NCBI RefSeq assembly: GCF_000013725.1
Contig: NC_007955.1
Coordinates: forward strand, 2,077,579 to 2,141,578
Length of the DNA: 64,000 nucleotides
Direction of reading: 5' to 3'
Source of the DNA: Methanococcoides burtonii DSM 6242
GTDB lineage: Archaea; Halobacteriota; Methanosarcinia; Methanosarcinales; Methanosarcinaceae
Part shown: piece by piece, positions 1-64,000 of the stretch
Layout of the letters: the number at the start of each line of letters is the position of its first letter
Position numbering within the stretch: position 1 is the stretch's first letter
Notes under the pieces: model-generated
The model's database searches: none
What the model was told of the DNA's origin: nothing
Seen by the model: the letters and a program-made list of their open reading frames with translations, nothing else
Position numbers and translations under genes: made by a program

Positions 1-1
1 A

Positions 2-1369
2 GATTTTAGTTCCACTTTAAAATATGAACTTCCTTCTCATAACAGCCAGTCTTATTTGAAAGCTGATGAGATTACAATAATTGACTGGCATCCGGTAAAC
101 GATTCGGGTATCATTATCTCAAACATCGGGTTTTACAGCTCAGCCGGAACTGTCCTTACTTTGACCCCTTCGAGAACTTACTTAAAATCCAGTGGTTACT
201 ATCAATTAGTAACAAATGATCCTGTTATGTCATCCTTCTGGACTTTCAATGAAAACTCCGGAACCACTGTCCATGATTCTATTTCCAATCTGAACGGCGA
301 TGTTGAAGGTGCTGCATGGACCACTGGTTCTAATGGAAGTGGGCTAGACTTTGATGGGACAAATGATCATGTGTTTGTCCCGAATTCATCAGATTTTAAG
401 TTCACTGATTCCATTACCATGATGGCATGGGTCAATTCGGACGTATCAAATACTGCAAAGATAGTTCAGAAAGGTGACTGGGGGGGATATGGACTGGGCC
501 TCGATATCTGGAATGGATGGGGTGCTTCTGTATATTTCGATGGATCCGGCTCCCAATCCCTCCGGTGGGGTAGTGGTGTTCCTGAGAATGGTCGCTGGTA
601 TCATGTAGCTTTTACTTATGATGGATCCGCTATGAGACTCTATGTTGATGGCAGGGAGGTTAATAATGCAACAGTTTCAGGAGATCTTAAAGTCAACTCA
701 AAGGATATCTACATTGGATCAGATGGAGTTACTCAAAAGTTCTTTGATGGTAAGATCGATGAGGTAGGGGTGCATCAAAATGCATTGACAGGAAATGAGA
801 TATATGAGATATACAATTCCTCCCGGCCAGTCACTACTAATGGCACAAAATACGTTTTATATAAAGTAAATTCATCTTATAATGATGCTGAAGAGCGAAT
901 TTCAAATGGAGCAATGGTCAGGACCAGTACAGATCTTGAATTGGTTCGTGAATCCACTGATCAGGAGGTCGGTGTCAGGTTTACAGGTGTGGCCATTCCA
1001 CAAGGCAGCACCATCGAATCTGCAACTCTTGTGTTCGTTATTGATGAATATGAGTCAATGACTACGAATTTGAATATCTATGCTCACGATGCTGATGAAT
1101 CTCCGAAGTTTGGTAGCAGACGTCATGATATCACACGTAGGGGAAAAACAACTCAATATGTTCAGTGGAACAGTATTCCTGCTCCTGCAGTCGGGGGGAT
1201 TCTGGTCTCGCCGGATATATCTGATGTGGTTCAGGAAGTTATCGGCAGGCCTGGATGGTCTTCCGGCAATTCTCTTTCCATTATCATTAATGGTAATGGT
1301 AGAAGAACAGTTGAGTCCTATAATGGTGTTCCTTCCAGTGCACCATTACTGAACATAACATATAGTTGA
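2..1369 (+). CDS. LamG-domain surface protein, 5' end outside window
   Basis: The frame is open to the left edge, so the N-terminus and any signal peptide are missing. Counting from the TTG at 56, residues about 60-255 form a LamG/concanavalin A-like domain (FDGTNDHVFVP, MMAWVNSD, WYHVAFTYDGSAMRLYVDG, IDEVGV). From about residue 265 a second beta-rich region (TIESATLVFVIDEY, ISDVVQEVIGRPGW, LNITYS) resembles the DNRLRE/CBM96-type domains found beside LamG in methanogen surface proteins. No C-terminal membrane anchor is seen. A carbohydrate- or protein-binding role outside the cell is inferred from the domains; no ligand can be named. Confidence 0.8.
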   Translation, partial: DFSSTLKYELPSHNSQSYLKADEITIIDWHPVNDSGIIISNIGFYSSAGTVLTLTPSRTYLKSSGYYQLVTNDPVMSSFWTFNENSGTTVHDSISNLNGDVEGAAWTTGSNGSGLDFDGTNDHVFVPNSSDFKFTDSITMMAWVNSDVSNTAKIVQKGDWGGYGLGLDIWNGWGASVYFDGSGSQSLRWGSGVPENGRWYHVAFTYDGSAMRLYVDGREVNNATVSGDLKVNSKDIYIGSDGVTQKFFDGKIDEVGVHQNALTGNEIYEIYNSSRPVTTNGTKYVLYKVNSSYNDAEERISNGAMVRTSTDLELVRESTDQEVGVRFTGVAIPQGSTIESATLVFVIDEYESMTTNLNIYAHDADESPKFGSRRHDITRRGKTTQYVQWNSIPAPAVGGILVSPDISDVVQEVIGRPGWSSGNSLSIIINGNGRRTVESYNGVPSSAPLLNITYS

Positions 1370-1429
1370 GGGGGATTTCTACGAGAAATGTTCCATAAAC
1401 GTTAAATCGATTCATGATAAGTTCTTCTC

Positions 1430-1993
1430 ATGACAGATGTGATGCTACTTTGGGACAACCCTTTACTTTTTGAGAAGCTCTTTAAAGAGAATGGTCTTAA
1501 GTGTCAGCGTGTTCTTTCGACTTCTGTCGGAACTCCTTTTCTTCCTCCCTGCAAGTGTGTTGTGATCCCGACAGGATTTGCAAATCCTGCATATACTAAG
1601 ATCTGTCCCGGGATCGAGAACAATGACAAGTCCTTTGAGAAGTTTGTCCTTGCCGGGGGTATTCTTGTGGTGTTCGGTGCACTAATGCCTGAATATGAGC
1701 ACGATTGGTTGCCCATGAAACTTACCTATATAGAAAAGCATGGGGAGGTTGGGCTGGTGCAGGTATGGTCTCACGAGGTGTCCTGTATTGCAGATGTTCG
1801 GGAAAGTGTGGAATGTGATGGTTATTATTCAGAGACCGATGGGACGGTCGTAATTGAGAACAGTGAAGGAAATGCTGTGCTGGTAGTAAAGGAAATAGGG
1901 GATGGGCTGGTGATAGCCACGACCATCCATGAGTTCCCTTCGTCAGCATTCCTCAAATATATCAGTGAAAAAGCAAAACGATCGAAGATATGA
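1430..1993 (+). CDS. conserved hypothetical protein, 187 aa
   Basis: A soluble alpha/beta protein without signal peptide or membrane segment. It starts MTDVMLLWDNP, and a glycine-rich strand-turn (FVLAGGILVVFG, residues about 70-81) looks like the nucleotide- or amidotransferase-like folds of the class I glutaminase superfamily, but no catalytic triad is evident, so no function is given. It converges with the gene at 1994: the two stop codons lie side by side in one TGATCA palindrome. No clear Shine-Dalgarno precedes the ATG at 1430. Confidence 0.7.
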   Translation: MTDVMLLWDNPLLFEKLFKENGLKCQRVLSTSVGTPFLPPCKCVVIPTGFANPAYTKICPGIENNDKSFEKFVLAGGILVVFGALMPEYEHDWLPMKLTYIEKHGEVGLVQVWSHEVSCIADVRESVECDGYYSETDGTVVIENSEGNAVLVVKEIGDGLVIATTIHEFPSSAFLKYISEKAKRSKI

Positions 1994-2272
1994 TCATTTC
2001 TGGCTATTGCGTAGCTGTTCGATATCTTCCTTTGCGTCAGAATATCTGAGAATGTATAGGCCACTACATGGTTTTATGAACTGGAATATCAGGTCGTCTC
2101 CTTTTATTCCGATGGGTATGGAGTCTCCTCCACGGAGCATGATCCCATGTAATTTGTAGCCGCCTTTGACGTGGTAGACCTCATCACATTCTTTCTTGAT
2201 GAAGTCTTCGCATTCCTGGGGTGTGGCTCCTTTGAGGAGGATCTCATAGGGAATATCGTTTATACAGGCCAT
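1994..2272 (-). CDS. conserved hypothetical protein, 92 aa, purM operon
   Basis: A small acidic soluble protein that begins MACINDIPYEILLKG. It starts 3 nt after the purM stop, so it is almost certainly co-transcribed with lysC and purM. No recognised motif, metal site or membrane segment. The even charge pattern and tight linkage argue for a real gene, but the function is unknown; a role linked to purine synthesis would be guesswork from position only. Confidence 0.7.
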   Translation of the reverse strand: MACINDIPYEILLKGATPQECEDFIKKECDEVYHVKGGYKLHGIMLRGGDSIPIGIKGDDLIFQFIKPCSGLYILRYSDAKEDIEQLRNSQK

Positions 2273-2275
2273 ATT

Positions 2276-3277
2276 TTACACTATCTCAAGATCGCGTACA
2301 CGAATGCCGCTTTCAACTATCTTTCCGACTATCTTTCCACCTGTCATCTCTGCAGCCTTTTCAGCATCTGCTTCAGGTAAGATGATGAGGAATCCCATTC
2401 CCATATTGAATGTGCGGTACATCTCAAGATCATCCACATTACCTTCTTCCTGTAGGAACTTAAATATGTTTCCTGGCTCGATCGGGTCAGTGAAGTCAAA
2501 ACCAAGGCCTGTAACCCTTTTAAGTTTCAGCAGTCCGCTCCCTGTGATGTGTGCGAGTCCGTGAACATCACATTCCTTTATCACATCAAGGACTTCCATA
2601 TAAATGCGGGTCGGGATAAGAAGTTCGTCTCCTATTGTGGTCTCTGTATTGTAAGAGAAATCTTCATGGTATGAATGTCCTGATTCCTTGATTATATCTC
2701 TCACAAGGGTGTAACCGTTACTGTGAACTCCATTGCTGGGTATTCCCACAAGTACATCTCCAAGCCTAACTTTCTCTCCGGTGATCACTTCTTCTTTCTT
2801 GACCATTCCAAGGCATGTACCTGCAAGATCGAACCCGTTCACGATCTCTGGCAGGGTTGCAGTTTCACCACCTACGATGCTCATTCTTGAGATCTCTGCA
2901 CCTTTGACAAGTCCTTCTCCTATCTGGCTTGCAAAGTCATCAGAGTGTTTCTCAAGAGCAAGATAATCGACAAAACTGATGGGTTCTGCACCGATGGCAA
3001 GAAGGTCGTTGACGTTCATTGCGATACAATCGATGCCTACAGTGTTCCAGCGCTTCATCTCATTTGCTATAAGCACTTTTGAACCGACACCATCGGTTGC
3101 CATTGCAAGTGCATATTCGCCGAAATCGATAAGTCCTGCGTAGTGACCGATGCTTGTAAGAGGGGCACCGATACCTTCGCGTTTGTATGTCATTCCATTT
3201 GTAAGTGCCTTGATGGTCGATTCCTCTTTCTCGATGTCGACACCAGAATCTGCATATGTAAGATGTTTCTCGTTCAT
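2276..3277 (-). CDS. purM: phosphoribosylformylglycinamidine cyclo-ligase (AIR synthetase)
   Basis: Catalyses ATP-dependent closure of FGAM to aminoimidazole ribonucleotide, the fifth step of purine synthesis, in the cytoplasm. At 333 aa it is full length for the PurM family. Family signatures are visible: DGVGSKVLIA (about residues 60-70), the glycine-rich GGETATLPE, and IPSNGVHSNGYTLVR, with the C-terminal HITGSGLLKLKR. Starts 13 nt after the lysC stop with a GAGGG Shine-Dalgarno, and is followed at 3 nt by a 92-aa gene, giving a three-gene operon. The pairing with aspartate kinase is positional, not metabolic. Confidence 0.95.
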   Translation of the reverse strand: MNEKHLTYADSGVDIEKEESTIKALTNGMTYKREGIGAPLTSIGHYAGLIDFGEYALAMATDGVGSKVLIANEMKRWNTVGIDCIAMNVNDLLAIGAEPISFVDYLALEKHSDDFASQIGEGLVKGAEISRMSIVGGETATLPEIVNGFDLAGTCLGMVKKEEVITGEKVRLGDVLVGIPSNGVHSNGYTLVRDIIKESGHSYHEDFSYNTETTIGDELLIPTRIYMEVLDVIKECDVHGLAHITGSGLLKLKRVTGLGFDFTDPIEPGNIFKFLQEEGNVDDLEMYRTFNMGMGFLIILPEADAEKAAEMTGGKIVGKIVESGIRVRDLEIV

Positions 3278-3290
3278 TTAATTCCCTCTT

Positions 3291-4700
3291 TTAGTTGCAT
3301 CCGTTCTTTTTTCCGAGACCGAACTCACGATGCAGGACTTTCACTGCTTCTTCTGCATCTTCTTCCTTTACTACGAATGAAATGTTATGCTGGGACGAAC
3401 CCTGGCTTATCATTATTACATTGATCTTTTCTTTCCCGAGAGCACCAAATATCTTCCCTGCAACACCCGGGCTGCCATCCATTCCAGCACCCACCACAGC
3501 GACCACACAAACATCTTCATCGTATGCGACCTCTCCGACAACACCTTCATTGAATGCATGCTCCAGGGATTTGATGGCCCTTTTAAGATGGGATTGTTCT
3601 ATGACCAGTGACATGTTCGCTTCAGATGAGCTCTGGCTGATCATTATGATATTAACTCCAGCGTTCGCAAGAGTGGTAAATATTTTTGCAGCAGTTCCGA
3701 TGGCACCTACCATACCTGCACCGCAAATGTTGATGGCTGCCACATTTCTTATTAATGTCACTGCTTTTGCTACCTCTTCACTGCAATTCTGGTCTGCAAC
3801 GATGAGGGTTCCGGGGAACTGTGTGTCAAACGTGTTCTTCACACGTACAGGTATTCCATGGATGATGGCAGGTTCTATGGCTCTTGGATGCAACACCTTA
3901 GCACCGAAATATGATAGTTCCATTGCTTCGATGTATGATATCTGTGATATCGTAGATGCTTCTGGTACTATTTTCGGGTCAGTGGTCATGATACCGTGAA
4001 CCTCTTTCCACAACCATATCTCATCTGCCTGGATCGCAGCACCGATCAGGGATGCAGTGAAATCGGAACCTCCGCGTCCGAGAGTGGTTATAATGCCATT
4101 CTTGTCTTCTGCAATGAATCCTGTGACTACCGGAATTGAATTTTCCACAAGAGGTCCAACAACTTCTTTTATCTGCGCATAGCTTTTTTTCAGAGGTCTG
4201 GCGTTTCCGTAGTTCTCTGTAGTGTTGATACCTGCCTCTCCACCCGTAAATGGTTTAGAATCGATTCCCATGGAACGTATCGAACCACTGATTATGGGGA
4301 CTGCAAGTCGTTCTCCATAAGATGAGATATAATCTATGGAACGCGGGGTAAGCTCTCCAAGATAGCAGATACCTATAAGGGCCTTTTCAAGTTCATCGAT
4401 GCGGATGTCGATGGTCTCAATGACCTCATCGGCGATCCTTTCATTATCGATTGCATCACTTATCGCATCATAGTGCTTTTTTGCAAGCTCTGCCATGAAC
4501 TCTTTTACCTGCGAGACCTTGCCTTTTTGTGATGCTTCCGCTGCGTTTGTAAGAATCCCATCAGTAACACCACCAAGGGCTGAAGTAATAGCTACAACCT
4601 GATCGCCTCCTTCTTTATAGCCTATCAGTAGTTGTGCAACATGGCGTATCTTCTTTCCATCTGCAATGGATGTTCCGCCGAATTTCATTACATATCTCAT
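3291..4700 (-). CDS. lysC: aspartate kinase
   Basis: Phosphorylates aspartate, the committed step toward lysine, threonine and methionine. The N-terminal kinase domain opens with MKFGGTSIADG and carries GRGGSDFTASLIGAA around residues 210-225. Two C-terminal ACT domains follow (about 320-390 with AAINICGAGM, and 400-465 with VAVVGAGMDG), each containing a NIIMISQ/NVIMISQ strand, as in monofunctional feedback-regulated aspartate kinases. 469 aa is the normal size. It is the first gene of the lysC-purM-92 aa operon. A TATA-like box lies about 60 bases upstream. Confidence 0.95.
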   Translation of the reverse strand: MRYVMKFGGTSIADGKKIRHVAQLLIGYKEGGDQVVAITSALGGVTDGILTNAAEASQKGKVSQVKEFMAELAKKHYDAISDAIDNERIADEVIETIDIRIDELEKALIGICYLGELTPRSIDYISSYGERLAVPIISGSIRSMGIDSKPFTGGEAGINTTENYGNARPLKKSYAQIKEVVGPLVENSIPVVTGFIAEDKNGIITTLGRGGSDFTASLIGAAIQADEIWLWKEVHGIMTTDPKIVPEASTISQISYIEAMELSYFGAKVLHPRAIEPAIIHGIPVRVKNTFDTQFPGTLIVADQNCSEEVAKAVTLIRNVAAINICGAGMVGAIGTAAKIFTTLANAGVNIIMISQSSSEANMSLVIEQSHLKRAIKSLEHAFNEGVVGEVAYDEDVCVVAVVGAGMDGSPGVAGKIFGALGKEKINVIMISQGSSQHNISFVVKEEDAEEAVKVLHREFGLGKKNGCN

Positions 4701-4756
4701 AGATGATCACATTTGTAAATTGAGCTTGATTTGAATGTGGCTATAAGGACAGCAGT

Positions 4757-4767
4757 GTAATATAAAG
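4757..4767 (-). promoter_or_regulatory. TATA box for the lysC-purM operon
   Basis: Read on the minus strand this is CTTTATATTAC. With the usual 24-26 base spacing to the start site, transcription would begin near 4735, leaving a leader of about 35 bases before the lysC ATG at 4700. Confidence 0.5.
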
Positions 4768-4815
4768 ATTATGAAAGACAAAATGATGGCATTGGGCTAA
4801 GATCAAAAAAGGAGA

Positions 4816-6033
4816 TCAGCTAAATTCCCTTTTTAAGAAGAACACAGTAAGTGCAATTAGTATTGCAACAACGATGTAGCTAAAACCACTTGATCCTTTG
4901 ACATCATCGACAGAATCTGAAACGACGTCTGATACAGCATCAGTTAGATTATCACTACCTGGTATCATTTCATCTATCTTACTCATGTTCTCTACGTCTA
5001 AGCTCGTCTCTTTTATTGTCTCGGTTATAGAGTTGCTTTTCTCTACGGTGAATGAGCTATCCTCTGAAGATACAGAGCCATCTTCAGACACAATGGTTAT
5101 GGTGACCTCATGTTTTCCTGCATCCATTTCTTCTGTGACCGCTGGGTATTTTCCCTCATCCACTTCTTTGCGAGTATCTATCAGCTCATCATCCACATAT
5201 ACTTTTATTTCGGATGCATCATTATCAAGTTCATAGTAGATTATGGCGCGCTCGTTTTCCCTGACTACATTTCCTGCAAGACCTTCTACTGTTATTTCCA
5301 CATTATTTTCGATTATCACATCCTCTCTTTGTGTAACCTCTTTCAGGAAAACGGTAGTTTCAGTGCTATCAAAAAAATCATATATTGTTGCAATCACAAT
5401 TGTTGTTATCTCTCCGTTAACGGCCTTGTAATGGCTGAATATCTCACCTTTTTCCATATCGTTTATCTCTTTGACGAGGTGACCGTTCTTTTCCAGTGTT
5501 ATGGTTATGGTCTCTTCTTCATCGTCATAGTTGGATGCTTTTAGTGAAAATCCTTCTTCCAGATTAAGTTCGTCTCCTATATCTATCGACCTTGAATCAT
5601 CATATATCAAAAGATCATTGAGTTTCTCTTCAGGATTGCGGAATTGCTCTATCCTTATTTTTGCAGAGGCAGGATCCTTGGAAACTACATCTTTTGGCGT
5701 GACCCGGAACACAAGATAATCCTTGTCTTCGTCATCATCATCCTCTGCTTCAACGGTTAATATGTATTCGAAAGGGTCATCTTCTTGTCCGGTCCCATCT
5801 CCATCTTTGACAACCTTTCCATCACGCAATACCTCTACCCAGACATCTCCATCGTTCTCGTTGATATCTACGATATGCAGGGTATATCCCTGATCAAGTG
5901 TAAGCTTGGTACCAATATTTATCACACTTTCAGAGTAGTGTATTATCGGTTCGGTCGGGTCAAGTGCTGTTACAGGGGTAATTGCAAACAGCATAACAAA
6001 AATTCCTATGAGTACAAAACGTATATATTTCAT
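4816..6033 (-). CDS. S-layer-type surface protein with C-terminal membrane anchor
   Basis: 405 aa, exported and anchored. Residues 1-23 form a signal peptide (ending ITPVTALD). Two copies of an S-layer duplication-type domain follow, about residues 36-120 (IGTKLTLDQGYTLHIVDI) and 148-235 (IGDELNLEEGFSLKASNY). Next comes an Ig-like region (about 255-335, YELDNDASEIKVYVDDELID) and a C-terminal membrane segment (FSYIVVAILIALTVFFL) with a short basic tail. The strongly acidic stretch EDDDDEDKD suits a salt-exposed surface. A GGTGA Shine-Dalgarno precedes the start. Related to, but smaller than, the main Methanosarcinales S-layer protein; the precise role is not known. Confidence 0.8.
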   Translation of the reverse strand: MKYIRFVLIGIFVMLFAITPVTALDPTEPIIHYSESVINIGTKLTLDQGYTLHIVDINENDGDVWVEVLRDGKVVKDGDGTGQEDDPFEYILTVEAEDDDDEDKDYLVFRVTPKDVVSKDPASAKIRIEQFRNPEEKLNDLLIYDDSRSIDIGDELNLEEGFSLKASNYDDEEETITITLEKNGHLVKEINDMEKGEIFSHYKAVNGEITTIVIATIYDFFDSTETTVFLKEVTQREDVIIENNVEITVEGLAGNVVRENERAIIYYELDNDASEIKVYVDDELIDTRKEVDEGKYPAVTEEMDAGKHEVTITIVSEDGSVSSEDSSFTVEKSNSITETIKETSLDVENMSKIDEMIPGSDNLTDAVSDVVSDSVDDVKGSSGFSYIVVAILIALTVFFLKREFS

Positions 6034-6149
6034 TAAACTTCACCATTCACGAAGGTACTTAAACATTGTTAAAAAGGGAGCATTGTGTTTATATCTTTAT
6101 CGACACATCCAATTGAGCGTTTGTTTCTTTATGAAAAAGAGGTGTATCA

Positions 6150-7355
6150 TTGAAATATATTATTCTCATTGGTGATGGAATGGCCGATCATCCGCTGGAA
6201 GAGTTGGGTGGCATGACCGCCCTCCAGAAAGCTAACACTCCGAACATGGACCAGATGACAAAGAACGGTCTTGCAGGTCTTGCGATAAATGTTCCTGAGG
6301 GCTATTCTCCGGGAAGCGATGTTGCTAACATGTCTGTTATGGGGTATGACCCTGCTTTGTATTATTCGGGACGTGCCCCCCTTGAAGCTGCAAGCATGGG
6401 TATCCCATTGGAAGTGAACGATGTGGCTTTCAGGTGTAATCTTATCACCATTAGGGATGGCCTTATTACAGACCACAGTGCCGGTCATATTACGAGTGAG
6501 GAAGCAAGGGAACTTATAGAAGCGGTGGATGCTGAGCTTGGAAGTGAGGGCTTGAAATTCTATCCGGGTATCAGCTATCGTCACCTTCTTGTTGCATCCA
6601 ATGGTCTTGGGGCAAATGCAGATTGTACTCCTCCTCATGATGTTATTGATGGGGAGATAAATGACCATATGCCCAGGGGGGATGGCAGTGATGTACTTGG
6701 AAAGCTTATCGAAGGTTCCATCCCGATACTGGAGGGGCATCCAATAAACGAGAAGAGGATCTCAGAGGGCAAGAATCCTGGGAATTCGGTGTGGTTCTGG
6801 GGGCAGGGGTATGCACCGAGCTTCCGTACGTTCGAAGATCTTTATGGACTTACCGGGTCGGTAATCTCAGCAGTGGACCTTATAATGGGACTCGGGATAT
6901 ATGCGGGTCTTGATGTTATCGAAGTTCCCGGAGCTACCGGATATCTTGATACCAACTATGTGGGTAAAGCGGAATTTGCCATGGCATCTCTAAAGGATAA
7001 GGATTTTGTAGTTGTCCATGTTGAAGCTCCGGATGAGGCCGGCCATATGGGTGATATTGAAGCTAAGTTGCAGGCGATCGAAGATTTCGATGAGAAGGTT
7101 GTGGGTACGGTCCTTCGTGCTGCAAGGGAAAGTGATGAAGATTACACTATAGTTGTTCTTCCTGACCATCCGACCCCTATAGCTCTCAGGACACATACTT
7201 CGGAACCAGTTCCTTTCGTGATGTATTCCACACTTGAGGATGAGGTTGATGATGTGGAGACTTTCGATGAGGATGCTATGAAAAAAGGATCTCTTGGAAT
7301 TGTGCGGGGGTGTGACCTCGTTCAACTCATGATGGAACGGGCAAAACAGGCTTAA
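6150..7355 (+). CDS. apgM: 2,3-bisphosphoglycerate-independent phosphoglycerate mutase, archaeal type
   Basis: Interconverts 3- and 2-phosphoglycerate in glycolysis/gluconeogenesis. It belongs to the alkaline-phosphatase superfamily with a two-metal centre. Visible motifs are IGDGMADHP at the N-terminus, the phosphoserine region [26 protein letters not shown], and LPDHPTPI with the metal-binding THTSEPVPF near the C-terminus. 401 aa fits the archaeal ApgM family. The start is a TTG at 6150, supported by GAGGTG 5 bases upstream and by the conserved beginning [17 protein letters not shown]-like element is at 6087-6096. Confidence 0.93.
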
Positions 7356-7463
7356 AGCGGCCTATGTATCTCTTTTCTCATATCATTTTTTTTTAGACCG
7401 TCATCCTTTTATTCCTGCCATCCCAACTGTTTATTGCATAAATATTATGGGAGTGGTATATAT

Positions 7464-7925
7464 ATGAAATTTGGATTAGTACGTAGGGGTTCCTCTGATG
7501 TTTCACGCTGGGATCCGTTTGATGAGATCAGGCAGACTCAGGAACACCTCAATCAGTTATTAAGGGAAGTCTCTCCTTTCGGGGGATTGTTCGAAGGTAA
7601 ATCAAGGGCACCTTTGATGGACATCAAGGAAGAGGATAATAACGTTATCGTTACGACTGATCTTCCTGGAATTGATAAAGAGGATGTTGAGATCAGTGTG
7701 AATAATAATATTCTTGAGATCCATGCAGAGTTCAAGAAGGAAAGTGAGTCTGAAAAGGAAGGTTACGTACAAAAAGAGCGCACCTATAGTAGCTTCTCAA
7801 GATCTGCTGTTCTTCCCTCCGTGGTTTCGGATGAAGGTGTAAAAGCAAAGTTGGAAGCCGGTGTATTGACCATAACGCTTCCAAAGACAAAAGCTGAAGA
7901 AAAAACAAAGATCAAGATCGAGTGA
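7464..7925 (+). CDS. hsp20: small heat shock protein, Hsp20/alpha-crystallin family
   Basis: ATP-independent holdase that binds unfolding proteins. The alpha-crystallin domain spans about residues 48-150 and carries the conserved C-terminal features LEAGVLTITLPK (A-x-x-x-G-V-L type motif) and a KIKIE end. The ATG at 7464 is chosen over the in-frame TTG at 7434 because GGGAGTGG lies just before it. Followed by a T-rich tract likely to end transcription. Confidence 0.92.
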   Translation: MKFGLVRRGSSDVSRWDPFDEIRQTQEHLNQLLREVSPFGGLFEGKSRAPLMDIKEEDNNVIVTTDLPGIDKEDVEISVNNNILEIHAEFKKESESEKEGYVQKERTYSSFSRSAVLPSVVSDEGVKAKLEAGVLTITLPKTKAEEKTKIKIE

Positions 7926-8098
7926 TCGACCTTCTTCTCTTTTTTACCCACCTGATAGTTTGCGGCATCAGTTAGAGTTTATCGTCATATTTTGCTCGGT
8001 CGGGGTAACTCTCATCATCGCCGCAATACTGTTTATGTGGATAGTATTATTTACCATGTTATTATTATTTTCGATACAATCTTGATCGAGGTATCATT

Positions 8099-8860
8099 TT
8101 GAAGATGGAACTTTTTACTGTGGATGATCTGCCACTAATCAAAGAAGGCGACAATATTGCGGCTATGATATGTGAACGAACACAACCTGAGTCGCATGAT
8201 GTGATCGTTATTGCATCGACCATTGTTGCGAAATCAGAGGCTGCAACTATTCTTAAGGATGCGATAATCCCCTCCGAACGTGCTGTTGCAATGGCGAAGA
8301 AGTGTGGTACCGATCCTGCGCTTGTACAGGTGGTACTTGACAACAGTGTCGAACAGATCGTTGAATTCCCGGTTCTGCTTGTTGAGAACCTTAACGGTCA
8401 TGTAAGTATAAACGCTGGTATTGATGATTCCAATGTGGATGATAGGTATTTTCTGCATATGCCGCATGATCCGGATGGGTCCGCGAAGTCCATTGGACTG
8501 CATATCGCTGAGCTATGCGGGAAGGATGTCAGCGTCATCATTACTGATACGAATGGTCGGGCCTTTAAGATCGGGCAGACTGGTGTTGCGGTAGGTGTCT
8601 ATGGTGTCCACCCTATCAAGGACTGGCGGGGCGAGAAAGACCTTTTCGGGAAAGTGCTTGAGATAACCGAGGAAGCGGTGGCTGATGAAATTGCATCGGC
8701 AGCCAACCTGTTGATGGGTGAGGCAGCAGGGTCAACTCCTGTGGTAATTGTACGGGGGCTTAACCTTTACAGTAGTGATGATGTGTCTGTAAAAGAAATG
8801 TATCGCCGGGAAGGCGAGGATATTATTAGAAAAGGATTGAAGTGTCTTCGTCATTCCTGA
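8099..8860 (+). CDS. cofE: coenzyme F420-0:L-glutamate ligase
   Basis: Adds glutamates to F420-0 using GTP, making the F420-2 side chain of the methanogen hydride carrier. At 253 aa it is full length. Family segments include [30 protein letters not shown] and [15 protein letters not shown]. The TTG at 8099 is favoured over the ATG at 8105 because GAGGT lies 6 bases before it. The 3' end overlaps the convergent dCMP deaminase gene by 10 bases. Confidence 0.93.
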
Positions 8861-9306
8861 GGTGGAATGTACACCATTTCAACGCCTGCTGCGTCGAAGA
8901 ATTCCTTGGTGTCGGTGTCAGGGTATGAAGTACTGTATACCACCTTGGTGATGTTGGAATTGATTATCATCTTTGCACAAAGGATGCATGGCTGGTGGGT
9001 ACAGTAAACTGTTGCACCACCTATGCTGACTCCGTGAAGGGCTGCCTGTATGATGGCGTTCTGTTCTGCATGTACTGCCCTGCATTTCTCATGGCGGGTT
9101 CCTGATGCGATATTGTTCTGCTGTCTTATGCAGCCGATCTCAAGACAATGTTCCATATTGCTTGGTGCGCCGTTGTAGCCGGTCGAAAGAATTCTCTTGT
9201 TCCTTACGATGACGGCACCGACCTTGTTCCTAAGGCAGGTGGAACGTTTTGAGACAACTGATGCTATCTCCAGGAAATATTCATCTATGGAAGGTCTTTC
9301 AGTCAT
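8851..9306 (-). CDS. deoxycytidylate (dCMP) deaminase
   Basis: Zinc-dependent cytidine deaminase-fold enzyme converting dCMP to dUMP for thymidylate supply. The zinc site is clear: HAEQNA (His and catalytic Glu, about residues 80-85) and PCILCAK (two Cys, about 106-112), preceded by GYNGAPS as in dCMP deaminases/ComEB. 151 aa is the usual size. Its TATA box ends about 22 bases upstream of the ATG, so the leader is very short or absent. It overlaps cofE tail to tail by 10 bases. Confidence 0.92.
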
Positions 9307-9327
9307 GTGTTAAATGAAAATAGCAAG

Positions 9328-9340
9328 TAGTATATATAAG
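9328..9340 (-). promoter_or_regulatory. TATA box for dCMP deaminase gene
   Basis: Minus-strand sequence CTTATATATACTA. Its distance from the ATG at 9306 predicts a start site within a few bases of the codon, that is, a near-leaderless mRNA. Confidence 0.55.
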
Positions 9341-9411
9341 TTGTAGTGTATGATTCTGAGAATAGTAACGATTATTATATGTGATATATTTTTGATAATG
9401 GAGCATTAAGA

Positions 9412-10314
9412 ATGGCAGCCATTTTAACAGAGTATCTTGACTCTTTTGTACGGAGTTGCGATGATAAGAAATTGATCGCGATCCCACTTGCAGTGTTGGT
9501 GCTTTCCCTTTTAGTTTCGGGATTCGTATTTGCAACGACCGGAGCACCGGTGAAGCTTGGGATGGAATTTGAAGGCGGAACGATGATCGCTTTTGAGACG
9601 CAGGAATCTGCAGAAGCCCTTGAGCTTGCATATTCAACTCATTCCCTTGTCGATGTCCGTAAGACCGGAGACCGTGCTATTCTACAGTTCGGCCCGATGG
9701 ATAGTGAATCTCAGTCTGAGCTTGAAAAGGCAATAACTTCCAAGTATAGCAGTGTGGAGATAAAACAGATAGGTGCATTGTACGGTAAGGAATTGCAGAC
9801 ACAGGCATTGATAGCTCTTTGTCTTTCGTTCATAGGTATGGCCCTTGTTGTGTTCCTTATTTTCAGAACGGCGGTACCATCACTTGCTGTGGTGCTCTCC
9901 GCATTCTCAGATATTGCCATAGCTATTGGTTTTATGAACCTTGTGGGGATCGAGCTGTCCCTTGGAACTGTTGCAGCACTGTTGATGCTGATCGGTTATT
10001 CGGTAGACAGTGATATATTGTTGACCACCCGTGTCCTTAAGAGAAGGGGCAGTCCTGATGAGAACATCGGGCGTGCGATGCACACCGGTATCACCATGAC
10101 GACTACCACGCTTGCTGCGTTGGTCGTGATGTATGTTGTTTCCACTTTCTCTTATCTGGTGACCTCTTCTGTTTCACAGATAAATCTACTTTCCGATATT
10201 GCGATAGTCCTTATATTTGGACTGGCTGCTGATCTGATGAATACATGGCTACTTAATACTGGTATCCTGAGGTGGCATGTTCGCCGCAGTACTCCAAGGA
10301 GGCGAAGGGCATGA
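9412..10314 (+). CDS. secF: protein-export membrane protein SecF
   Basis: Partner of SecD in the RND-like SecDF complex that assists Sec-dependent export across the cytoplasmic membrane. An N-terminal membrane segment (about residues 21-42) precedes a periplasmic-type domain with the family motif GMEFEGGTMIAF. Five further membrane segments follow, including LIGYSVDSDILLTTRV, the conserved SecF signature. The ATG has GGAG 8 bases upstream. The stop overlaps the secD start as ATGA. The order is secF then secD. Confidence 0.94.
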   Translation: MAAILTEYLDSFVRSCDDKKLIAIPLAVLVLSLLVSGFVFATTGAPVKLGMEFEGGTMIAFETQESAEALELAYSTHSLVDVRKTGDRAILQFGPMDSESQSELEKAITSKYSSVEIKQIGALYGKELQTQALIALCLSFIGMALVVFLIFRTAVPSLAVVLSAFSDIAIAIGFMNLVGIELSLGTVAALLMLIGYSVDSDILLTTRVLKRRGSPDENIGRAMHTGITMTTTTLAALVVMYVVSTFSYLVTSSVSQINLLSDIAIVLIFGLAADLMNTWLLNTGILRWHVRRSTPRRRRA

Positions 10315-12005
10315 GAGAAGAGGAAGTTCCAAAAGGATTGAAGAATGATATGCGTGTCTGGTTACTGATCGCAGCTGTAGTTCTCTCCGTTGTGATGATA
10401 GGTCCTGGTTATTCTGCTGAAGAGGGTCTGAACACCGATCTTAATTATGGTCTTGATCTTGAAGGTGGTTCCTGGATACAGATCAAGTTGCAGGGTGCTG
10501 TTACTCAACTGGATGCCGACATCTCAATGCTGGTGACGGAAATTGTGGAGTCTGCGATCGATGCCCCTATTCATATCATAAGTGTTACGGGGAATACCGG
10601 TGAGGGTTATTCCAATGCTGGTAATACTGTCACGTTCACGACCAGTGCATATGTCTCTGACCTTCAGATAGATCTTTTAGGTCTCGGGGAGTCCGACATC
10701 TCATACTCTGATGATATAAGTAATATTGTGCTTTTCACGGACAAACAAACCCTTATCATGCAATACCTTTCCAAAGCTCTCAATACTGAGGTCGTTCCTC
10801 TTTTTATTGGGGATGATGTTGAGTACGAGATACGTACCGGTGTCTCTCTGGAAGAATTGCAGGCATTGATGGTTCCGGTTGGAGGCAATGTTCTTACGGG
10901 AAGTGACGGGGATGCGATATTCAGGGAAGGGGTCAGGACCGAGACACGGGACATGACCCGTGATATCCTTAGTGAAAAACTGAACTCACTTGGTCTTAAG
11001 GATATACCTGTGCGTACTGTTGGTGATGAGTATATACTGATCGATTTCGCAGGTACTGATCTCACTACTGCAAAGGACATAGTCGAGAAACCAGGTAAGT
11101 TCGAGATACGCATGCAAACCACTGGAAATGAAAGTGTGCATGTGCTCTATGGTGATTCTATCGAAAAAGTGGGTATCGTTACCCAGATGGATGGTTACTG
11201 GAACACTCCTTTCACTCTTGATGAAGATGGTGCTTTTGCTTTGCAAAAGATCGCGATCGAGTCAGGTGCTATCAATGATCCGAATTCACATCTGCTCTAC
11301 ATGTATCTGGATGACAGGGAGGTATATGGTGCACCATTGAGCTATTCCGCGGCTTCAACACTGAACGAACATCCTATTTATTCATGGCAGGCTTCTACAG
11401 GTGCCGATGAGGATGGTAAAACACAGGCTGAACAGCTTCAGATACATTTACGTGCAGGTGCGTTGCCTGTGAACGTTGTGCTTATGGGCTCCGGTCAGGT
11501 TGATGCTGCATTGGGTGCCCAGTTCAAGAGGCAGGTGGCTTTAGCAGGACTTTTCGCATTGTTAGCAGTGGCTGCAGTGGTGTTCAGGCGATACCATCAA
11601 AAGGAGATCCTGTTGCCGATGGTAGGTACTTCGATCTGTGAGGTCATAATGATACTCGGATTTGCTGGTGCTGTTAACTGGCAGCTCGACCTTGCGGCGA
11701 TAGCTGGTATTATTGCGGCTATAGGTACAGGTATCGACCATCTTGTGATAATCACTGATGAAGTTCTGTATGAAGGCAAGCTTCCATCCACCAAGGTCTA
11801 TATGGAAAGGATCACTAAGGCATTTGCTATTATATTTGCAGCTGCAGCAACGACTATGATCGCGATGTCACCTCTGGTGATCATGGGATTCGGTGCTCTC
11901 AGGGGATTTGCCATCACCACAATAGTTGGTGTGCTTATCGGTGTGCTTATTGCAAGACCTGTATATGGTAAAGTGATCAAAGTGGTCCTTGACAAAGCAG
12001 AATGA
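10311..12005 (+). CDS. secD: protein-export membrane protein SecD
   Basis: 564 aa. One N-terminal membrane segment, a large external region beginning at the LNYGLDLEGGSW motif, and a C-terminal bundle of five segments with GTGIDHLVIITDE. The start is the ATG at 10311: AAGGAGG lies 8 bases before it and it forms ATGA with the secF stop, giving translational coupling. The in-frame ATG at 10272 inside secF is rejected for lack of such a site. The next gene, an RFC-type subunit, starts 21 bases after the stop on the same strand. Confidence 0.94.
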   Translation: MREEEVPKGLKNDMRVWLLIAAVVLSVVMIGPGYSAEEGLNTDLNYGLDLEGGSWIQIKLQGAVTQLDADISMLVTEIVESAIDAPIHIISVTGNTGEGYSNAGNTVTFTTSAYVSDLQIDLLGLGESDISYSDDISNIVLFTDKQTLIMQYLSKALNTEVVPLFIGDDVEYEIRTGVSLEELQALMVPVGGNVLTGSDGDAIFREGVRTETRDMTRDILSEKLNSLGLKDIPVRTVGDEYILIDFAGTDLTTAKDIVEKPGKFEIRMQTTGNESVHVLYGDSIEKVGIVTQMDGYWNTPFTLDEDGAFALQKIAIESGAINDPNSHLLYMYLDDREVYGAPLSYSAASTLNEHPIYSWQASTGADEDGKTQAEQLQIHLRAGALPVNVVLMGSGQVDAALGAQFKRQVALAGLFALLAVAAVVFRRYHQKEILLPMVGTSICEVIMILGFAGAVNWQLDLAAIAGIIAAIGTGIDHLVIITDEVLYEGKLPSTKVYMERITKAFAIIFAAAATTMIAMSPLVIMGFGALRGFAITTIVGVLIGVLIARPVYGKVIKVVLDKAE

Positions 12006-12026
12006 TGGTTGTTTGGAGTTTGTTCA

Positions 12027-13052
12027 ATGAATGATCTATGGACTGTAAAATACCGGCCTCAGAAGCTTGAGGATATTGTGGGGAACGGGGAGTCTGTGAA
12101 TTCTCTTGTCCATCTTGTGGGGTCGGGCAACCTCCCTCATCTTGTTTTTCACGGACCGGTGAATTCCGGAAAGTCTTCCACAGCGTTTGCTCTGGCATAC
12201 GAGCTTTATGGGGAATATTATGAGAACAATTTCACTTACTTCAATGCTTCTGATTTCTTTGATCAGGGGAAACGCTATCTTGTGAGGGATAAGCGTTTTG
12301 TTCACATTATCGGTACCGATGATCCCAAAAAGATATATTCCAGTGTTATTTCCATATTCAAGGAAGTCATTAATGAATTTGCAGGCATGGGGTCATTGGA
12401 TGCAGATTATAAGATAATATTCATCGACAACGTTGAATCTCTGGAAACCGGTGCTCAACATGCTTTAAGGCGGATAATGGAAAAATATACCCGGACATGC
12501 AGGTTCATATTATCTACCACCCAACCTTCAAAACTGATCGCTCCTTTGCGGTCAAGAGGGCTGGAATTGTTCTTTACCTATGTGCCGGACGATGCACTCA
12601 GGTCATTTGTGATCTCGGTAGCAGAGAAGGAAGCTATCTCAATTTCAGATGATGGGTACGATGCCCTTCTTTATTATGCAGGGGGTAATGTTTCCAAAGC
12701 CCTTCTGACACTTCAGTTCGCGGTTATGAACCATCCCGGTAAAACGATCACAGGGGAAATTCTTTATGAAGAAGCGCTAGGTGATGTGTCGAAAAATGTG
12801 ACCGAGCTTCATAATGCTGCTATTGAGCATGATGTACTGAAGGCAAGAAAACTGATCGATACGCTTCTTATCGAAGAAGGTTTTACGGGGGACGAGGTAT
12901 TGCAGCAGTTACATTCTGTGGTCGTGGAATCCGGTAGGGTTGAAGGTGAGGTTGCAAAGGCCATCTGCAGGATTGCGGACACGGATGCAATGGTTATAGA
13001 CAGTGCTAATCCACGGATCCATCTGGAGAAGTTGGTTACGGAACTTTATTGA
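12027..13052 (+). CDS. replication factor C small subunit-like protein with degenerate ATPase site
   Basis: 341 aa with the full layout of an RFC clamp-loader subunit: start WTVKYRPQKLEDIVGN, AAA+ domain, and C-terminal collar (KARKLIDTLLIEEGF). Key motifs are altered. Walker A is GPVNSGKS rather than GPPGTGKT, Walker B is FIDNVE and lacks the DE pair, and the SRC motif reads RSRG, keeping only its arginine. Methanosarcina acetivorans is known to have a three-part RFC with two different small subunits; this looks like the divergent one, probably a weak or non-hydrolysing subunit. The ATG at 12027 has GGAG 8 bases upstream; the TTG at 12009 does not. Confidence 0.85.
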   Translation: MNDLWTVKYRPQKLEDIVGNGESVNSLVHLVGSGNLPHLVFHGPVNSGKSSTAFALAYELYGEYYENNFTYFNASDFFDQGKRYLVRDKRFVHIIGTDDPKKIYSSVISIFKEVINEFAGMGSLDADYKIIFIDNVESLETGAQHALRRIMEKYTRTCRFILSTTQPSKLIAPLRSRGLELFFTYVPDDALRSFVISVAEKEAISISDDGYDALLYYAGGNVSKALLTLQFAVMNHPGKTITGEILYEEALGDVSKNVTELHNAAIEHDVLKARKLIDTLLIEEGFTGDEVLQQLHSVVVESGRVEGEVAKAICRIADTDAMVIDSANPRIHLEKLVTELY

Positions 13053-13067
13053 TATCTGGTTTTGACT

Positions 13068-14714
13068 ATGACATCGGAAGTTAATGATAATTTCAGGGTT
13101 GCATGCCGAAAGTTGCTGGATATGGTGCTTGATGGTGAGATCTCTGACGAGAAGCAATTGACCAAGGCGAAAAAGGTTATCAGCAAAGAGTACAGGCTAT
13201 CCACTCTCCCTAAACATCCTGATATTATTATGGTGGGTACAGATGAGGAGCAGAAGCTCGTTCGTGATCTTCTTCGCCGAAAGCCTGTTCGGACTATCTC
13301 TGGAGTGGCGGTAATAGCGGCAATGACATCTCCCTGTGAGTGTCCTCACGGGGTATGTATTCCTTGTCCTGGAGGCCCGAAGTCCTCTTTCAATTCTCCT
13401 CAAAGCTATATGGGTCAGGAACCTGCTACAATGAGGGCGATGCAATATGAGTATGATCCTTATCGCATTGTCTCTGGTCGTCTTTCCCAGTTAAAGCATA
13501 TAGGCCATGATGTGGACAAGGCAGAGCTTATTGTCATGGGTGGTACGTTCTCCTCACGTGCTATTGATTATCAGGAATGGTACACTAAGAGATGCCTTGA
13601 GGCCATGAACGATTTTTCCGGTACACAGTGGCGTGAAGACATAAAAGTTATCGGAGATGTCGTTCCTTATGTGACGGTCGAAGATGTCCAGAGGGCGAAT
13701 GAGACCGCTATTGTCCGTAATACGGGCATAACCTTTGAAACAAGACCGGATTGGACAAATACTGATCATGTGGACCGGATGCTTGATCTGGGTGCTACCA
13801 AGGTCGAGATCGGTGTGCAAAGTGTATATGATTTCGTGCTTGAAAGAATGCGGAGGGGTCATAGTGTTCAGGATTCGGTAGATTCGAACCGGGTGCTACG
13901 GGATAGTGCACTGAAGGTGGGTTTCCATATGATGCCACATCTTCCGGGAATGGATTCTGCAAGGGACCTTAGGGGATTCAAAAAGCTGTTCTCTGATAGT
14001 AATTTCATGCCGGATTATCTCAAGATCTATCCTACACTGGTGACGGAAGGTACTGAACTATATGATATGTGGTCGGGAGGGGAATATGAGGCTCTCGGTG
14101 ATGAGGAGGCTATCGAGCTTCTGGCCGACATCAAGGCAATTCTGCCTAAGTGGGTCCGTATGCAGCGTATCCAGAGGGATATTCCGTCCCCTCAGATATT
14201 CGCAGGCGTGAAGAAAAGCAATGTAAGACAGCTTGCGAAGGAACGTCTCGAGTCAAGGGGTGTTAAGTGTAAGTGTATACGTTGCAGGGAAGTCGGTCAT
14301 AATGTCCTCAAAGGGAATGAACCTGATGTCGATAGTATAGAGCTTACCATCGATACATACGATTCTTGTGGCGGAAAGGAACATTTCCTTTCGTTCGAGG
14401 ATGTCAGTACTGATATCCTTATAGGCTTCTTACGTCTTCGGTTCCCGAATACACCTCACAGGGAAGAATTGCAGGATGCTGCATTGGTGAGGGAACTTCA
14501 TGTGTACGGTTCTATGGTTCCGGTGGGCAAAGGTGCTGTGGGTATGGACTGGCAGCATAGGGGCTATGGTGCTGAATTATTAGAGAATGCAGAAATTCTG
14601 GCAAAAGATGCAGGGTATTTAAAAGTTTCTATCATTAGTGGTATTGGTGTAAGACAGTATTATCGCAAGTTTGGATATTATCGAGATGGTGTATATATGT
14701 CAAAAATGATATGA
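13068..14714 (+). CDS. elp3: Elp3 family tRNA uridine-34 modification enzyme (radical SAM and acetyltransferase)
   Basis: Makes the carboxymethyl group on the wobble uridine of tRNA from acetyl-CoA and SAM. The radical SAM core begins with the cysteine cluster CECPHGVCIPCPGG (about residues 90-105). The C-terminal GNAT domain carries the acetyl-CoA loop QHRGYGAELL and ends RKFGYYRDGVYMSKM. A cysteine group CKCIRC about residue 400 fits the zinc-binding linker. About 548 aa, normal for archaeal Elp3. Starts 15 bases after the RFC-like gene; an upstream in-frame TTG at 13062 is an alternative start. Confidence 0.93.
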   Translation: MTSEVNDNFRVACRKLLDMVLDGEISDEKQLTKAKKVISKEYRLSTLPKHPDIIMVGTDEEQKLVRDLLRRKPVRTISGVAVIAAMTSPCECPHGVCIPCPGGPKSSFNSPQSYMGQEPATMRAMQYEYDPYRIVSGRLSQLKHIGHDVDKAELIVMGGTFSSRAIDYQEWYTKRCLEAMNDFSGTQWREDIKVIGDVVPYVTVEDVQRANETAIVRNTGITFETRPDWTNTDHVDRMLDLGATKVEIGVQSVYDFVLERMRRGHSVQDSVDSNRVLRDSALKVGFHMMPHLPGMDSARDLRGFKKLFSDSNFMPDYLKIYPTLVTEGTELYDMWSGGEYEALGDEEAIELLADIKAILPKWVRMQRIQRDIPSPQIFAGVKKSNVRQLAKERLESRGVKCKCIRCREVGHNVLKGNEPDVDSIELTIDTYDSCGGKEHFLSFEDVSTDILIGFLRLRFPNTPHREELQDAALVRELHVYGSMVPVGKGAVGMDWQHRGYGAELLENAEILAKDAGYLKVSIISGIGVRQYYRKFGYYRDGVYMSKMI

Positions 14715-14864
14715 AGTGTCACTAATCTCTTTTGTTCGCATTGTGTTTTTTCAAGGGAGTTGTATTACGGTACGCCTTCAATACATTTATATTAAGGCAT
14801 GTCATTTAATAATACAATTATTCCTTTATTCATATTGGTGTAATAATAGTATGGATGGGATCAT

Positions 14865-15212
14865 ATGACCGATAACTCTGCAACTGAAGAAATGATACGG
14901 CTCCTTCGTGAGATCAGTGGAAAGCTTGACCGTATCCTTATTCAGGGTTCAAATGAGAGCGAATCAGATGGCGATATCCTTGATGTTCTGGATGTTATGA
15001 CATTGCTCACTTTGCCGGATCATTTGCGTACGACCGCAACAGCTCTTTTTGAGCTTGGTTCGGCTACAGCGGATGAGCTTGCGGGGAAAACAAATAAAGA
15101 AAGAGCTGTTGAGAGCAATTATCTGAACCAACTGGTACGAATGGGTCATGTTGTGAAAAACAGGTCCGGCAGGAAAGTATACTTTAGTATTGGAGATGGG
15201 CTAGGCAAATGA
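14865..15212 (+). CDS. winged-helix DNA-binding protein, 115 aa
   Basis: An N-terminal coiled-coil-like helix (residues about 8-28, EEMIRLLREISGKLDRIL) is followed by a winged helix (about 45-112: LPDHLRTTATALFELGSATADELAG, then ESNYLNQLVRMGHV and the wing RSGRKVYFSI). This arrangement is typical of small archaeal transcriptional regulators. A TATA-like box at 14785-14794 precedes it. The next gene on the strand is a ParA-like ATPase, now separated by an IS5-type element. Regulatory target unknown; the neighbour is the obvious candidate. Confidence 0.75.
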   Translation: MTDNSATEEMIRLLREISGKLDRILIQGSNESESDGDILDVLDVMTLLTLPDHLRTTATALFELGSATADELAGKTNKERAVESNYLNQLVRMGHVVKNRSGRKVYFSIGDGLGK

Positions 15213-15309
15213 ATACTGCTGAACGACTGCTTATTTAGTTGGGTTGTGATAAAATACACTTCTTTATAAACAAAGTAAACTTTAGTATCAATCAATTTTA
15301 ATTTCAAAT

Positions 15310-15320
15310 GATTTTATATA
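15310..15320 (+). promoter_or_regulatory. TATA-like element cut off from the ParA-like gene by the IS
   Basis: ATTTTATATAC lies 22 bases left of the IS insertion point. Without the IS and one 4-bp duplication it would be about 60 bases upstream of the ATG now at 16519, a normal promoter position. Confidence 0.4.
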
Positions 15321-15341
15321 CAGGTTTATGTATTTATTATA

Positions 15342-16482
15342 GAGAATTCCGATAAACCTCGGAAACAGACGCAATATTTATAATATATTACAATAATTTT
15401 GTATTATGTCCTTAACAAACTTTGCTTTTAAAGAAGAGTACAAACGTCTTGAAAATCTCGGTGACAAGCTCTCTGAAATTGAATCTCTCATCGATTGGAA
15501 ACCATTTCGTCCAATTATAGCAGAGATGTATATCAATAAAACAGAGTTCGGTGGCAGACCAAACGTTGATGAAATCGTCATGCTCAAAATGTTAGTATTG
15601 CAACAATGGCATGGACTATCTGACCCTGAACTTGAAAGACAAGCTACTGACAGAATTTCCTTTAGGAAATTCTTGGGCTTTCCTGCAAAAATTCCAGATC
15701 ATACTACTGTTTGGGCATTTAGAGAACGAATTGCTCAATCAGGAAAAGAAGATGAAATCTGGAATGAAATGCAAAGACAACTTGATAAGAAAGGTTTGAG
15801 GATCAAACAAGGTATGATTCAGGATGCAACATTTATACATGCTGATCCAGGACATGCAAATCTTGATACTCCTCGTGGAAATGAAGCAAAGACCAGAAGA
15901 TGTAAGGACGGTACATGGACAAAAAAGGCATCTAAGTCACATTTTGGATATAAACTACATACCATTGAAGATACCGAATATGATCTGATAAGGAGATATA
16001 GGACAACTACTGCCTCAGTTCATGATAGTCAGGTGGATCTTTCTGAAGAAGGCGAAGTTGTTTACAGAGATAGAGGTTACTTTGGTGCAATTTCAAAAGG
16101 ATATGATGCAACTATGCAAAGGGGCGTGCGAGGTCATCCTATTGGTATTAGGGATAAGATGAGAAACAAAAGAATAAGCAGGAAAAGAGCAAAGGGAGAA
16201 AGACCTTATGCTGTTATCAAAAATGTGTTTACGTCAGGATTTGTAAGAGTAACAACGTTGGCAAGAGTAAATGTCAAAATGGCGATTACAGCATTCAGCT
16301 ATAATCTCTATCAATTGAGGACAATAAGAAGAAAATCATTAGGATGAATAGCGGTAGCTATTCAAAAAAGTTGGAAAGTATATAAATAGATACTAGCAAA
16401 CTGCTGGAAATAGAGAGAAAAGCTCAAAATTTTAGCTGGAAAAATTTGCTTTGAAAAAAATCAGCAGTTAATCGCAATTCTC
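15342..16482 (+). mobile_element. IS5-type insertion sequence, copy 1 (1141 bp)
   Basis: Imperfect terminal inverted repeats: left GAGAATTCCGATAAACC, right (reversed) GAGAATTGCGATTAACT. Directly flanked by a 4-bp target duplication TATA (15338-15341 and 16483-16486). Contains one intact transposase. A near-identical copy lies inverted at 45976-47212. It sits between a winged-helix gene and a ParA-like gene, just downstream of a TATA-like element, so it probably displaces the ParA-like promoter. Confidence 0.93.
15406..16347 (+). CDS. IS5 family transposase
   Basis: 313-aa DDE transposase, intact. The N-terminal helix-rich domain (PFRPIIAEMYINKTEFGGRP) is followed by the catalytic core: first D in MIQDATFIHADPGH, second D in YRDRGYFG, and E in KGERPYAVIKNVF. 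It differs from the copy at 46111-47052 at only a few residues (for example IAQSGKED against ISQAGKED), so both copies are young. Its start codon lies 64 bases inside the element. Confidence 0.93.
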   Translation: MSLTNFAFKEEYKRLENLGDKLSEIESLIDWKPFRPIIAEMYINKTEFGGRPNVDEIVMLKMLVLQQWHGLSDPELERQATDRISFRKFLGFPAKIPDHTTVWAFRERIAQSGKEDEIWNEMQRQLDKKGLRIKQGMIQDATFIHADPGHANLDTPRGNEAKTRRCKDGTWTKKASKSHFGYKLHTIEDTEYDLIRRYRTTTASVHDSQVDLSEEGEVVYRDRGYFGAISKGYDATMQRGVRGHPIGIRDKMRNKRISRKRAKGERPYAVIKNVFTSGFVRVTTLARVNVKMAITAFSYNLYQLRTIRRKSLG

Positions 16483-16518
16483 TATAATTGAACCTCTACA
16501 AATTGAAGTGATCAGGAT

Positions 16519-17271
16519 ATGTCATTGACAATTGCAGTACATTCTTATAAAGGTGGTTCCGGTAAAACCTCATTTGCAATTAATCTTGCGTCTGCGTATG
16601 CATCTGTTGGAAAGAGCGTATGCCTTTTGGATGTTGATCTAAAGGCTCCCAGTTCGTTCAATTATCTACTTCCTGAAGCTAAGCGCTGGGTCAATGATGT
16701 CTTTGAAGGTCGATACGGTGTAATGGATGTGGTCATGGATGTCAGCAAAGAAATGGGTACCGCGGGTGCGTTCGATGTTGGCTATTCTAATCCCGATATC
16801 CTCGCTGTTCGTGATGTTTCAAGCAAGGACCGAAAATGGCAGTCAAAGGCATTGAAATTCTTGATGAATGCTAAAAGGGACCTTTCAAATATCGGCATCG
16901 ATGTCGTTATATTAGATACGGGAGCTGGTGTGGATTTTACTTCGGTTAACGCGATTGCTGTTGCAGATCATGTTGTTATGGTGGGCAAACCCGGAGCTTC
17001 CAGACAAAGGGCAATTGATCAGGTCGTCAAGGGCATTTATATACCATTGGAAAAGAACTGTTCGATTGTTGAGAACATGGGCCATGCTAACAATTCTACT
17101 GATCTTTCCTATGAGGGGCAGTTCGATCTTCCTGTATTGGCATCGATTCCTTGTATGTGTGATGTTGCGGTTAGGTGTGACAATGAAGTTTTGGTACTTA
17201 CAGAACCGGAACATTCTTTTTCAAAGAACATTTTTAATGCCATGAGGGCTATTGATAAGCTAACTTCCTGA
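16519..17271 (+). CDS. ParA/MinD-like ATPase, 250 aa
   Basis: SIMIBI-class P-loop ATPase with the deviant Walker A KGGSGKTS (residues 11-18), a switch-like segment CLLDVDLKAPSS (about 37-48) and the Walker B region VVILDTGAGVDFTS. No C-terminal amphipathic MinD helix is obvious. Such proteins position DNA or cell-surface machines or act as chaperone-type ATPases; which one is not clear. The likely partner is the winged-helix gene at 14865, with which it would form a pair if the IS were absent. Confidence 0.8.
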   Translation: MSLTIAVHSYKGGSGKTSFAINLASAYASVGKSVCLLDVDLKAPSSFNYLLPEAKRWVNDVFEGRYGVMDVVMDVSKEMGTAGAFDVGYSNPDILAVRDVSSKDRKWQSKALKFLMNAKRDLSNIGIDVVILDTGAGVDFTSVNAIAVADHVVMVGKPGASRQRAIDQVVKGIYIPLEKNCSIVENMGHANNSTDLSYEGQFDLPVLASIPCMCDVAVRCDNEVLVLTEPEHSFSKNIFNAMRAIDKLTS

Positions 17272-17315
17272 TAATGAATGATCGAAAAGTTGATCATCAT
17301 GAATTTTTGATGAGA

Positions 17316-18116
17316 TCATTTGTTGTTATCTTTGTTGATGATATCTTTTACATTATCAATATAACTCAGTAGTTCATTCCTTTTTGCTTCCTCTATTTTG
17401 TTTTGAAATGTCTCTGACTCCATTAGTGTGCTCTGGAGTGCAATGATCAAAAGATATACGATTGCAGCAGCTGCAAATGCGAGTGTTATCCTTTCAATTG
17501 GATATATGGCAATTACGGATGTGAACATCTGTGGGGTAATGTCATAGAGTATTGCTGCGGTTATACTTCCCGCAAGGTGATCTGCAAGGATGGCAATCAG
17601 GGTTGAAAATAGAAGAAACGCGAATGTGTAGAAATTTCCTCTCTTGTCATGATATTTATGGTGGAAAAGGACAAAGCTACCAAGAACTATGATGTGAAAC
17701 CATGGATAATAGAATACTTCTCTTCCTAATGGGGTAATGTACCATCCAAGGATCAGTATGCTGAACAATATCATTGCAGCCTTCTCCCTTTTAGTGATGC
17801 ATAGCCCTGTCACAACGGAAGCCATTGCAACAAAAAATGGTGTTAGGAGGTGGAACATGTCGGGGGTATGACTTCTTACAAATACATGTGCCATTATACC
17901 GGTAAAAGATGCGATCGCACCCCATAAAGGTCCCAGAAGGAATCCGTTCAGTGCACCAAATGATACTACTGAACTTATTCTGGCTCCTTCTATTCCAATG
18001 AGGTTTTCAAAATCAGGAAACCAACTTGCAAAATACGTAGCTACTATTGCGGATAATAGGTAAAGTAATGTGAGTTCTCTCTTTTTTATAAGATGGTTAT
18101 ATATATCTATTATCAC
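17316..18116 (-). CDS. multi-pass membrane protein, possibly ECF S-component-like
   Basis: 266 aa with about six or seven hydrophobic segments from residue 14 to 228, then a charged cytoplasmic tail (NKIEEAKRNELLSYIDNVKD). The stretch ISSVVSFGALNGFLLGPLWGAIASFTG resembles the substrate-binding membrane subunits of ECF vitamin/metal transporters, but no ATPase or T-component is adjacent, so this is a suggestion only. The start is GTG at 18116; a TATA-like box lies at 18140-18150 on the minus strand. Confidence 0.7.
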   Translation of the reverse strand: MIIDIYNHLIKKRELTLLYLLSAIVATYFASWFPDFENLIGIEGARISSVVSFGALNGFLLGPLWGAIASFTGIMAHVFVRSHTPDMFHLLTPFFVAMASVVTGLCITKREKAAMILFSILILGWYITPLGREVFYYPWFHIIVLGSFVLFHHKYHDKRGNFYTFAFLLFSTLIAILADHLAGSITAAILYDITPQMFTSVIAIYPIERITLAFAAAAIVYLLIIALQSTLMESETFQNKIEEAKRNELLSYIDNVKDIINKDNNK

Positions 18117-18205
18117 ATTTATCTATTTGTTCTGCAGACATATATAATGAATTAAGAATACTTTTTTTATATTTTATAGTCATCTACAAATTTTCCATCA
18201 GAACT

Positions 18206-18215
18206 AATATATATA
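18206..18215 (+). promoter_or_regulatory. TATA box for fae-hps
   Basis: AATATATATA. Expected start site near 18238-18242, right at the start codon, so the transcript may be almost leaderless. Confidence 0.5.
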
Positions 18216-18243
18216 GTCATACCAATTTAGCGGATTGATAACT

Positions 18244-19434
18244 ATGATGTTGATTGGAGAAGCACTTATTGGCGAGGCACCAGAGCTCGCACACGTTGAT
18301 CTTATGATCGGGGACAAGGAGGGGCCGGTAGGGCAGGCATTCGCAACAGGAATGACCCAGCTTTCAGCAGGCCACACTCCCGTTCTTTCTGTCATCCGCC
18401 CGAACTTACCTACAAAGCCATCCACACTTATCGTTCCAAAAGTGACCGTTAAGGGAATGGATCAGGCTTCACAGATATTCGGTCCTGCACAGGCCGCTGT
18501 TTCAAAGGCAGTTGCTGATGCAGTGGAAGAAGGACTGATCCCTAAGGAAAAAGCAGAAGACCTTGTCATCATTGCAAGCGTTTTCATTCACCCGCAGGCA
18601 GTGGACTATAACCGTATCTACAGGTACAATTACGGAGCTACTAAATTGGCACTTAAACGCGCACTTGATGGTTTCCCTGACATTGATACAGTTCTTCATG
18701 AGAAGGACCGGGCTGCACACGCTGTCATGGGATTCAAGATATCCAAACTTTGGGATGCTCCATACTTGCAGGTCGCACTTGACAATCCAAACCTTCCTGT
18801 TATCCTTAATATCATCAAGCAGCTCCCTAAGAGCGACCACTTGATACTGGAAGCAGGTACACCCCTTATCAAACGCTATGGTGTGGATGTCATTTCCAAA
18901 ATACGTGAGGTCAGACCGGACGCGTTCATCGTTGCAGATCTTAAGACCCTCGACACAGGTAACCTTGAGGCACGTATGGTGGCGGATGCAACCGCTGATG
19001 CTATTGTAGTATCCGCTCTTGCACCTATCGCAACACTCAACAAGGTAATTGAAGAGGCACACAAGACCGGTATCTATGCTGTCATGGATACATTGAACAC
19101 TCCTGATCCAGTAGCTGTCCTTGAACAATTGGACGTACTTCCTGATGTAGTTGAACTACACCGTGCAATTGACATCGAGGGCACTGCTCACGCATGGGGC
19201 AGTATCGAAGGTATCAAGGCACTTGCAGTGAAGCGTTCTTCCAAGGTCCTTGTAGCAGTCGCTGGTGGTGTACGTGTTGACACTATCTCTGATGCACTTG
19301 GAGCAGGTGCTGATATCCTTGTCGTTGGCAGGGCTATCACCAATTCAAAGGATGTCAGGCAGGCAGCTGACCGGTTCATTGAAGGCTTGAACAAGCCTGA
19401 GATCGACCAGTTCAGAATAATGACCGATTTTTAA
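18244..19434 (+). CDS. fae-hps: bifunctional formaldehyde-activating enzyme / 3-hexulose-6-phosphate synthase
   Basis: A fusion found in Methanosarcinales. The N-terminal Fae half (residues 1 to about 165: [39 protein letters not shown]) condenses formaldehyde with tetrahydromethanopterin. The C-terminal Hps half (about 170-396: [26 protein letters not shown]) interconverts hexulose 6-phosphate with ribulose 5-phosphate and formaldehyde. Together they make pentoses from hexoses while passing the released formaldehyde to the one-carbon pathway. Starts at ATG 18244 or 18247; the TATA spacing does not separate them. Confidence 0.95.
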
Positions 19435-19476
19435 GCGTGCGATTATTCACACGTTCTTTTTTTTAGGGGTGATAGT

Positions 19477-20142
19477 TTGAAACCTTTGATAGTATTGAAC
19501 CTAAAGACATATCTCGAAGGTACCGGGGAAGGTGCTGTAAGGATAGCTCGTGCCTGTAAAGAGGTCGGTGAAGCAAGCGGGATCGAGATCGCTATCGCAC
19601 CTCAGTTCTGTGATATCTACAGGGTCGCATCTCAGGTAGATGTTCCTGTATATTCCCAGCATCTCGATGGTGTCGGAGCAGGCAGTTTTACCGGACATGC
19701 TTTTGCAAAGTGTATAAAGGATGCCGGAGCTGTGGGTACGCTTATCAATCACTCGGAGTGCAGATTGAAACTTGCTGACATCGAAGCTTCTGTGACGGCA
19801 GCAAAAGGTGAAGGTCTTCGCACTATAATCTGTACTAATAATATTGCAACAACAGCAGCAGCAGCGGCATTAGGTCCTGACTATGTTGCAGTTGAGCCTC
19901 CTGAACTTATAGGCTCTGGAATTCCAGTCTCAAAGGCAGATCCAGAGGTTGTAACAGGTTCTGTGGCAGCAGTGGAAAGGATCGATCCGGCAGTGAAAGT
20001 GCTTTGTGGTGCTGGTATCTCCAAAGGGGAGGACCTTAAAGCTGCAATAGAACTTGGTTCAGTCGGTGTGCTTCTTGCATCAGGCATTGTAAAGGCCAAA
20101 GATCCAAAAGCTGCGCTTGAAGATCTTGTCAGTCTTATTTAA
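19477..20142 (+). CDS. tpiA: triosephosphate isomerase, archaeal type
   Basis: Interconverts glyceraldehyde 3-phosphate and dihydroxyacetone phosphate. 221 aa, the shorter archaeal form. Motifs: VLNLKTY at the start, catalytic His in LINHSECRL, catalytic Glu in VAVEPPELIGSG, and the phosphate loop GAGISKGED. TTG start at 19477 with GGGGTGAT just upstream. Follows fae-hps by 42 bases; a T-rich run in the gap may partly end the first transcript. Confidence 0.94.
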   Translation: MKPLIVLNLKTYLEGTGEGAVRIARACKEVGEASGIEIAIAPQFCDIYRVASQVDVPVYSQHLDGVGAGSFTGHAFAKCIKDAGAVGTLINHSECRLKLADIEASVTAAKGEGLRTIICTNNIATTAAAAALGPDYVAVEPPELIGSGIPVSKADPEVVTGSVAAVERIDPAVKVLCGAGISKGEDLKAAIELGSVGVLLASGIVKAKDPKAALEDLVSLI

Positions 20143-20153
20143 AAAAGAAGTTG

Positions 20154-20171
20154 TGATGCCGGAAGGCATCA
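20154..20171 (+). terminator. hairpin between convergent tpiA and a membrane-protein gene
   Basis: Perfect 7-bp stem TGATGCC/GGCATCA around a GGAA loop, followed by a T-rich stretch. Positioned to serve either strand. Confidence 0.4.
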
Positions 20172-20203
20172 ATATACTATTTTTATCTTATTTCCTTCTT
20201 ATC

Positions 20204-20596
20204 TTAAAGGAAATACCATGCGATGAACAACAACAGCGTGGAGAATCCCACTTTTATTGACATTGTAAGTTCCAGATGAAGATTTCGGGCAACCATATTG
20301 GATATCCCTATAGGTGGTGGTGATATCAGCAGTGCTGCACCGAACAGACAAAATCCCGGTATGTAGTTATTTTCTACAATGATAAGATAAAGTCCCTGTA
20401 TTCCCAGGTATATCCCAAAGACGGAAATGAAGAACAATCCCATCTTGTAGAATCGGAGATATTTCTCGATGCCTCCGGGAAGCACATTGGCAGCTTTAAG
20501 CCCTTTGTTATTAGTTTTCAAAAAAATCACCGTAGGTAGCGTCCTATTTCTGTGGATATTTATTCTGTCCTCATTGCATATATAGGAGAGGTTCAT
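20204..20596 (-). CDS. small membrane protein at the end of the aromatic operon
   Basis: 130 aa. A basic N-terminal part of about 50 residues precedes three hydrophobic segments (MGLFFISVFGIYLGIQGLYLIIV, IPGFCLFGAALLI, VGFSTLLLFIAWYFL). The start is chosen at 20596 because that ATG overlaps the tyrA stop as ATGA, like the other joints in this operon. No family recognised. The coupling suggests co-expression with aromatic amino acid synthesis, but a role there is unproven. Confidence 0.65.
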   Translation of the reverse strand: MNLSYICNEDRINIHRNRTLPTVIFLKTNNKGLKAANVLPGGIEKYLRFYKMGLFFISVFGIYLGIQGLYLIIVENNYIPGFCLFGAALLISPPPIGISNMVARNLHLELTMSIKVGFSTLLLFIAWYFL

Positions 20597-21906
20597 CCGC
20601 GTATCTTGCAACCAAGCCCACATAGGAGTTTTTCAACATCGGTCTGCATCTTTGTTGCGTTACTCTCTTCAAGTATGGTAATGCGGAACGTAGCACTTAG
20701 TCTGTTATCGGAAATGCCTGAATAAGTATCGATTATCTCGGTCGAGGCTATCCTTTCATCATTATCGATGACCTTCTCAAATACTGATGCATCAGCTCCT
20801 GAAGGGAGTAATACTGAAATATCCCTTTTTGGATGGAGAAGATTTTTCACTTTCCAATCCTTAAGTTCCTTCTCGGTGTACAACCTGATATTCTCTGTCT
20901 TCAGGTAGACATCCTTTCCGCCCTTGGAGATTATCACTGCTCTTGGTGTCACTTTCTTGATCGTTCCCACATGTGTGACGCCTGAGTAGTTATGGTAAAG
21001 GCCTCTTTCGACTCCTACAGATGCGATCATCTCCTCGAATTCGGATATTTTCGCATTGATGAGCTTATCCGATCGGTGAAGTGCGGATGGCGTATCCTTA
21101 AAATGAGCGGCAGCCTCTGTCATCTTGTTGCAGAATGCTTCAATGTCCTGTTCCCTGACTATCTCAGAAAGGATGTTACACTCACTTATGAAGGTCTCAT
21201 GGACTTTTAACACCTGTTCGTTCTGCATCTGTATGTGGGCGTACAGGTAGGGATTCTGCCCAAGTATTCTCCCAACGAAATCGACCATTATTTCATAGAC
21301 CGGGCTCATGAAACGCCGTGACATACTAACATCAAAATCAAGGCTTTTGAACGTGTTCCCTATTGTTATGTATGCAAAATGTGTCAGGCCCTGAACAACA
21401 GAGACGAACTTATCGTGTTCTTCCGGTTTGATTATCTCAATATGTGCACCATTTTCCTCGAAGAGGTTTCGCATTATGGGGAACCACTTTTCAGATCGGC
21501 CTTTGGTGGGGCTCATTATCACGATCTGCCCCTGTAATGTCGGAATGGATGGGCCGAACATGGGGTGTGTGCCGAGGATCTCAACACCGTCAGGTGCTGT
21601 TTCTCTCATTGCCCTTACAGGTTCGGCCTTTATGGATGTCAGGTCCATCAGCAAGCTTCCCGCCTTCATTTTGGGAGCGGTCTCCCTGATAACATCTGCA
21701 GTAATGTCTATTGGTACTGTGATGATCACTATATCTGAGGTCCTTATTGCATTGTCAAGGTCTGATGCAAATTCAACTCCCATTTGTTTTGCTATCTCGG
21801 TCTTTTGGCTGCTGCCCCAGACCACAACTTCATAACCGTGATCAGTAAAGAACTTCGTGAACCATTTCCCCATTTCTCCTGTGCCACCAATGATCAGCAT
21901 TTTCAT
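20593..21906 (-). CDS. tyrA: prephenate dehydrogenase
   Basis: NAD(P)-dependent oxidative decarboxylation of prephenate to hydroxyphenylpyruvate for tyrosine. The Rossmann start MLIIGGTGEMGKWF is clear, followed by LGTHPMFGPS and the helical dimer domain (VQGLTHFAYITIG). The C-terminal 160 residues form an added domain ending in an ACT-like fold (ISVLLPSGADASVFEKVI), probably a tyrosine sensor. 437 aa from the ATG at 21906, which overlaps the aroE stop as ATGA; an upstream in-frame extension to 21969 inside aroE is rejected. Confidence 0.92.
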   Translation of the reverse strand: MKMLIIGGTGEMGKWFTKFFTDHGYEVVVWGSSQKTEIAKQMGVEFASDLDNAIRTSDIVIITVPIDITADVIRETAPKMKAGSLLMDLTSIKAEPVRAMRETAPDGVEILGTHPMFGPSIPTLQGQIVIMSPTKGRSEKWFPIMRNLFEENGAHIEIIKPEEHDKFVSVVQGLTHFAYITIGNTFKSLDFDVSMSRRFMSPVYEIMVDFVGRILGQNPYLYAHIQMQNEQVLKVHETFISECNILSEIVREQDIEAFCNKMTEAAAHFKDTPSALHRSDKLINAKISEFEEMIASVGVERGLYHNYSGVTHVGTIKKVTPRAVIISKGGKDVYLKTENIRLYTEKELKDWKVKNLLHPKRDISVLLPSGADASVFEKVIDNDERIASTEIIDTYSGISDNRLSATFRITILEESNATKMQTDVEKLLCGLGCKIRG

Positions 21907-22712
21907 ATGTCCAATGTCTCCATGACAGTTTTTTTCATGACATTTATGGGTGGTTCTTTTCCAGTCCATATGCGGAAGGCTTCCGCTCCCTGGTATACTA
22001 GCATCATAATGCCTGTGATAGGTCTTGCACCTGCGGTCTCTGCTTCCTGCAACAGTTTTGTCATAAGCGGATTGTAAACGATATCAAAAACTGCAAGGTC
22101 TGAATGCATCTGCTCTGCGGTCACAAGGGTCCCATTGGAATTGCCCAGTCCTACTGTGGTGGTATTGATAAGAATATCAATATCTTCAAGCCCATTGTCA
22201 ACGATATCAAGACCGTATCCTTTTGCATCTCCTATCTCTGCAGCGAGCTGCATGGCACGTTCAGGGGTTCGGTTGGCAATGTTCACATTTGCTCCTGCTT
22301 CTGCAAATGTGAATGCGATGGCTCTTGCAGCACCGCCTGCTCCGAGGATCAGGACATTCTTGTCCTTGATATCGACACCTTCATCCTCGATAGTTCGTTT
22401 TGCACCAATGCCGTCAGTGTTGTAGCCTTTAATACCGTCCTTGAAGTCAATGGTGTTTATGGCACCTATCTTTGCAGCAAGGGAATCTGCATCAACGAAT
22501 TTGAGAGCGGTCTCTTTGAGGGGCACTGTGAGGTTCAATCCTCCGAATCCCATGGCCTTTGCACCCTGCAGTGCGTTTTCAAGGTCGTTCTTCTCAACTC
22601 GGAATGCATGGTATGTGCAGTCCATGTCCAGGGCTTCGAATGCTGAATTGTGCATGATGGGTGATAGTGAATGTTCTATGGGATCCCCAAGGACTGCAAA
22701 TATCTTCTTCAT
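21903..22712 (-). CDS. aroE: shikimate dehydrogenase
   Basis: Reduces 3-dehydroshikimate to shikimate with NADPH. 269 aa. Substrate site GDPIEHSLSPIMHNSAF, catalytic Lys in LNLTVPLKETAL, and dinucleotide-binding loop LILGAGGAARAIAF followed by NIANRTPERA, which fits NADP preference. The start overlaps the aroD stop and the stop overlaps the tyrA start, both as ATGA. Confidence 0.95.
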   Translation of the reverse strand: MKKIFAVLGDPIEHSLSPIMHNSAFEALDMDCTYHAFRVEKNDLENALQGAKAMGFGGLNLTVPLKETALKFVDADSLAAKIGAINTIDFKDGIKGYNTDGIGAKRTIEDEGVDIKDKNVLILGAGGAARAIAFTFAEAGANVNIANRTPERAMQLAAEIGDAKGYGLDIVDNGLEDIDILINTTTVGLGNSNGTLVTAEQMHSDLAVFDIVYNPLMTKLLQEAETAGARPITGIMMLVYQGAEAFRIWTGKEPPINVMKKTVMETLDI

Positions 22713-23410
22713 TCCATCATCTCCATTGCTTTTTTCAGGTCTTCCACTTTTAGTTGTCCTGGTGCTACGGCATCGGATACGCTTGCATATGTAAGCTTTG
22801 AGCCATAGAGGGGGGCAATGATGCGGGTGTGTTTTCCCAGTTTACCCATGGATATTGTGCAGACATCGTCTACTTCCAGTGTCACTTCCAGCAGGTTCAG
22901 TACATCCTGCATATTCTCAGGCATCACTGCAAGTTTTGCAATATCGGCACCTGCGTCGTGGGAGTGGTCAAGGATGCTTTTCAGGGTCTCTTTGTCAGGC
23001 GTCCTTTCAAAATCGTGCGATGAGATTATGGTGGTCTTACTTTCCTCTTTTGCTTTTTTGACTATCCTGTCCCTGAGCTGTTCATCTGTTTCGAGCTCGA
23101 TATCCACGGCATCTGTTAGATGCATGATATCTTCCAATAGGGCAATTCTGTTCTCTTCTGTACCTTCCCAATTTCCACCTTGGGATTGTAACCTGTTGGT
23201 TGCAATACACGGGAGGCTGGTCGTGCCTTTGAGCATCCTCAACAGGTTTGCAGCTTCTTTGGAGGTGGTTATCCCAAGTAGGTCGAACCTTATCTCAAGG
23301 ATATCTGCACCATGTTCTGCTGCAGTTTTGCACTGTTGTAAAGGTTCGTTGCTTATGGCAGCAACGATAGCTGGCCTTTCTTCCAGATCGAACGTCCCTA
23401 TTTTCAGCAT
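22709..23410 (-). CDS. aroD: 3-dehydroquinate dehydratase, type I
   Basis: Schiff-base enzyme forming 3-dehydroshikimate. 233 aa TIM barrel. Visible features: ADILEIRFDLL, the catalytic His in TIISSHDFERTP, the Lys in DIAKLAVMP, and SMGKLGKHTRI. Starts 3 bases after the DHQ synthase II stop. Confidence 0.94.
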   Translation of the reverse strand: MLKIGTFDLEERPAIVAAISNEPLQQCKTAAEHGADILEIRFDLLGITTSKEAANLLRMLKGTTSLPCIATNRLQSQGGNWEGTEENRIALLEDIMHLTDAVDIELETDEQLRDRIVKKAKEESKTTIISSHDFERTPDKETLKSILDHSHDAGADIAKLAVMPENMQDVLNLLEVTLEVDDVCTISMGKLGKHTRIIAPLYGSKLTYASVSDAVAPGQLKVEDLKKAMEMME

Positions 23411-23413
23411 CGC

Positions 23414-24568
23414 TCACTTCTCGATTATCGTTTCTTCGACCTTCATTCCGAAATGGCGTGCACCGCCTTCATAGTAGACCATTACTTCATTTCCGGGTTT
23501 CAGGTCGGCTACAGAGATGGGCTCTCCGTTTATGTCCACCAGTTTGATGGTCTCGGCGTTCTGGAGGATGTTCTTTATGATCTCTCCATTTACTTCGGCT
23601 TCTACGAGCATGAGTGGCCGTCTTTCGATCTTGACCCTGCCTACAATGCCGGTTCGCTGTTTTCCCCCGGCATTGACAATGGTGACCTCGTCACCGGAAC
23701 TGAGTTCGGAAAGATATCTGGTCCTGTCTCCCACTTTCACGTATGCATGAACTGCTCCGGCATTGACGCGGAACGGGCGGGATGCAACGTATGGGCTTTC
23801 TTCGGATTCTGAATGCACCAGGAACATCCCGCTTGCTTGTGAGCCTACAAGCATTCCTTCGCCTTTGGTCATCATGTTGCAGGTGTCTACACAGACACGA
23901 TCTCCCATTCCCACAGCTTCGACCTTTGTGACCTTTCCGGGAACAAGTTTAAGGTCCTCGATGCCTGATCTTTCTGCTACTGCAACGGTGGCTTTGATGG
24001 TATTGGGGTCATCTGAGTCCAGCAAGACACCTTCTGATCCGTGTTCCATTGTCTCGAGAGCTAGTTTTGCTTCATCCTGATCACGAACACCGGCAATGAT
24101 CTTCACATCACTATCCTGAAGTGCGGCGATGAGGTTCTCAAGGGGAATGACCTTCCAGTCAGTACCTACTATGATGAGGAAATCGCATTCTTTACCTATC
24201 TCTGCGGCAAATTCTTCGTATTTCTTGTTCTGTATGACCACGTAGGCCCCGACGGTCAATCCTTTTTCTTTCAATCGGATCGCAGTGATCATGTCGAGGG
24301 ACCCAACAGGATCAGGTGATAATGGTTTTGTTCCGTCTCCTTCTCCGCCCTTTCCAACGACAACGATGTCAGCACCGGACTTGTCGTCATAGGTAAATGC
24401 AGCTACCTGTATGTCTCCAAGTTCCCTTACTTTTTCTACTTCGTCAGAGTTTACAAGCACACAATTGGCACCGGACTCAAGTCCTGTTGTGATCCTGTCC
24501 TTGTGAGCTTCCCAGTGGCCTTTATCGGCCTTTATCCAAATCGTCTTGTCCATCATATTATACGCCAT
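23414..24568 (-). CDS. 3-dehydroquinate synthase II (archaeal, AroB')
   Basis: In archaea without DAHP synthase this NAD-dependent enzyme converts 2-amino-3,7-dideoxy-D-threo-hept-6-ulosonate (ADTH) to 3-dehydroquinate. 384 aa. Family features include KTIWIKADKGHWEAHKDRIT at the N-terminus and a beta-rich C-terminal half (GDRVCVDTCNMM, GSQASGMFLVHSE). Starts 9 bases after the ADTH synthase stop; the ATG at 24568 and internal ATGs at 24556 and 24553 are all possible. Confidence 0.93.
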   Translation of the reverse strand: MAYNMMDKTIWIKADKGHWEAHKDRITTGLESGANCVLVNSDEVEKVRELGDIQVAAFTYDDKSGADIVVVGKGGEGDGTKPLSPDPVGSLDMITAIRLKEKGLTVGAYVVIQNKKYEEFAAEIGKECDFLIIVGTDWKVIPLENLIAALQDSDVKIIAGVRDQDEAKLALETMEHGSEGVLLDSDDPNTIKATVAVAERSGIEDLKLVPGKVTKVEAVGMGDRVCVDTCNMMTKGEGMLVGSQASGMFLVHSESEESPYVASRPFRVNAGAVHAYVKVGDRTRYLSELSSGDEVTIVNAGGKQRTGIVGRVKIERRPLMLVEAEVNGEIIKNILQNAETIKLVDINGEPISVADLKPGNEVMVYYEGGARHFGMKVEETIIEK

Positions 24569-24577
24569 TGGAGTTTA

Positions 24578-25375
24578 TCATTTAAGTGTTTGTAGTGCCT
24601 CTTCTACACTTGCCTTGTGGTGAACTACCTGTGTTATAGCCCTTGTCATCTTTACGGGGTCGGGGTGCTGGAATACATTCCTTCCAATGGCAACACCTCT
24701 TGCACCTGCTTCCATGGCTCCGCTTATCATTTCCAGGAATTCCTGGTCGGTCTCTGTTTTTGGTCCGCCTGCAATAACAACTGGCACGGGACAACCATTG
24801 ACAACGTCTTTGAAACTATCCACATCTCCGGTGTAGACTGTTTTGATCACATCAGAGCCTAGTTCTGCACCTACTCTTGCTGCATGGGCTACCATCTGCG
24901 GGTCATGAGGGTTTGATATGTTCTTTCCTCTTGGGTACATCATGGAGAGTAAGGGGATGCCCCATTCGTCACATTGTTCTGCAACGGACCCTAGTTTTTT
25001 AAGCTGCTCTGCTTCTGTTTCCGAGCCGATGTTCACATGAATGGAAACCGCATCAGCGCCCATTTTCATTGCTTCCTCTACTTTACAGACGAGGACCTTG
25101 TCATTGGGGTCAGGTCCAAGTGCGGTGGATGCACTCATGTGGACTATGAGACCTACGTCGTGCCCGTATCCTCTGTGACCATGGTTGACCATTCCTTTTT
25201 GCATAAGAATGGCATTAGCTCCGCCTTCAGCTACTTTATTGATGGAATCTGCTATGTCTATCACTCCTCTGATAGGTCCATCGGACATTCCGTGGTCCAT
25301 TGGGATGATTACCATATTCCTGCTGTCTCTGTGCATAATTCTTTCAATGCGGATCCTTTTTCCTATTTCTGCCAT
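24578..25375 (-). CDS. 2-amino-3,7-dideoxy-D-threo-hept-6-ulosonate synthase (AroA')
   Basis: Class I aldolase-type enzyme that makes ADTH from a 6-deoxy-5-ketohexose phosphate and aspartate semialdehyde, the first archaeal step to dehydroquinate. 265 aa with [13 protein letters not shown] and the Schiff-base Lys region [10 protein letters not shown]. The ATG at 25375 (GAGTGAT before it) is chosen over 25435: the TATA box at 25449-25459 puts the mRNA start near 25427, inside the longer form. First gene of the operon. lysC, which supplies the aspartate branch, is also in this window. Confidence 0.92.
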
Positions 25376-25448
25376 GTTATCACTCTTTGTTATGTAATTA
25401 TCAGTGGGTATTGTCACTGTGTTACTGTGTGACATAGTAGCACGGTTT

Positions 25449-25459
25449 ATTATTTAAAC
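25449..25459 (-). promoter_or_regulatory. TATA box for the aromatic operon
   Basis: Minus-strand GTTTAAATAAT. The predicted start near 25427 leaves about 50 bases of leader before the ATG at 25375. Confidence 0.5.
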
Positions 25460-25496
25460 TTTGTTATTTGTTTCCTTTTTTGAAATGTGGAATAGT

Positions 25497-25506
25497 CTTA
25501 TATATA
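25497..25506 (+). promoter_or_regulatory. TATA box for guaAa
   Basis: CTTATATATA, 44 bases upstream of the ATG. It diverges from the aromatic-operon promoter about 45 bases away. Confidence 0.55.
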
Positions 25507-25549
25507 GATTCATCAATAGTCGAGTATCGACCTAATCGGTGTTCTCATC

Positions 25550-26119
25550 ATGAAAGAATTAAAGATTATTGTTATCAACAACTATGGCCAGTTCTGTCAT
25601 CTTATCCACCGTACGGTGCGTGACCTTGATATGGATACGAAGATCGTGGCTAACACAACTTCCGTAGAGGATATCCTTGATGAGGAGCCGGATGGTATAA
25701 TTCTCAGTGGTGGTCCTTCAATGGAGCGGGTTGGTAGTTGTCAGGAATATGTGGAAAGCATTGACATTCCAATCCTTGGTATATGCCTCGGACACCAGCT
25801 TATAGCCCAGACATTTGGTGGGCATACCGGTGCAGGGAAACTTGGTGGCTATGCCGCTATCGATGTTGAAGTGATCGAAGAGGATGATATACTGAAAGGA
25901 CTTGGGCCCAGGACATCTGTATGGGCCTCACATGCTGATGAAGTTACAGTGCTTCCTGATGAGTTCATTCACCTTGCCCGTTCAGATGTTTGTGAGATCG
26001 AAGCGATGCGTCATGAGGAAAGGCCTATTTATGGAGTGCAGTGGCACCCTGAGGTTGCTCATACAGATAAAGGCGAAGAACTGTTCATGAACTTCTTTAA
26101 GGTTTGTGAAGACTACTGA
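25550..26119 (+). CDS. guaAa: GMP synthase, glutamine amidotransferase subunit
   Basis: Supplies ammonia from glutamine to the separate ATP-pyrophosphatase subunit (not in this window) for XMP to GMP. 189 aa, the free-standing archaeal subunit. Class I triad: Cys in LGICLGHQL (about residue 80) and His/Glu in VQWHPEV (about 165-167). Also [12 protein letters not shown] near residue 50. Monocistronic by spacing. Confidence 0.94.
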
Positions 26120-26381
26120 TCTTATTATTCGCAGGTTTTTGATATTTGGTTTTTATTGTTAAGTGCAAATATCTTAACCAAATTCTTTTTTATGGACTTT
26201 TTTGATTTAGTATCTTTATCAAGATCCTTTGGCCTTTGCACAATAACTGTACATTACAACTCTTCCGCACGCTGCAACATCATTATCATTATAACAACTT
26301 ATTGATATTTTGGGCAAAGTTGATATATTTGTTGTCATATAATTCAAACTAGTATAATATTTACTAATTAGGTGGTATTTT

Positions 26382-27770
26382 GTGAAAAATAAAACTCTAA
26401 GTAAAACATTTGTTGTTCTACTAAGCTTGTTGATGATCCTTTCGATATCATCAGCAGGTGCTAATGTGGTTGAACAAGGTATAGCTGTTGAAAACCCTTC
26501 GGGTCCTGTAATGAATTCAGTAATGTCGGTTGCTTCAACTTCACTGGCACCAGTTGTGACGGAGACTGGCAAAATTAGCCTTTCCATTGATGGATATGGG
26601 GATCACTTAACTCCCGTTGGATCCATTGATGTTGAAAAACCTGCTGGTGCAACGGTCAGATCAGCATATCTATTGACTGCAAGTCTGTGGAGTGGTAACG
26701 AAATTCCTGATGGTGGTGTAACACTTGCAGGGTTTCCGGTCAATTGGGATGATGTTGTCATTGGAACTTATTCTGGTGCTCCACACAATCATCGTGCAGA
26801 TGTGACGAACATTGTCAAACCAATTGTTGACGCAGCTCCTGCAGGCAGGATATCAATTCCTATTGAAGAATCAGATGTACGTAATGTTGAGGGAAATATT
26901 CTTGCAGTGATATTTGATGATCCCAATCAAGTAGAGGATAATACTGTCGTTCTTTTGTTCGGTGCTCAAAGTATCACTGGTGATATGTTCAACATTACGC
27001 TTGCAGAGCCTGTAGACAAGACCGATCCTAACTTCGCTTTGGATATGAGCCTTGGAATCTCTTTTGGGTTCCAGCCTAGTAACCAGTACAGCATTGTAAA
27101 TGTCAATGGACTGCGCCTGACTTCTTCTGCAGGTGGATATGATGATGGTACGGATTACGATGGTGGTTTGATCACTGTTGGTGGTCTGGATGACAGCAAT
27201 GCAAATCCTGCTGACCCAAACGCTCCTCCAGGAAATTCCCGCAGTGATGATGAGTTGTATGATCTCATCCCATTCGTTAATGATGGCGATACTGGCATCA
27301 ACGTCTTTACACAGAACCCTTCCAATGATGACAATATCTATTTCGCAGCTTTCTTTATGGGTTCTACAAATGCTATTGTTGGTGAAGGCATCTTACTTTC
27401 CCCGGATTCTGCAATAAACAATCTTGGTGAATCCCACGAAGTTACTGCGACCGTTCAGGATGATAATGGCGCTGCAGTAACTGGCACAATGGTACACTTT
27501 GAGATTGCCTCAGGTCCTAATGCAGGTACTACTGCTGATGTCCTGACCGATACAAACGGAGAAGCTTCATTTAGTTTCACCAGTCAGTCGGTTGGTACGG
27601 ATGTAATTGTAGCTAGTTTCTTTAATTCACAGCAGGAACTAGTTCTCTCAAACGAAGTTACAAAGAAATGGATCGTTAGTGAAGAGATCCCTGAATTCCC
27701 AACAATTGCATTGCCTGTGATGGCAGTCCTTGGTTTGATGTTCCTTACAATGAGAAGAAGGGAAGAGTAA
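26382..27770 (+). CDS. secreted DUF3344-like protein with PEF-CTERM sorting signal
   Basis: 462 aa. Signal peptide at residues 1-27 (LLSLLMILSISSAGA). A central domain of about 65-330 (DGYGDHLTPVG, RSAYLLTASLW, HRADVTNIVKPIV) matches the DUF3344 type seen in methanogen surface proteins. An Ig-like domain of the invasin type spans about 345-425 (VTATVQDDNGAAVTGTMVHF, TDTNGEASFSF). The tail PEFPTIALPVMAVLGLMFL followed by RRREE is a PEF-CTERM signal, normally processed by archaeosortase C, which is not in this window. GTG start at 26382 with AGGTGG upstream; a long T run follows the stop. Confidence 0.85.
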   Translation: MKNKTLSKTFVVLLSLLMILSISSAGANVVEQGIAVENPSGPVMNSVMSVASTSLAPVVTETGKISLSIDGYGDHLTPVGSIDVEKPAGATVRSAYLLTASLWSGNEIPDGGVTLAGFPVNWDDVVIGTYSGAPHNHRADVTNIVKPIVDAAPAGRISIPIEESDVRNVEGNILAVIFDDPNQVEDNTVVLLFGAQSITGDMFNITLAEPVDKTDPNFALDMSLGISFGFQPSNQYSIVNVNGLRLTSSAGGYDDGTDYDGGLITVGGLDDSNANPADPNAPPGNSRSDDELYDLIPFVNDGDTGINVFTQNPSNDDNIYFAAFFMGSTNAIVGEGILLSPDSAINNLGESHEVTATVQDDNGAAVTGTMVHFEIASGPNAGTTADVLTDTNGEASFSFTSQSVGTDVIVASFFNSQQELVLSNEVTKKWIVSEEIPEFPTIALPVMAVLGLMFLTMRRREE

Positions 27771-27979
27771 TTCCTTTCTCTTTTTTTTATTTATTGTTAT
27801 CATCATTTCATTGACATATTTTTCAGTCTGTAGAAATCTTCTTTTCTAACTTCAACTAAGCCACTTATTTTTATAATCAGAAGTCCCTTGTGATTGTTCT
27901 CCAACAAACTTCAAAAATTTGTTACTCGTACATATTCTGTTGTTTTGGACACCATATTTAAAAGAACACTTGATATATT

Positions 27980-28316
27980 GTAACTATTCAGCCTACCTAT
28001 AGTCAATCCTGTATTACCAACCTTTACACAAAAAAATTAGAAGCTCAAACAATTGTTGGAATAAATGGCATTCCAGCAATGATGTCGTACAATGTAGTGA
28101 CAAGAGTGACAACTGCTTCGGGACCTTGTTCATAAACTGCTAGGATTTCTTTGCGTTTCGTGTTCATTCACCCCTTGTTTGGCAAAACAAATTGATTTTT
28201 TGGGTGTGAACTTAAATAGAATGCTACTACTTGCTTTTTTCGTAAAAATCCATTTCAGAAGATGAAATAGATTGAGGTGGGGGGATTTTAGCACGCAAAG
28301 GTGGCTGAATAGTTAC
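27980..28316 (-). mobile_element. IS66-derived deletion element (337 bp) with 8-bp target duplication
   Basis: Ends are inverted repeats GTAACTATTCAGCC (left) and GGCTGAATAGTTAC (right). The element is flanked by a perfect 8-bp direct repeat GATATATT at 27972-27979 and 28317-28324. Termini starting GTAA and 8-bp duplications are IS66 family hallmarks. Inside is only the start of an IS66-type transposase. It sits in a sequence that continues as a decayed transposase on the right. Confidence 0.85.
28045..28167 (-). pseudogene. N-terminal stub of an IS66-type transposase
   Basis: 40 codons beginning MNTKRKEILAVYEQGPEAVV and ending at a stop. This matches the usual start of IS66 transposases in methanogens (EILAxYxxGPEAVV), after which the rest of the protein is missing. 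Confidence 0.7.
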
Positions 28317-28682
28317 GATATATTTTACAAAAATAGGATTCTATAGACATTACTGCAATTGATTCTACTGAATTTGCAAGTGGATATTGTAGTAATTATT
28401 ATTCCTGGCGAATTAAAAAGTGGAGACGAAGTTATGTAAAGAAGCATTTCGGTTGATGTTAGTAAATTTGTGATCACTGGTTACAAGATTTCTGGAAAAT
28501 CGGTTCATGATGCAAAACATGCAAGTGCGACAAGAAGCTAAAACATGAATTGCGGCAACGCTATCCCTTCCATTTGGGATAATCCTACTATGATATGCGT
28601 CAATGGTAACGTTGGGGTGTAAAGCTCATAGGACAATGTGGAGAAATTCGGAAGTCTAATCTGAATCATCTGCTAGGATAAG

Positions 28683-29511
28683 GTGCGACAAGAAGTTATA
28701 ACATGAATTGCGGCAACGCTATCCCTTCCATTTGGGTTAATCCTACTATGACACGCGCCAATGGTAACGTTGGGGTATGAAGCTCATAGGACAATGTGGA
28801 GAATCTCGAAAGTCTAATTCGAAACATCCACTAGGATAAGAACACTAAGAAGAAACGAAAGTTGAACCATTGTAAGAATCGTAAAGCAGAACAAGCGAAA
28901 TTAGATTGATTACGCTTGAACCAAAAGGTACAGAATCCGACCATTATGGCTCTTATCACATTATGGGAAATGGACACATGATTCTCGGTTTATAGATGGC
29001 TTCTAAGGTCTTCGCAATTATTCATGTTATAGAACTTGGTAAGCCCTATATGTTCCCTTCGGGGTAGGAATCCTGCAAAGAATGACGATGACATAGAGGG
29101 TAGAGGAAAGGAGTAGAAAGCGAATGACAAACTGTAATGGTGTGTATAAGGGTTCAAAATTTGCCCTAATCCGAAAGGATGCAGACTTACTCTATGGTAT
29201 CAAAACGTAAGAAGGAAGGTATGACCTATGAATGTAAGCTATTCAAATACATCAAAAGATGAAGCAAAAACACTGTTTAGTGGACATGCTGAACTTAACG
29301 ATGAGAAACTTACAGACATGTAACACATGTTAATAGGCTACAAGTCAGGATTACGAAGGCAGTTATTGAAGAAAATTGGAATTTGCAATTAATTCCAAAA
29401 ACAATAACTGTTGCCTGAAAAGGTTATGAGATGCTTGAGCTGTATGAAAGAAAACTTTCACGTACAGTTCTTAGGCGAGAAAGAGGGAGTAATCCCTCTG
29501 ACTTAGCCGAC
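28683..29511 (+). mobile_element. inner ORF-less group II intron (829 nt) nested in domain I of the outer intron
   Basis: Complete by its ends: GTGCGACAAG at the 5' side, domain V at 29437-29470, and a domain VI ending TTAGCCGAC. It is closely related to the outer intron throughout. Its reading frame is reduced to a start region (MNVSYSNTSKDEAKTLFSGH, then a stop) and a few terminal codons; about 1.5 kb of reverse transcriptase is deleted. It would need a protein supplied in trans, most simply from the outer intron. Confidence 0.88.
29437..29470 (+). ncRNA. domain V of inner group II intron
   Basis: 34 nt starting GAGCTGTATG and ending CGTACAGTTC. It folds into the standard stem, with a two-base CG bulge and an AAAA loop in place of the usual GAAA. 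The AGC triad is kept. Confidence 0.85.
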
Positions 29512-29897
29512 AATACTAAGAAGAACGTAAAAGTGAACCATTGTAAGAATCGTGAATTGCAACAAGCGAAACTAGATTGATACGCTTGAACTAAAAAGGT
29601 ATAGAATCAGACTATAATGGTTTTGCATACATTATAGGAAATGGACATATGATTCTCGGTTTATAGATGGCTTCTAAGGTATTCGCAATTATTCATGTTA
29701 TAGAACTTGGTAAGCCCTATATGTTCCCTTCGGGGTAGGAATTCCGTAAGGAAGGACAATGACATAGAGGGTAAAGGAAAGGAGTAGAAAGCGAATGATA
29801 ATTTGTAATGAATTATATAGGGGTTCAGAATTTGCCCTAATCCGAAAGGATGCAGACTTACTCTATGGTATCAAAACGTATGAATGAAGGTATAACT

Positions 29898-31628
29898 ATG
29901 AATGTAAGAATTTCAAATACACCAAATAATGAAGCAGAAGCCCTTAGTGGTCATGCTGAATTAAATGGTGAGAAGCTTACAGATATGCTCAACTGGAATT
30001 TCATCAATTGGAGTTCCGTTGAATCACATGTTAATAGAATACAAGTCAGAATTACGAAAGCAGTTATTAACAAAAATTGGAATTTAGTAAAAAGACTAAG
30101 TTATTTGCTAACCCATTCTCACTATGCTAAACTGTTAGCTGTCAGAAAGGTTATTCGAAATAAGGGTAGAAGAACAGCAGGAATCGATGGAGAATTCTGG
30201 TCAACACCAGTTTCCAAAGTGAATGCGGCTCGAAGTCTATCTGATAAAAGATATAAGGCAAAACCATTAAAAAGAATCTTTATTGAGAAATATGGTTCTG
30301 ATAAGAAGCGACCTTTAGGTATCCCGACCATGTACGATAGAGCTATGCAAGCATTATATGCATTAGCACTTGACCCCATTGCAGAAGTAACAGCAGATAA
30401 ACGTTCTTTTGGATTCAGAAAATTCAGAAGTACACATGATGCTTGCAGTCAAATTTTTGGAACAATAAGCAAAAAGGATTCTGCACAATGTATACTGGAA
30501 GGCGATATTAAAGGTTGTTTCGACAACATCAGTCACCAATGGTTAATTGACAATATCCCAATGGATAAATCAATTCTTAAACAATTCCTCAAAGCAGGAT
30601 TTGTTTATGAAAATTCTCTATTTCCAACGAAAGCAGGAACACCACAAGGCGGTATTATATCACCAATATTAGCCAACATGACCTTAGATGGAATTGAAGG
30701 TGTATTGGCTGACAAATATCATCGAGGTGTAAGCGGTAAAATAACAACTCGTCAACGTGCAAAACACAAAGTTAATTTTGTGCGATACGCAGATGATTTT
30801 ATTGTTACTGCAAAGACTAAAGAAATAGCAGAAGAAGCAAAAGAATTGATTAAGAATTTCCTAACGGATAGAGGTTTAGAACTATCTGATGAAAAAACCC
30901 TTATTACTCACATCGATGATGGTTTTGACTTTTTAGGTTGGAATGTCAGAAAATACAAAGGAAAACTTCTCATAAAACCGTCTAAGAAATCTATCAAGAA
31001 AGTAACTGAAAAAATCAGTAATACTATCAAAGATGGAAAAACTTGGACACAAGAAGATTTAATCTCTAAACTTAACCCTATCATAACTGGATGGTCAAAT
31101 TATCATCAAGGAGTGGCTTCCAAAGAAACATTCTCCTTAATTGATTTTAAGATATGGAATATACTTTGGAAATGGGCTAAGAGAAGACACCCCATGAAAT
31201 CAAGAACTTGGATTGCACACAAATACTGGCATCCCAAAGGAACGAGGAAATGGGTATTTTCAACAATGAAAAACCAACTTAAATTAATGTCAGATAAAAT
31301 GATAGTTCGAAACCCACAAATAAAACTGGATAAGAACCCTTACACTGACACCGAATACTTTGTTGAACGCAAGCTCAATCAAGGTTCTAAAAAGTTATCA
31401 GGAAAGTTTAAAACCGTATGGAAGAATCAAAAAGGCAAATGTCCGTTTTGTAATCTATTGATTGACATTAACAACGGTGGAGAGGAACGCCCTTTACATC
31501 ATAAAAATGGAAATCATGACGATAATGGAATAACAAACTTAGTTTATGCACATGTATATTGTCATAGACAATATCATGCAAATAATCCAAAAATAACTGT
31601 TGCCCGACAAGGGTTAAGAGATGCTTGA
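29898..31628 (+). CDS. ltrA: group II intron reverse transcriptase/maturase with HNH endonuclease
   Basis: About 576 aa, intact. The reverse transcriptase core contains KRPLGIPTMYDRAMQALYAL, GDIKGCFDNI, GTPQGGIISPILANM and the catalytic YADDF near residue 297. A maturase (X) domain follows (SKLNPIITGWSNYHQG). The C-terminus is an HNH module with zinc-type cysteines (CPFCNLLIDIN, RPLHHKNGNHDDNGI, YCHRQYH). The ATG at 29898 has AAGG upstream and is the start conserved in the inner intron; the longer frame from 29850 is out of register there. Confidence 0.93.
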   Translation: MNVRISNTPNNEAEALSGHAELNGEKLTDMLNWNFINWSSVESHVNRIQVRITKAVINKNWNLVKRLSYLLTHSHYAKLLAVRKVIRNKGRRTAGIDGEFWSTPVSKVNAARSLSDKRYKAKPLKRIFIEKYGSDKKRPLGIPTMYDRAMQALYALALDPIAEVTADKRSFGFRKFRSTHDACSQIFGTISKKDSAQCILEGDIKGCFDNISHQWLIDNIPMDKSILKQFLKAGFVYENSLFPTKAGTPQGGIISPILANMTLDGIEGVLADKYHRGVSGKITTRQRAKHKVNFVRYADDFIVTAKTKEIAEEAKELIKNFLTDRGLELSDEKTLITHIDDGFDFLGWNVRKYKGKLLIKPSKKSIKKVTEKISNTIKDGKTWTQEDLISKLNPIITGWSNYHQGVASKETFSLIDFKIWNILWKWAKRRHPMKSRTWIAHKYWHPKGTRKWVFSTMKNQLKLMSDKMIVRNPQIKLDKNPYTDTEYFVERKLNQGSKKLSGKFKTVWKNQKGKCPFCNLLIDINNGGEERPLHHKNGNHDDNGITNLVYAHVYCHRQYHANNPKITVARQGLRDA

Positions 31629-31660
31629 GCTGTGTGAGGTGAAAGTCTCACGCACGGTTC
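31627..31660 (+). ncRNA. domain V of outer group II intron
   Basis: 34 nt starting GAGCTGTGTG and ending CGCACGGTTC, with a GAAA tetraloop, a CG bulge and the AGC triad. It differs from the inner copy at several stem positions, mostly by paired changes. Confidence 0.9.
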
Positions 31661-32279
31661 TTAGGCGAGAAAGAGGGAGTAATCTCTCTGACTTAGCCGA
31701 CAGACATTGCGATTGCAATGTCATCGCAATAGGAGATCTAGATATTATGTGATGGATAAAGCCTATAATTCTGAAAACATACACAATTGACGAGGGAAAA
31801 ACTCGGATCAATAGCAATTGTTCCACTGAGACAACGTGAATGAAAGCGAATCTAAGGAATATATCGTAGAAAATGTTACAGGAATTCGATAGTAAGATAT
31901 ACTCTATGTGGAATTTGAGTGAAACGATGTTCTCAGCTTTGAAAAGAAAGTATGGAGAAAACTTACGTGCGAGAAAGTATCGAAATCAAGTAAAAGAAGT
32001 GAAGTTCAAAGTGATATTACACAATCCTGATAAGTTCATCAAGACTGTGTTTTTAGTTTGGATGAGGATTTCTACAAAGCCGATTTTTCTGCAATGGACA
32101 ATGTCCTCTATTCCATTGGATAATTTCAAGTTTCCATCTCTACAATTTAGAATTATGTGCTATTTTTAGTATCAATGACCCTGGTCAGTGGTCTTTATTT
32201 GATATTGATCTGCCAGCGGTTCACAGCTAATGTTAGCTATTCAATGAGGTCTGTAACAAAAAAAGAGAAAGAGTGAATT

Positions 32280-33587
32280 TCACTCTTTGATATGTTTCTT
32301 CCTGTAGAATATCAATGATCCTGTCAGTATAGTTATTCCTGCAATAAGGGTGACCAAATTATAGCTGAACACTGTTCTTTTGTTCGGGTCATTACTATCC
32401 TGATATGAACTGTCTGTTTCAGTTTCATCGATACTCATCTGGTTTTCCTTGTCTTCTATGCCTACAATGGCAAAAGGTGAGAACGAGTCTGGAGTTGACT
32501 GGTAATAGGCAATACCATCAAGGGTCTTAATGTATGTCGTTGGGACGGTCTCCCACTGGTCTGAGCCAGAGTTATAATGCATGATGGATACTCTGTGAGG
32601 GTCGATGTTGTTCTCTTCAAGCCATGCAGTATTGACATTGAACTCAAGTAGTGCATCCTTTATGTTCTTTGGAATTGCAAACCCTTCGTATCCTACCCAG
32701 ATGTTCAGGTTCTTGTAAACTATTCCTTCTGGTGTTTCCTTTACAAGCTCTGATGTTTCCTTCAGGATCTCTATGGTAATGGGTACGCTTCTGGCTGTCA
32801 CACTGGATGTGAACTTTATATATGTAACAGGATTTGAGGTGTGTTCGAAATGGTGTTCTGCCGGGGTGCCACTAATAACGCGCAGGTTGGTGGATTCGGT
32901 TATCAGTACATTCTTTGCATCTTTGTCCGGGCTTGCTCCGCCACCACTTCCACCGGAGCTGCCTCCTGATCCGGAATTACTGTCTGATGTGCTTGTATCG
33001 CTTGATGGCGAATTTAGATGTATCGTCTTTGTTTCACCATCAATGGTGAGCTTAAAATTTCCTTCCGGCATGGAACTGGTCGAATACCGGAACTCGTAAC
33101 TTCCATCCTTTACGGGTATCTCACTTGTTGCGGTTATCTTCATATCGACTGATGTTTTTGCCGGCTGGGCATTTCCTGTCAGTTTTATAGAGTATGATCC
33201 TTTGGGAACATTGGACATTGAATAGGAGGCTTTCCCGTTGGTTGCGGAAGGGTGGGCAGCTGTGAACCAGAACATGAGCTTTGCTTTGACCTCCAGGTCT
33301 TCCACATTGGTAGCCTCTACGAGGAAGTTGTTCGGTCCTTCGGGGATGGCGACTTTACCAATATAGTAAAGATATTCTCCATTTTCGACTTGAACTGTTT
33401 TAGTGAACACTATCTTTGCAGGGACTGTGTTTGTTGACGAATCTCCTGTGACGATGATCTCATCACCAACTGTCGGGTCTGTCGGGTTGATGTCAAAAGC
33501 ACTTGCAGAAGGTATCAATGAGAATAGACTTAGTGTGATGCACACAAGTAAGCATAATTTTATGTTCCTATGCATATGTATTACCAT
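32280..33587 (-). CDS. surface protein with PGF-pre-PGF domain and membrane anchor
   Basis: 435 aa. Signal peptide ends near SASAFDINP (about residue 31). Residues 31-200 are beta-rich domains (PTVGDEIIVTGDSS, SYEFRYSTSSMPEG). A Gly/Ser linker follows (about 205-225). The PGF-pre-PGF domain spans about 235-380: NPVTYIKFTSSVTA, GIVYKNLNIWVGYEGFA, AWLEENNIDPHRVSIMHY, STPDSFSPFAIVG. The C-terminus is a membrane segment (LVTLIAGITILTGSLIFY) with a basic end and no PGF motif, so it is anchored directly. The start may be the codon at 33587 or the ATG at 33575. Confidence 0.83.
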   Translation of the reverse strand: MVIHMHRNIKLCLLVCITLSLFSLIPSASAFDINPTDPTVGDEIIVTGDSSTNTVPAKIVFTKTVQVENGEYLYYIGKVAIPEGPNNFLVEATNVEDLEVKAKLMFWFTAAHPSATNGKASYSMSNVPKGSYSIKLTGNAQPAKTSVDMKITATSEIPVKDGSYEFRYSTSSMPEGNFKLTIDGETKTIHLNSPSSDTSTSDSNSGSGGSSGGSGGGASPDKDAKNVLITESTNLRVISGTPAEHHFEHTSNPVTYIKFTSSVTARSVPITIEILKETSELVKETPEGIVYKNLNIWVGYEGFAIPKNIKDALLEFNVNTAWLEENNIDPHRVSIMHYNSGSDQWETVPTTYIKTLDGIAYYQSTPDSFSPFAIVGIEDKENQMSIDETETDSSYQDSNDPNKRTVFSYNLVTLIAGITILTGSLIFYRKKHIKE

Positions 33588-33742
33588 TTGATAAGTTTTT
33601 GAATCTCTTTAAGTTTTATATAATGCCATCTTATAATATTTTTATGAATTTCTCTCTTTCTTTGAGTATGTTGCAATGTACTTAAGGATTTCCAGTATTA
33701 TGAATTTTCTGATAAGTTGACCAAATTATTATTGTATTATAT

Positions 33743-35020
33743 GAGATTATCAAATTAGCTCATAAATCCTCCCATTCTAATTTGATGACATTACCTCATA
33801 CATAATTTGCAAATGAGTTAGTTTCTTTAACTCCATTTTGCAAATTTGTAGCTACAAGCAATTGATATGCAACGAAATTCATAACTGAATACAGTTTCTT
33901 ACTGCTATTTTTCATTCCTCTGATGTCGAACTTTACAGTCCACTTAATATGATTGTGTACTCGTTCACATTCACCCCTGTGCGAATAATCTTCATCGAAT
34001 CCATCATCTTTGATATTCTTGTTTCGCAAGTGCATACCTCCCTGTTTTTCTCTTCCATTTTCATAGAGGAAATGAAGTTTTTCTTCATATTTCATATGAA
34101 TAGATCCACCAAGTTTCCACATTTTGTTAACCCAGTGATCAATTCTTTCCATCATTCCCTCGTATTGAACTTTAGAATCTGAAAAGTATGCAATCACTGG
34201 TTTTGCATTCAACTTATACCAGATATCTGCATGATTCCTGAATGAATCATAACCTCCATCCAATGCATAAGTGTCAATGTCAACTCCCATTTCTACCAAT
34301 GCATCAATATGTTTCTTCAATTCAGGAGAATCGTGAGAAGCACCTTTTGTATGAGTCATGTAGATTGGAAGTGTTCCAATCATGGTGATGTGAGCTTTGT
34401 CCATCTTACAATTATAATGCGGATTGTAATCTGCATACTTGTCATATCTTGATGCTTCAAGTGGAGTTGAATCTGTTTTCGCATCTCTAATCTTTGTATT
34501 TTTAGAGATATTCTTTCCAATTTTGAACATTACTTCATCGAGTCCAGTTTTTCCAAGTCTGTATTTTACAAAATGATGCAGTGTTGCAGGGGATGGAAGA
34601 TTCATAATGCCGTTATTGTCTTCAAAAGAAAGAAGCTGCGCTTCTTCTTTTGTTAAGGTCGATATTGTTTTCTCAAATGAGAGGTTTCTATAACATTTCA
34701 CAACGATGAGCTTTATCATTGACGAAACCTTATACCGAAAGTGCCAGTCCTTATCGGTATAATAGCTACTTTCAACATAAGAAGCAATGTCATCGATATC
34801 TAAGAAATACAAAAATTGGCATATTGATGCATTATCTGTGTTCAGATAGTTAGCAATTGAATCTCTGGTACAGATTCCGTCCGAAACATCGTAATAATAT
34901 TTCATGGACTGGCACATTTTCTACAATATAAATGTAATGCATAAGCTATGCTCAGAGTGGTGCCAGTAGTCTTGAAAAAAGAGTTACGCTTTTAAAGCGA
35001 AAAGCTAATTTGATAATCTC
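33743..35020 (-). mobile_element. insertion sequence, 1278 bp, 18-bp inverted repeats, 5-bp target duplication
   Basis: Ends GAGATTATCAAATTAGCT on the left and its complement AGCTAATTTGATAATCTC on the right, flanked by TATAT at 33738-33742 and 35021-35025. Holds one full-length transposase, so it looks complete and possibly active. Unrelated to the IS5-type copies in this window. Confidence 0.88.
33796..34917 (-). CDS. DDE transposase (IS4/IS5-like)
   Basis: 373 aa, intact. Candidate catalytic residues: D in RDAKTDSTPLEASRYD, D in YALDGGYDSFRNH, and E in SHRGECERVHNHIKW, in the order and spacing of the IS4/IS5 class. The N-terminal part (FRYKVSSMIKLIVVKCYRNL) resembles the DNA-binding helices of that group. 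An internal ATG four codons in could be the true start. Confidence 0.88.
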   Translation of the reverse strand: MCQSMKYYYDVSDGICTRDSIANYLNTDNASICQFLYFLDIDDIASYVESSYYTDKDWHFRYKVSSMIKLIVVKCYRNLSFEKTISTLTKEEAQLLSFEDNNGIMNLPSPATLHHFVKYRLGKTGLDEVMFKIGKNISKNTKIRDAKTDSTPLEASRYDKYADYNPHYNCKMDKAHITMIGTLPIYMTHTKGASHDSPELKKHIDALVEMGVDIDTYALDGGYDSFRNHADIWYKLNAKPVIAYFSDSKVQYEGMMERIDHWVNKMWKLGGSIHMKYEEKLHFLYENGREKQGGMHLRNKNIKDDGFDEDYSHRGECERVHNHIKWTVKFDIRGMKNSSKKLYSVMNFVAYQLLVATNLQNGVKETNSFANYV

Positions 35021-35125
35021 TATATATTGACACATTTTAAAACTATTGTATGTACTTCAAACATGTTTATAAAGCATGAATCAAATCTATGGAACCTATA
35101 ATATTTATCCTGAAGAGAAATTAAG

Positions 35126-36010
35126 ATGGCTGATATGAATGATGTTCCTTCTGATCTCAAGATCGTTGTCTCAATGGTATTACTTACTTGTGGGTTCATA
35201 CTGATTCCTCAATTAAGTGATACTGCCATACGTACTATCCTGGGCTTACCGATGGTTCTTTTCCTGCCGGGTTATTCACTGATCGCAGCTCTTTTCCCAA
35301 ACAGGGATGACCTTGACGGGATCGAGAGGGTGGCACTTAGTTTTGGTTTGAGCATTGCAGTGGTGCCTCTCATTGGGCTTGGTCTTAACTATACTCCCTG
35401 GGGCATCAGGTTACTGCCGATCCTTATCTCACTGTCATTCTTCACTATTGGGATGTGTGTGGTAGCATTGCTTAGGAGGCGTACTCTTCCGGAGGGTGAG
35501 GAGTTTAGTGTTCCATTTGCATCCACCTATCATTCTATGAAGGGGGAACTGTCAAAAAAGCCGGACAATAAACTTGATCGGGTCCTTTCGATCATCCTTG
35601 TCCTGTCCATTATCGCTTCCATAGTTACCCTTATCTATGTGGTGGTAACGCCTAAGGAAGGTGAAAAGTTCACAGAGTTCTACATACTTGGTATTGATGG
35701 TATGGCTGATGGGTATCCTACGAATTTCACTTTGGGTGAAAGTGGGAATGTTATTGTTGGTGTTGTGAACCATGAGTATGAGGTCACTGATTATTCTTTG
35801 CGTCTTTTCCTTGAGAACAATTCGTCATCTGTGGCGTATGAACAGCTTTACATGAGCCTTGAGCACAATGAGACGTGGGAAGAGGAACTGTCCTTTATGC
35901 CGGAGGTTGTGGGGGAGGATATGAAGTTACAGTTCCTGCTCTATAAAGATGGCAATATGACTGTTCCATACAGGGACCTTCATCTCTGGATCGATGTGGG
36001 GGAGGGCTAA
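35126..36010 (+). CDS. DUF1616 membrane protein
   Basis: 294 aa. Four N-terminal membrane segments (about residues 9-115), with the family pattern LGLPMVLFLPGYSLIAALFP and DGIERVALSFGLSIAVVPLIG. A fifth segment (about 150-173) leads to a C-terminal external beta domain (FYILGIDGMADGYPTNFTLG, VVNHEYEVTDYSLRLFL) like an archaeal cell-surface Ig fold. The stop is one base before the start of a CPBP protease gene, with a shared Shine-Dalgarno region, so the two are co-translated. Function unknown; surface protein handling is a reasonable inference. Confidence 0.82.
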   Translation: MADMNDVPSDLKIVVSMVLLTCGFILIPQLSDTAIRTILGLPMVLFLPGYSLIAALFPNRDDLDGIERVALSFGLSIAVVPLIGLGLNYTPWGIRLLPILISLSFFTIGMCVVALLRRRTLPEGEEFSVPFASTYHSMKGELSKKPDNKLDRVLSIILVLSIIASIVTLIYVVVTPKEGEKFTEFYILGIDGMADGYPTNFTLGESGNVIVGVVNHEYEVTDYSLRLFLENNSSSVAYEQLYMSLEHNETWEEELSFMPEVVGEDMKLQFLLYKDGNMTVPYRDLHLWIDVGEG

Positions 36011-36011
36011 G

Positions 36012-36827
36012 ATGGATCCCGATATCGGTAGTGAAGATGTTGCTCTTCAGAATGGACGTGTGAAATATTTTCTAAATATGGAACATCTGACGATCATTAT
36101 TCCTTCCCTTACAATTATACTAGCTGAGCTTTCGTTATTCTTTGGATATACAAAGCTCTCTACATGGGTGCATATTATTTTGCTGGTGGTACTGACCTTA
36201 TCGACCATTGTTATCAATGATGCGGACACTCAGTATCTTTTCCGTGCTTTCATCCTACTTTCCCTGTTGCGTATATTGAACCTGTCGATGCCGGTGTTCT
36301 TTGATCTGACATTATACTCTTATGTGTTCATATATGCGCCCCTTTTAATTCCTATCTATGTTCTGGTGAAGGACCAGGGGCTTGATATGAAATCTCTGGG
36401 TATGGTAAGGTCCATCAGGTATTATGAATTACCTCTTGCTCTGCTGGTAGGTCTGATCATTGCATTAGGTGAGTTCATGATCATCAAACCGGGTTATCTT
36501 ATTCCGGACCTTTCATTTTTCAATTTGCTTAAGATCTCAATTGTGATGATAATTTTTGTAGGTTTCTTTGAAGAGATCATTTTCAGGTCGATACTGCAAA
36601 CAAAACTGGAGTCGATGATAGGTAAATATCAGGGACTTTTTCTTGCAAGTATCCTTTTCGGTGTCATGCACTCCGGATATGGTACGCTTTATGAGATGCT
36701 CTTCACTGCGTTTGCGGGATTGGTGCTGGGATATATGTATCAGAGAAGCCGAAGTCTATTTTTAGTTAGCATTACTCACGGTTTTGTTAATGTGTTCCTT
36801 TTCGGAGTTCTGCCCCATCTGGCATGA
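36012..36827 (+). CDS. CPBP family intramembrane metalloprotease
   Basis: 271 aa with about eight membrane segments. All three CPBP (Abi/CAAX protease) motifs are present: EEIIFR (about residue 190), FGVMH, and HGFVN. GGGAGGG lies 5 bases before the ATG at 36012, which is preferred over 35994. Such enzymes cleave within or near membranes; the target is unknown, but the tight pairing with the DUF1616 protein suggests joint action at the membrane or surface. Confidence 0.88.
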   Translation: MDPDIGSEDVALQNGRVKYFLNMEHLTIIIPSLTIILAELSLFFGYTKLSTWVHIILLVVLTLSTIVINDADTQYLFRAFILLSLLRILNLSMPVFFDLTLYSYVFIYAPLLIPIYVLVKDQGLDMKSLGMVRSIRYYELPLALLVGLIIALGEFMIIKPGYLIPDLSFFNLLKISIVMIIFVGFFEEIIFRSILQTKLESMIGKYQGLFLASILFGVMHSGYGTLYEMLFTAFAGLVLGYMYQRSRSLFLVSITHGFVNVFLFGVLPHLA

Positions 36828-36922
36828 TCTGATCTTATGGGGCAGTTGGCTGGAACCTTAATGTTGTTTGTTTTTCAGTGTTCGTTCTCATTCTGGGAAA
36901 GCTACGATTGTCTACTATCCAT

Positions 36923-37085
36923 CCCAAGTTTGACAGTTTATAAAAATTTATGTTAATTAATGTTATGTAAAAACTATAATTTGTGATATATTCTTATTTT
37001 AGTTACAGATTGGGCAAACATTGATGGAAAATAAGCAAAATACCACATAAATTAACATTAATTTTTATAAACTGTCAAACTTGGG
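36923..37085. repeat. 163-bp MITE with about 40-bp inverted repeats and 6-bp target duplication
   Basis: Both ends begin CCCAAGTTTGACAGTTTATA reading inward; the repeats match for about 36 of the first 38 bases. ATCCAT flanks it at 36917-36922 and 37086-37091. The middle 80 bases have no open frame, so it depends on a transposase elsewhere. It fills most of the gap between the CPBP gene and 37257. Confidence 0.8.
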
Positions 37086-37091
37086 ATCCAT

Positions 37092-37211
37092 ATGTCAATT
37101 AGGGCCTATCATGAATGGGATCCAGGCAATTCTCCCTGTTCGAAGGCTGTAGCTTCTAAAAACGTTGGGCTCAACGATGTTGATAAAACATCAGTTCAGA
37201 GGAGTTGTTAA
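37092..37211 (+). other. 39-codon open frame beside the MITE, doubtful gene
   Basis: ATG at 37092, the last duplicated bases of the MITE target site being directly before it. It encodes MSIRAYHEWDPGNSPCSKAV and on to QRSC. No Shine-Dalgarno. It may be the displaced tail of an older gene; no family is recognised. Confidence 0.25.
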
Positions 37212-37256
37212 AGAACAAAAAAAAGAATGCAAGGTATGATCGAAGTATGCCTTCAA

Positions 37257-37508
37257 TCAGATTATCTCTGCAACTTTGAAGATAACAATTCCTGCAAAAG
37301 CAACCAATAGTGGGAATATGCTCATGTTGAGGGATGCACAAACTGAACTCTTCCAGTATTTGGATGCGGACAGTATCTCTTTTGCGGACAGTAAGAATAT
37401 AAGTGCTACCACTGCAAGTACTCCATATTCAGGCAACCCAATGCCTGTTGTCATTGATAACGCAGTAGATGATGCTGCGCTTGTAGTTGAAATTATGCTT
37501 GTAAGCAT
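37257..37508 (-). CDS. small membrane protein, 83 aa
   Basis: Two hydrophobic segments (YGVLAVVALIFLLSA about residues 28-42 and MSIFPLLVAFAGIVIFKVA about 62-80), separated by a short polar loop, and a Ser/Thr-rich N-terminus. GGGAG precedes the ATG, and a TATATATG-type element lies about 40 bases upstream on the minus strand, so it looks like a real expressed gene. Function unknown; it lies among cell-surface genes. Confidence 0.65.
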   Translation of the reverse strand: MLTSIISTTSAASSTALSMTTGIGLPEYGVLAVVALIFLLSAKEILSASKYWKSSVCASLNMSIFPLLVAFAGIVIFKVAEII

Positions 37509-37619
37509 TATATATCGTCTCCCTTTACCAGTTGGATAATCGTTTGTATCATATATATACCTTTTTAAACTTTGTAGGTGTTCTCAAATAAAAAAGATCA
37601 TGGTGATCTCTTTCGTTCA

Positions 37620-39440
37620 TTATTTGTTCCTTTTTCGCCTTGCCAGCAGCAGGAGCCCGAGTAATAATGCCGGTGCTATTGCTCCTATCAGTTTTGTTTT
37701 GGAAATTTTTTCCAGGACACTACTCTCCGGGCCTGTTTCAGGTATGCCGGAAGTTTGTGGTATTTCTTCATCCACTACTGCATTCAATGGCTCATCTACG
37801 GCCTTCTTTGGTTCTTCAGGGGTGAACAGGTCCCTTATAAAGGCCTTCCCGAATGAGTGTCCTTTTCCATTTTGGCTTTGTCCTACATCGACCCCTCCAA
37901 TAGCGTATGTGGAGAAATGAGTGACCTTTGCCCAGATGTAGTTCTCTGTGGTGTTGTGACCGGTATCAAGGCAGAATGATGGGTTTCCTGATCCTTCCAG
38001 TGGGACCCAGGTGGTATTGTTCTCATCATACCAGTAGATCTTCAGGTTATTCTCATCCATTCCTTTCAGGTCACTGTCCTCATAATTGATGAATATGTAG
38101 GCGTATCCCATAGCTTTGCTGAGGTTGACATTCTCTTTGAAGGTAACAAATCCAACAGGGGTGTCAAAGAGTGGGTTCGAGATATCTTTTGGTAATGGTC
38201 TCTGTTTTTTGATCTGTAACATGCCTGCTTCAAGACTTTGGTTCAGGCCGATGGTGACACGGATCTTGTTCTTTGTGTCATTGATTGTGATCTCATCACC
38301 CGGACCTCCTGAGATGTTCATTCCCAGGTCAGTGATGTAGATTTCATCCTGCTCAAAAGCAACCATGTTGTAGCCGGAGGTGACTCCTGTGAACACAAGG
38401 TAATCCCCTTCGGAAAGGCCGGTTGTATTTGCATAGAGGGTCGCATTGGTACCATATACTGCATTGTATGCCACGGATATGTTGTCCGCTCCGAATATAT
38501 CGGTCAGACGTTCCTCTACATCTGAGCCATCAATATCGTTCTTTGACATTCCCACGAGGTCGAAGCCATCTATTATGGGGATGCTGTTCATGAACACATC
38601 TATCCCATCTTTGGTTCCATCGAAATCAAAGCGGACATCGGTGGTATAAGCGCTTTCCTTTATGAGTATGGCACCGTAGGTGTAGGTCTTGTCAGGTGCA
38701 TCTTCCACTGTGATGTCGAGCTGGACATCCTTGCTGTTGCGGGTGATCTTCAGATCAGCCTTGTGGTCCAGGACCTCGAAGGCAGTGGCGGAGAGCACTA
38801 TGTTCTCTTCAGTTATGTCATCGGCGAGGATGATGATTATTCCATATGAGCCGGGTGTCATGTCTGTATAGGTCATTGACATGTCCCCGCTGGCATCAAG
38901 CAATACTCCTTCTGTTGCCCGGGAGTTGTCATAGATGGCCTGAGCACTTGCGGAATTCCCTTGCATGGCATCATCAAGAACGTGTTTCAGGTCCACTATG
39001 GATGAGTTGAAAAGATACACGTCCACTTCCCGGCTGGCAAAATAGCCGGAGCCGTGGAATGTGAAGGATACATCGTCAAGTCCGTTCTTTGCTACGTACA
39101 TCTGATGGGTATCGTATGGATAGCTCATCACATGGTCTATGTTATTCTCCACGTTGAGATCGACCGTAATGTTCCGTCCTTTTATGATCGCGTTCTTGCT
39201 GCTTATTCCGTTATAGGTGAAAGTGAAGGGTGAGGGTACTTTAAAGGCATTCCCGCCGCTAAGGCTTATCCAGTTACCTTCTGCCGGATCATCATGATCG
39301 GCAAAACTGACGTGTTGCTCACCGATGCTTATTTCCATTATATACTCATCATTCGTGGTATTTGCAGATACCACTGTAATGAATGAGAATGTGATCAATA
39401 AGGCTAAAATTAAAGTTATTCCAGTGCATAATCTGCTCAT
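37620..39440 (-). CDS. methanogen extracellular protein, TIGR04279-like, membrane anchored
   Basis: About 606 aa. Signal peptide at residues 1-26 (ILALLITFSFITVVSA). Long beta-rich exterior with repeated N-glycosylation sequons (NTTN, NTTG, NETT-like NNTT, NTTE). The region VGFVTFKENVNLSKAMGYAYI followed by LKIYWYDENNTTWVPLEGSG and KVTHFSTYAIGG is the conserved C-terminal module of this family and of related PGF-pre-PGF proteins. It ends LIGAIAPALLLGLLLLARRKR, a membrane anchor. The ATG at 39440 with AAAGGTGGT upstream is preferred to the GTG at 39449. Confidence 0.8.
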   Translation of the reverse strand: MSRLCTGITLILALLITFSFITVVSANTTNDEYIMEISIGEQHVSFADHDDPAEGNWISLSGGNAFKVPSPFTFTYNGISSKNAIIKGRNITVDLNVENNIDHVMSYPYDTHQMYVAKNGLDDVSFTFHGSGYFASREVDVYLFNSSIVDLKHVLDDAMQGNSASAQAIYDNSRATEGVLLDASGDMSMTYTDMTPGSYGIIIILADDITEENIVLSATAFEVLDHKADLKITRNSKDVQLDITVEDAPDKTYTYGAILIKESAYTTDVRFDFDGTKDGIDVFMNSIPIIDGFDLVGMSKNDIDGSDVEERLTDIFGADNISVAYNAVYGTNATLYANTTGLSEGDYLVFTGVTSGYNMVAFEQDEIYITDLGMNISGGPGDEITINDTKNKIRVTIGLNQSLEAGMLQIKKQRPLPKDISNPLFDTPVGFVTFKENVNLSKAMGYAYIFINYEDSDLKGMDENNLKIYWYDENNTTWVPLEGSGNPSFCLDTGHNTTENYIWAKVTHFSTYAIGGVDVGQSQNGKGHSFGKAFIRDLFTPEEPKKAVDEPLNAVVDEEIPQTSGIPETGPESSVLEKISKTKLIGAIAPALLLGLLLLARRKRNK

Positions 39441-39613
39441 ACATACCACCTTTTCGACATGCTCCGTTCACTTCTCCTGGAACGTACCACTATCTTTAAT
39501 ATTATCAACTATTTTTTACATTGTTGTTCTGTTAGTTATTAATGGTTTCGACTGGAAATATTTCAATTGAACGCTGTCAATCCTCTGCAGAACAAGTGTC
39601 TTTTCTGTAGCCC

Positions 39614-40050
39614 TCATTTCCTGAAGGTGGACTTCAGGAGCAGGGCATCGTCCTTCAGGTTCGGAATTTCACAGATGACAAGCCCTTTCACGTCGAACTT
39701 CCGAAATGCTTCCATCAGGTTGGTGTGATCAAGGTCGGACTCCTGAATGATCAGGTGGTTCTTTTCCCCTCTATCCCCATAGGCTATGCCGGATATGTGG
39801 CAGTGCATGTTCTCCAGTCCCTTCCCTGCCAAGAGCACTTTCAACGCTCTCAAGGAAACTACGGAATTCCTCTATAGTATTATACTCTCCGCAGCTGCGT
39901 GCGTGCAGATGTGAGAAGTCTATGCAGGGCATTACCCCCTCGATGGCTGTCGCCATCATCAGGGTCTCTTCCAGACTGCCGAACTGTGTCGCTTTGCCGG
40001 TGGTCTCCGGGCGCAGCACTAATCGATGCCCTCGTCTGCAAGTTCTTCGT
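39614..40050 (-). pseudogene. decayed duplicate of the 3' half of the TIM-barrel gene at 41986
   Basis: Matches the last half of the intact gene (VLRPETTGKATQFGSLEETL onward) at roughly 85-90 percent by eye. It lacks the first half. A one-base insertion (GAAGGGACT against GAAGGACT) near 39828 shifts the frame, and a one-base deletion near 40021 shifts it again. The final section still reads HISGIAYGDRGEKNHLI and ends close to the normal stop. Confidence 0.85.
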
Positions 40051-40068
40051 AAAAGTGTCATTGCTAGA

Positions 40069-40818
40069 TCAATGGATCAAGGATATCATCCGGTAGATAC
40101 TGGTTCTGGCATCATCTTGTGACATCCTGCCATACTTCTCTATCCCTTCATCCGAATTATATGCTGAAGTGATACATTTTTCGAGAAATGGGTATTTTTC
40201 CATTAGTCTACCTAGTACGGAGATCTCTATCTGCTCCCCGCCATGATCGGGATCGATCAATGCAAGAACGTCTGCATAATCTTTTATTAGCTTTCCTGTC
40301 TCCCATTCAATATCATCACTTGTCCCATGAGCAATTCGATAATTGCGGTCCCATACGGCTTTCAATTTCAAAACAAGCAATGTTGCCCGGTTTGGTACTG
40401 CCATTTCGATCCCTCCCCGAATTTGCCTTGTTTCTGTGTTCCCGTTAAGAATGCTGAAATCTAAAGACATGTCCTTCCCTTCAAAAGGAAAGGGCTTTTG
40501 CCTGGTTGCAAAATCAATGATGACCGGACCTGCTTCAGTTTCCTTTTTTACACTCGTTGGTATCCCTGGTAGCTTATATGGTGTAAAATCACGATCATTT
40601 CGCAGGTGATGCATTAAGCTCTTTCGTGTACTTGCGTTCGTTATTAGGTCTATGTCGATGGATCCGTACCAGGAGTTGTATGAATCGACTGCCCAGCCAC
40701 CAATGAGCACAGTGGTTGGATCCTCTCTTTCATCCTTTTCATGAAGGTAACGACCAATTACCTCCAATTCATCTATGGAATATCTGATAATATTACCCAT
40801 ATTTTCATATTGAGTCAT
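40069..40818 (-). CDS. AbiEii-like nucleotidyltransferase toxin
   Basis: About 249 aa. The nucleotidyltransferase core is clear: GG at residues 40-41 and SIDID at 53-57 (GGWAVDSYNSWYGSIDIDLI), with a C-terminal helical part (LLVLKLKAVWDRNYRI). Such proteins paired with an AbiEi regulator form type IV toxin-antitoxin/abortive infection systems, where the enzyme modifies RNA, for example tRNA ends. The start at 40818 overlaps the antitoxin-like gene by 14 bases; the ATG at 40800 is the alternative. The longer frame from 40878 is rejected because it lies inside the partner. Confidence 0.78.
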   Translation of the reverse strand: MTQYENMGNIIRYSIDELEVIGRYLHEKDEREDPTTVLIGGWAVDSYNSWYGSIDIDLITNASTRKSLMHHLRNDRDFTPYKLPGIPTSVKKETEAGPVIIDFATRQKPFPFEGKDMSLDFSILNGNTETRQIRGGIEMAVPNRATLLVLKLKAVWDRNYRIAHGTSDDIEWETGKLIKDYADVLALIDPDHGGEQIEISVLGRLMEKYPFLEKCITSAYNSDEGIEKYGRMSQDDARTSIYRMISLIH

Positions 40819-41836
40819 ATGTAGAAACCATTTCTTTTGTAATGTCCATTGTAGAATATCCCATTCCGGCCAGGTCAAGAAGTGTCTGCGAGGGTGATAC
40901 GACCCTGATCCCCTCTTTTTTGCGGCTATCCTGAAATACGTCCCTGTCAGGCCTATAAACCACTGCTTTTATGGTATTTCCTGAATGGGACTCAAATAAT
41001 TCCCGGAAATGGTCAAGATGTTCATCTTTCAGATATAAATAAACTGCATCATGTCTTACACCATAACCTGTGTAAAGTGACGCTGCAGTGTATGTTGTGA
41101 ATCCCACAGGCATGTTATCCTGCATTGCAAAGGCTTCTGTAATCTCTCTTGCTGCATGCATGGACCCGCTGAACGGTATACGGATCTCATCGATCTTAAG
41201 ATTTGCAAGCGGGCGTTCCCATGCAACGCCATTGAGCAGTTTGTCCACGTTTGAAATGCTCACGTGGTTGTAATCACGTTTCACAATATTCTGCCGCAGC
41301 AATGCCTGGACCGTTTTGTGTGCCCATCCATATGATACATTTTCGATAAGTGACAATTGGCGTATCGAGGTCTTTTTTTCTTTCAACAGACGGGATACAA
41401 TTTTCCATGATCTGTCCGATGTGATCCGGTGGGTTTTGGATACGAACTGTTCATTGCTGCCGGGTTTGAATGTCCAGGGAAGTTTTAGCATAATGATACC
41501 CAATTGGTCCATTATCCGTTTTTCCCTTTCAGGAAATGATTTTGCAGCAACGACCAGTTGTATGCTCTTCCTCTTTTCCATCTCTTCATTCTGCAGCCAG
41601 AGATCCCGAAGCAGGTTCATCCTTGCGATCGTATCGATGGTAGCTTTTGATTTGATCTCTATAAGGTATATGGTGTCATTATCTTCCAGTAAAGCATCCG
41701 GGCGGAGGGGTAGATCACTCACGTAATACTCATATGATGTGCTGAGGCTGATATTCAGGTTATCAGAAGGGATGCCCAGGCTATCTTTGATGTAATTCAG
41801 GATCTCTTTGTACTCAATTGATTCTTTTTTTATCAT
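40805..41836 (-). CDS. AbiEi-like antitoxin/regulator with N-terminal nuclease-like domain
   Basis: 343 aa. Residues about 35-125 resemble a PD-(D/E)xK nuclease core: PD at 46-47, then E-I-K at 60-62 (YLIEIKSKAT). A winged helix follows (about 140-200, KKTSIRQLSLIENVSYGWAH), then an AbiEi-type C-terminal region (VGFTTYTAASLYTG to VVSPSQTLLDLAGMGYS). It lies upstream of and overlaps the nucleotidyltransferase gene, as antitoxin genes do in AbiE systems. Most AbiEi proteins lack the N-terminal part. Whether it cuts DNA is unknown; it may be a dead fold used for binding. Confidence 0.7.
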   Translation of the reverse strand: MIKKESIEYKEILNYIKDSLGIPSDNLNISLSTSYEYYVSDLPLRPDALLEDNDTIYLIEIKSKATIDTIARMNLLRDLWLQNEEMEKRKSIQLVVAAKSFPEREKRIMDQLGIIMLKLPWTFKPGSNEQFVSKTHRITSDRSWKIVSRLLKEKKTSIRQLSLIENVSYGWAHKTVQALLRQNIVKRDYNHVSISNVDKLLNGVAWERPLANLKIDEIRIPFSGSMHAAREITEAFAMQDNMPVGFTTYTAASLYTGYGVRHDAVYLYLKDEHLDHFRELFESHSGNTIKAVVYRPDRDVFQDSRKKEGIRVVSPSQTLLDLAGMGYSTMDITKEMVSTYDSI

Positions 41837-41985
41837 GTACAGTTATCACTATATTATGATAACTACTTAAACTTATCAGTGATACCTATCGTTACTTTGT
41901 GATATGCACATAATGTTATCACTGATATCCAGCACTGTCAGGAAGGCTCGGAAATAAGCCCGGCTAGCCTCTTCCTTTTCCAAAT

Positions 41986-42813
41986 TCACTGTCTGAAAGT
42001 ATCCTGCAGCAGCATTGCATCGTCCTCGAGGTTCGGACTTTCACAGATGACAAGCCCTTTTACGTCGAACTCCCTGAACACTGCCATAAGGTCGGTATAA
42101 TTAAGGTCGGACTCCTGAAGGATCAGGTGGTTCTTTTCCCCTTTATTCCCATAGGCTATTCCGGATATGTGGCAGTGCATGTTTTCCAGTCCTTCCCTGC
42201 CAAGAGCACTTTCAACGCTCTCAAGGACACTACGGAATTCTTCTATAGTATTATACTCTCCGCAGCTACGTGCGTGCAGATGTGAGAAGTCTATGCAGGG
42301 CATAACCCCCTCGATGGCTGTCGCCATCATCAGGGTCTCCTCCAGACTGCCGAACTGGGTCGCTTTGCCGGTGGTCTCCGGTCGCAGCACTACATCGATG
42401 CCCTCGTCACTCAGTCCTGAGGTAAGACCTTCGAGCAGCCCGGTGACCTTTTCCATTACTTTTTTGCTGCTGTGGCCCTGATAATAGGCAGGATGGAATA
42501 CGATGGATGATGCTCCGCAGAGGGCACCGATCCGGGCGGACTCATATATACGCTGTACACTGGCCGTGATCTTCTCTTCTTCAGCGGAATTGAGGTTGAT
42601 GTAATAAGGTGCATGCACACTGAGGGCCACGTTCTCTTCTTCTGCTGTCTGCCTGACGTTTGCAGCGGTCTCTTCTTTCATGCGAACCCCTCGCACGAAC
42701 TCCAGTTCCATGCAGCCAAGCCCAAGCTGGGCTATACGCCTGATGCCATCGATTGAGCCTTTTTTCTTTGAGCTTAATGGAGCTCCTGCTGTTCCGAAGA
42801 GCAGTTGCTTCAT
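41986..42813 (-). CDS. endonuclease IV/xylose isomerase-like TIM-barrel protein
   Basis: About 275 aa from the ATG at 42813 (KQLLFGTAGAPLSSKKKG); the frame extends to 42882 without a better start. Metal-site segments typical of AP endonuclease 2 family barrels are present: SVHAPYYINL, IVFHPAYYQG, LRPETTGK, CIDFSHLHARSCG and MHCHISGIAYG. This suggests a deoxyribonuclease IV-like DNA repair enzyme, though sugar isomerase-like relatives cannot be excluded. A decayed copy of its 3' half lies at 39614-40050, beyond the AbiE-like pair. Confidence 0.78.
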   Translation of the reverse strand: MKQLLFGTAGAPLSSKKKGSIDGIRRIAQLGLGCMELEFVRGVRMKEETAANVRQTAEEENVALSVHAPYYINLNSAEEEKITASVQRIYESARIGALCGASSIVFHPAYYQGHSSKKVMEKVTGLLEGLTSGLSDEGIDVVLRPETTGKATQFGSLEETLMMATAIEGVMPCIDFSHLHARSCGEYNTIEEFRSVLESVESALGREGLENMHCHISGIAYGNKGEKNHLILQESDLNYTDLMAVFREFDVKGLVICESPNLEDDAMLLQDTFRQ

Positions 42814-42943
42814 CACACAGTCCGCAGGAGTTCTCTTGCGTAAGCTGGGGGAGGAATGCGTCATTTTGTCAGTTCTTGTCATGTTCTTATACCTCGTTTA
42901 CTTCTGTTTTGCCGTTATGTATATTGCCTATACAGTGTAATAT

Positions 42944-44062
42944 ATGAATGTGGATAGAACTATCAAACTGAAACTGGAGATGTCTGACGAAGGCAAAGAA
43001 AATCTCAAGCAAACAGTTGTGCTTTTCAACCAGGTTTTCAACGAGGTTGCTGAATATGGTTTCAACAACCATACTCATAGCAAGGTATCTATCCATCATG
43101 CTACTTACAAAGACATTAGAGAACAGCACCCTGAACTGCCGTCTTCGTTGGTCCAGGGTGCAAGAGACGTTGCGTGCGAAGCTCTCAAAGGTGTCAAACT
43201 TAAGACATGTCCAGAGAGTCAGCCGTACTCGGCGATCAGGTACAATAAGAGAGTTGTTACGATTCACATGCAGTACAACAGTGCTACGATTGCATCCATC
43301 CACGGCCGAGTAAATATCTCTTTCAATATACCTGAATACTACAAACAGTATCTTGGATGGGAAATTAGGAGTTCCACGCTTAGGTATGACCGCAGACAAG
43401 ATGTTTTCTATCTGCATGTCACACTTCGTACTGAATCTCCTAAACCGGTCGGCAATACTATTCTTGGTATCGATCGAGGGATTGTCAATGTCGCGGTTTG
43501 TTCCAATAATGTTTTTTTCAATACGAGTAGCATCAAAAATACAAGAGCTAAATATGCATATCTCAGGAAGGAACTCCAGTCCAAAGGCACCAAATCTGCT
43601 AAACGTCTTCTTAAGAAGATCAGCAGAAAGGAAAGACGGTTTGTGACTGATGTTAACCATTGTATTGCCAAAGATATTGTCAATATGCCCTTTGATGTGA
43701 TCGCTCTTGAAGACTTGACCAGCATTCGCGTTCAGAAACGCAAAGGTAAGAACTTTAACAGAAAACTCAACAATTGGAGTTTCTACCAACTTGAACAATT
43801 TATACGCTACAAAGCCGAAGCTGTGGCTAAACAAGTTGTTTCGGTTGACCCCAGATATTCCAGTCAAAAATGTTCCAAATGTGGACACATTTACAAAGGG
43901 AATCGGGATGGGAGTTCTTACCGTTGTCGCAATTGTGGATTTCAAATACATGCTGATCTCAATGCTGCTCGAAACATAGCTCAGGCAGGTATATCTTGCC
44001 TGAGTAGGCTGACTGTCAACCAGCCAAATGTAGGGTTGAAAGTTCCACTAGATGCAACTTAA
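42944..44062 (+). CDS. tnpB: TnpB, IS200/IS605-type RNA-guided endonuclease, no TnpA neighbour
   Basis: 372 aa, apparently intact. RuvC-like catalytic residues: D177 (GIDRG), E255 (ALEDL) and D337 (HADLNAARN). Zinc finger Cys pairs at 309/312 and 327/330 (CSKCG, CRNCG). No Y1 transposase lies on either side, so this is a solo tnpB element. Known TnpB proteins use an RNA from the element's right end to cut DNA, favouring element retention. The right end runs into the neighbouring gene at 44087. Confidence 0.92.
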   Translation: MNVDRTIKLKLEMSDEGKENLKQTVVLFNQVFNEVAEYGFNNHTHSKVSIHHATYKDIREQHPELPSSLVQGARDVACEALKGVKLKTCPESQPYSAIRYNKRVVTIHMQYNSATIASIHGRVNISFNIPEYYKQYLGWEIRSSTLRYDRRQDVFYLHVTLRTESPKPVGNTILGIDRGIVNVAVCSNNVFFNTSSIKNTRAKYAYLRKELQSKGTKSAKRLLKKISRKERRFVTDVNHCIAKDIVNMPFDVIALEDLTSIRVQKRKGKNFNRKLNNWSFYQLEQFIRYKAEAVAKQVVSVDPRYSSQKCSKCGHIYKGNRDGSSYRCRNCGFQIHADLNAARNIAQAGISCLSRLTVNQPNVGLKVPLDAT

Positions 44063-44103
44063 TGATTCACTTACAAGCCTCTTCCGTCAGGCTGGGGTAG
44101 TTG
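43980..44103 (+). ncRNA. probable omega RNA (reRNA) scaffold at right end of the tnpB element
   Basis: Spans the tnpB 3' end and the hairpin AAGCCTCttccgtcaGGCT ending GGGGTAGTTGG near 44103. Right ends of archaeal IS605-type elements carry this type of GGGGTAGTTG sequence. The bases that follow (GCGCCATCCCCAGG) would be the guide. The 5' limit is approximate. Confidence 0.5.
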
Positions 44104-44434
44104 GCGCCATCCCCAGGTGAAGACGCAGTTCCTTTGCTTTCTCCTCGGATACTTTCTCTGCTACAAGCTCGAAGAAAGTGTCAACATCTTCATCCTCAAG
44201 GGATCGTATGTCCTCTTCTCCTTTCAGAGCAAGCTCTACAAGGTAGTCCAGCTCTTCCCCGGTAAGTCTTTCAAGTCTTTCCCTGAAATCATCAGAGTCC
44301 TCTACGAACTTGTGAGATATAGGTCTCAGAATGAACGGATACGGGTGCCCCATGGGCGACATGTGCGTACCGCCGTTCTCAGGTGCAAGCTTGTTGAAGA
44401 TCTCTTTATCCCTGTCTGAAAATTCTCGTCCCAT
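44087..44434 (-). CDS. conserved hypothetical protein, 115 aa, 3' end rewritten by the tnpB element
   Basis: Soluble, helix-rich and strongly charged (FRERLERLTGEELDYLVELA, FFELVAEKVSEEKAKEL). No recognised domain. Its last codons (PTTPA and stop) lie in the right end of the tnpB element, so the original C-terminus has been replaced by a few residues. Probably still functional, since helices up to LRLHLGMA are intact. Confidence 0.65.
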   Translation of the reverse strand: MGREFSDRDKEIFNKLAPENGGTHMSPMGHPYPFILRPISHKFVEDSDDFRERLERLTGEELDYLVELALKGEEDIRSLEDEDVDTFFELVAEKVSEEKAKELRLHLGMAPTTPA

Positions 44435-44787
44435 GCGTCACACTATGTCAGAATGATATAAAATCGTGTCTTTTTTGATTGGAACGTGTATGATATGTGT
44501 ATATGAAAATTTGGAATATTTACTGGTGATGGATATATTGTTATTTTTATATATAGTTTCAAATTCGTTATGCTGCTCTGCAATATTTTTATGAAGGACG
44601 TTTACTTCTTATTACTGATATATATGTGTATGTGTTAATCTGTAATCCATTTATGGCACTTGTGTATTTCATAATCGGCATTATACGCCCTTCTTCATCA
44701 TATTTATTTTTAATATGTGCATATATTTAATGGATACACTTATATGTTGTGAATTTTATAGCCATAAATCGGTGAGGTGGTTTGGTG
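44435..44787. other. 353-base AT-rich intergenic region
   Basis: No gene-like frame. Several TATA-like runs, for example TGCATATATTTAATGG at 44716-44731, could drive the glycosyltransferase and its leader frame to the right. Confidence 0.4.
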
Positions 44788-44862
44788 ATGTACAAATTTG
44801 TGGTCACTGATAAAATTATGATCAATATAGTCCTGAAAAATGAATGTGAGGTATGCCAATGA
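44788..44862 (+). CDS. possible 24-aa leader peptide coupled to the glycosyltransferase
   Basis: ATG at 44788 with GAGGTGG 8 bases upstream encodes MYKFVVTDKIMINIVLKNEC plus EVCQ. Its TGA overlaps the next gene's ATG as ATGA. The start site is strong, but the peptide resembles nothing known and could be chance. Confidence 0.35.
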   Translation: MYKFVVTDKIMINIVLKNECEVCQ

Positions 44863-45975
44863 CCGTGGTAGCGGCTATTCCTGCATACAATGCTGAGGTT
44901 CATATAAAGAACATCATTAAAAGAACGAAGTACTATGTAGATCATGTGATCGTTGTTGATGATGGTAGCAGTGATGCTACAGCTCATATTGCTACTAATA
45001 TGGGTGCACGGGTTATCAGGCATGGTGACAATCTGGGGAAAGCTGCCGCACTGGCAACGGCTTTTGAGGCTGCAAAAAAATTAAACCCTGCTGTGCTTGT
45101 GACGATCTATGCTAATGGTTTTCATAATCCGGATGATATCCCTTCAATATTAAAACCTGTACTTTCAAAAGATGCGGATGTTGTAAACGGTGCTTACATT
45201 TCTTCTTCCAGTATTGGGCTTGATGCTACTTTTGATGATGCGGAGGATACAAATGAAGCCAGGCTCGTTAAGGATAGTGGTTTTCGTGCGTATTCTTCAA
45301 AGACGCTCGATACTTTCAAATTCACAAAGACCGATGGTGCTATTGAGGTCGAGCTTATCGATGAGGCTATTAATGCAGGCTTCAGGGTCAAAGAGGTGCC
45401 TATTAAGATAATCGATCCGGTCAAGCGGGAACTTCTTGCAAGAACACGCATAGGTGTGGTAGTACCCGCCTACAATGAGGAGAAGCTGATCAAAAATACT
45501 GTTGAAGGTATTCCTCAGTATGTTGACCGTATCTATGTGATAAATGATGCGAGCACGGATAATACTGCAAAGGTCATCGAGACGTTGAACGACCCGAGGG
45601 TGGTCGTGATAACACACGAGACCAATAAAGGTGTGGGTGCTGCACTTATCAATGGATACAAAAAAGCACTAAGGGAAAATATGGATGTTGTGGCCGTGAT
45701 GGCCGGTGACGACCAGATGAACCCTGATCAGTTGTACAAGCTCATTATCCCGATCATTGAAGGCAGGGCCGACTATACGAAAGGCAATCGCCTAATGGAT
45801 ATCGAATACCACATCGGAATGAGCAAGTGGCGTAAGGTCGGTAACGCAGTGCTGACCATTCTTACAAAGATCGGCAGTGGATACTGGCACATAATGGACC
45901 CCCAGAACGGCTATACAGCTATCTCAAAGGATGCCCTCATAGGAATAGGACTCGATGATGTTTACACATACTACG
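44859..45975 (+). pseudogene. tandem GT2 glycosyltransferase, 5' part, interrupted by IS5-type element
   Basis: Two GT2 (dolichol-phosphate-mannose synthase-like) domains. The first (residues 1 to about 195: AAIPAYNAEVHIKNI, VIVVDDGSSDAT) has lost the acidic metal motif (YANGFHNPDD). The second (from about 200: VVVPAYNEEKLIKNT, YVINDASTDNTA) keeps it (MAGDDQMNPDQ). The frame breaks at the IS insertion; a chimeric read-through stops at 46034. Removing the IS and one TACG copy joins it in frame to 47213-47641 and gives about 513 aa. Start 44859 is preferred, since GAGGT directly abuts the earlier ATG. Confidence 0.88.
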
Positions 45976-46110
45976 GAGAATTGCGATTAACTGCTGATTT
46001 TTTTCAAAGCAAATATTTCCAGCTAAAATTTTGAGCTTTTCTCTCTATTTCCAGCAGTTTGCTAGTATCTATTTATATACTTTCCAACTTTTTTGAATAG
46101 CTACCGCTAT

Positions 46111-47052
46111 TCATCCTAATGATTTTCTTCTTATTGTCCTCAATTGATAGAGATTATAGCTGAATGCTGTAATCGCCATTTTGACATTTACTCTTGCCAA
46201 CGTTGTTACTCTTACAAATCCTGACGTAAACACATTTTTGATAACAGCATAAGGTCTTTCTCCCTTTGCTCTTTTCCTGCTTATTCTTTTGTTTCTCATC
46301 TTATCCCTAATACCAATAGGGTGCCCTCGTACTCCCCTTTGCATAGTTGCATCATATCCTTTTGAAATTGCACCAAAGTAACCTCTATCTCTGTAAACAA
46401 CTTCGCCTTCTTCAGAAAGATCCACCTGACTATCATGAACTGAGGCAGTAGTTGTCCTATATCTCCTTATCAGATCATATTCGGTATCTTCAATGGTATG
46501 TAGTTTATATCCAAAATGTGACTTAGATGCCTTTTTTGTCCATGTACCGTCCTTACATCTTCTGGTCTTTGCTTCATTTCCACGAGGAGTATCAAGATTT
46601 GCATGTCCTGGATCAGCATGTATAAATGTTGCATCCTGAATCATACCTTGCTTGATCTTCAGACCTTTCTTATTAAGTTGTCTTTGCATTTCATTCCAGA
46701 TTTCATCTTCTTTTCCTGCCTGGGAAATTCGTTCTCTAAATGCCCAAACAGTAGTATGATCTGGAATTTTTGCAGGAAAGCCCAAGAATTTCCTAAAGGA
46801 AATTCTATCAGTAGCTTGTCTTTCAAGTTCAGGGTCAGATAGGCCATGCCATTGTTGCAATACTAACATTTTGAGCATGACGATTTCATCAACGTTTGGT
46901 CTGCCACCGAACTCTGTTTTATTGATATACATCTCTGCTATAATTGGACGAAATGGTTTCCAATCGATGAGAGATTCAATTTCAGAGAGCTTGTCACCGA
47001 GATTTTCAAGACGTTTGTACTCTTCTTTAAAAGCAAAGTTTGTTAAGGACAT
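46111..47052 (-). CDS. IS5 family transposase
   Basis: 313 aa, intact, nearly identical to the protein at 15406-16347 (differences such as RISQAGKED and QLNKKGLKIKQ). The same DDE residues are present: MIQDATFIHADPGH, YRDRGYFG, KGERPYAVIK. Likely able to mobilise both copies. Confidence 0.93.
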   Translation of the reverse strand: MSLTNFAFKEEYKRLENLGDKLSEIESLIDWKPFRPIIAEMYINKTEFGGRPNVDEIVMLKMLVLQQWHGLSDPELERQATDRISFRKFLGFPAKIPDHTTVWAFRERISQAGKEDEIWNEMQRQLNKKGLKIKQGMIQDATFIHADPGHANLDTPRGNEAKTRRCKDGTWTKKASKSHFGYKLHTIEDTEYDLIRRYRTTTASVHDSQVDLSEEGEVVYRDRGYFGAISKGYDATMQRGVRGHPIGIRDKMRNKRISRKRAKGERPYAVIKNVFTSGFVRVTTLARVNVKMAITAFSYNLYQLRTIRRKSLG

Positions 47053-47212
47053 AATACAAAATTATTGTAATAGGTTATAAATATTGCTTCTGTTTGAGGG
47101 GTTTATCGGAATTCTCTCTTCTTTAAAAGCAAAGTTCGTTAAGGACATAATACAAAATTATTGTAATATGTTATAAATATTGCTTCTGTTTGAGGGGTTT
47201 ATCGGAATTCTC
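47021..47212. repeat. two tandem 96-bp units at the IS end
   Basis: Units 47021-47116 and 47117-47212 both run from TCTTCTTTAAAAGC to CGGAATTCTC and differ at two positions. Each holds the first 30 or so bases of the transposase frame, its promoter region and the inverted repeat. Confidence 0.92.
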
Positions 47213-47641
47213 TACGGTTATTGTAACCATATGCTTGTGAGGCTGAATGCCTTTGGTTTCAGGACCAAGGATATAACCATGCCCTCCCGATATGGCGAGG
47301 AAAAATCCACCATCAAGTACAGCCCCTACATGGTAAAGGTCTCAGCAATGCTGTTCAAGAGCTTCCTCTGGAGACTCAAAACAAAATACATGGTGATGAG
47401 CTTCCATCCCCTGGTATTGTTCTACATCCTGTCGATGTTCCTGATACCCTTTGGAATCATCTTTGGCCTGTCCATGGTAATTGCATCCCTGGCCGGATTC
47501 ACCGTACAGACAAACTATGTCCTCCTGGATGCCCTAATATTCCTTTCCGGTATGCAGTTCCTCCTGTTCGCTATGTTCTTCGATATGCAGGAGTCGGACA
47601 AAGGTATGCGATATCTTGAGAGAACTTGTATTGAATCCTGA
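47213..47641 (+). pseudogene. 3' part of the split glycosyltransferase
   Basis: Continues the gene from 44859: codons TAC GGT TAT follow directly, reading YGYCNHMLVRLNAFGFRTKD. Then come a polar stretch (MPSRYGEEKSTIKYSPYM) and two C-terminal membrane segments (LVLFYILSMFLIPFGIIFGL, LLDALIFLSGMQFLLFAMFF), as in membrane-attached GT2 enzymes. It has no start of its own at the IS boundary. Confidence 0.85.
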
Positions 47642-47731
47642 TGTGAGTAGAATGATTCTGAATCGTTTACGGTTTGTCCGTAGTATGTTTAGTTGTTTGT
47701 TTGTGATGTGTGCTAAAAGAAGGTGGTTGTT

Positions 47732-48775
47732 GTGAAAGTACTGATAGATATAGGTCATCCTGCACATGTTCACTTTTTTAAGAACATTATTTTGGGTTTA
47801 GAAAAGAACGGTCATGAAGTTTTGGTTACTTCTCGTGATAAAGATGTAGCTATTGATCTATTGGATGCTTACAATATACCTTACATACCAGTAGGAAAGA
47901 TTGGTTCAGGAAAGTTTGATCTGATAAAAGAATGGATCAAGAGAGATTATGACATTTTAAAGATTGCAAAGAAATTCAATCCTGATCTTTTGATGGGTAT
48001 GCTTAATCCATGTGTTGCCCATTCAGCAAAGCTTTTGGGTAAAAAATGTTTTATATTCAACGATTCCGAAGTTGTCAATTCAACGGCACTAATTACTTAT
48101 CCATTTTCAGATGTGATATTTACGCCATCGAATTTCAGTAAAGATGCTGGGAAGAAACAAGTTCGAATAAATGGATATAAAGAACACTCATATCTGCATT
48201 CAAATCATTTTAACCCTGACCCCTCTATTTTTGATAATCTAGATATTGGTATAAATGATAAATTTATTTTAATGCGATTTGTTGCATGGAAGGCAGGCCA
48301 TGATGTAAAGCAAAAGGGTTTTGATCTTGAAACTAAGATCCGCTATGTAAAAGCTCTTGAAAAATATGCAAAAGTTTTCATTTCATCAGAGACCGAACTT
48401 CCTCCTGAGCTTGAAGATTATCGAATCAAAATTCCTTCTGAAGATATCCATAATTTTGTTTATTATGCTGATCTGCTAGTCGGTGATAGTCAGACAATGA
48501 CTACGGAAGCTGCTTTACTTGGAACTCCTGCAGTCAGATGCAATTCTTTTGTTGGCGAAAACGATATGGCCAATTTTGTTGAACTCGAAAATAAGTATGG
48601 ACTTATTTTTAATTTCAATAATTATGATGAAGCAATGAATAAAGCCATTGAAATAATTCAAGATCCAAATATTAAAGATGAATGGACTAAAAAAAGAGAA
48701 TTAATGTTGAATGAAAAAACAGATGTTTGTTCCTTTATTGTGGATTATATTGAGAAGTATTGGTCAAATGTGTAA
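47732..48775 (+). CDS. DUF354 family protein, glycosyltransferase-like
   Basis: 347 aa, GT-B-like fold. The DUF354 opening VLIDIGHPAHVHFFKN is exact, with GVI-type later motifs DLLVGDSQTMTTEAALLGTP and VRCNSFVGENDM. The GTG at 47732 follows AGGTGG; the GTG at 47723 is part of that site. First gene of the glycan locus, which runs on one strand to 55026. Likely transfers or processes a sugar for a surface glycan; substrate unknown. Confidence 0.85.
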   Translation: MKVLIDIGHPAHVHFFKNIILGLEKNGHEVLVTSRDKDVAIDLLDAYNIPYIPVGKIGSGKFDLIKEWIKRDYDILKIAKKFNPDLLMGMLNPCVAHSAKLLGKKCFIFNDSEVVNSTALITYPFSDVIFTPSNFSKDAGKKQVRINGYKEHSYLHSNHFNPDPSIFDNLDIGINDKFILMRFVAWKAGHDVKQKGFDLETKIRYVKALEKYAKVFISSETELPPELEDYRIKIPSEDIHNFVYYADLLVGDSQTMTTEAALLGTPAVRCNSFVGENDMANFVELENKYGLIFNFNNYDEAMNKAIEIIQDPNIKDEWTKKRELMLNEKTDVCSFIVDYIEKYWSNV

Positions 48776-48801
48776 ATATTATTGACTTTAAGGTGGATAT
48801 T

Positions 48802-49875
48802 ATGAAAATAGCAACTATTGTTGGAGTTAGGCCTCAATTTGTGAAAGCTTCTGTAGTTTCCAGAGAGCTGAGGAAAACACACCATGAAGTCTTGATCCAC
48901 ACAGGCCAGCACTATGATCATAAAATGAATCAGGTCTTCTTCGAGGAACTCAACATTCCTGAACCAGATTATTTCCTGGAAATAGGTTCTGGGTCTCATG
49001 GTTATCAAACAGGCGAGATGTTAAAAAAGATCGAAGAGGTCTTGATAATAGAGCAACCTGACCTTGTATTAACCTATGGTGATACAAATTCGACTCTTGC
49101 TGGTGCTTTAGCAGCTTCTAAATTGCACATAAAGACTGCTCACGTCGAATCTGGTTTACGAAGCTTTGACAAAACAATGCCTGAAGAAATAAACAGGATT
49201 GTAACAGATCACTGTTCAGATATCTTATTTTGCCCAACAGAAAATGCTGTAAACAATTTGAAAAATGAAGGAATTACCGATAATGTCTTTTTAACAGGAG
49301 ATGTAATGGCTGATTCTGTGATCTACAACAAAGATATTGCAGAAAAGCAATCTACCATCCTGAACGATCTAAATTTGGAAAGCAAGAATTATTTGCTCGC
49401 AACTGTTCACCGTGCCAGCAATACTGACAACCCTAAAAATCTCCAAAATATCGTAGATGCTTTTTCAAAATTGGATGATTTGGTCGTATTCCCTGTTCAC
49501 CCCAGAACTAAAAAGCTGTTAAAGGAGTACAATTTGTACGACAAATTAGCTTCTTCAGTAAAGTTAATTGAGCCTGTTGGTTTCCTTGATTTCATTAAAT
49601 TAATGAATAATTCAAAAATGATCCTCACCGATTCAGGTGGTATCCAAAAAGAAGCCTATATTTTGAAAATCCCATGCATTACATTACGTGAAAATACGGA
49701 ATGGATGGAAACTGTTGAAGATGGGTGGAATGTTTTGGTTGGAGTTGACAAGAGTCGGATTGTTAATGCGATTGATGAATTAAATCCAGTATCTAAAAAT
49801 CATGATGATCGATTTGGGAATGGAACTGCAAGCAAGAAAATTATTTTGGAGATTGATGATGTATTCAAATGTTAA
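48802..49875 (+). CDS. wecB: UDP-N-acetylglucosamine 2-epimerase, non-hydrolysing
   Basis: Interconverts UDP-GlcNAc and UDP-ManNAc (or the 3-acetamido uronate forms) for surface polysaccharide. 357 aa. Motifs: GVRPQFVKAS, HTGQHYDHKM, HVESGLRSFDKTMPEEINR and TDSGGIQKEA. The ATG at 48802 has AGGTGG 6 bases before it; the earlier in-frame ATG at 48760 is inside the preceding gene. Overlaps the next gene by 17 bases. Confidence 0.94.
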   Translation: MKIATIVGVRPQFVKASVVSRELRKTHHEVLIHTGQHYDHKMNQVFFEELNIPEPDYFLEIGSGSHGYQTGEMLKKIEEVLIIEQPDLVLTYGDTNSTLAGALAASKLHIKTAHVESGLRSFDKTMPEEINRIVTDHCSDILFCPTENAVNNLKNEGITDNVFLTGDVMADSVIYNKDIAEKQSTILNDLNLESKNYLLATVHRASNTDNPKNLQNIVDAFSKLDDLVVFPVHPRTKKLLKEYNLYDKLASSVKLIEPVGFLDFIKLMNNSKMILTDSGGIQKEAYILKIPCITLRENTEWMETVEDGWNVLVGVDKSRIVNAIDELNPVSKNHDDRFGNGTASKKIILEIDDVFKC

Positions 49876-51061
49876 AAATGATTTTAAAAAATACTCTGGT
49901 AAAAATCTTCTAGTTATTGCTCCTTCTTATCCAAATGAGGATAACACATTTATTGGTGGATCTTTCATAAAAAATCAACTTGAGTCATTAAAAAAACATT
50001 TTGATAACATTTTTGTAATATCTCCTGTATTATTCAGTTTCAATAAATTAGATAAAGATAAGTTGTGCAATAATTATAGGTATGATAATATTAATGTGTA
50101 CTTCCCTCGATCCTATTACATCCCTATTTTTTATTTTAATAAAATATTAATCGATAATCGGCTCCATGTTGTTGAAAAAATAATCAAAAATGAAAATCTT
50201 AAATTTGATCTAATTCATGCACATTTCACATGGCCTTCTGCATATATTAGTACAAGTTTAAAAGAAAAATATCATGTTCCTACAATCACTACAATTCATG
50301 AAAATGCTGAATGGTTGGTCAAGGAGGCTGGAATAAATTCGTCACTTATAAACAATGCTTGGCGCAATTCGGATGTTTTGATAAGAGTTAATTCAAAAGA
50401 TTTGCCGATATTGAGTGAATATAATAAAAATGTCATTTCAATTCCCAACGGGTTTTCTTCAAAATTCAAATATATTGATAAAATGGAGTGCAGGGGAAAA
50501 CTAAATCTTCCTAAAAATAAAAAAATAATATTTAGTTTAGGTGGCTTAATTGAAAGAAAGGGTTTTAATTATTTAATAGATGCAATTAAATTTGTCACTA
50601 AAAAACAAAAAGATGTATTATGTTTTATTGGGGGGAATGGGCCTTTAAAAGATGCTCTCCAAAAACAAATAATAGATTTAAATTTACAAAATAATGTTAA
50701 ACTAGTCGGGTTTGTAACGGATGAGTTACTCTCCATCTGGATAAATTCGTGTGATATATTTGTTTTACCAAGTTTAAGTGAAGGAAATCCTACAGTTATG
50801 TTTGAGTGTTTGGGATGTGGAAAACCATATGTTGGGACTGGGGTGGGTGGAGTTCCAGAAATAATCACTTCTGATAAATATGGGTTGTTGGTTGAACCTG
50901 GCAATTCACAAGATTTAGCTGAGAAAATCATAATTGCATTGAATAAAGAATGGGATCGAGATGCAATTCTGGAGTATAGTGATCGTTTTACGTGGGATAA
51001 TATAGCTTTGCAAACGATGGATGCATATAATTTGGCTATAGCCAAATGCAAAAATAGCTAA
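49859..51061 (+). CDS. GT4 family glycosyltransferase
   Basis: About 400 aa, GT-B fold. N-terminal domain LLVIAPSYPNEDNTFIGGSF; C-terminal nucleotide-sugar site FSLGGLIERKGFNYLIDA and the E-x7-E motif in SLSEGNPTVMFECLGCG. The start at 49856/49859 is favoured by GGAG upstream and lies in the end of wecB. Noticeably AT-rich codon use compared with the housekeeping genes. Confidence 0.9.
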   Translation: MYSNVKNDFKKYSGKNLLVIAPSYPNEDNTFIGGSFIKNQLESLKKHFDNIFVISPVLFSFNKLDKDKLCNNYRYDNINVYFPRSYYIPIFYFNKILIDNRLHVVEKIIKNENLKFDLIHAHFTWPSAYISTSLKEKYHVPTITTIHENAEWLVKEAGINSSLINNAWRNSDVLIRVNSKDLPILSEYNKNVISIPNGFSSKFKYIDKMECRGKLNLPKNKKIIFSLGGLIERKGFNYLIDAIKFVTKKQKDVLCFIGGNGPLKDALQKQIIDLNLQNNVKLVGFVTDELLSIWINSCDIFVLPSLSEGNPTVMFECLGCGKPYVGTGVGGVPEIITSDKYGLLVEPGNSQDLAEKIIIALNKEWDRDAILEYSDRFTWDNIALQTMDAYNLAIAKCKNS

Positions 51062-51073
51062 ATGGGAGATAAT

Positions 51074-52027
51074 ATGTTTGAAAATAATAGTGTTATATTA
51101 ATTACAGGTGGTGCAGGCTTTATAGGTAGTCATGTTGTTGATAAGTTAATAAATATTGGCAACCGAGTTATTGTGTTTGATAACTTGAGTTCTGGTAATT
51201 TAGAATATATTGATCAACATCTTGATAATCCAAACTTTACATTTATTAATGGTGATTTGCTCGATACAGATAAAATAACGAAAGCATGTCATAATATAGA
51301 TTGTGTTTATCATATTGCAGCAAATCCAGATGTAAGATTAGGGTTCTCAAATACCAAGGTACATTTTGATCAAAATATTACTGCTACTTACAATCTTCTT
51401 GAAGCTATGCGTAAAAATAACATTAGAAATATTGTGTTTACTTCCACATCAACAGTATATGGGGAAGCATCGATTATTCCCACGCCTGAAAACTATGGTC
51501 CACTTGTTCCGATATCACTTTATGGGGCATCGAAACTTTCGTGTGAAGCCTTAATAACTTCGTACTGTCATACATTTAATATGAGGTCATGGATATTTAG
51601 ATTTGCAAACATTATTGGAGAGCGCAGTACTCACGGTATTATATTTGATTTTATCAAAAAACTTCACAATAATCCTGATCAACTTGAAATTCTTGGTGAT
51701 GGGCAGCAATCAAAATCATATTTGCATATTAGTGCTTGCATTGATGCAATTTTATTTGTAGTTAATAAAAGTCTAGACGATGTTAATATTTTTAATATTG
51801 GCTCAGAAGACACAATTAACTCAACACAAATTGGTATGATCGTTGTTGAGGAAATGGGGCTTGAAAATGTTGAATTTACATATACTGGTGGTACGAGAGG
51901 ATGGAAAGGGGATGTTCCACGAATGTCACTTTCAATTGATAAATTAGAATCTCTTGGATGGAGTTTGAGTTGTTCTTCTAAGGGAAGTGTAATAGAAACA
52001 GTACGTTCATTGTTATCTACAATTTAA
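51074..52027 (+). CDS. NAD-dependent nucleotide-sugar epimerase/dehydratase (GalE-like)
   Basis: Extended SDR, 317 aa. NAD site ITGGAGFIGSHVV, catalytic Ser/Tyr/Lys in TSTSTVYGEAS and LYGASKLSCEA, and FRFANIIGERSTHG. Most like UDP-glucose/GlcNAc 4-epimerases. The ATG at 51074 has GGGAG 5 bases upstream; the ATG at 51062, directly at the preceding stop, lacks a site. Confidence 0.9.
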   Translation: MFENNSVILITGGAGFIGSHVVDKLINIGNRVIVFDNLSSGNLEYIDQHLDNPNFTFINGDLLDTDKITKACHNIDCVYHIAANPDVRLGFSNTKVHFDQNITATYNLLEAMRKNNIRNIVFTSTSTVYGEASIIPTPENYGPLVPISLYGASKLSCEALITSYCHTFNMRSWIFRFANIIGERSTHGIIFDFIKKLHNNPDQLEILGDGQQSKSYLHISACIDAILFVVNKSLDDVNIFNIGSEDTINSTQIGMIVVEEMGLENVEFTYTGGTRGWKGDVPRMSLSIDKLESLGWSLSCSSKGSVIETVRSLLSTI

Positions 52028-52035
52028 TATTATTA

Positions 52036-52311
52036 AGGTGGTATCTAATATTATTTCAAGTAAGGATTATACAATTTGTAGTAACAAAGGTTGGTGGTAT
52101 TTCTGAAATGATTACTTCTAATGATTATGGTTTATTATATAATTCTAATAATTTCATTCAATTATTTAACAAAATTTCATTGGCACTAAATTCGGAATGG
52201 AACTATTATAAAATTAAAGAATATGCTGAACAGTTTTCTTGGGCGAATATTTTAGTTAATAATTCAAAAATAGATTCAAGTATGTTGGTATTTGGGGGTT
52301 CTGTTACATGA
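52036..52311 (+). pseudogene. remnant(s) of GT4 glycosyltransferase 3' end
   Basis: From about 52075 it reads VVTKVGGISEMITSNDYGLL, then NKISLALNSEWNYYKIKEYA and FSWANI. This parallels VGTGVGGVPEIITSDKYGLL and the C-terminus of the GT4 at 49859. A second, shorter echo (GGI, then NIISSKDY after a shift) lies just before at 52038-52070. No N-terminal two-thirds exists. Its TGA overlaps the next ATG as ATGA. Confidence 0.7.
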
Positions 52312-53849
52312 AACAATCAGCTAAAGTTGTTGGGATTATTATTTTGTTTACGTTTATTTGTTCAACTATTATTTTTAATGGTTCTATTGACGATTTTGCA
52401 CCAAAACATATGGCGTCGATTTCTGAAATTACTCATAAAGGTCAATTACCAGAATATTCGCAAAGCCCAGCTTTTTATGCGTTTGGTTCAGTTATTCAAA
52501 ATATAGCTAATTTATCTGGAGTAGATTTATTGTATTATCCTCTCCAATTTTTTGCGTTTTCTCTCGTATTTTTGATATTTATCACAAAAATATTAGACTC
52601 TTATATAATTGCAAGTGTCATCGTTTTTATTGAAATGATTTCTGGTTCACTTGGAACTACTAAAATCTTTTTTTGGCCCCATGGGCTTGGTTATGTTTTA
52701 TTTTACTTATCTCTTTATCTCTTACTTAATATTTTAAAAACCACTAATTTTAAAAAATCAGAACATCTATTACTCTTTATTGTTTCAGGTTCAGCTTTAG
52801 TTTTCATCTCTTATAACTTATATGCAATGTTAGTCATCCTTTTATTATTCATATTCATTTTGTTTAATTGTTTGAAAAGATTCGTGATATTTACATTTGA
52901 TCAATTCAGAAATAATTGTTTTAATAATACTATGTTGAATTTGCTCTTAGTTTTGATTGTTGTTCAATTTGGCTTATCCAATTTTGTATATAAAACTTTT
53001 ATTCCAACTTTAACCATTATCAAATCAGTTGAAATTACCGGCATTGATAAGTTTTTAAAAGCTTATTTTTCAACTGGAGTTGGAGGCGAACCTATCACTA
53101 CAATGCTACTTGAGTTTCCGAATCTAATTACTATAATTAGTGGAATTAAATATTCTGTCTTGATGATTTCGATTGCTATGTTTTTTTATTTTTCATTTAA
53201 AAAAATAGTAAACAAAAAAAAGTTTAATGAAATTGATTTATTTGTATTATCTTTGGTTTTTATGAGTGTTGTTTATTCTTTTATAAGATTATATCTTGGT
53301 GGAATTGTTGTTAGTATATTCTATTTACCAGGAATTGTATGTTCACTGTGGATTTTGAGATATTGCAAAAGCTATCAAAAATGGTCAATTTTTGTAATTC
53401 TACTTTTATTAGTTTTAACCCCCTTCTATTCTTATACTTTATTTAGTAACAATCTTACAAACAAAGATATTTCCAAATTTGATTATTTTGATGCGCCTAG
53501 TGATTGGTATTTTGAACATAGTAGTGGTCATTTAGCTGTTTCTGATGAAATGACTAAAAATTTCATCCTTCTAAATATATACGAATCATCAAAAAACTCT
53601 CATAATATCAGCATTCAGGAGTTATCGCAACAATTTAAAATTTTATTAGTTGAAGACGCCACAAGTCTAATTAATTTAACGAATAAAAGTGATCTAAACA
53701 AGTATTATTTTATAAATTATAACTTTAATAGAATGAGTCTTCAAAATTGGATTATTATTAAATCATGGCATAATTACAAAAATGAAATTGAAAATAATAT
53801 TTTAGTAAATAATATTTATGATGATGGGGGGGTATGTGTTTACTTTTAA
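52308..53849 (+). CDS. multi-pass membrane protein of the glycan locus
   Basis: 513 aa with about ten to twelve hydrophobic segments over residues 1-390, an early exterior loop (SIDDFAPKHMASISEITHKG, then LPEYSQSPAFYAFG), and a soluble C-terminal domain of about 110 residues. The layout resembles GT-C-type glycosyltransferases or polymerase-like proteins, but no sequence motif proves it. Very AT-rich, Lys/Ile/Asn-heavy coding, which points to transfer from another genome. Overlaps the upstream remnant by ATGA. Confidence 0.75.
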   Translation: MKQSAKVVGIIILFTFICSTIIFNGSIDDFAPKHMASISEITHKGQLPEYSQSPAFYAFGSVIQNIANLSGVDLLYYPLQFFAFSLVFLIFITKILDSYIIASVIVFIEMISGSLGTTKIFFWPHGLGYVLFYLSLYLLLNILKTTNFKKSEHLLLFIVSGSALVFISYNLYAMLVILLLFIFILFNCLKRFVIFTFDQFRNNCFNNTMLNLLLVLIVVQFGLSNFVYKTFIPTLTIIKSVEITGIDKFLKAYFSTGVGGEPITTMLLEFPNLITIISGIKYSVLMISIAMFFYFSFKKIVNKKKFNEIDLFVLSLVFMSVVYSFIRLYLGGIVVSIFYLPGIVCSLWILRYCKSYQKWSIFVILLLLVLTPFYSYTLFSNNLTNKDISKFDYFDAPSDWYFEHSSGHLAVSDEMTKNFILLNIYESSKNSHNISIQELSQQFKILLVEDATSLINLTNKSDLNKYYFINYNFNRMSLQNWIIIKSWHNYKNEIENNILVNNIYDDGGVCVYF

Positions 53850-53943
53850 AAATTGTTATTAAGGATTCTATTTATTTTTGCTATGGATGTTGAAATTCAC
53901 TCATAAATCTGTATATACGCTTTACTCTTATAATGTGATCTCT

Positions 53944-55026
53944 ATGAAAATTGCAATAATTACAAATTATTGGATAAATAGCTCGGGTGGTGGGGTGAAA
54001 ACATATCTCACCAGTTTAGTAGATGAATTTAACAATAGGGATTATTTAGATGTAAGTGTAATTTTCAAAAGCGGAAAAGATTATGAAAATTACCACATTG
54101 AAGGCAATAAAATCGTTTTTGTTTTCAAAACGTTTTTGAATCTGAAACAGCTAAATCCTGATATAATTCATTCACAAGGGACATGGTATTGTTTGCTACC
54201 GGGATACGCTTATAAAAAACTATATGGCACAAAATTAGTTCATACCTTTCATTCTCAACCATTTGGTAAATTGAAGTTGGTTGGTAGGATATTTTTTCAA
54301 ACGTTGTTAAATGGTTGTGATTGTATAACGTTTGTTTCTAAAAGTCTGAAAAAAGAGAATGAACGATTTGGTCTTATTTTTAATGAATATGCTATTACTT
54401 ATGCAGGTGTGAATTCAACAGAAGTATCTCAAAAGCAAATAGCTGAGTTTAGTGAGAAATATAATCTCAAATCCAGTAATTATGTTTTATTAGCACAAGG
54501 ATTTATGTCTAATAAGTTGAAAGCAAAAGGATCTACTATTTTAATTAAGGCACTTAAACATTTATTGAACAAATATCCTCAAACAATTTTGGTTCTGACT
54601 GGTGATGGAGCATTTTCAAACGAAGTAAAATTATTTGTTGAAGAAGTGGGATTATCTGAAAATGTGATATTTACAGGACATCTGTCTGATCCATTTGTAC
54701 CTTTAGCAATTTGTAATATTTACACTCACATATCTCTTGCAGACGGTGTTCCTTTAGCTCTTTTAGAAGCAATGGCTATGGGTAAACCAATCATGGCTAC
54801 TAATATTGGTGGAATTCCTGAAGCTATAGATAATGGGATTAATGGAATTTTAGTTGAACCTTGTGAAAATCAAATATATGAGGGAATAGAATACCTAATT
54901 TTAAATTCTGATGTGGCTACTAAAATGGGTTACAATGCAAAACAAACTGTATCAAACAAATTTACTTGGAAAAATGCTGCGAATGTTTTCTATGATATCT
55001 ATTGTGATAGTCATAAATCGGAATGA
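53944..55026 (+). CDS. GT4 family glycosyltransferase
   Basis: About 360 aa. N-terminal glycine loop NYWINSSGGGVKTYL, the middle HSQGTWYCLLPGYAYKK, donor site LLAQGFMSNKLKAKGSTIL, and the E-x7-E region SLADGVPLALLEAMAMGKPI followed by TNIGGIPEAI. The ATG at 53944 aligns with the family start; an upstream frame to 53878 has no good site. Last plus-strand gene of the locus; it faces the flippase gene. Confidence 0.88.
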   Translation: MKIAIITNYWINSSGGGVKTYLTSLVDEFNNRDYLDVSVIFKSGKDYENYHIEGNKIVFVFKTFLNLKQLNPDIIHSQGTWYCLLPGYAYKKLYGTKLVHTFHSQPFGKLKLVGRIFFQTLLNGCDCITFVSKSLKKENERFGLIFNEYAITYAGVNSTEVSQKQIAEFSEKYNLKSSNYVLLAQGFMSNKLKAKGSTILIKALKHLLNKYPQTILVLTGDGAFSNEVKLFVEEVGLSENVIFTGHLSDPFVPLAICNIYTHISLADGVPLALLEAMAMGKPIMATNIGGIPEAIDNGINGILVEPCENQIYEGIEYLILNSDVATKMGYNAKQTVSNKFTWKNAANVFYDIYCDSHKSE

Positions 55027-55047
55027 ATTTGATTTCAGTTTCACTTA

Positions 55048-56319
55048 TTATAATTTATGATTGAACACATATTTTTTTATAAACAAAAGATGTATCAACA
55101 ACGTAATTATCTGTGATATTGATGTAGCACTAGCTGCTCCAATTATTCCATAATTAGGAATCAATATCAAATTCAACATTGTGTTCATTAATGCGCATAG
55201 GGCTGTCATTTTAAACACAATATTCACTTTTCCAACACTTGATAATGTGTTTCCTACTGATCCAATTGGTGCACAAATAGAGTAACCAACTAATAATATT
55301 AGCATTGGTCTATAAGCAGGTAAAAATTCTTCTGTAAAAATTGTTATTATTAAATAATTACCAAAGACAGCTATAATTACTGAAATAAATAGTATGCCTC
55401 CAAAAGTTTTTACCATGGTACTTTTGATAAGCTTTCTTATGCTTTCAAAATCATTTTTTCCATAATATTTTGCCATTACTGGAGTTGTAACTCGCTGTAC
55501 AACTTGTGGTAACAAAATAACTCCTTGCATGAAAATGATTGCGACAGCATAATATCCAACTTCAGTTTCATCCATGAAATGACCAACCATAAGGCTGTCT
55601 ATTTGCATGTTGATGAGTCCGATCGAGTTGGCAAGCACAACATAAAAACCAAACCATGAAATTTCTTTGAGTACTGTTTTACTAATAAACAAAGAAGGTT
55701 GTATGTCATGCTTTGCAAGGTATATAGACAAGATTCCGATGAGAATTGTAGGAGCTACATAACCTATAATTGCTCCTGTCACGTCCATTTTAAAGAATAG
55801 AACAAGTGCAATGGATAGAATTGCTACTGATACATTTTGTGTAATGTTAACCAAGGCAAATGCCTGCATTCTTCTTTGGCCATTAAGTGTTCCTATTACA
55901 ACTTTCTGAATGGCAATAAATGGGAAGCATATTGCTGTTATCTTCAGTAATTCTTCCATTGCAGGCATATCAAAGAAATTGATCGCTATTAATGGAGATA
56001 ACAAGTACAGGAGAATTCCCATTGCTGATCCACTAATTAGTGAACCAATCACACCCGATGAAACAAACTCTTTTATCTTTCCTTCATCATCGCTATACTG
56101 TGCAATATACTTCGTCAAAGCAGCACCAATTCCAAATGCAGCGAACTGCATCCCGAACATATAAATTGTAAAAACAAGGGTGTAAAGGCCAAGTCCTGAT
56201 GGTCCTAACTCTTTACCCAGAACGATTCTAAGCAGTAAATGAGATAAAGAAGCAGTAGCAAGGCTAATGAAAGACCATTGTACGTCTTTCATTGTCTTAC
56301 TTACTTTAAAGTTGAACAT
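55048..56319 (-). CDS. polysaccharide biosynthesis flippase (Wzx/PST family)
   Basis: 423 aa with about twelve to fourteen membrane segments. Typical MATE/PST opening (KDVQWSFISLATASLSHLLL, LGKELGPSGLGLYTLVFTIY) and a late SSVGKVNIVFKMTALCALMN segment. Moves lipid-linked oligosaccharides across the membrane in glycan assembly. It lies 52 bases after the UDP-sugar dehydrogenase gene on the same strand, so it is probably in one operon with it and the oxidoreductase. Confidence 0.9.
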   Translation of the reverse strand: MFNFKVSKTMKDVQWSFISLATASLSHLLLRIVLGKELGPSGLGLYTLVFTIYMFGMQFAAFGIGAALTKYIAQYSDDEGKIKEFVSSGVIGSLISGSAMGILLYLLSPLIAINFFDMPAMEELLKITAICFPFIAIQKVVIGTLNGQRRMQAFALVNITQNVSVAILSIALVLFFKMDVTGAIIGYVAPTILIGILSIYLAKHDIQPSLFISKTVLKEISWFGFYVVLANSIGLINMQIDSLMVGHFMDETEVGYYAVAIIFMQGVILLPQVVQRVTTPVMAKYYGKNDFESIRKLIKSTMVKTFGGILFISVIIAVFGNYLIITIFTEEFLPAYRPMLILLVGYSICAPIGSVGNTLSSVGKVNIVFKMTALCALMNTMLNLILIPNYGIIGAASATSISQIITLLIHLLFIKKYVFNHKL

Positions 56320-56371
56320 GGAGTTGGCCTTTATATTTAGTAAACTTAGCTATTTATCAATAAGAGAATGT

Positions 56372-57790
56372 TCAGTTAACATCTCCTCTTCCAATACCAC
56401 GATAAACGAATCCACTGTCAATAAACTTTGTAGGATCTACAACGTTTCTACCATCGATGATCACGGGTTTATCTTTGCCCATTGTGGTCTTAATGTCAGC
56501 AGGGTTCAACTTGAAGTAGTCGGAATGGCCGGTTAGAATAGCTATAACGTCAGCACCATCAACTACAGCATTCAGATCTTTCTCGATGGTCACGTTTGGA
56601 TAGTCCAAAACGTGTGGGTCATGGATCCTTACTTCAGCACCGGCTTCGATCAAAAGGTCGTAGAGTGGTTCGGATGGGGGGTTCCTTGCATCATCGGAGT
56701 CGTTGATGAAGGCCCAGCCTAGCATAGCGATCTTTGAGCCTTTTACAGATTTTCCGACACTTGCAAGGGCATCTTCGGTGAGTTTGAACATGTGGTTGGG
56801 CATGAAGTCGTTCACTTTTCTTGCGAGGACGTAGATGGAGTCGGCGTTCTCGGGGTAGTCTAATGGGGTCTTTCCGGCGATCTCTATTCCGCGTTCCAGG
56901 TGGTAGGTGTCTTTGGTAAGGCAGTGACCGCCTACTCCGGCTCCGGGGTAGAGGATGGCTCGGGTGATGCCTTCGCCTTTCAGGCTATCTATTCCTGCGC
57001 GGACATCGTAGAAGTTTATTCCCATGGACTCGCAATAGAGGGCGAGCTGGTTGGCTGCTGCGATCTGGAGATCACGGAAGGTGTTCTCTGCTGTCTTGGT
57101 GACCTCGGCGGCTGTGGAGGTCATCGGGATGATCTTGCCTTTGGTCAGGACAGGGGAGTATAGTTCGATGGCTCGTTCTGTGCTTGTGTTGTCGATACCA
57201 CCGACAATTCTGTCGTGTTCCTGGATGTTTCTTAGGAGGCGGCCTACCATTACGCGCTCAGGGGCGTGGGCAAGGGCGAAGTCCTCTCCGGCTATGAGGC
57301 CGGATTCCTCTTCGAGGATCTCTTTGGCCATTCCGTTAGTGGTTCCGGGGGTTATTGTGGATTCCAGTACCACCAGAGTTCCGGGGGTGAGGTATCTGCC
57401 TACATTGCGTATGCCTTCTATGAGTGCTCCGAAATCCGGGATAAGGTCGGTTGGATTTTCGAATGGGGTCTGGATGGCGAGGGTTACTGCATCCATCTCT
57501 GCAATTCTTGAGAAATCCGGGGTACACTCGAACTTGTTTGAGCCGGTGACCTTTCTCAGGAGGTCTTCAAGGCCGGGTTCTTCGCCTTTAAGTGGGCTTT
57601 CGCCAGCGTTGATCATGTCTATCTTGTAGCCGGATGATGCGGAGTTTCTCTGGAAGCCCAGGACCTTCTCGAACTTATCAACATCTGCAAAAAGAGCTGC
57701 TGCAGGGATGCCTACGTATCCCATGCCAAGCACGCCTATCTTTTTTATAGGTCCTCTTTCCTCTATGATCTTCTGTAACTTATCACTCAT
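56372..57790 (-). CDS. UDP-N-acetyl-aminosugar 6-dehydrogenase (WecC/WbpA-like)
   Basis: Oxidises C6 of a UDP-HexNAc to the uronic acid with two NAD. 472 aa. NAD site IGVLGMGYVGIPAAALFA, TPGTLVVLESTITPGTT, HAPERVMVG, and the active-site Cys in GAGVGGHCLTKDTY; C-terminal domain LGWAFINDSDDARNPPSEPL. UDP-ManNAc is suggested by the 2-epimerase in the locus, UDP-GlcNAc by the adjacent Gfo/Idh gene; the sequence alone does not decide. Confidence 0.9.
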   Translation of the reverse strand: MSDKLQKIIEERGPIKKIGVLGMGYVGIPAAALFADVDKFEKVLGFQRNSASSGYKIDMINAGESPLKGEEPGLEDLLRKVTGSNKFECTPDFSRIAEMDAVTLAIQTPFENPTDLIPDFGALIEGIRNVGRYLTPGTLVVLESTITPGTTNGMAKEILEEESGLIAGEDFALAHAPERVMVGRLLRNIQEHDRIVGGIDNTSTERAIELYSPVLTKGKIIPMTSTAAEVTKTAENTFRDLQIAAANQLALYCESMGINFYDVRAGIDSLKGEGITRAILYPGAGVGGHCLTKDTYHLERGIEIAGKTPLDYPENADSIYVLARKVNDFMPNHMFKLTEDALASVGKSVKGSKIAMLGWAFINDSDDARNPPSEPLYDLLIEAGAEVRIHDPHVLDYPNVTIEKDLNAVVDGADVIAILTGHSDYFKLNPADIKTTMGKDKPVIIDGRNVVDPTKFIDSGFVYRGIGRGDVN

Positions 57791-57849
57791 AATATCAACC
57801 TGTGTTATCTGTATAATTTGTATAAATATGAAATATCAAAAATATGCGA

Positions 57850-58782
57850 TCACAATTGGATCGTCTTTTCCTGCTTGTATGATTCAATGGCAGCCATGCA
57901 AACTTCCAGCGCGTGCTTTCCGTTCTCTCCATTGGAATGTATCTTCTCACCTGTGCTAATACATTTGATGAAATATTCCAGCTCGTTCCTGAGCGGTTCT
58001 GCCTTATCAACCTTTGCTTCTCTTATCCAGTTCTCGTCATGAAGCTCCAACGTCTGGTTGATATAGTCCAGATATGCCACACCCTCAAGTCCCACTGCTG
58101 TAAGGTTGCGTATCTTGTGGGGAGTTAGCCAGTTGGTATCCACAAGTCCTGTAAGGTCATGGTCGAATCTTAGATGTATCGAAGCATGGTCCTCGAACGG
58201 ATGGATATCCGCACCTGCAATAGCATGGACCTTGTTCACTTCAAGGCCGTAAAGGTATGAGATAATATCGATATCATGTACTCCGATATCCAGAATAACT
58301 CCAACATCCCTGATCCTTGGATTGTATGGGCCGACCCTTCGGGTCGAAATTGATACTATCTTCCCAAGCAGTCCCTCATCTATGATCTCTTTAAGTTTGA
58401 TAACTGCCGGATTGAACCTTTCGATGTGCCCGATCATCAGGGCCTTGTTCGCAGCCTTCGCAGCCTTTATCATGATGTCTGCATTTTCCGGCGTGTCTGC
58501 GATTGGTTTTTCCACAAGCACATTAGTACCTGCTTCAAGAGCATCAAGACACACTTGTTTATGGAGCTTTGTAGGAACAACGATGCTCACGGCATCAAGG
58601 TCTTTCCCGAGCAACCTCATGTAATCGGTAAAATGTTCTGTCTCATATTTATCGGAAAGTTCCTTTACCCTTTTCTCATCGATATCTGAGATCCCGACAA
58701 GTTCCACGTCTTCCATCTCATGATAAATTCGTATATGGTTAACACCCATAGCTCCGGTTCCGATAACTCCGACACGTAACAT
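57850..58782 (-). CDS. Gfo/Idh/MocA oxidoreductase, probable UDP-HexNAc 3-dehydrogenase (WlbA/WbpB-like)
   Basis: 310 aa. NAD(P) site VGVIGTGAMGVNHIRIY, the family lysine in VLVEKPIADT, and the substrate-site segment DVGVILDIGVHDIDIISYL with its conserved GVHDID. A methanogen homologue is known to oxidise UDP-GlcNAc at C3 ahead of amination. First gene of the minus-strand set with the dehydrogenase and flippase. The matching aminotransferase and acetyltransferase are not in this window. Confidence 0.88.
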   Translation of the reverse strand: MLRVGVIGTGAMGVNHIRIYHEMEDVELVGISDIDEKRVKELSDKYETEHFTDYMRLLGKDLDAVSIVVPTKLHKQVCLDALEAGTNVLVEKPIADTPENADIMIKAAKAANKALMIGHIERFNPAVIKLKEIIDEGLLGKIVSISTRRVGPYNPRIRDVGVILDIGVHDIDIISYLYGLEVNKVHAIAGADIHPFEDHASIHLRFDHDLTGLVDTNWLTPHKIRNLTAVGLEGVAYLDYINQTLELHDENWIREAKVDKAEPLRNELEYFIKCISTGEKIHSNGENGKHALEVCMAAIESYKQEKTIQL

Positions 58783-58880
58783 GATAAAAACTCCTTAAAA
58801 ACAGATAGATCTAATAAAAGTACAACTAATATACTATGTTCTAAAAATATTCATACGTTTTTCAGTATTGACAGATCTTC

Positions 58881-59024
58881 TCAAACCTGCGCCAAATTCC
58901 CCTGCAAGCCACTGCTTGTATTCTTTATACAACACCCGAGAGTGCAGCACAGATCTCTATCAGCTACGCTCTTATTCACCACAAACTTATTGCCACATAC
59001 AGGACATGTCTTCTCTACGCTTAT
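58881..59024 (-). CDS. small zinc-ribbon-like protein, 47 aa
   Basis: Starts MISVEKTCPVCGNKFVVNKS and continues with CCTLGCC, giving two Cys pairs suited to one zinc ion. GGTGGT lies 8 bases before the ATG at 59024; a GTG at 59066 gives a 61-aa version with its own weak site. Role unknown; such proteins often bind nucleic acid. Confidence 0.6.
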   Translation of the reverse strand: MSVEKTCPVCGNKFVVNKSVADRDLCCTLGCCIKNTSSGLQGNLAQV

Positions 59025-59219
59025 CATAGTACTTACCACCAGGGGTGCTATTTTTAAGATTACCACCTTTACACCCAGGACGTTTTTTATGGTCTAAATA
59101 TATTTAAGGCATGTGGTTGTATTTTTTTGAAGGTCTACAGGAAAAAACAGGACATTCACTATCTTATTAGTTCGGTTGAACACTTTCATATCATGTGCAA
59201 CAGGTAATCAGAAGGTATC

Positions 59220-59711
59220 TCAGTTATGTTTCAAATGGCCATGCACATCTATCTCGCCCTGTTCTATCCGCGTGGATGATATAGGCAGGTCATCTTCCGC
59301 CATCACATAATTTATGCTCACTATCTTTATCTCTCTTTTACCGTTGGTCTTTCTGATCTCATTGATCTTCCGGGCTACTGGTAAGGTTTCGGGGGACACT
59401 ACGAGGTATTCGTAATCTTCTTCCAGGGTCGATCCGTAGGGATCTTTCAGGGTCTGGATGTTGTATTTTTCTTCTGGGAACCCGAGTTCTTTTATGAAAG
59501 CGGTCAGGCTTTTCTTGCGGGTTGCAATATCCGGGATAATTCTGTTCTTCCTTCCTGCCATCTCTTCGGATGTCAGGCCTATATCCACAACATCTCCTTT
59601 TGCCAGCTCGAACGCTTTTCTGATCAGTGCCATATGGCCATCGTGAAGGAATTCAAAAGTTCCTCCTACCGCTGTTCGTCCCATCGACTGCAAAAGGGGT
59701 TCGTATGACAT
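59220..59711 (-). CDS. coaD: phosphopantetheine adenylyltransferase, archaeal type
   Basis: Makes dephospho-CoA from 4'-phosphopantetheine and ATP. The nucleotidyltransferase HxGH motif is in VGGTFEFLHDGHMALI, and the second ATP motif is ISSTRI. 163 aa from 59711, or 154 aa from the ATG at 59684, which better matches the usual family start (GRTAVGGTF); neither has a clear ribosome site. Confidence 0.9.
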   Translation of the reverse strand: MSYEPLLQSMGRTAVGGTFEFLHDGHMALIRKAFELAKGDVVDIGLTSEEMAGRKNRIIPDIATRKKSLTAFIKELGFPEEKYNIQTLKDPYGSTLEEDYEYLVVSPETLPVARKINEIRKTNGKREIKIVSINYVMAEDDLPISSTRIEQGEIDVHGHLKHN

Positions 59712-59860
59712 AAGTGTTATGATGGGTGGGTGTTAAGGTCGTTGTTATGATCGTTGTTAGGATTGGTGTTATTCTTCGCACTGATCCTGAGAATCTGTCG
59801 GGGGAAATGCGTGTTTTGAATGGGTGGGTCGTTGCATCCCTGATGTTCTCCGGCTGTGTG

Positions 59861-59886
59861 CAGATGCATGCTTCTGCATGCCTCTG
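59861..59886. repeat. inverted repeat hairpin in the coaD upstream region
   Basis: Arms CAGATGCATGC and GCATGCCTCTG pair around TTCT, 10 of 11 positions matching. No T run follows, so it is not an obvious terminator. Confidence 0.5.
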
Positions 59887-60005
59887 ATCCCTGGGATACA
59901 AAACAGTTCCTGCGCAATGTGAACGTCTGTCGAACCTGCACTATTATATGCGGATGTACAAATGAGGTGGTATCTGTAATGATCATCTGGATTATTTTGT
60001 TATTC

Positions 60006-60548
60006 TCACTGATTGGTCGTATGTGGTACTATGATCCTGAACAATTGCCAATATACAACTATAATGAACACGCTGAGTCCTGCAAGTTCGAACATGTACG
60101 TGTTCGATACCTCCGGTGCAAAACTGTTCGCGGTAACTACCGAAAGATAATGTGAGAATCCTCCATAGGTGGTCCCATGCGGGAATTCCCATCCCATAAT
60201 TGGCCACAAGAAAGTCTGTGGAACTGTCCACATACGGTCTTGCAAAAGGTGCATGAAGCTGGCAATTGACAGGATGATCATTCCTGTGCCATTCTCTTTG
60301 TGATACTTGTGGATAATAGCTCCCATGGCAAAGAGAACCAATACGAACAAGAATGTGTGGGCAAAGATCCTTCCATTAGCAAATATTTCTTCAAAGAACA
60401 GTCTGCCGATGGGTTTGTCGATCAGGTCTGGTAAAAGTGCCCCAACTGCAACGAATCGGTAATCGATCATGTTCCGTATGGATGGAACTAGAAGTGATAT
60501 GACTAAAAAGATCGCGAGTGTAAGTCCCAAATGCCCAATGATAAACAT
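60006..60548 (-). CDS. YdjM/DUF457-like membrane-bound metal-dependent hydrolase
   Basis: About 180 aa with four or five membrane segments. The family features are the early GHLGLTLAIF, the acidic VGALLPDLIDKPIG (D pair), and later His residues FAHTFLF and FMHLLQDRMW, which could bind a metal. The ATG at 60548 is preferred to the TTG at 60557. Function unknown. A pair of direct repeats flanks its promoter. Confidence 0.75.
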   Translation of the reverse strand: MFIIGHLGLTLAIFLVISLLVPSIRNMIDYRFVAVGALLPDLIDKPIGRLFFEEIFANGRIFAHTFLFVLVLFAMGAIIHKYHKENGTGMIILSIASFMHLLQDRMWTVPQTFLWPIMGWEFPHGTTYGGFSHYLSVVTANSFAPEVSNTYMFELAGLSVFIIVVYWQLFRIIVPHTTNQ

Positions 60549-60597
60549 AATTGGCAATGGTCTTGCCAGCGCCTTAAGGGAAATGGCACCATTTTTT

Positions 60598-60652
60598 GAA
60601 ATTGTGGACGCGATTTATGTAATATTGCGCAACAGTTTAAAAATTGTGGACA
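60598..60652 (-). promoter_or_regulatory. promoter with paired operator-like repeats
   Basis: Minus-strand GTCCACAATTT occurs at 60599-60609 and 60641-60651, 42 bases (about four helix turns) apart. A TATA-like TTTTTAAAC lies next to the distal copy at 60635-60643. The distal repeat sits in a palindrome-like ATTGTGgACACAAT arrangement. Suggests a regulator site controlling the YdjM-like gene. Confidence 0.4.
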
Positions 60653-60660
60653 CAATTAGC

Positions 60661-61032
60661 ATATAATGATGGGCACAGGGTATATGGGTAGTTCAACGGT
60701 ACCTTCCTTAAGTTCAAATGATACACATTATCAATGAACAGTTAAAGATGTTTCATTTCCGGAAAATGTTGATATTTGATCGCATATCAAGCTGATGATC
60801 CGTTCGAGCTGATCTGAAGGGTAAGATCAATGGTCTCTATATTTCAGTTCATACTGATATATGATCATCTGGTCTGAAAAGGATAGTGGGCCGTTTGTTC
60901 ACATTCCTTATTGGTCAATATACCCCTTTTTCAAGTTCCTTCTATTTTAGCAAAAAACAGCTTCATGCTCACTAAATATCTGGTTTTTATAATGGATTTT
61001 CAGCTCGAATACTTTCACCTTGCTTACCTCAC
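60661..61032. other. 372-base intergenic region upstream of radA
   Basis: No convincing gene, RNA or repeat seen. AT-rich patches only. Confidence 0.4.
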
Positions 61033-61041
61033 GTATATATA
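61033..61041 (+). promoter_or_regulatory. TATA box for radA
   Basis: GTATATATA, giving an expected start near 61065 and a leader of about 50 bases that includes the AGGAG at 61104. A second TATA-like run at 61074-61080 would place the start too close to that site. Confidence 0.5.
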
Positions 61042-61117
61042 GTCCTGAGGGATAAATGAAGAATAAATGTGCACATATAAACAAAAGAAACTGGTGCACC
61101 TATAGGAGTAATTCAAA

Positions 61118-62095
61118 ATGACAGAAGTATTATTGGAAGATCTTGATCACGTAGGACCGGCAACAGCACAGAAACTCAAGGATGCCGGATTCACTACCAT
61201 TGAAGCCATTGCTGTAGCCTCCCCGGCAGAACTTGCCAACAGTGCGGAGATCGGGGAATCCACAGCTGCAAAGATAATCAACGCCGCCAGGCAGTCAGCG
61301 GACATAGGCGGATTCGAGACAGGTGACCTTGTTCTTGAAAGGCGGAAACTTGTGGGCAAACTGTCCACCGGGTGCACGGAATTCGATGAGATGATGGGTG
61401 GCGGTATAGAGACCCAGTCCATCACGGAAATGTACGGTGAGTTCGGGTCTGGAAAGACGCAGATCGCCCACCAGCTTGCTGTGAACGTACAATTACCTCC
61501 CGAGCAGGGCGGTCTTGGTGGCTCTGTGATCATGATAGATACCGAGAACACCTTTAGGCCTGAAAGGATCGCACAGATGGTAAAAGGTATCTCTGATAAG
61601 CACGGCATCGAGTACGATCCTGAGGAGTTCCTCAAGAACATCCATGTGGCACGTGCCTTCAATTCCAATCATCAGATCCTTCTTGTGGACTCTGCCAATG
61701 AGCTTGCCAATGAGCTCAAAAATACTGAGATGCCGGTAAAACTTCTTATCGTTGACTCCCTCACTGCCCATTTCAGGGCCGAGTATATCGGCAGGGGTAC
61801 GCTTGCCGACAGGCAGCAGAAGCTCAACAAGCATCTTCATGAGATCCTGCGTTTTGGGGATCTTTCCAATGCATGTGTGGTTGTCACCAATCAGGTCATG
61901 TCAAAACCTGACGCTTTCTTCGGCGACCCCACAAAACCAATAGGCGGTCACATTCTCGGCCACACTGCCACCTTCAGGCTCTACATAAGGAAATCCAAAG
62001 GAGAGAAAAGGATAGTCAAGCTCGTGGACTCTCCGAACCTGCCGGATGGTGAAGCCCTTATCTCAGTCACAACAGATGGTATTGGGGATGCCTGA
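61118..62095 (+). CDS. radA: DNA repair and recombination protein RadA
   Basis: Archaeal RecA/Rad51 recombinase forming the strand-exchange filament. 325 aa. The N-terminal helix-hairpin-helix domain (residues about 1-60, [20 protein letters not shown]) is followed by the ATPase core: Walker A GEFGSGKT (about 106-113), Walker B LLIVDSL and the DNA-binding loop region [25 protein letters not shown] precedes the ATG at 10 bases. Confidence 0.97.
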
Positions 62096-62132
62096 GTAAA
62101 CAATTATATGGTTCTTCGTCATATCTGATGGC

Positions 62133-62813
62133 ATGGTCCTCAAAGCTATTGTCATTGATATTGACGGAACTATAACCAATCCTGACAGGTCACTGGACCT
62201 CGATGTCGCGAAAAGGTTTCGCGAATTGAACGTACCGGTGATCCTGTCCACAGGCAATCCCTTATGCTATGTCCACGCCGCTGCAAAGCTAATAGGCATC
62301 AGCGGGATCGTGATCGCAGAAAATGGTGGCGTGATCTCCACCGGTTTTGACAGTCCTTCCATCATAGCCGATGGCAAAGAAGAATGTGAAAAGGCCTATG
62401 AACTGCTTTCTCAATATCATGATCTGGTAAAGCTCGATGACGCATATCGCAAGACAGAGGTCGTACTTAACAGGGATGTCGCAGTCGAAGATCTCCGCAG
62501 TACCCTCTCAGAAAACGGTATTGATATTGAGATCATCGACACAGGTTATGCCATCCACATCAAAAGCACTGCCATGAACAAAGGTACAGGGCTTTTGAAA
62601 GTGGCAGAACTTATGGGACTTGAACCCACAGATTATCTTGCCATCGGTGACTCATGCAACGATGCTGAAATGATGCAGGTTGCAGGGTTTGGGATTGCAG
62701 TAGCCAATGCGGATTCTGATGCAATAAAAGCTGCAAGACACATTACCAAAGCCTCATTCGGCAAAGGTGCTCTTGAGGCCATTGAGTATGCTCTATCCAA
62801 TGGCCTGCTTTAA
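62133..62813 (+). CDS. phosphoglycolate phosphatase, archaeal HAD family
   Basis: 226 aa. HAD motif I DIDGTITNP (nucleophile and acid Asp), motif II LSTGN, Lys in KGTGLLKVAEL and motif IV GDSCNDAEMM, with a C2 cap between. Matches the archaeal phosphoglycolate phosphatase group (about 225 aa). Lies 37 bases after radA on the same strand. Confidence 0.9.
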   Translation: MVLKAIVIDIDGTITNPDRSLDLDVAKRFRELNVPVILSTGNPLCYVHAAAKLIGISGIVIAENGGVISTGFDSPSIIADGKEECEKAYELLSQYHDLVKLDDAYRKTEVVLNRDVAVEDLRSTLSENGIDIEIIDTGYAIHIKSTAMNKGTGLLKVAELMGLEPTDYLAIGDSCNDAEMMQVAGFGIAVANADSDAIKAARHITKASFGKGALEAIEYALSNGLL

Positions 62814-62827
62814 AACTAAAAAAAGAA

Positions 62828-63100
62828 TTATAGGCTGTTGTGTGCCAGGCTTTTTGCCATGATCTTATCAACAACTATGTAATCCTTGATAGCACTGACC
62901 GCATCAAAAGAAACTATAATATACTGTCCGTCCTTTTGATATTTGGAAGTGTCCAGACCGATGTCCGGCTTAATGATAAGGTCTTCCAGTTCGCCGGTCT
63001 TATTTTCCATTACTATATTGTTCAGTACGCCCAGCTCGGTTCCATCCGTGGCCATGACCTGTTTATTGGACAGGTTCTTTGCAAACACTTTTGCCATCAT
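62828..63100 (-). CDS. PRC-barrel domain protein, 90 aa
   Basis: A single PRC-barrel: AKNLSNKQVMATDGTELGVL, VMENKTGELEDLIIKP, then YIIVSFDAVSAIKDYIVVD. Small archaeal PRC-barrel proteins of this size are common in methanogens and are related to the fold of RimM; the function is not established. Divergent spacing suggests an independent transcript or one following the CDC48-type gene. Confidence 0.88.
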   Translation of the reverse strand: MMAKVFAKNLSNKQVMATDGTELGVLNNIVMENKTGELEDLIIKPDIGLDTSKYQKDGQYIIVSFDAVSAIKDYIVVDKIMAKSLAHNSL

Positions 63101-63130
63101 TAATCTCCCTCTGAATATCTATTAGAACAT

Positions 63131-64000
63131 TTACATGTATCCCATATAAGAACTTGTTTCTTGTTTATGAGTTCCACCCTTGAGTTTGTCCTGTATCTTG
63201 CTATAGAATTCGGCCATATCTTCTGTTATAGTAGGCTTGACCTTCTCTATCGCAGCCAGGAAATGCCGTTCTTTGACGCTTTCCGCATCAAAATCCTCTC
63301 GTAGTGCAAGCATTGCAGCTTCTCTGCATACTGCTTCAATATCAGCTCCCACGTATCCTTCTGTCATGGCAGCAAGTGACTGGATACTGACCTCACTATC
63401 CAGTGGCATTTCGCGTGTATGGATATTGAATATACTTTCTCTGCCCTGGATCGTTGAATTGCCTACCAGTACAAGTCTGTCGAACCTTCCTGAACGCATC
63501 AGGGCAGGATCGATCATGTCCGGCCTGTTGGTGGCAGCAATAACAACTACTTCCTTTAGGGGTTCCAGTCCGTCAAGTTCTGTAAGTAATTGATTAACGA
63601 CCTGCTGTGAGCTTCTTCCTGTCTCACTATCTGCTATCCTTGTCGTAGCAATGGAATCGATCTCATCGAAGAAAATGATACATGGGGATACCTGTCTGGC
63701 TTTCTTGAACGTATCACGCACAGCCTTCTCGGACTCTCCCACGAACTTTGAAAGCATTTGAGGTCCCTTTATACTAATAAAATTAGCATTTGCTTCATTT
63801 GCCACAGCTTGTGCTATCAGGGTCTTTCCTGTTCCAGGTGGTCCATAAAGTAAGATCCCCTTGGGCGCTTTGATCCCCATCTCAATGATCCTGTCCGGAT
63901 GTTTCAGTGGCCACTCGACAGCTTCAATGATCTCCTGTTTTGCATCACTAAGACCTCCCACATCTTCCCAGGTAATGGATGGTATTTCCACAAGGACCTC
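63131..64000 (-). CDS. CDC48/VCP-type AAA ATPase, C-terminal part (5' end outside window)
   Basis: The frame is open to the right edge ([16 protein letters not shown]). One AAA module is visible: Walker A GPPGTGKT, Walker [19 protein letters not shown] and the arginine finger region [10 protein letters not shown], then the small helical domain and a short tail ending SSYMGYM. The opening resembles the D1-D2 linker of CDC48, so this is probably D2 of a two-ATPase protein unfoldase. A single-domain relative cannot be excluded from this fragment. Confidence 0.88.

Follow-up and report, generated by a model that had tools for sequence, protein, structure and literature searches.

A predicted AbiE-type toxin-antitoxin module of Methanococcoides burtonii with a PD-(D/E)xK-like front domain in the antitoxin

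Genes and features of the locus

The window was a stretch of 64,000 nucleotides of Methanococcoides burtonii DSM 6242 (NC_007955.1, positions 2,077,579 to 2,141,578), and all window coordinates refer to positions within it. An antitoxin gene came first and adjoined a toxin gene, both on the minus strand (40069-41836), with the following features:

40805..41836, minus strand: antitoxin gene, 343 aa, with a PD-(D/E)xK-like domain, a winged helix and an AbiEi C-terminal domain (open reading frame; more than 50 homologous loci; AlphaFold; Foldseek)
41462..41836, minus strand: antitoxin residues 1-125, PD-(D/E)xK-like domain with D47, E60 and K62 (NucS_C, PDDEXK_10 and NCBIfam NucS matches; EndoMS/NucS folds)
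41252..41431, minus strand: antitoxin residues 136-195, winged helix-turn-helix with a near-invariant SIRQL...VSYGWAH (alignment; profile matches; wHTH structures)
40808..41251, minus strand: antitoxin residues 196-343, AbiEi-type C-terminal (antitoxicity) domain (Foldseek 5kqj and 4fo1; alignment to bacterial PF09952 antitoxins)
40069..40818, minus strand: toxin gene, 249 aa, AbiEii/MenT-type nucleotidyltransferase (PF08843; invariant motifs; AlphaFold; Foldseek MenT1)
within 40069..40818, minus strand: toxin key residues G40, G41, S53, D55, D57, K151, R158, K176 and D180 (motif alignment)
40805..40818, minus strand: 14-nt overlap between antitoxin end and toxin start (conserved in homologous loci)

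The original prediction of an AbiE-like pair held for the presence of both open reading frames on the minus strand, but its toxin start, TTG 40878, was replaced by ATG 40818 (giving the 14-nt overlap) because homologues begin at the equivalent ATG. Adjacency and overlap of the two genes were kept in homologous loci across the phylum. The antitoxin was 94% identical to that of M. seepicolus, the closest named relative.

Toxin

The toxin matched PF08843 (AbiEii) with 24.5 bits, above the Pfam cut-off of 22.5. The motifs GG, DxD, KLKAxWDR and KDxAD were invariant or nearly so among 36 intact toxin homologues; no variation was seen at GG in motif I, at DxD with the Ser two residues ahead of it (the key residues of GGWAV and GSxDxDL), at K and R in motif III, or at K/D in motif IV. 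Motif III (KLKAxWDR) agreed with KLxAaxxR, the COG4849 version of this motif in Dy et al. (PMC3985639). The AlphaFold model of the toxin (pLDDT 91.5) had MenT1 (Rv0078A) of Mycobacterium tuberculosis as its best Foldseek match among solved structures (8an5, 8an4; E 1.5e-5), although identity to MenT1 was 15-17% and the MenT1 antitoxin, MenA1, was unrelated. The predicted GG...SxDxD nucleotidyltransferase site was thus upheld by the invariant residues, the PF08843 match and the MenT1 fold.

MenT1 transfers CMP to the acceptor ends of tRNAs (PMC10435456), and phosphorylation of a Ser/Thr near the active site silences MenT toxins (PMC11375011). The MenT fold and a Ser just before the DxD (S53, invariant) were both present in the window toxin; MenT1 likewise has a Ser/Thr phosphoacceptor beside its active site. 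Fold and motifs indicate that the toxin most likely adds nucleotides to tRNA 3' ends, blocking growth.

Antitoxin winged helix and C-terminal domain

The AlphaFold model of the antitoxin had three domains (pLDDT 88.8, pTM 0.63); given this pTM, the relative placing of the domains was unsure. Residues 136-195, the winged helix, were almost invariant in the alignment of homologues, and the region matched HVO_A0114, HTH_58, TrmB and MarR profiles and wHTH structures in Foldseek. Foldseek matches of the model also included 5kqj and 4fo1, which are the DALI matches next after Rv2827c for the AbiEi of Streptococcus agalactiae (PMC7319586); because these two are common to both proteins, residues 196-343 were read as the AbiEi antitoxicity domain. 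The winged helix and AbiEi-type end foreseen for the regulator were therefore borne out by alignment, model, Foldseek and alignment to PF09952 antitoxins. Single-sequence and profile searches of PDB with antitoxin or toxin gave no match, and PADLOC, PHROGs and NCBIfam gave nothing specific with the window antitoxin alone.

The structure 4fo1 was a match of both the antitoxin and the toxin models, with nucleotidyltransferase-like folds in both (40069-41251). From this shared fold, the C-terminal end of the antitoxin may be a dead relative of the toxin.

Front domain of the antitoxin

The front domain carried the motif D47-x12-E60-x-K62, and in the AlphaFold model these residues lay on or near the adjacent strands 48-52 and 55-64, in a PD-(D/E)xK-type core. 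EndoMS/NucS structures (5gkj, 2vld, 5gke) were among the top Foldseek matches of the antitoxin with E of 0.007-0.03, which was supportive but not conclusive, and since the output came without residue ranges they were assigned to residues 1-125 by reading. NucS_C (PF01939) matched 19 of 53 antitoxin homologues, NCBIfam NucS 22 of 53 and PDDEXK_10 7 of 53; SfsA and AHJR REase models also matched some homologues. Together, profiles and model suggest a PD-(D/E)xK fold closest to NucS/EndoMS. The nuclease-type fold proposed for the first 120 or so residues was thereby supported, by NucS_C in the homologues and EndoMS/NucS among the structural matches, and structure prediction returned the expected core.

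NucS/EndoMS, to which the front domain was closest in both structure and profile searches, is an enzyme of DNA repair; the antitoxin shares no more than its core fold, joined here to a winged helix, and the active site has often been lost. Conservation was lower in the front domain than in the rest of the antitoxin (mean entropy 2.23 vs. 1.43 bits). D47 was the third most conserved position of the front domain.

Operator and putative promoter

The region upstream of the antitoxin gene contained the following elements:

41844..41861, minus strand: operator palindrome TATCA-N8-TGATA, about -25 from the antitoxin start (conservation)
41864..41871, minus strand: TATA-box-like TTTAAGTA between two operator palindromes, TTTAWATA in homologues (putative promoter element)
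41874..41884, minus strand: operator palindrome TATCACTGATA, at -48 (conservation)
41887..41904, minus strand: degenerate TATCAN8TGATA site of the upstream 43-bp operator repeat (conservation)
41917..41927, minus strand: operator palindrome TATCAGTGATA, at -91, on a 43-bp period (conservation)

The palindrome TATCASTGATA had 2 matches in the window against 0.06 expected. TATCA[C/G]TGATA stood at about -48 in nearly all full-length archaeal antitoxin genes, usually repeated 43 bp upstream, and each copy was followed by the TATA-like TTTAWATA and then the TATCA-N8-TGATA palindrome. The composite 41-bp pattern (at most 2 mismatches) was found in 33 of 394 genomes, with 0 for the reversed control, and nearly all copies sat at the antitoxin gene. 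The operator was kept while the antitoxin protein fell to about 33% identity, in line with the near-invariant winged helix.

This conservation argues for binding of the antitoxin's winged helix to the two 43-bp operator repeats, and with a palindrome on each side of the TATA box autorepression is therefore the predicted outcome. Five other TATCASTGATA sites were found in the window's own genome; the four that were read had none of the remaining operator parts (three lay inside genes), so no regulon was found. An operator nearly unchanged across methanogen families offers a ready reporter, including for relatives without a toxin.

Complete operators (TATCAGTGATA, TATA box and TATCA-N8-TGATA) were also observed in two viral contigs, L142 at 5507-5534 (IMGVR_UViG_3300002172_000005) and L141 at 1142-1169 (3300005325_000006). 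Each copy preceded a viral gene without an assigned family, and the sequence that was read there contained no antitoxin gene. Such copies would be scars, or else sites at which a virus exploits the repressor of its host. At another archaeal locus (L177, genome G012, 2036-3907), a second operator copy preceded a MarR/TrmB-like regulator paired with a DUF6036 nucleotidyltransferase. This other pair follows a MazEF-like pair and immediately precedes the AbiE-like module, giving a small toxin-antitoxin cluster, possibly with shared control.

Distribution and decay of the toxin

Among 394 genomes of the phylum, 44 had a match to the antitoxin profile at E≤1e-3, and in 36 the match reached E<1e-40. 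The best match in each of these 36 genomes was a full-length protein with the front domain, and the three-domain layout is therefore not due to chance. Presence of the module was patchy even inside the genus Methanococcoides. A scan of the genome collection gave 59 loci, all archaeal (methanogens, ANME and Thermoplasmata). Protein searches with the window proteins found no relatives on plasmids or viral contigs. PADLOC matches were scattered among 116 neighbours (MADS, AriA, SoFic, methyltransferases, viperin), and linkage of the module to defence islands is not claimed from this raw tally, which had no control set.

The toxin was broken or absent in 15 of 53 loci with a whole antitoxin, although some of the broken toxins come from draft or metagenome assemblies, where the break may be an error of sequencing. 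At two loci upstream of an ilvD-like gene, deletion scars joined the operator directly to the C-terminal end of the toxin (G093:C43:85210, L179; G113:C56:30386, L178). A divergent three-domain subfamily (L030, L180-L182; about 30% identity) had no recognised toxin alongside and is possibly a domesticated regulator. Both the persistence of antitoxins without an intact toxin and this subfamily would fit an ordinary transcription regulator that stands beside an unrelated nucleotidyltransferase and has no toxin-antitoxin function. That reading is very unlikely: adjacency and overlap of the genes were conserved across the phylum, the bacterial relatives described below are annotated as AbiEi/AbiEii pairs, and loss of the toxin with retention of the antitoxin is the asymmetry that a toxin-antitoxin pair would be expected to leave.

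Bacterial relatives of the three-domain layout

One archaeal relative (L185) was a two-domain PF09952 (AbiEi_2) antitoxin with 39 bits, so the front domain is not universal in the AbiEi_2 branch. With L185 as query, 62 plasmids were found, of which 8 loci were read. The antitoxins of these were 358-390 aa long, 7 of 8 being annotated as "type IV toxin-antitoxin system AbiEi family antitoxin", and each was followed by a nucleotidyltransferase gene, with an overlap of 4 or 13 nt in 7 of 8. The PF09952 match was confined to their C-terminal part; it was preceded by a winged helix and some 140 further residues, which carried D..ExK in 7 of 8, and one of the antitoxins had weak NucS_C and Mrr_cat matches.

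Comparison of the archaeal family with bacterial AbiEi_2 antitoxins by hhalign gave E 7.4e-16 and probability 98.6, with an alignment that ran from just before D47 to the C-terminus, across all three domains. Compared alone, the front domains had the motif in register but with hhalign probability 9% and E 0.004; this comparison being weak, it is the full-length alignment and the common motif that tie the archaeal and bacterial front domains together. Matches of the archaeal toxin profile to the bacterial partner toxins were marginal. The curated PF09952 model found no direct match at E≤1e-3, neither in the window genome nor across 148 genomes of the phylum, and kinship of the window antitoxin with the AbiEi_2 branch accordingly rests on profile-profile comparison. 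From the PF09952 relatives and motif III of the toxin, we infer that the module belongs to the COG4861/COG4849 branch.

The pairs of Agrobacterium pAt1D1609b and Sphingobium pBSY17_2 resembled the window module in the three domains, the D..ExK and the downstream nucleotidyltransferase. The bacterial AbiEi_2 pairs differed from it in sequence, at about 20% identity, in their diverged toxins and in being plasmid-borne, the window module being chromosomal; the TATCASTGATA operator was shown for the archaeal family only. In the COG5340 branch, S. agalactiae AbiEi/AbiEii and M. tuberculosis Rv2827c/MenT4 share with the window module the winged helix and C-terminal antitoxicity domain, the nucleotidyltransferase toxin and an inverted-repeat operator (PMC3985639, PMC7319586), but both antitoxins are without the PD-(D/E)xK-like domain.

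By these sequence comparisons, the three-domain layout is a normal form of the AbiEi_2 branch, to which the window module belongs as an archaeal relative. The survey for this layout found it to recur in more than 50 archaeal loci and in bacterial plasmid antitoxins. The fusion had originally been taken as an undescribed layout on an antitoxin type that has only the later parts; the latter agrees with the two-domain AbiEi of the literature, but not with the AbiEi_2 group. Novelty as a single case likewise did not hold, the fusion being fixed in an archaeal family and shared with bacteria, but in the open literature no description of such a nuclease-like domain in AbiEi_2 antitoxins was found (most subscription papers were outside that scope). 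Annotation of this branch's antitoxins goes no further than AbiEi, although a nuclease-fold domain seems to be part of them.

Fate of the nuclease site

The D..ExK triad was intact in 39 of 53 archaeal members and altered in 14. On the maximum-likelihood tree its state required 11 changes, at least 9 of them by well-supported branches (9-11), and altered members were almost all single tips. Eight members with an altered triad adjoined an intact, full-length toxin. Alteration occurred in 8 of 36 intact-toxin loci vs. 5 of 15 broken-toxin loci, and no link between triad loss and toxin decay was evident in these loci. The divergent subfamily had GxK in place of ExK.

Nuclease activity thus appears dispensable for restraining the toxin, because the triad changed 9-11 times and the eight altered members kept an intact toxin; and since the triad was lost repeatedly without loss of the module, the main role of the front domain is most likely non-catalytic. 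The near-invariant D47 and the frequency of intact D-ExK speak against this, exceeding the need of a purely structural role. The suggestion that the fusion adds DNA cutting was accordingly weakened, obligatory cutting being unlikely given the repeated changes, the eight loci with intact toxin and the GxK subfamily. Catalysis in members with intact D-ExK is possible but not favoured, and the front domain may bind or sense DNA.

An active nuclease or nickase, in a protein that would sense DNA damage or invaders and add DNA cutting to an abortive-infection module as an effector fused to the antitoxin, would agree with the intact triad in most archaeal members and in 7 of 8 bacterial relatives, with the rank of D47 in the front domain and with NucS/EndoMS, an active mismatch nuclease, as closest fold. 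It is unlikely, as the triad was often altered beside an intact toxin, the GxK subfamily exists, the front domain was much less conserved than the rest, and nuclease activity on a repressor bound at its own promoter would have to be tightly regulated.

A former nuclease that now serves only in dimerisation or in cooperativity between operator sites, which is a narrower form of the preferred reading, would fit the repeated triad loss and the paired operator sites on a 43-bp period. It is a plausible though doubtful version, because two-domain AbiEi bind paired repeats without such a domain (PMC7319586), and D47, and in most members ExK too, were conserved.

Proposed mode of action

The module is probably an archaeal AbiE-type (type IV) toxin-antitoxin module of the AbiEi_2 branch, with a mainly non-catalytic front domain in an antitoxin that acts as autorepressor and neutralises a tRNA-directed toxin; toxicity, neutralisation and binding are predictions. 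The toxin, a MenT/AbiEii-like nucleotidyltransferase by fold and motifs, would block growth by nucleotide addition to tRNA 3' ends, and the C-terminal domain of the antitoxin would neutralise it, possibly, by analogy with MenT1/MenT3, through inducing phosphorylation of S53. The winged helix would occupy the two 43-bp repeats of the palindromic operator that encloses the TATA box, so that the pair represses itself. The front domain would be an old, fixed part of the branch and could serve in DNA contact, in oligomerisation on the paired operator sites, or in sensing of altered DNA.

As a bolder and quite unlikely proposal, the front domain would be a working NucS-like nuclease or a mismatch or damage sensor, and recognition of abnormal or invading DNA would free the tRNA-modifying toxin; the antitoxin would then act as sensor and effector at once, in archaea as well as in bacterial AbiEi_2 modules. 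If the front domain does sense DNA, it could be the trigger of modules of the AbiEi_2 branch.

Insertion footprint

The module sat after the 3' end of an AP_endonuc_2 (endonuclease IV-like) gene and before a second copy of the last 400 bp or so of that gene:

39620..40036, minus strand: displaced 3' end of the AP_endonuc_2 gene, 91% identical to the 3' end at about 41993-42408 (sequence comparison; marks the insertion)

Ten loci of genus relatives had the AP_endonuc_2 gene without the module. The flank on the 5' side of the gene matched in all ten, and the flank on the 3' side in the four closest. Two further loci (L033 and L132) showed the same displaced 3' copy as the window. This footprint is what integration by recombination within the AP_endonuc_2 gene would leave.

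At the 5' part of the AP_endonuc_2 gene lay an inserted IS605-family element (42814-44105) with TnpB at 42944-44062. The apparent first 23 or so codons of the window AP_endonuc_2 gene were absent in relatives.
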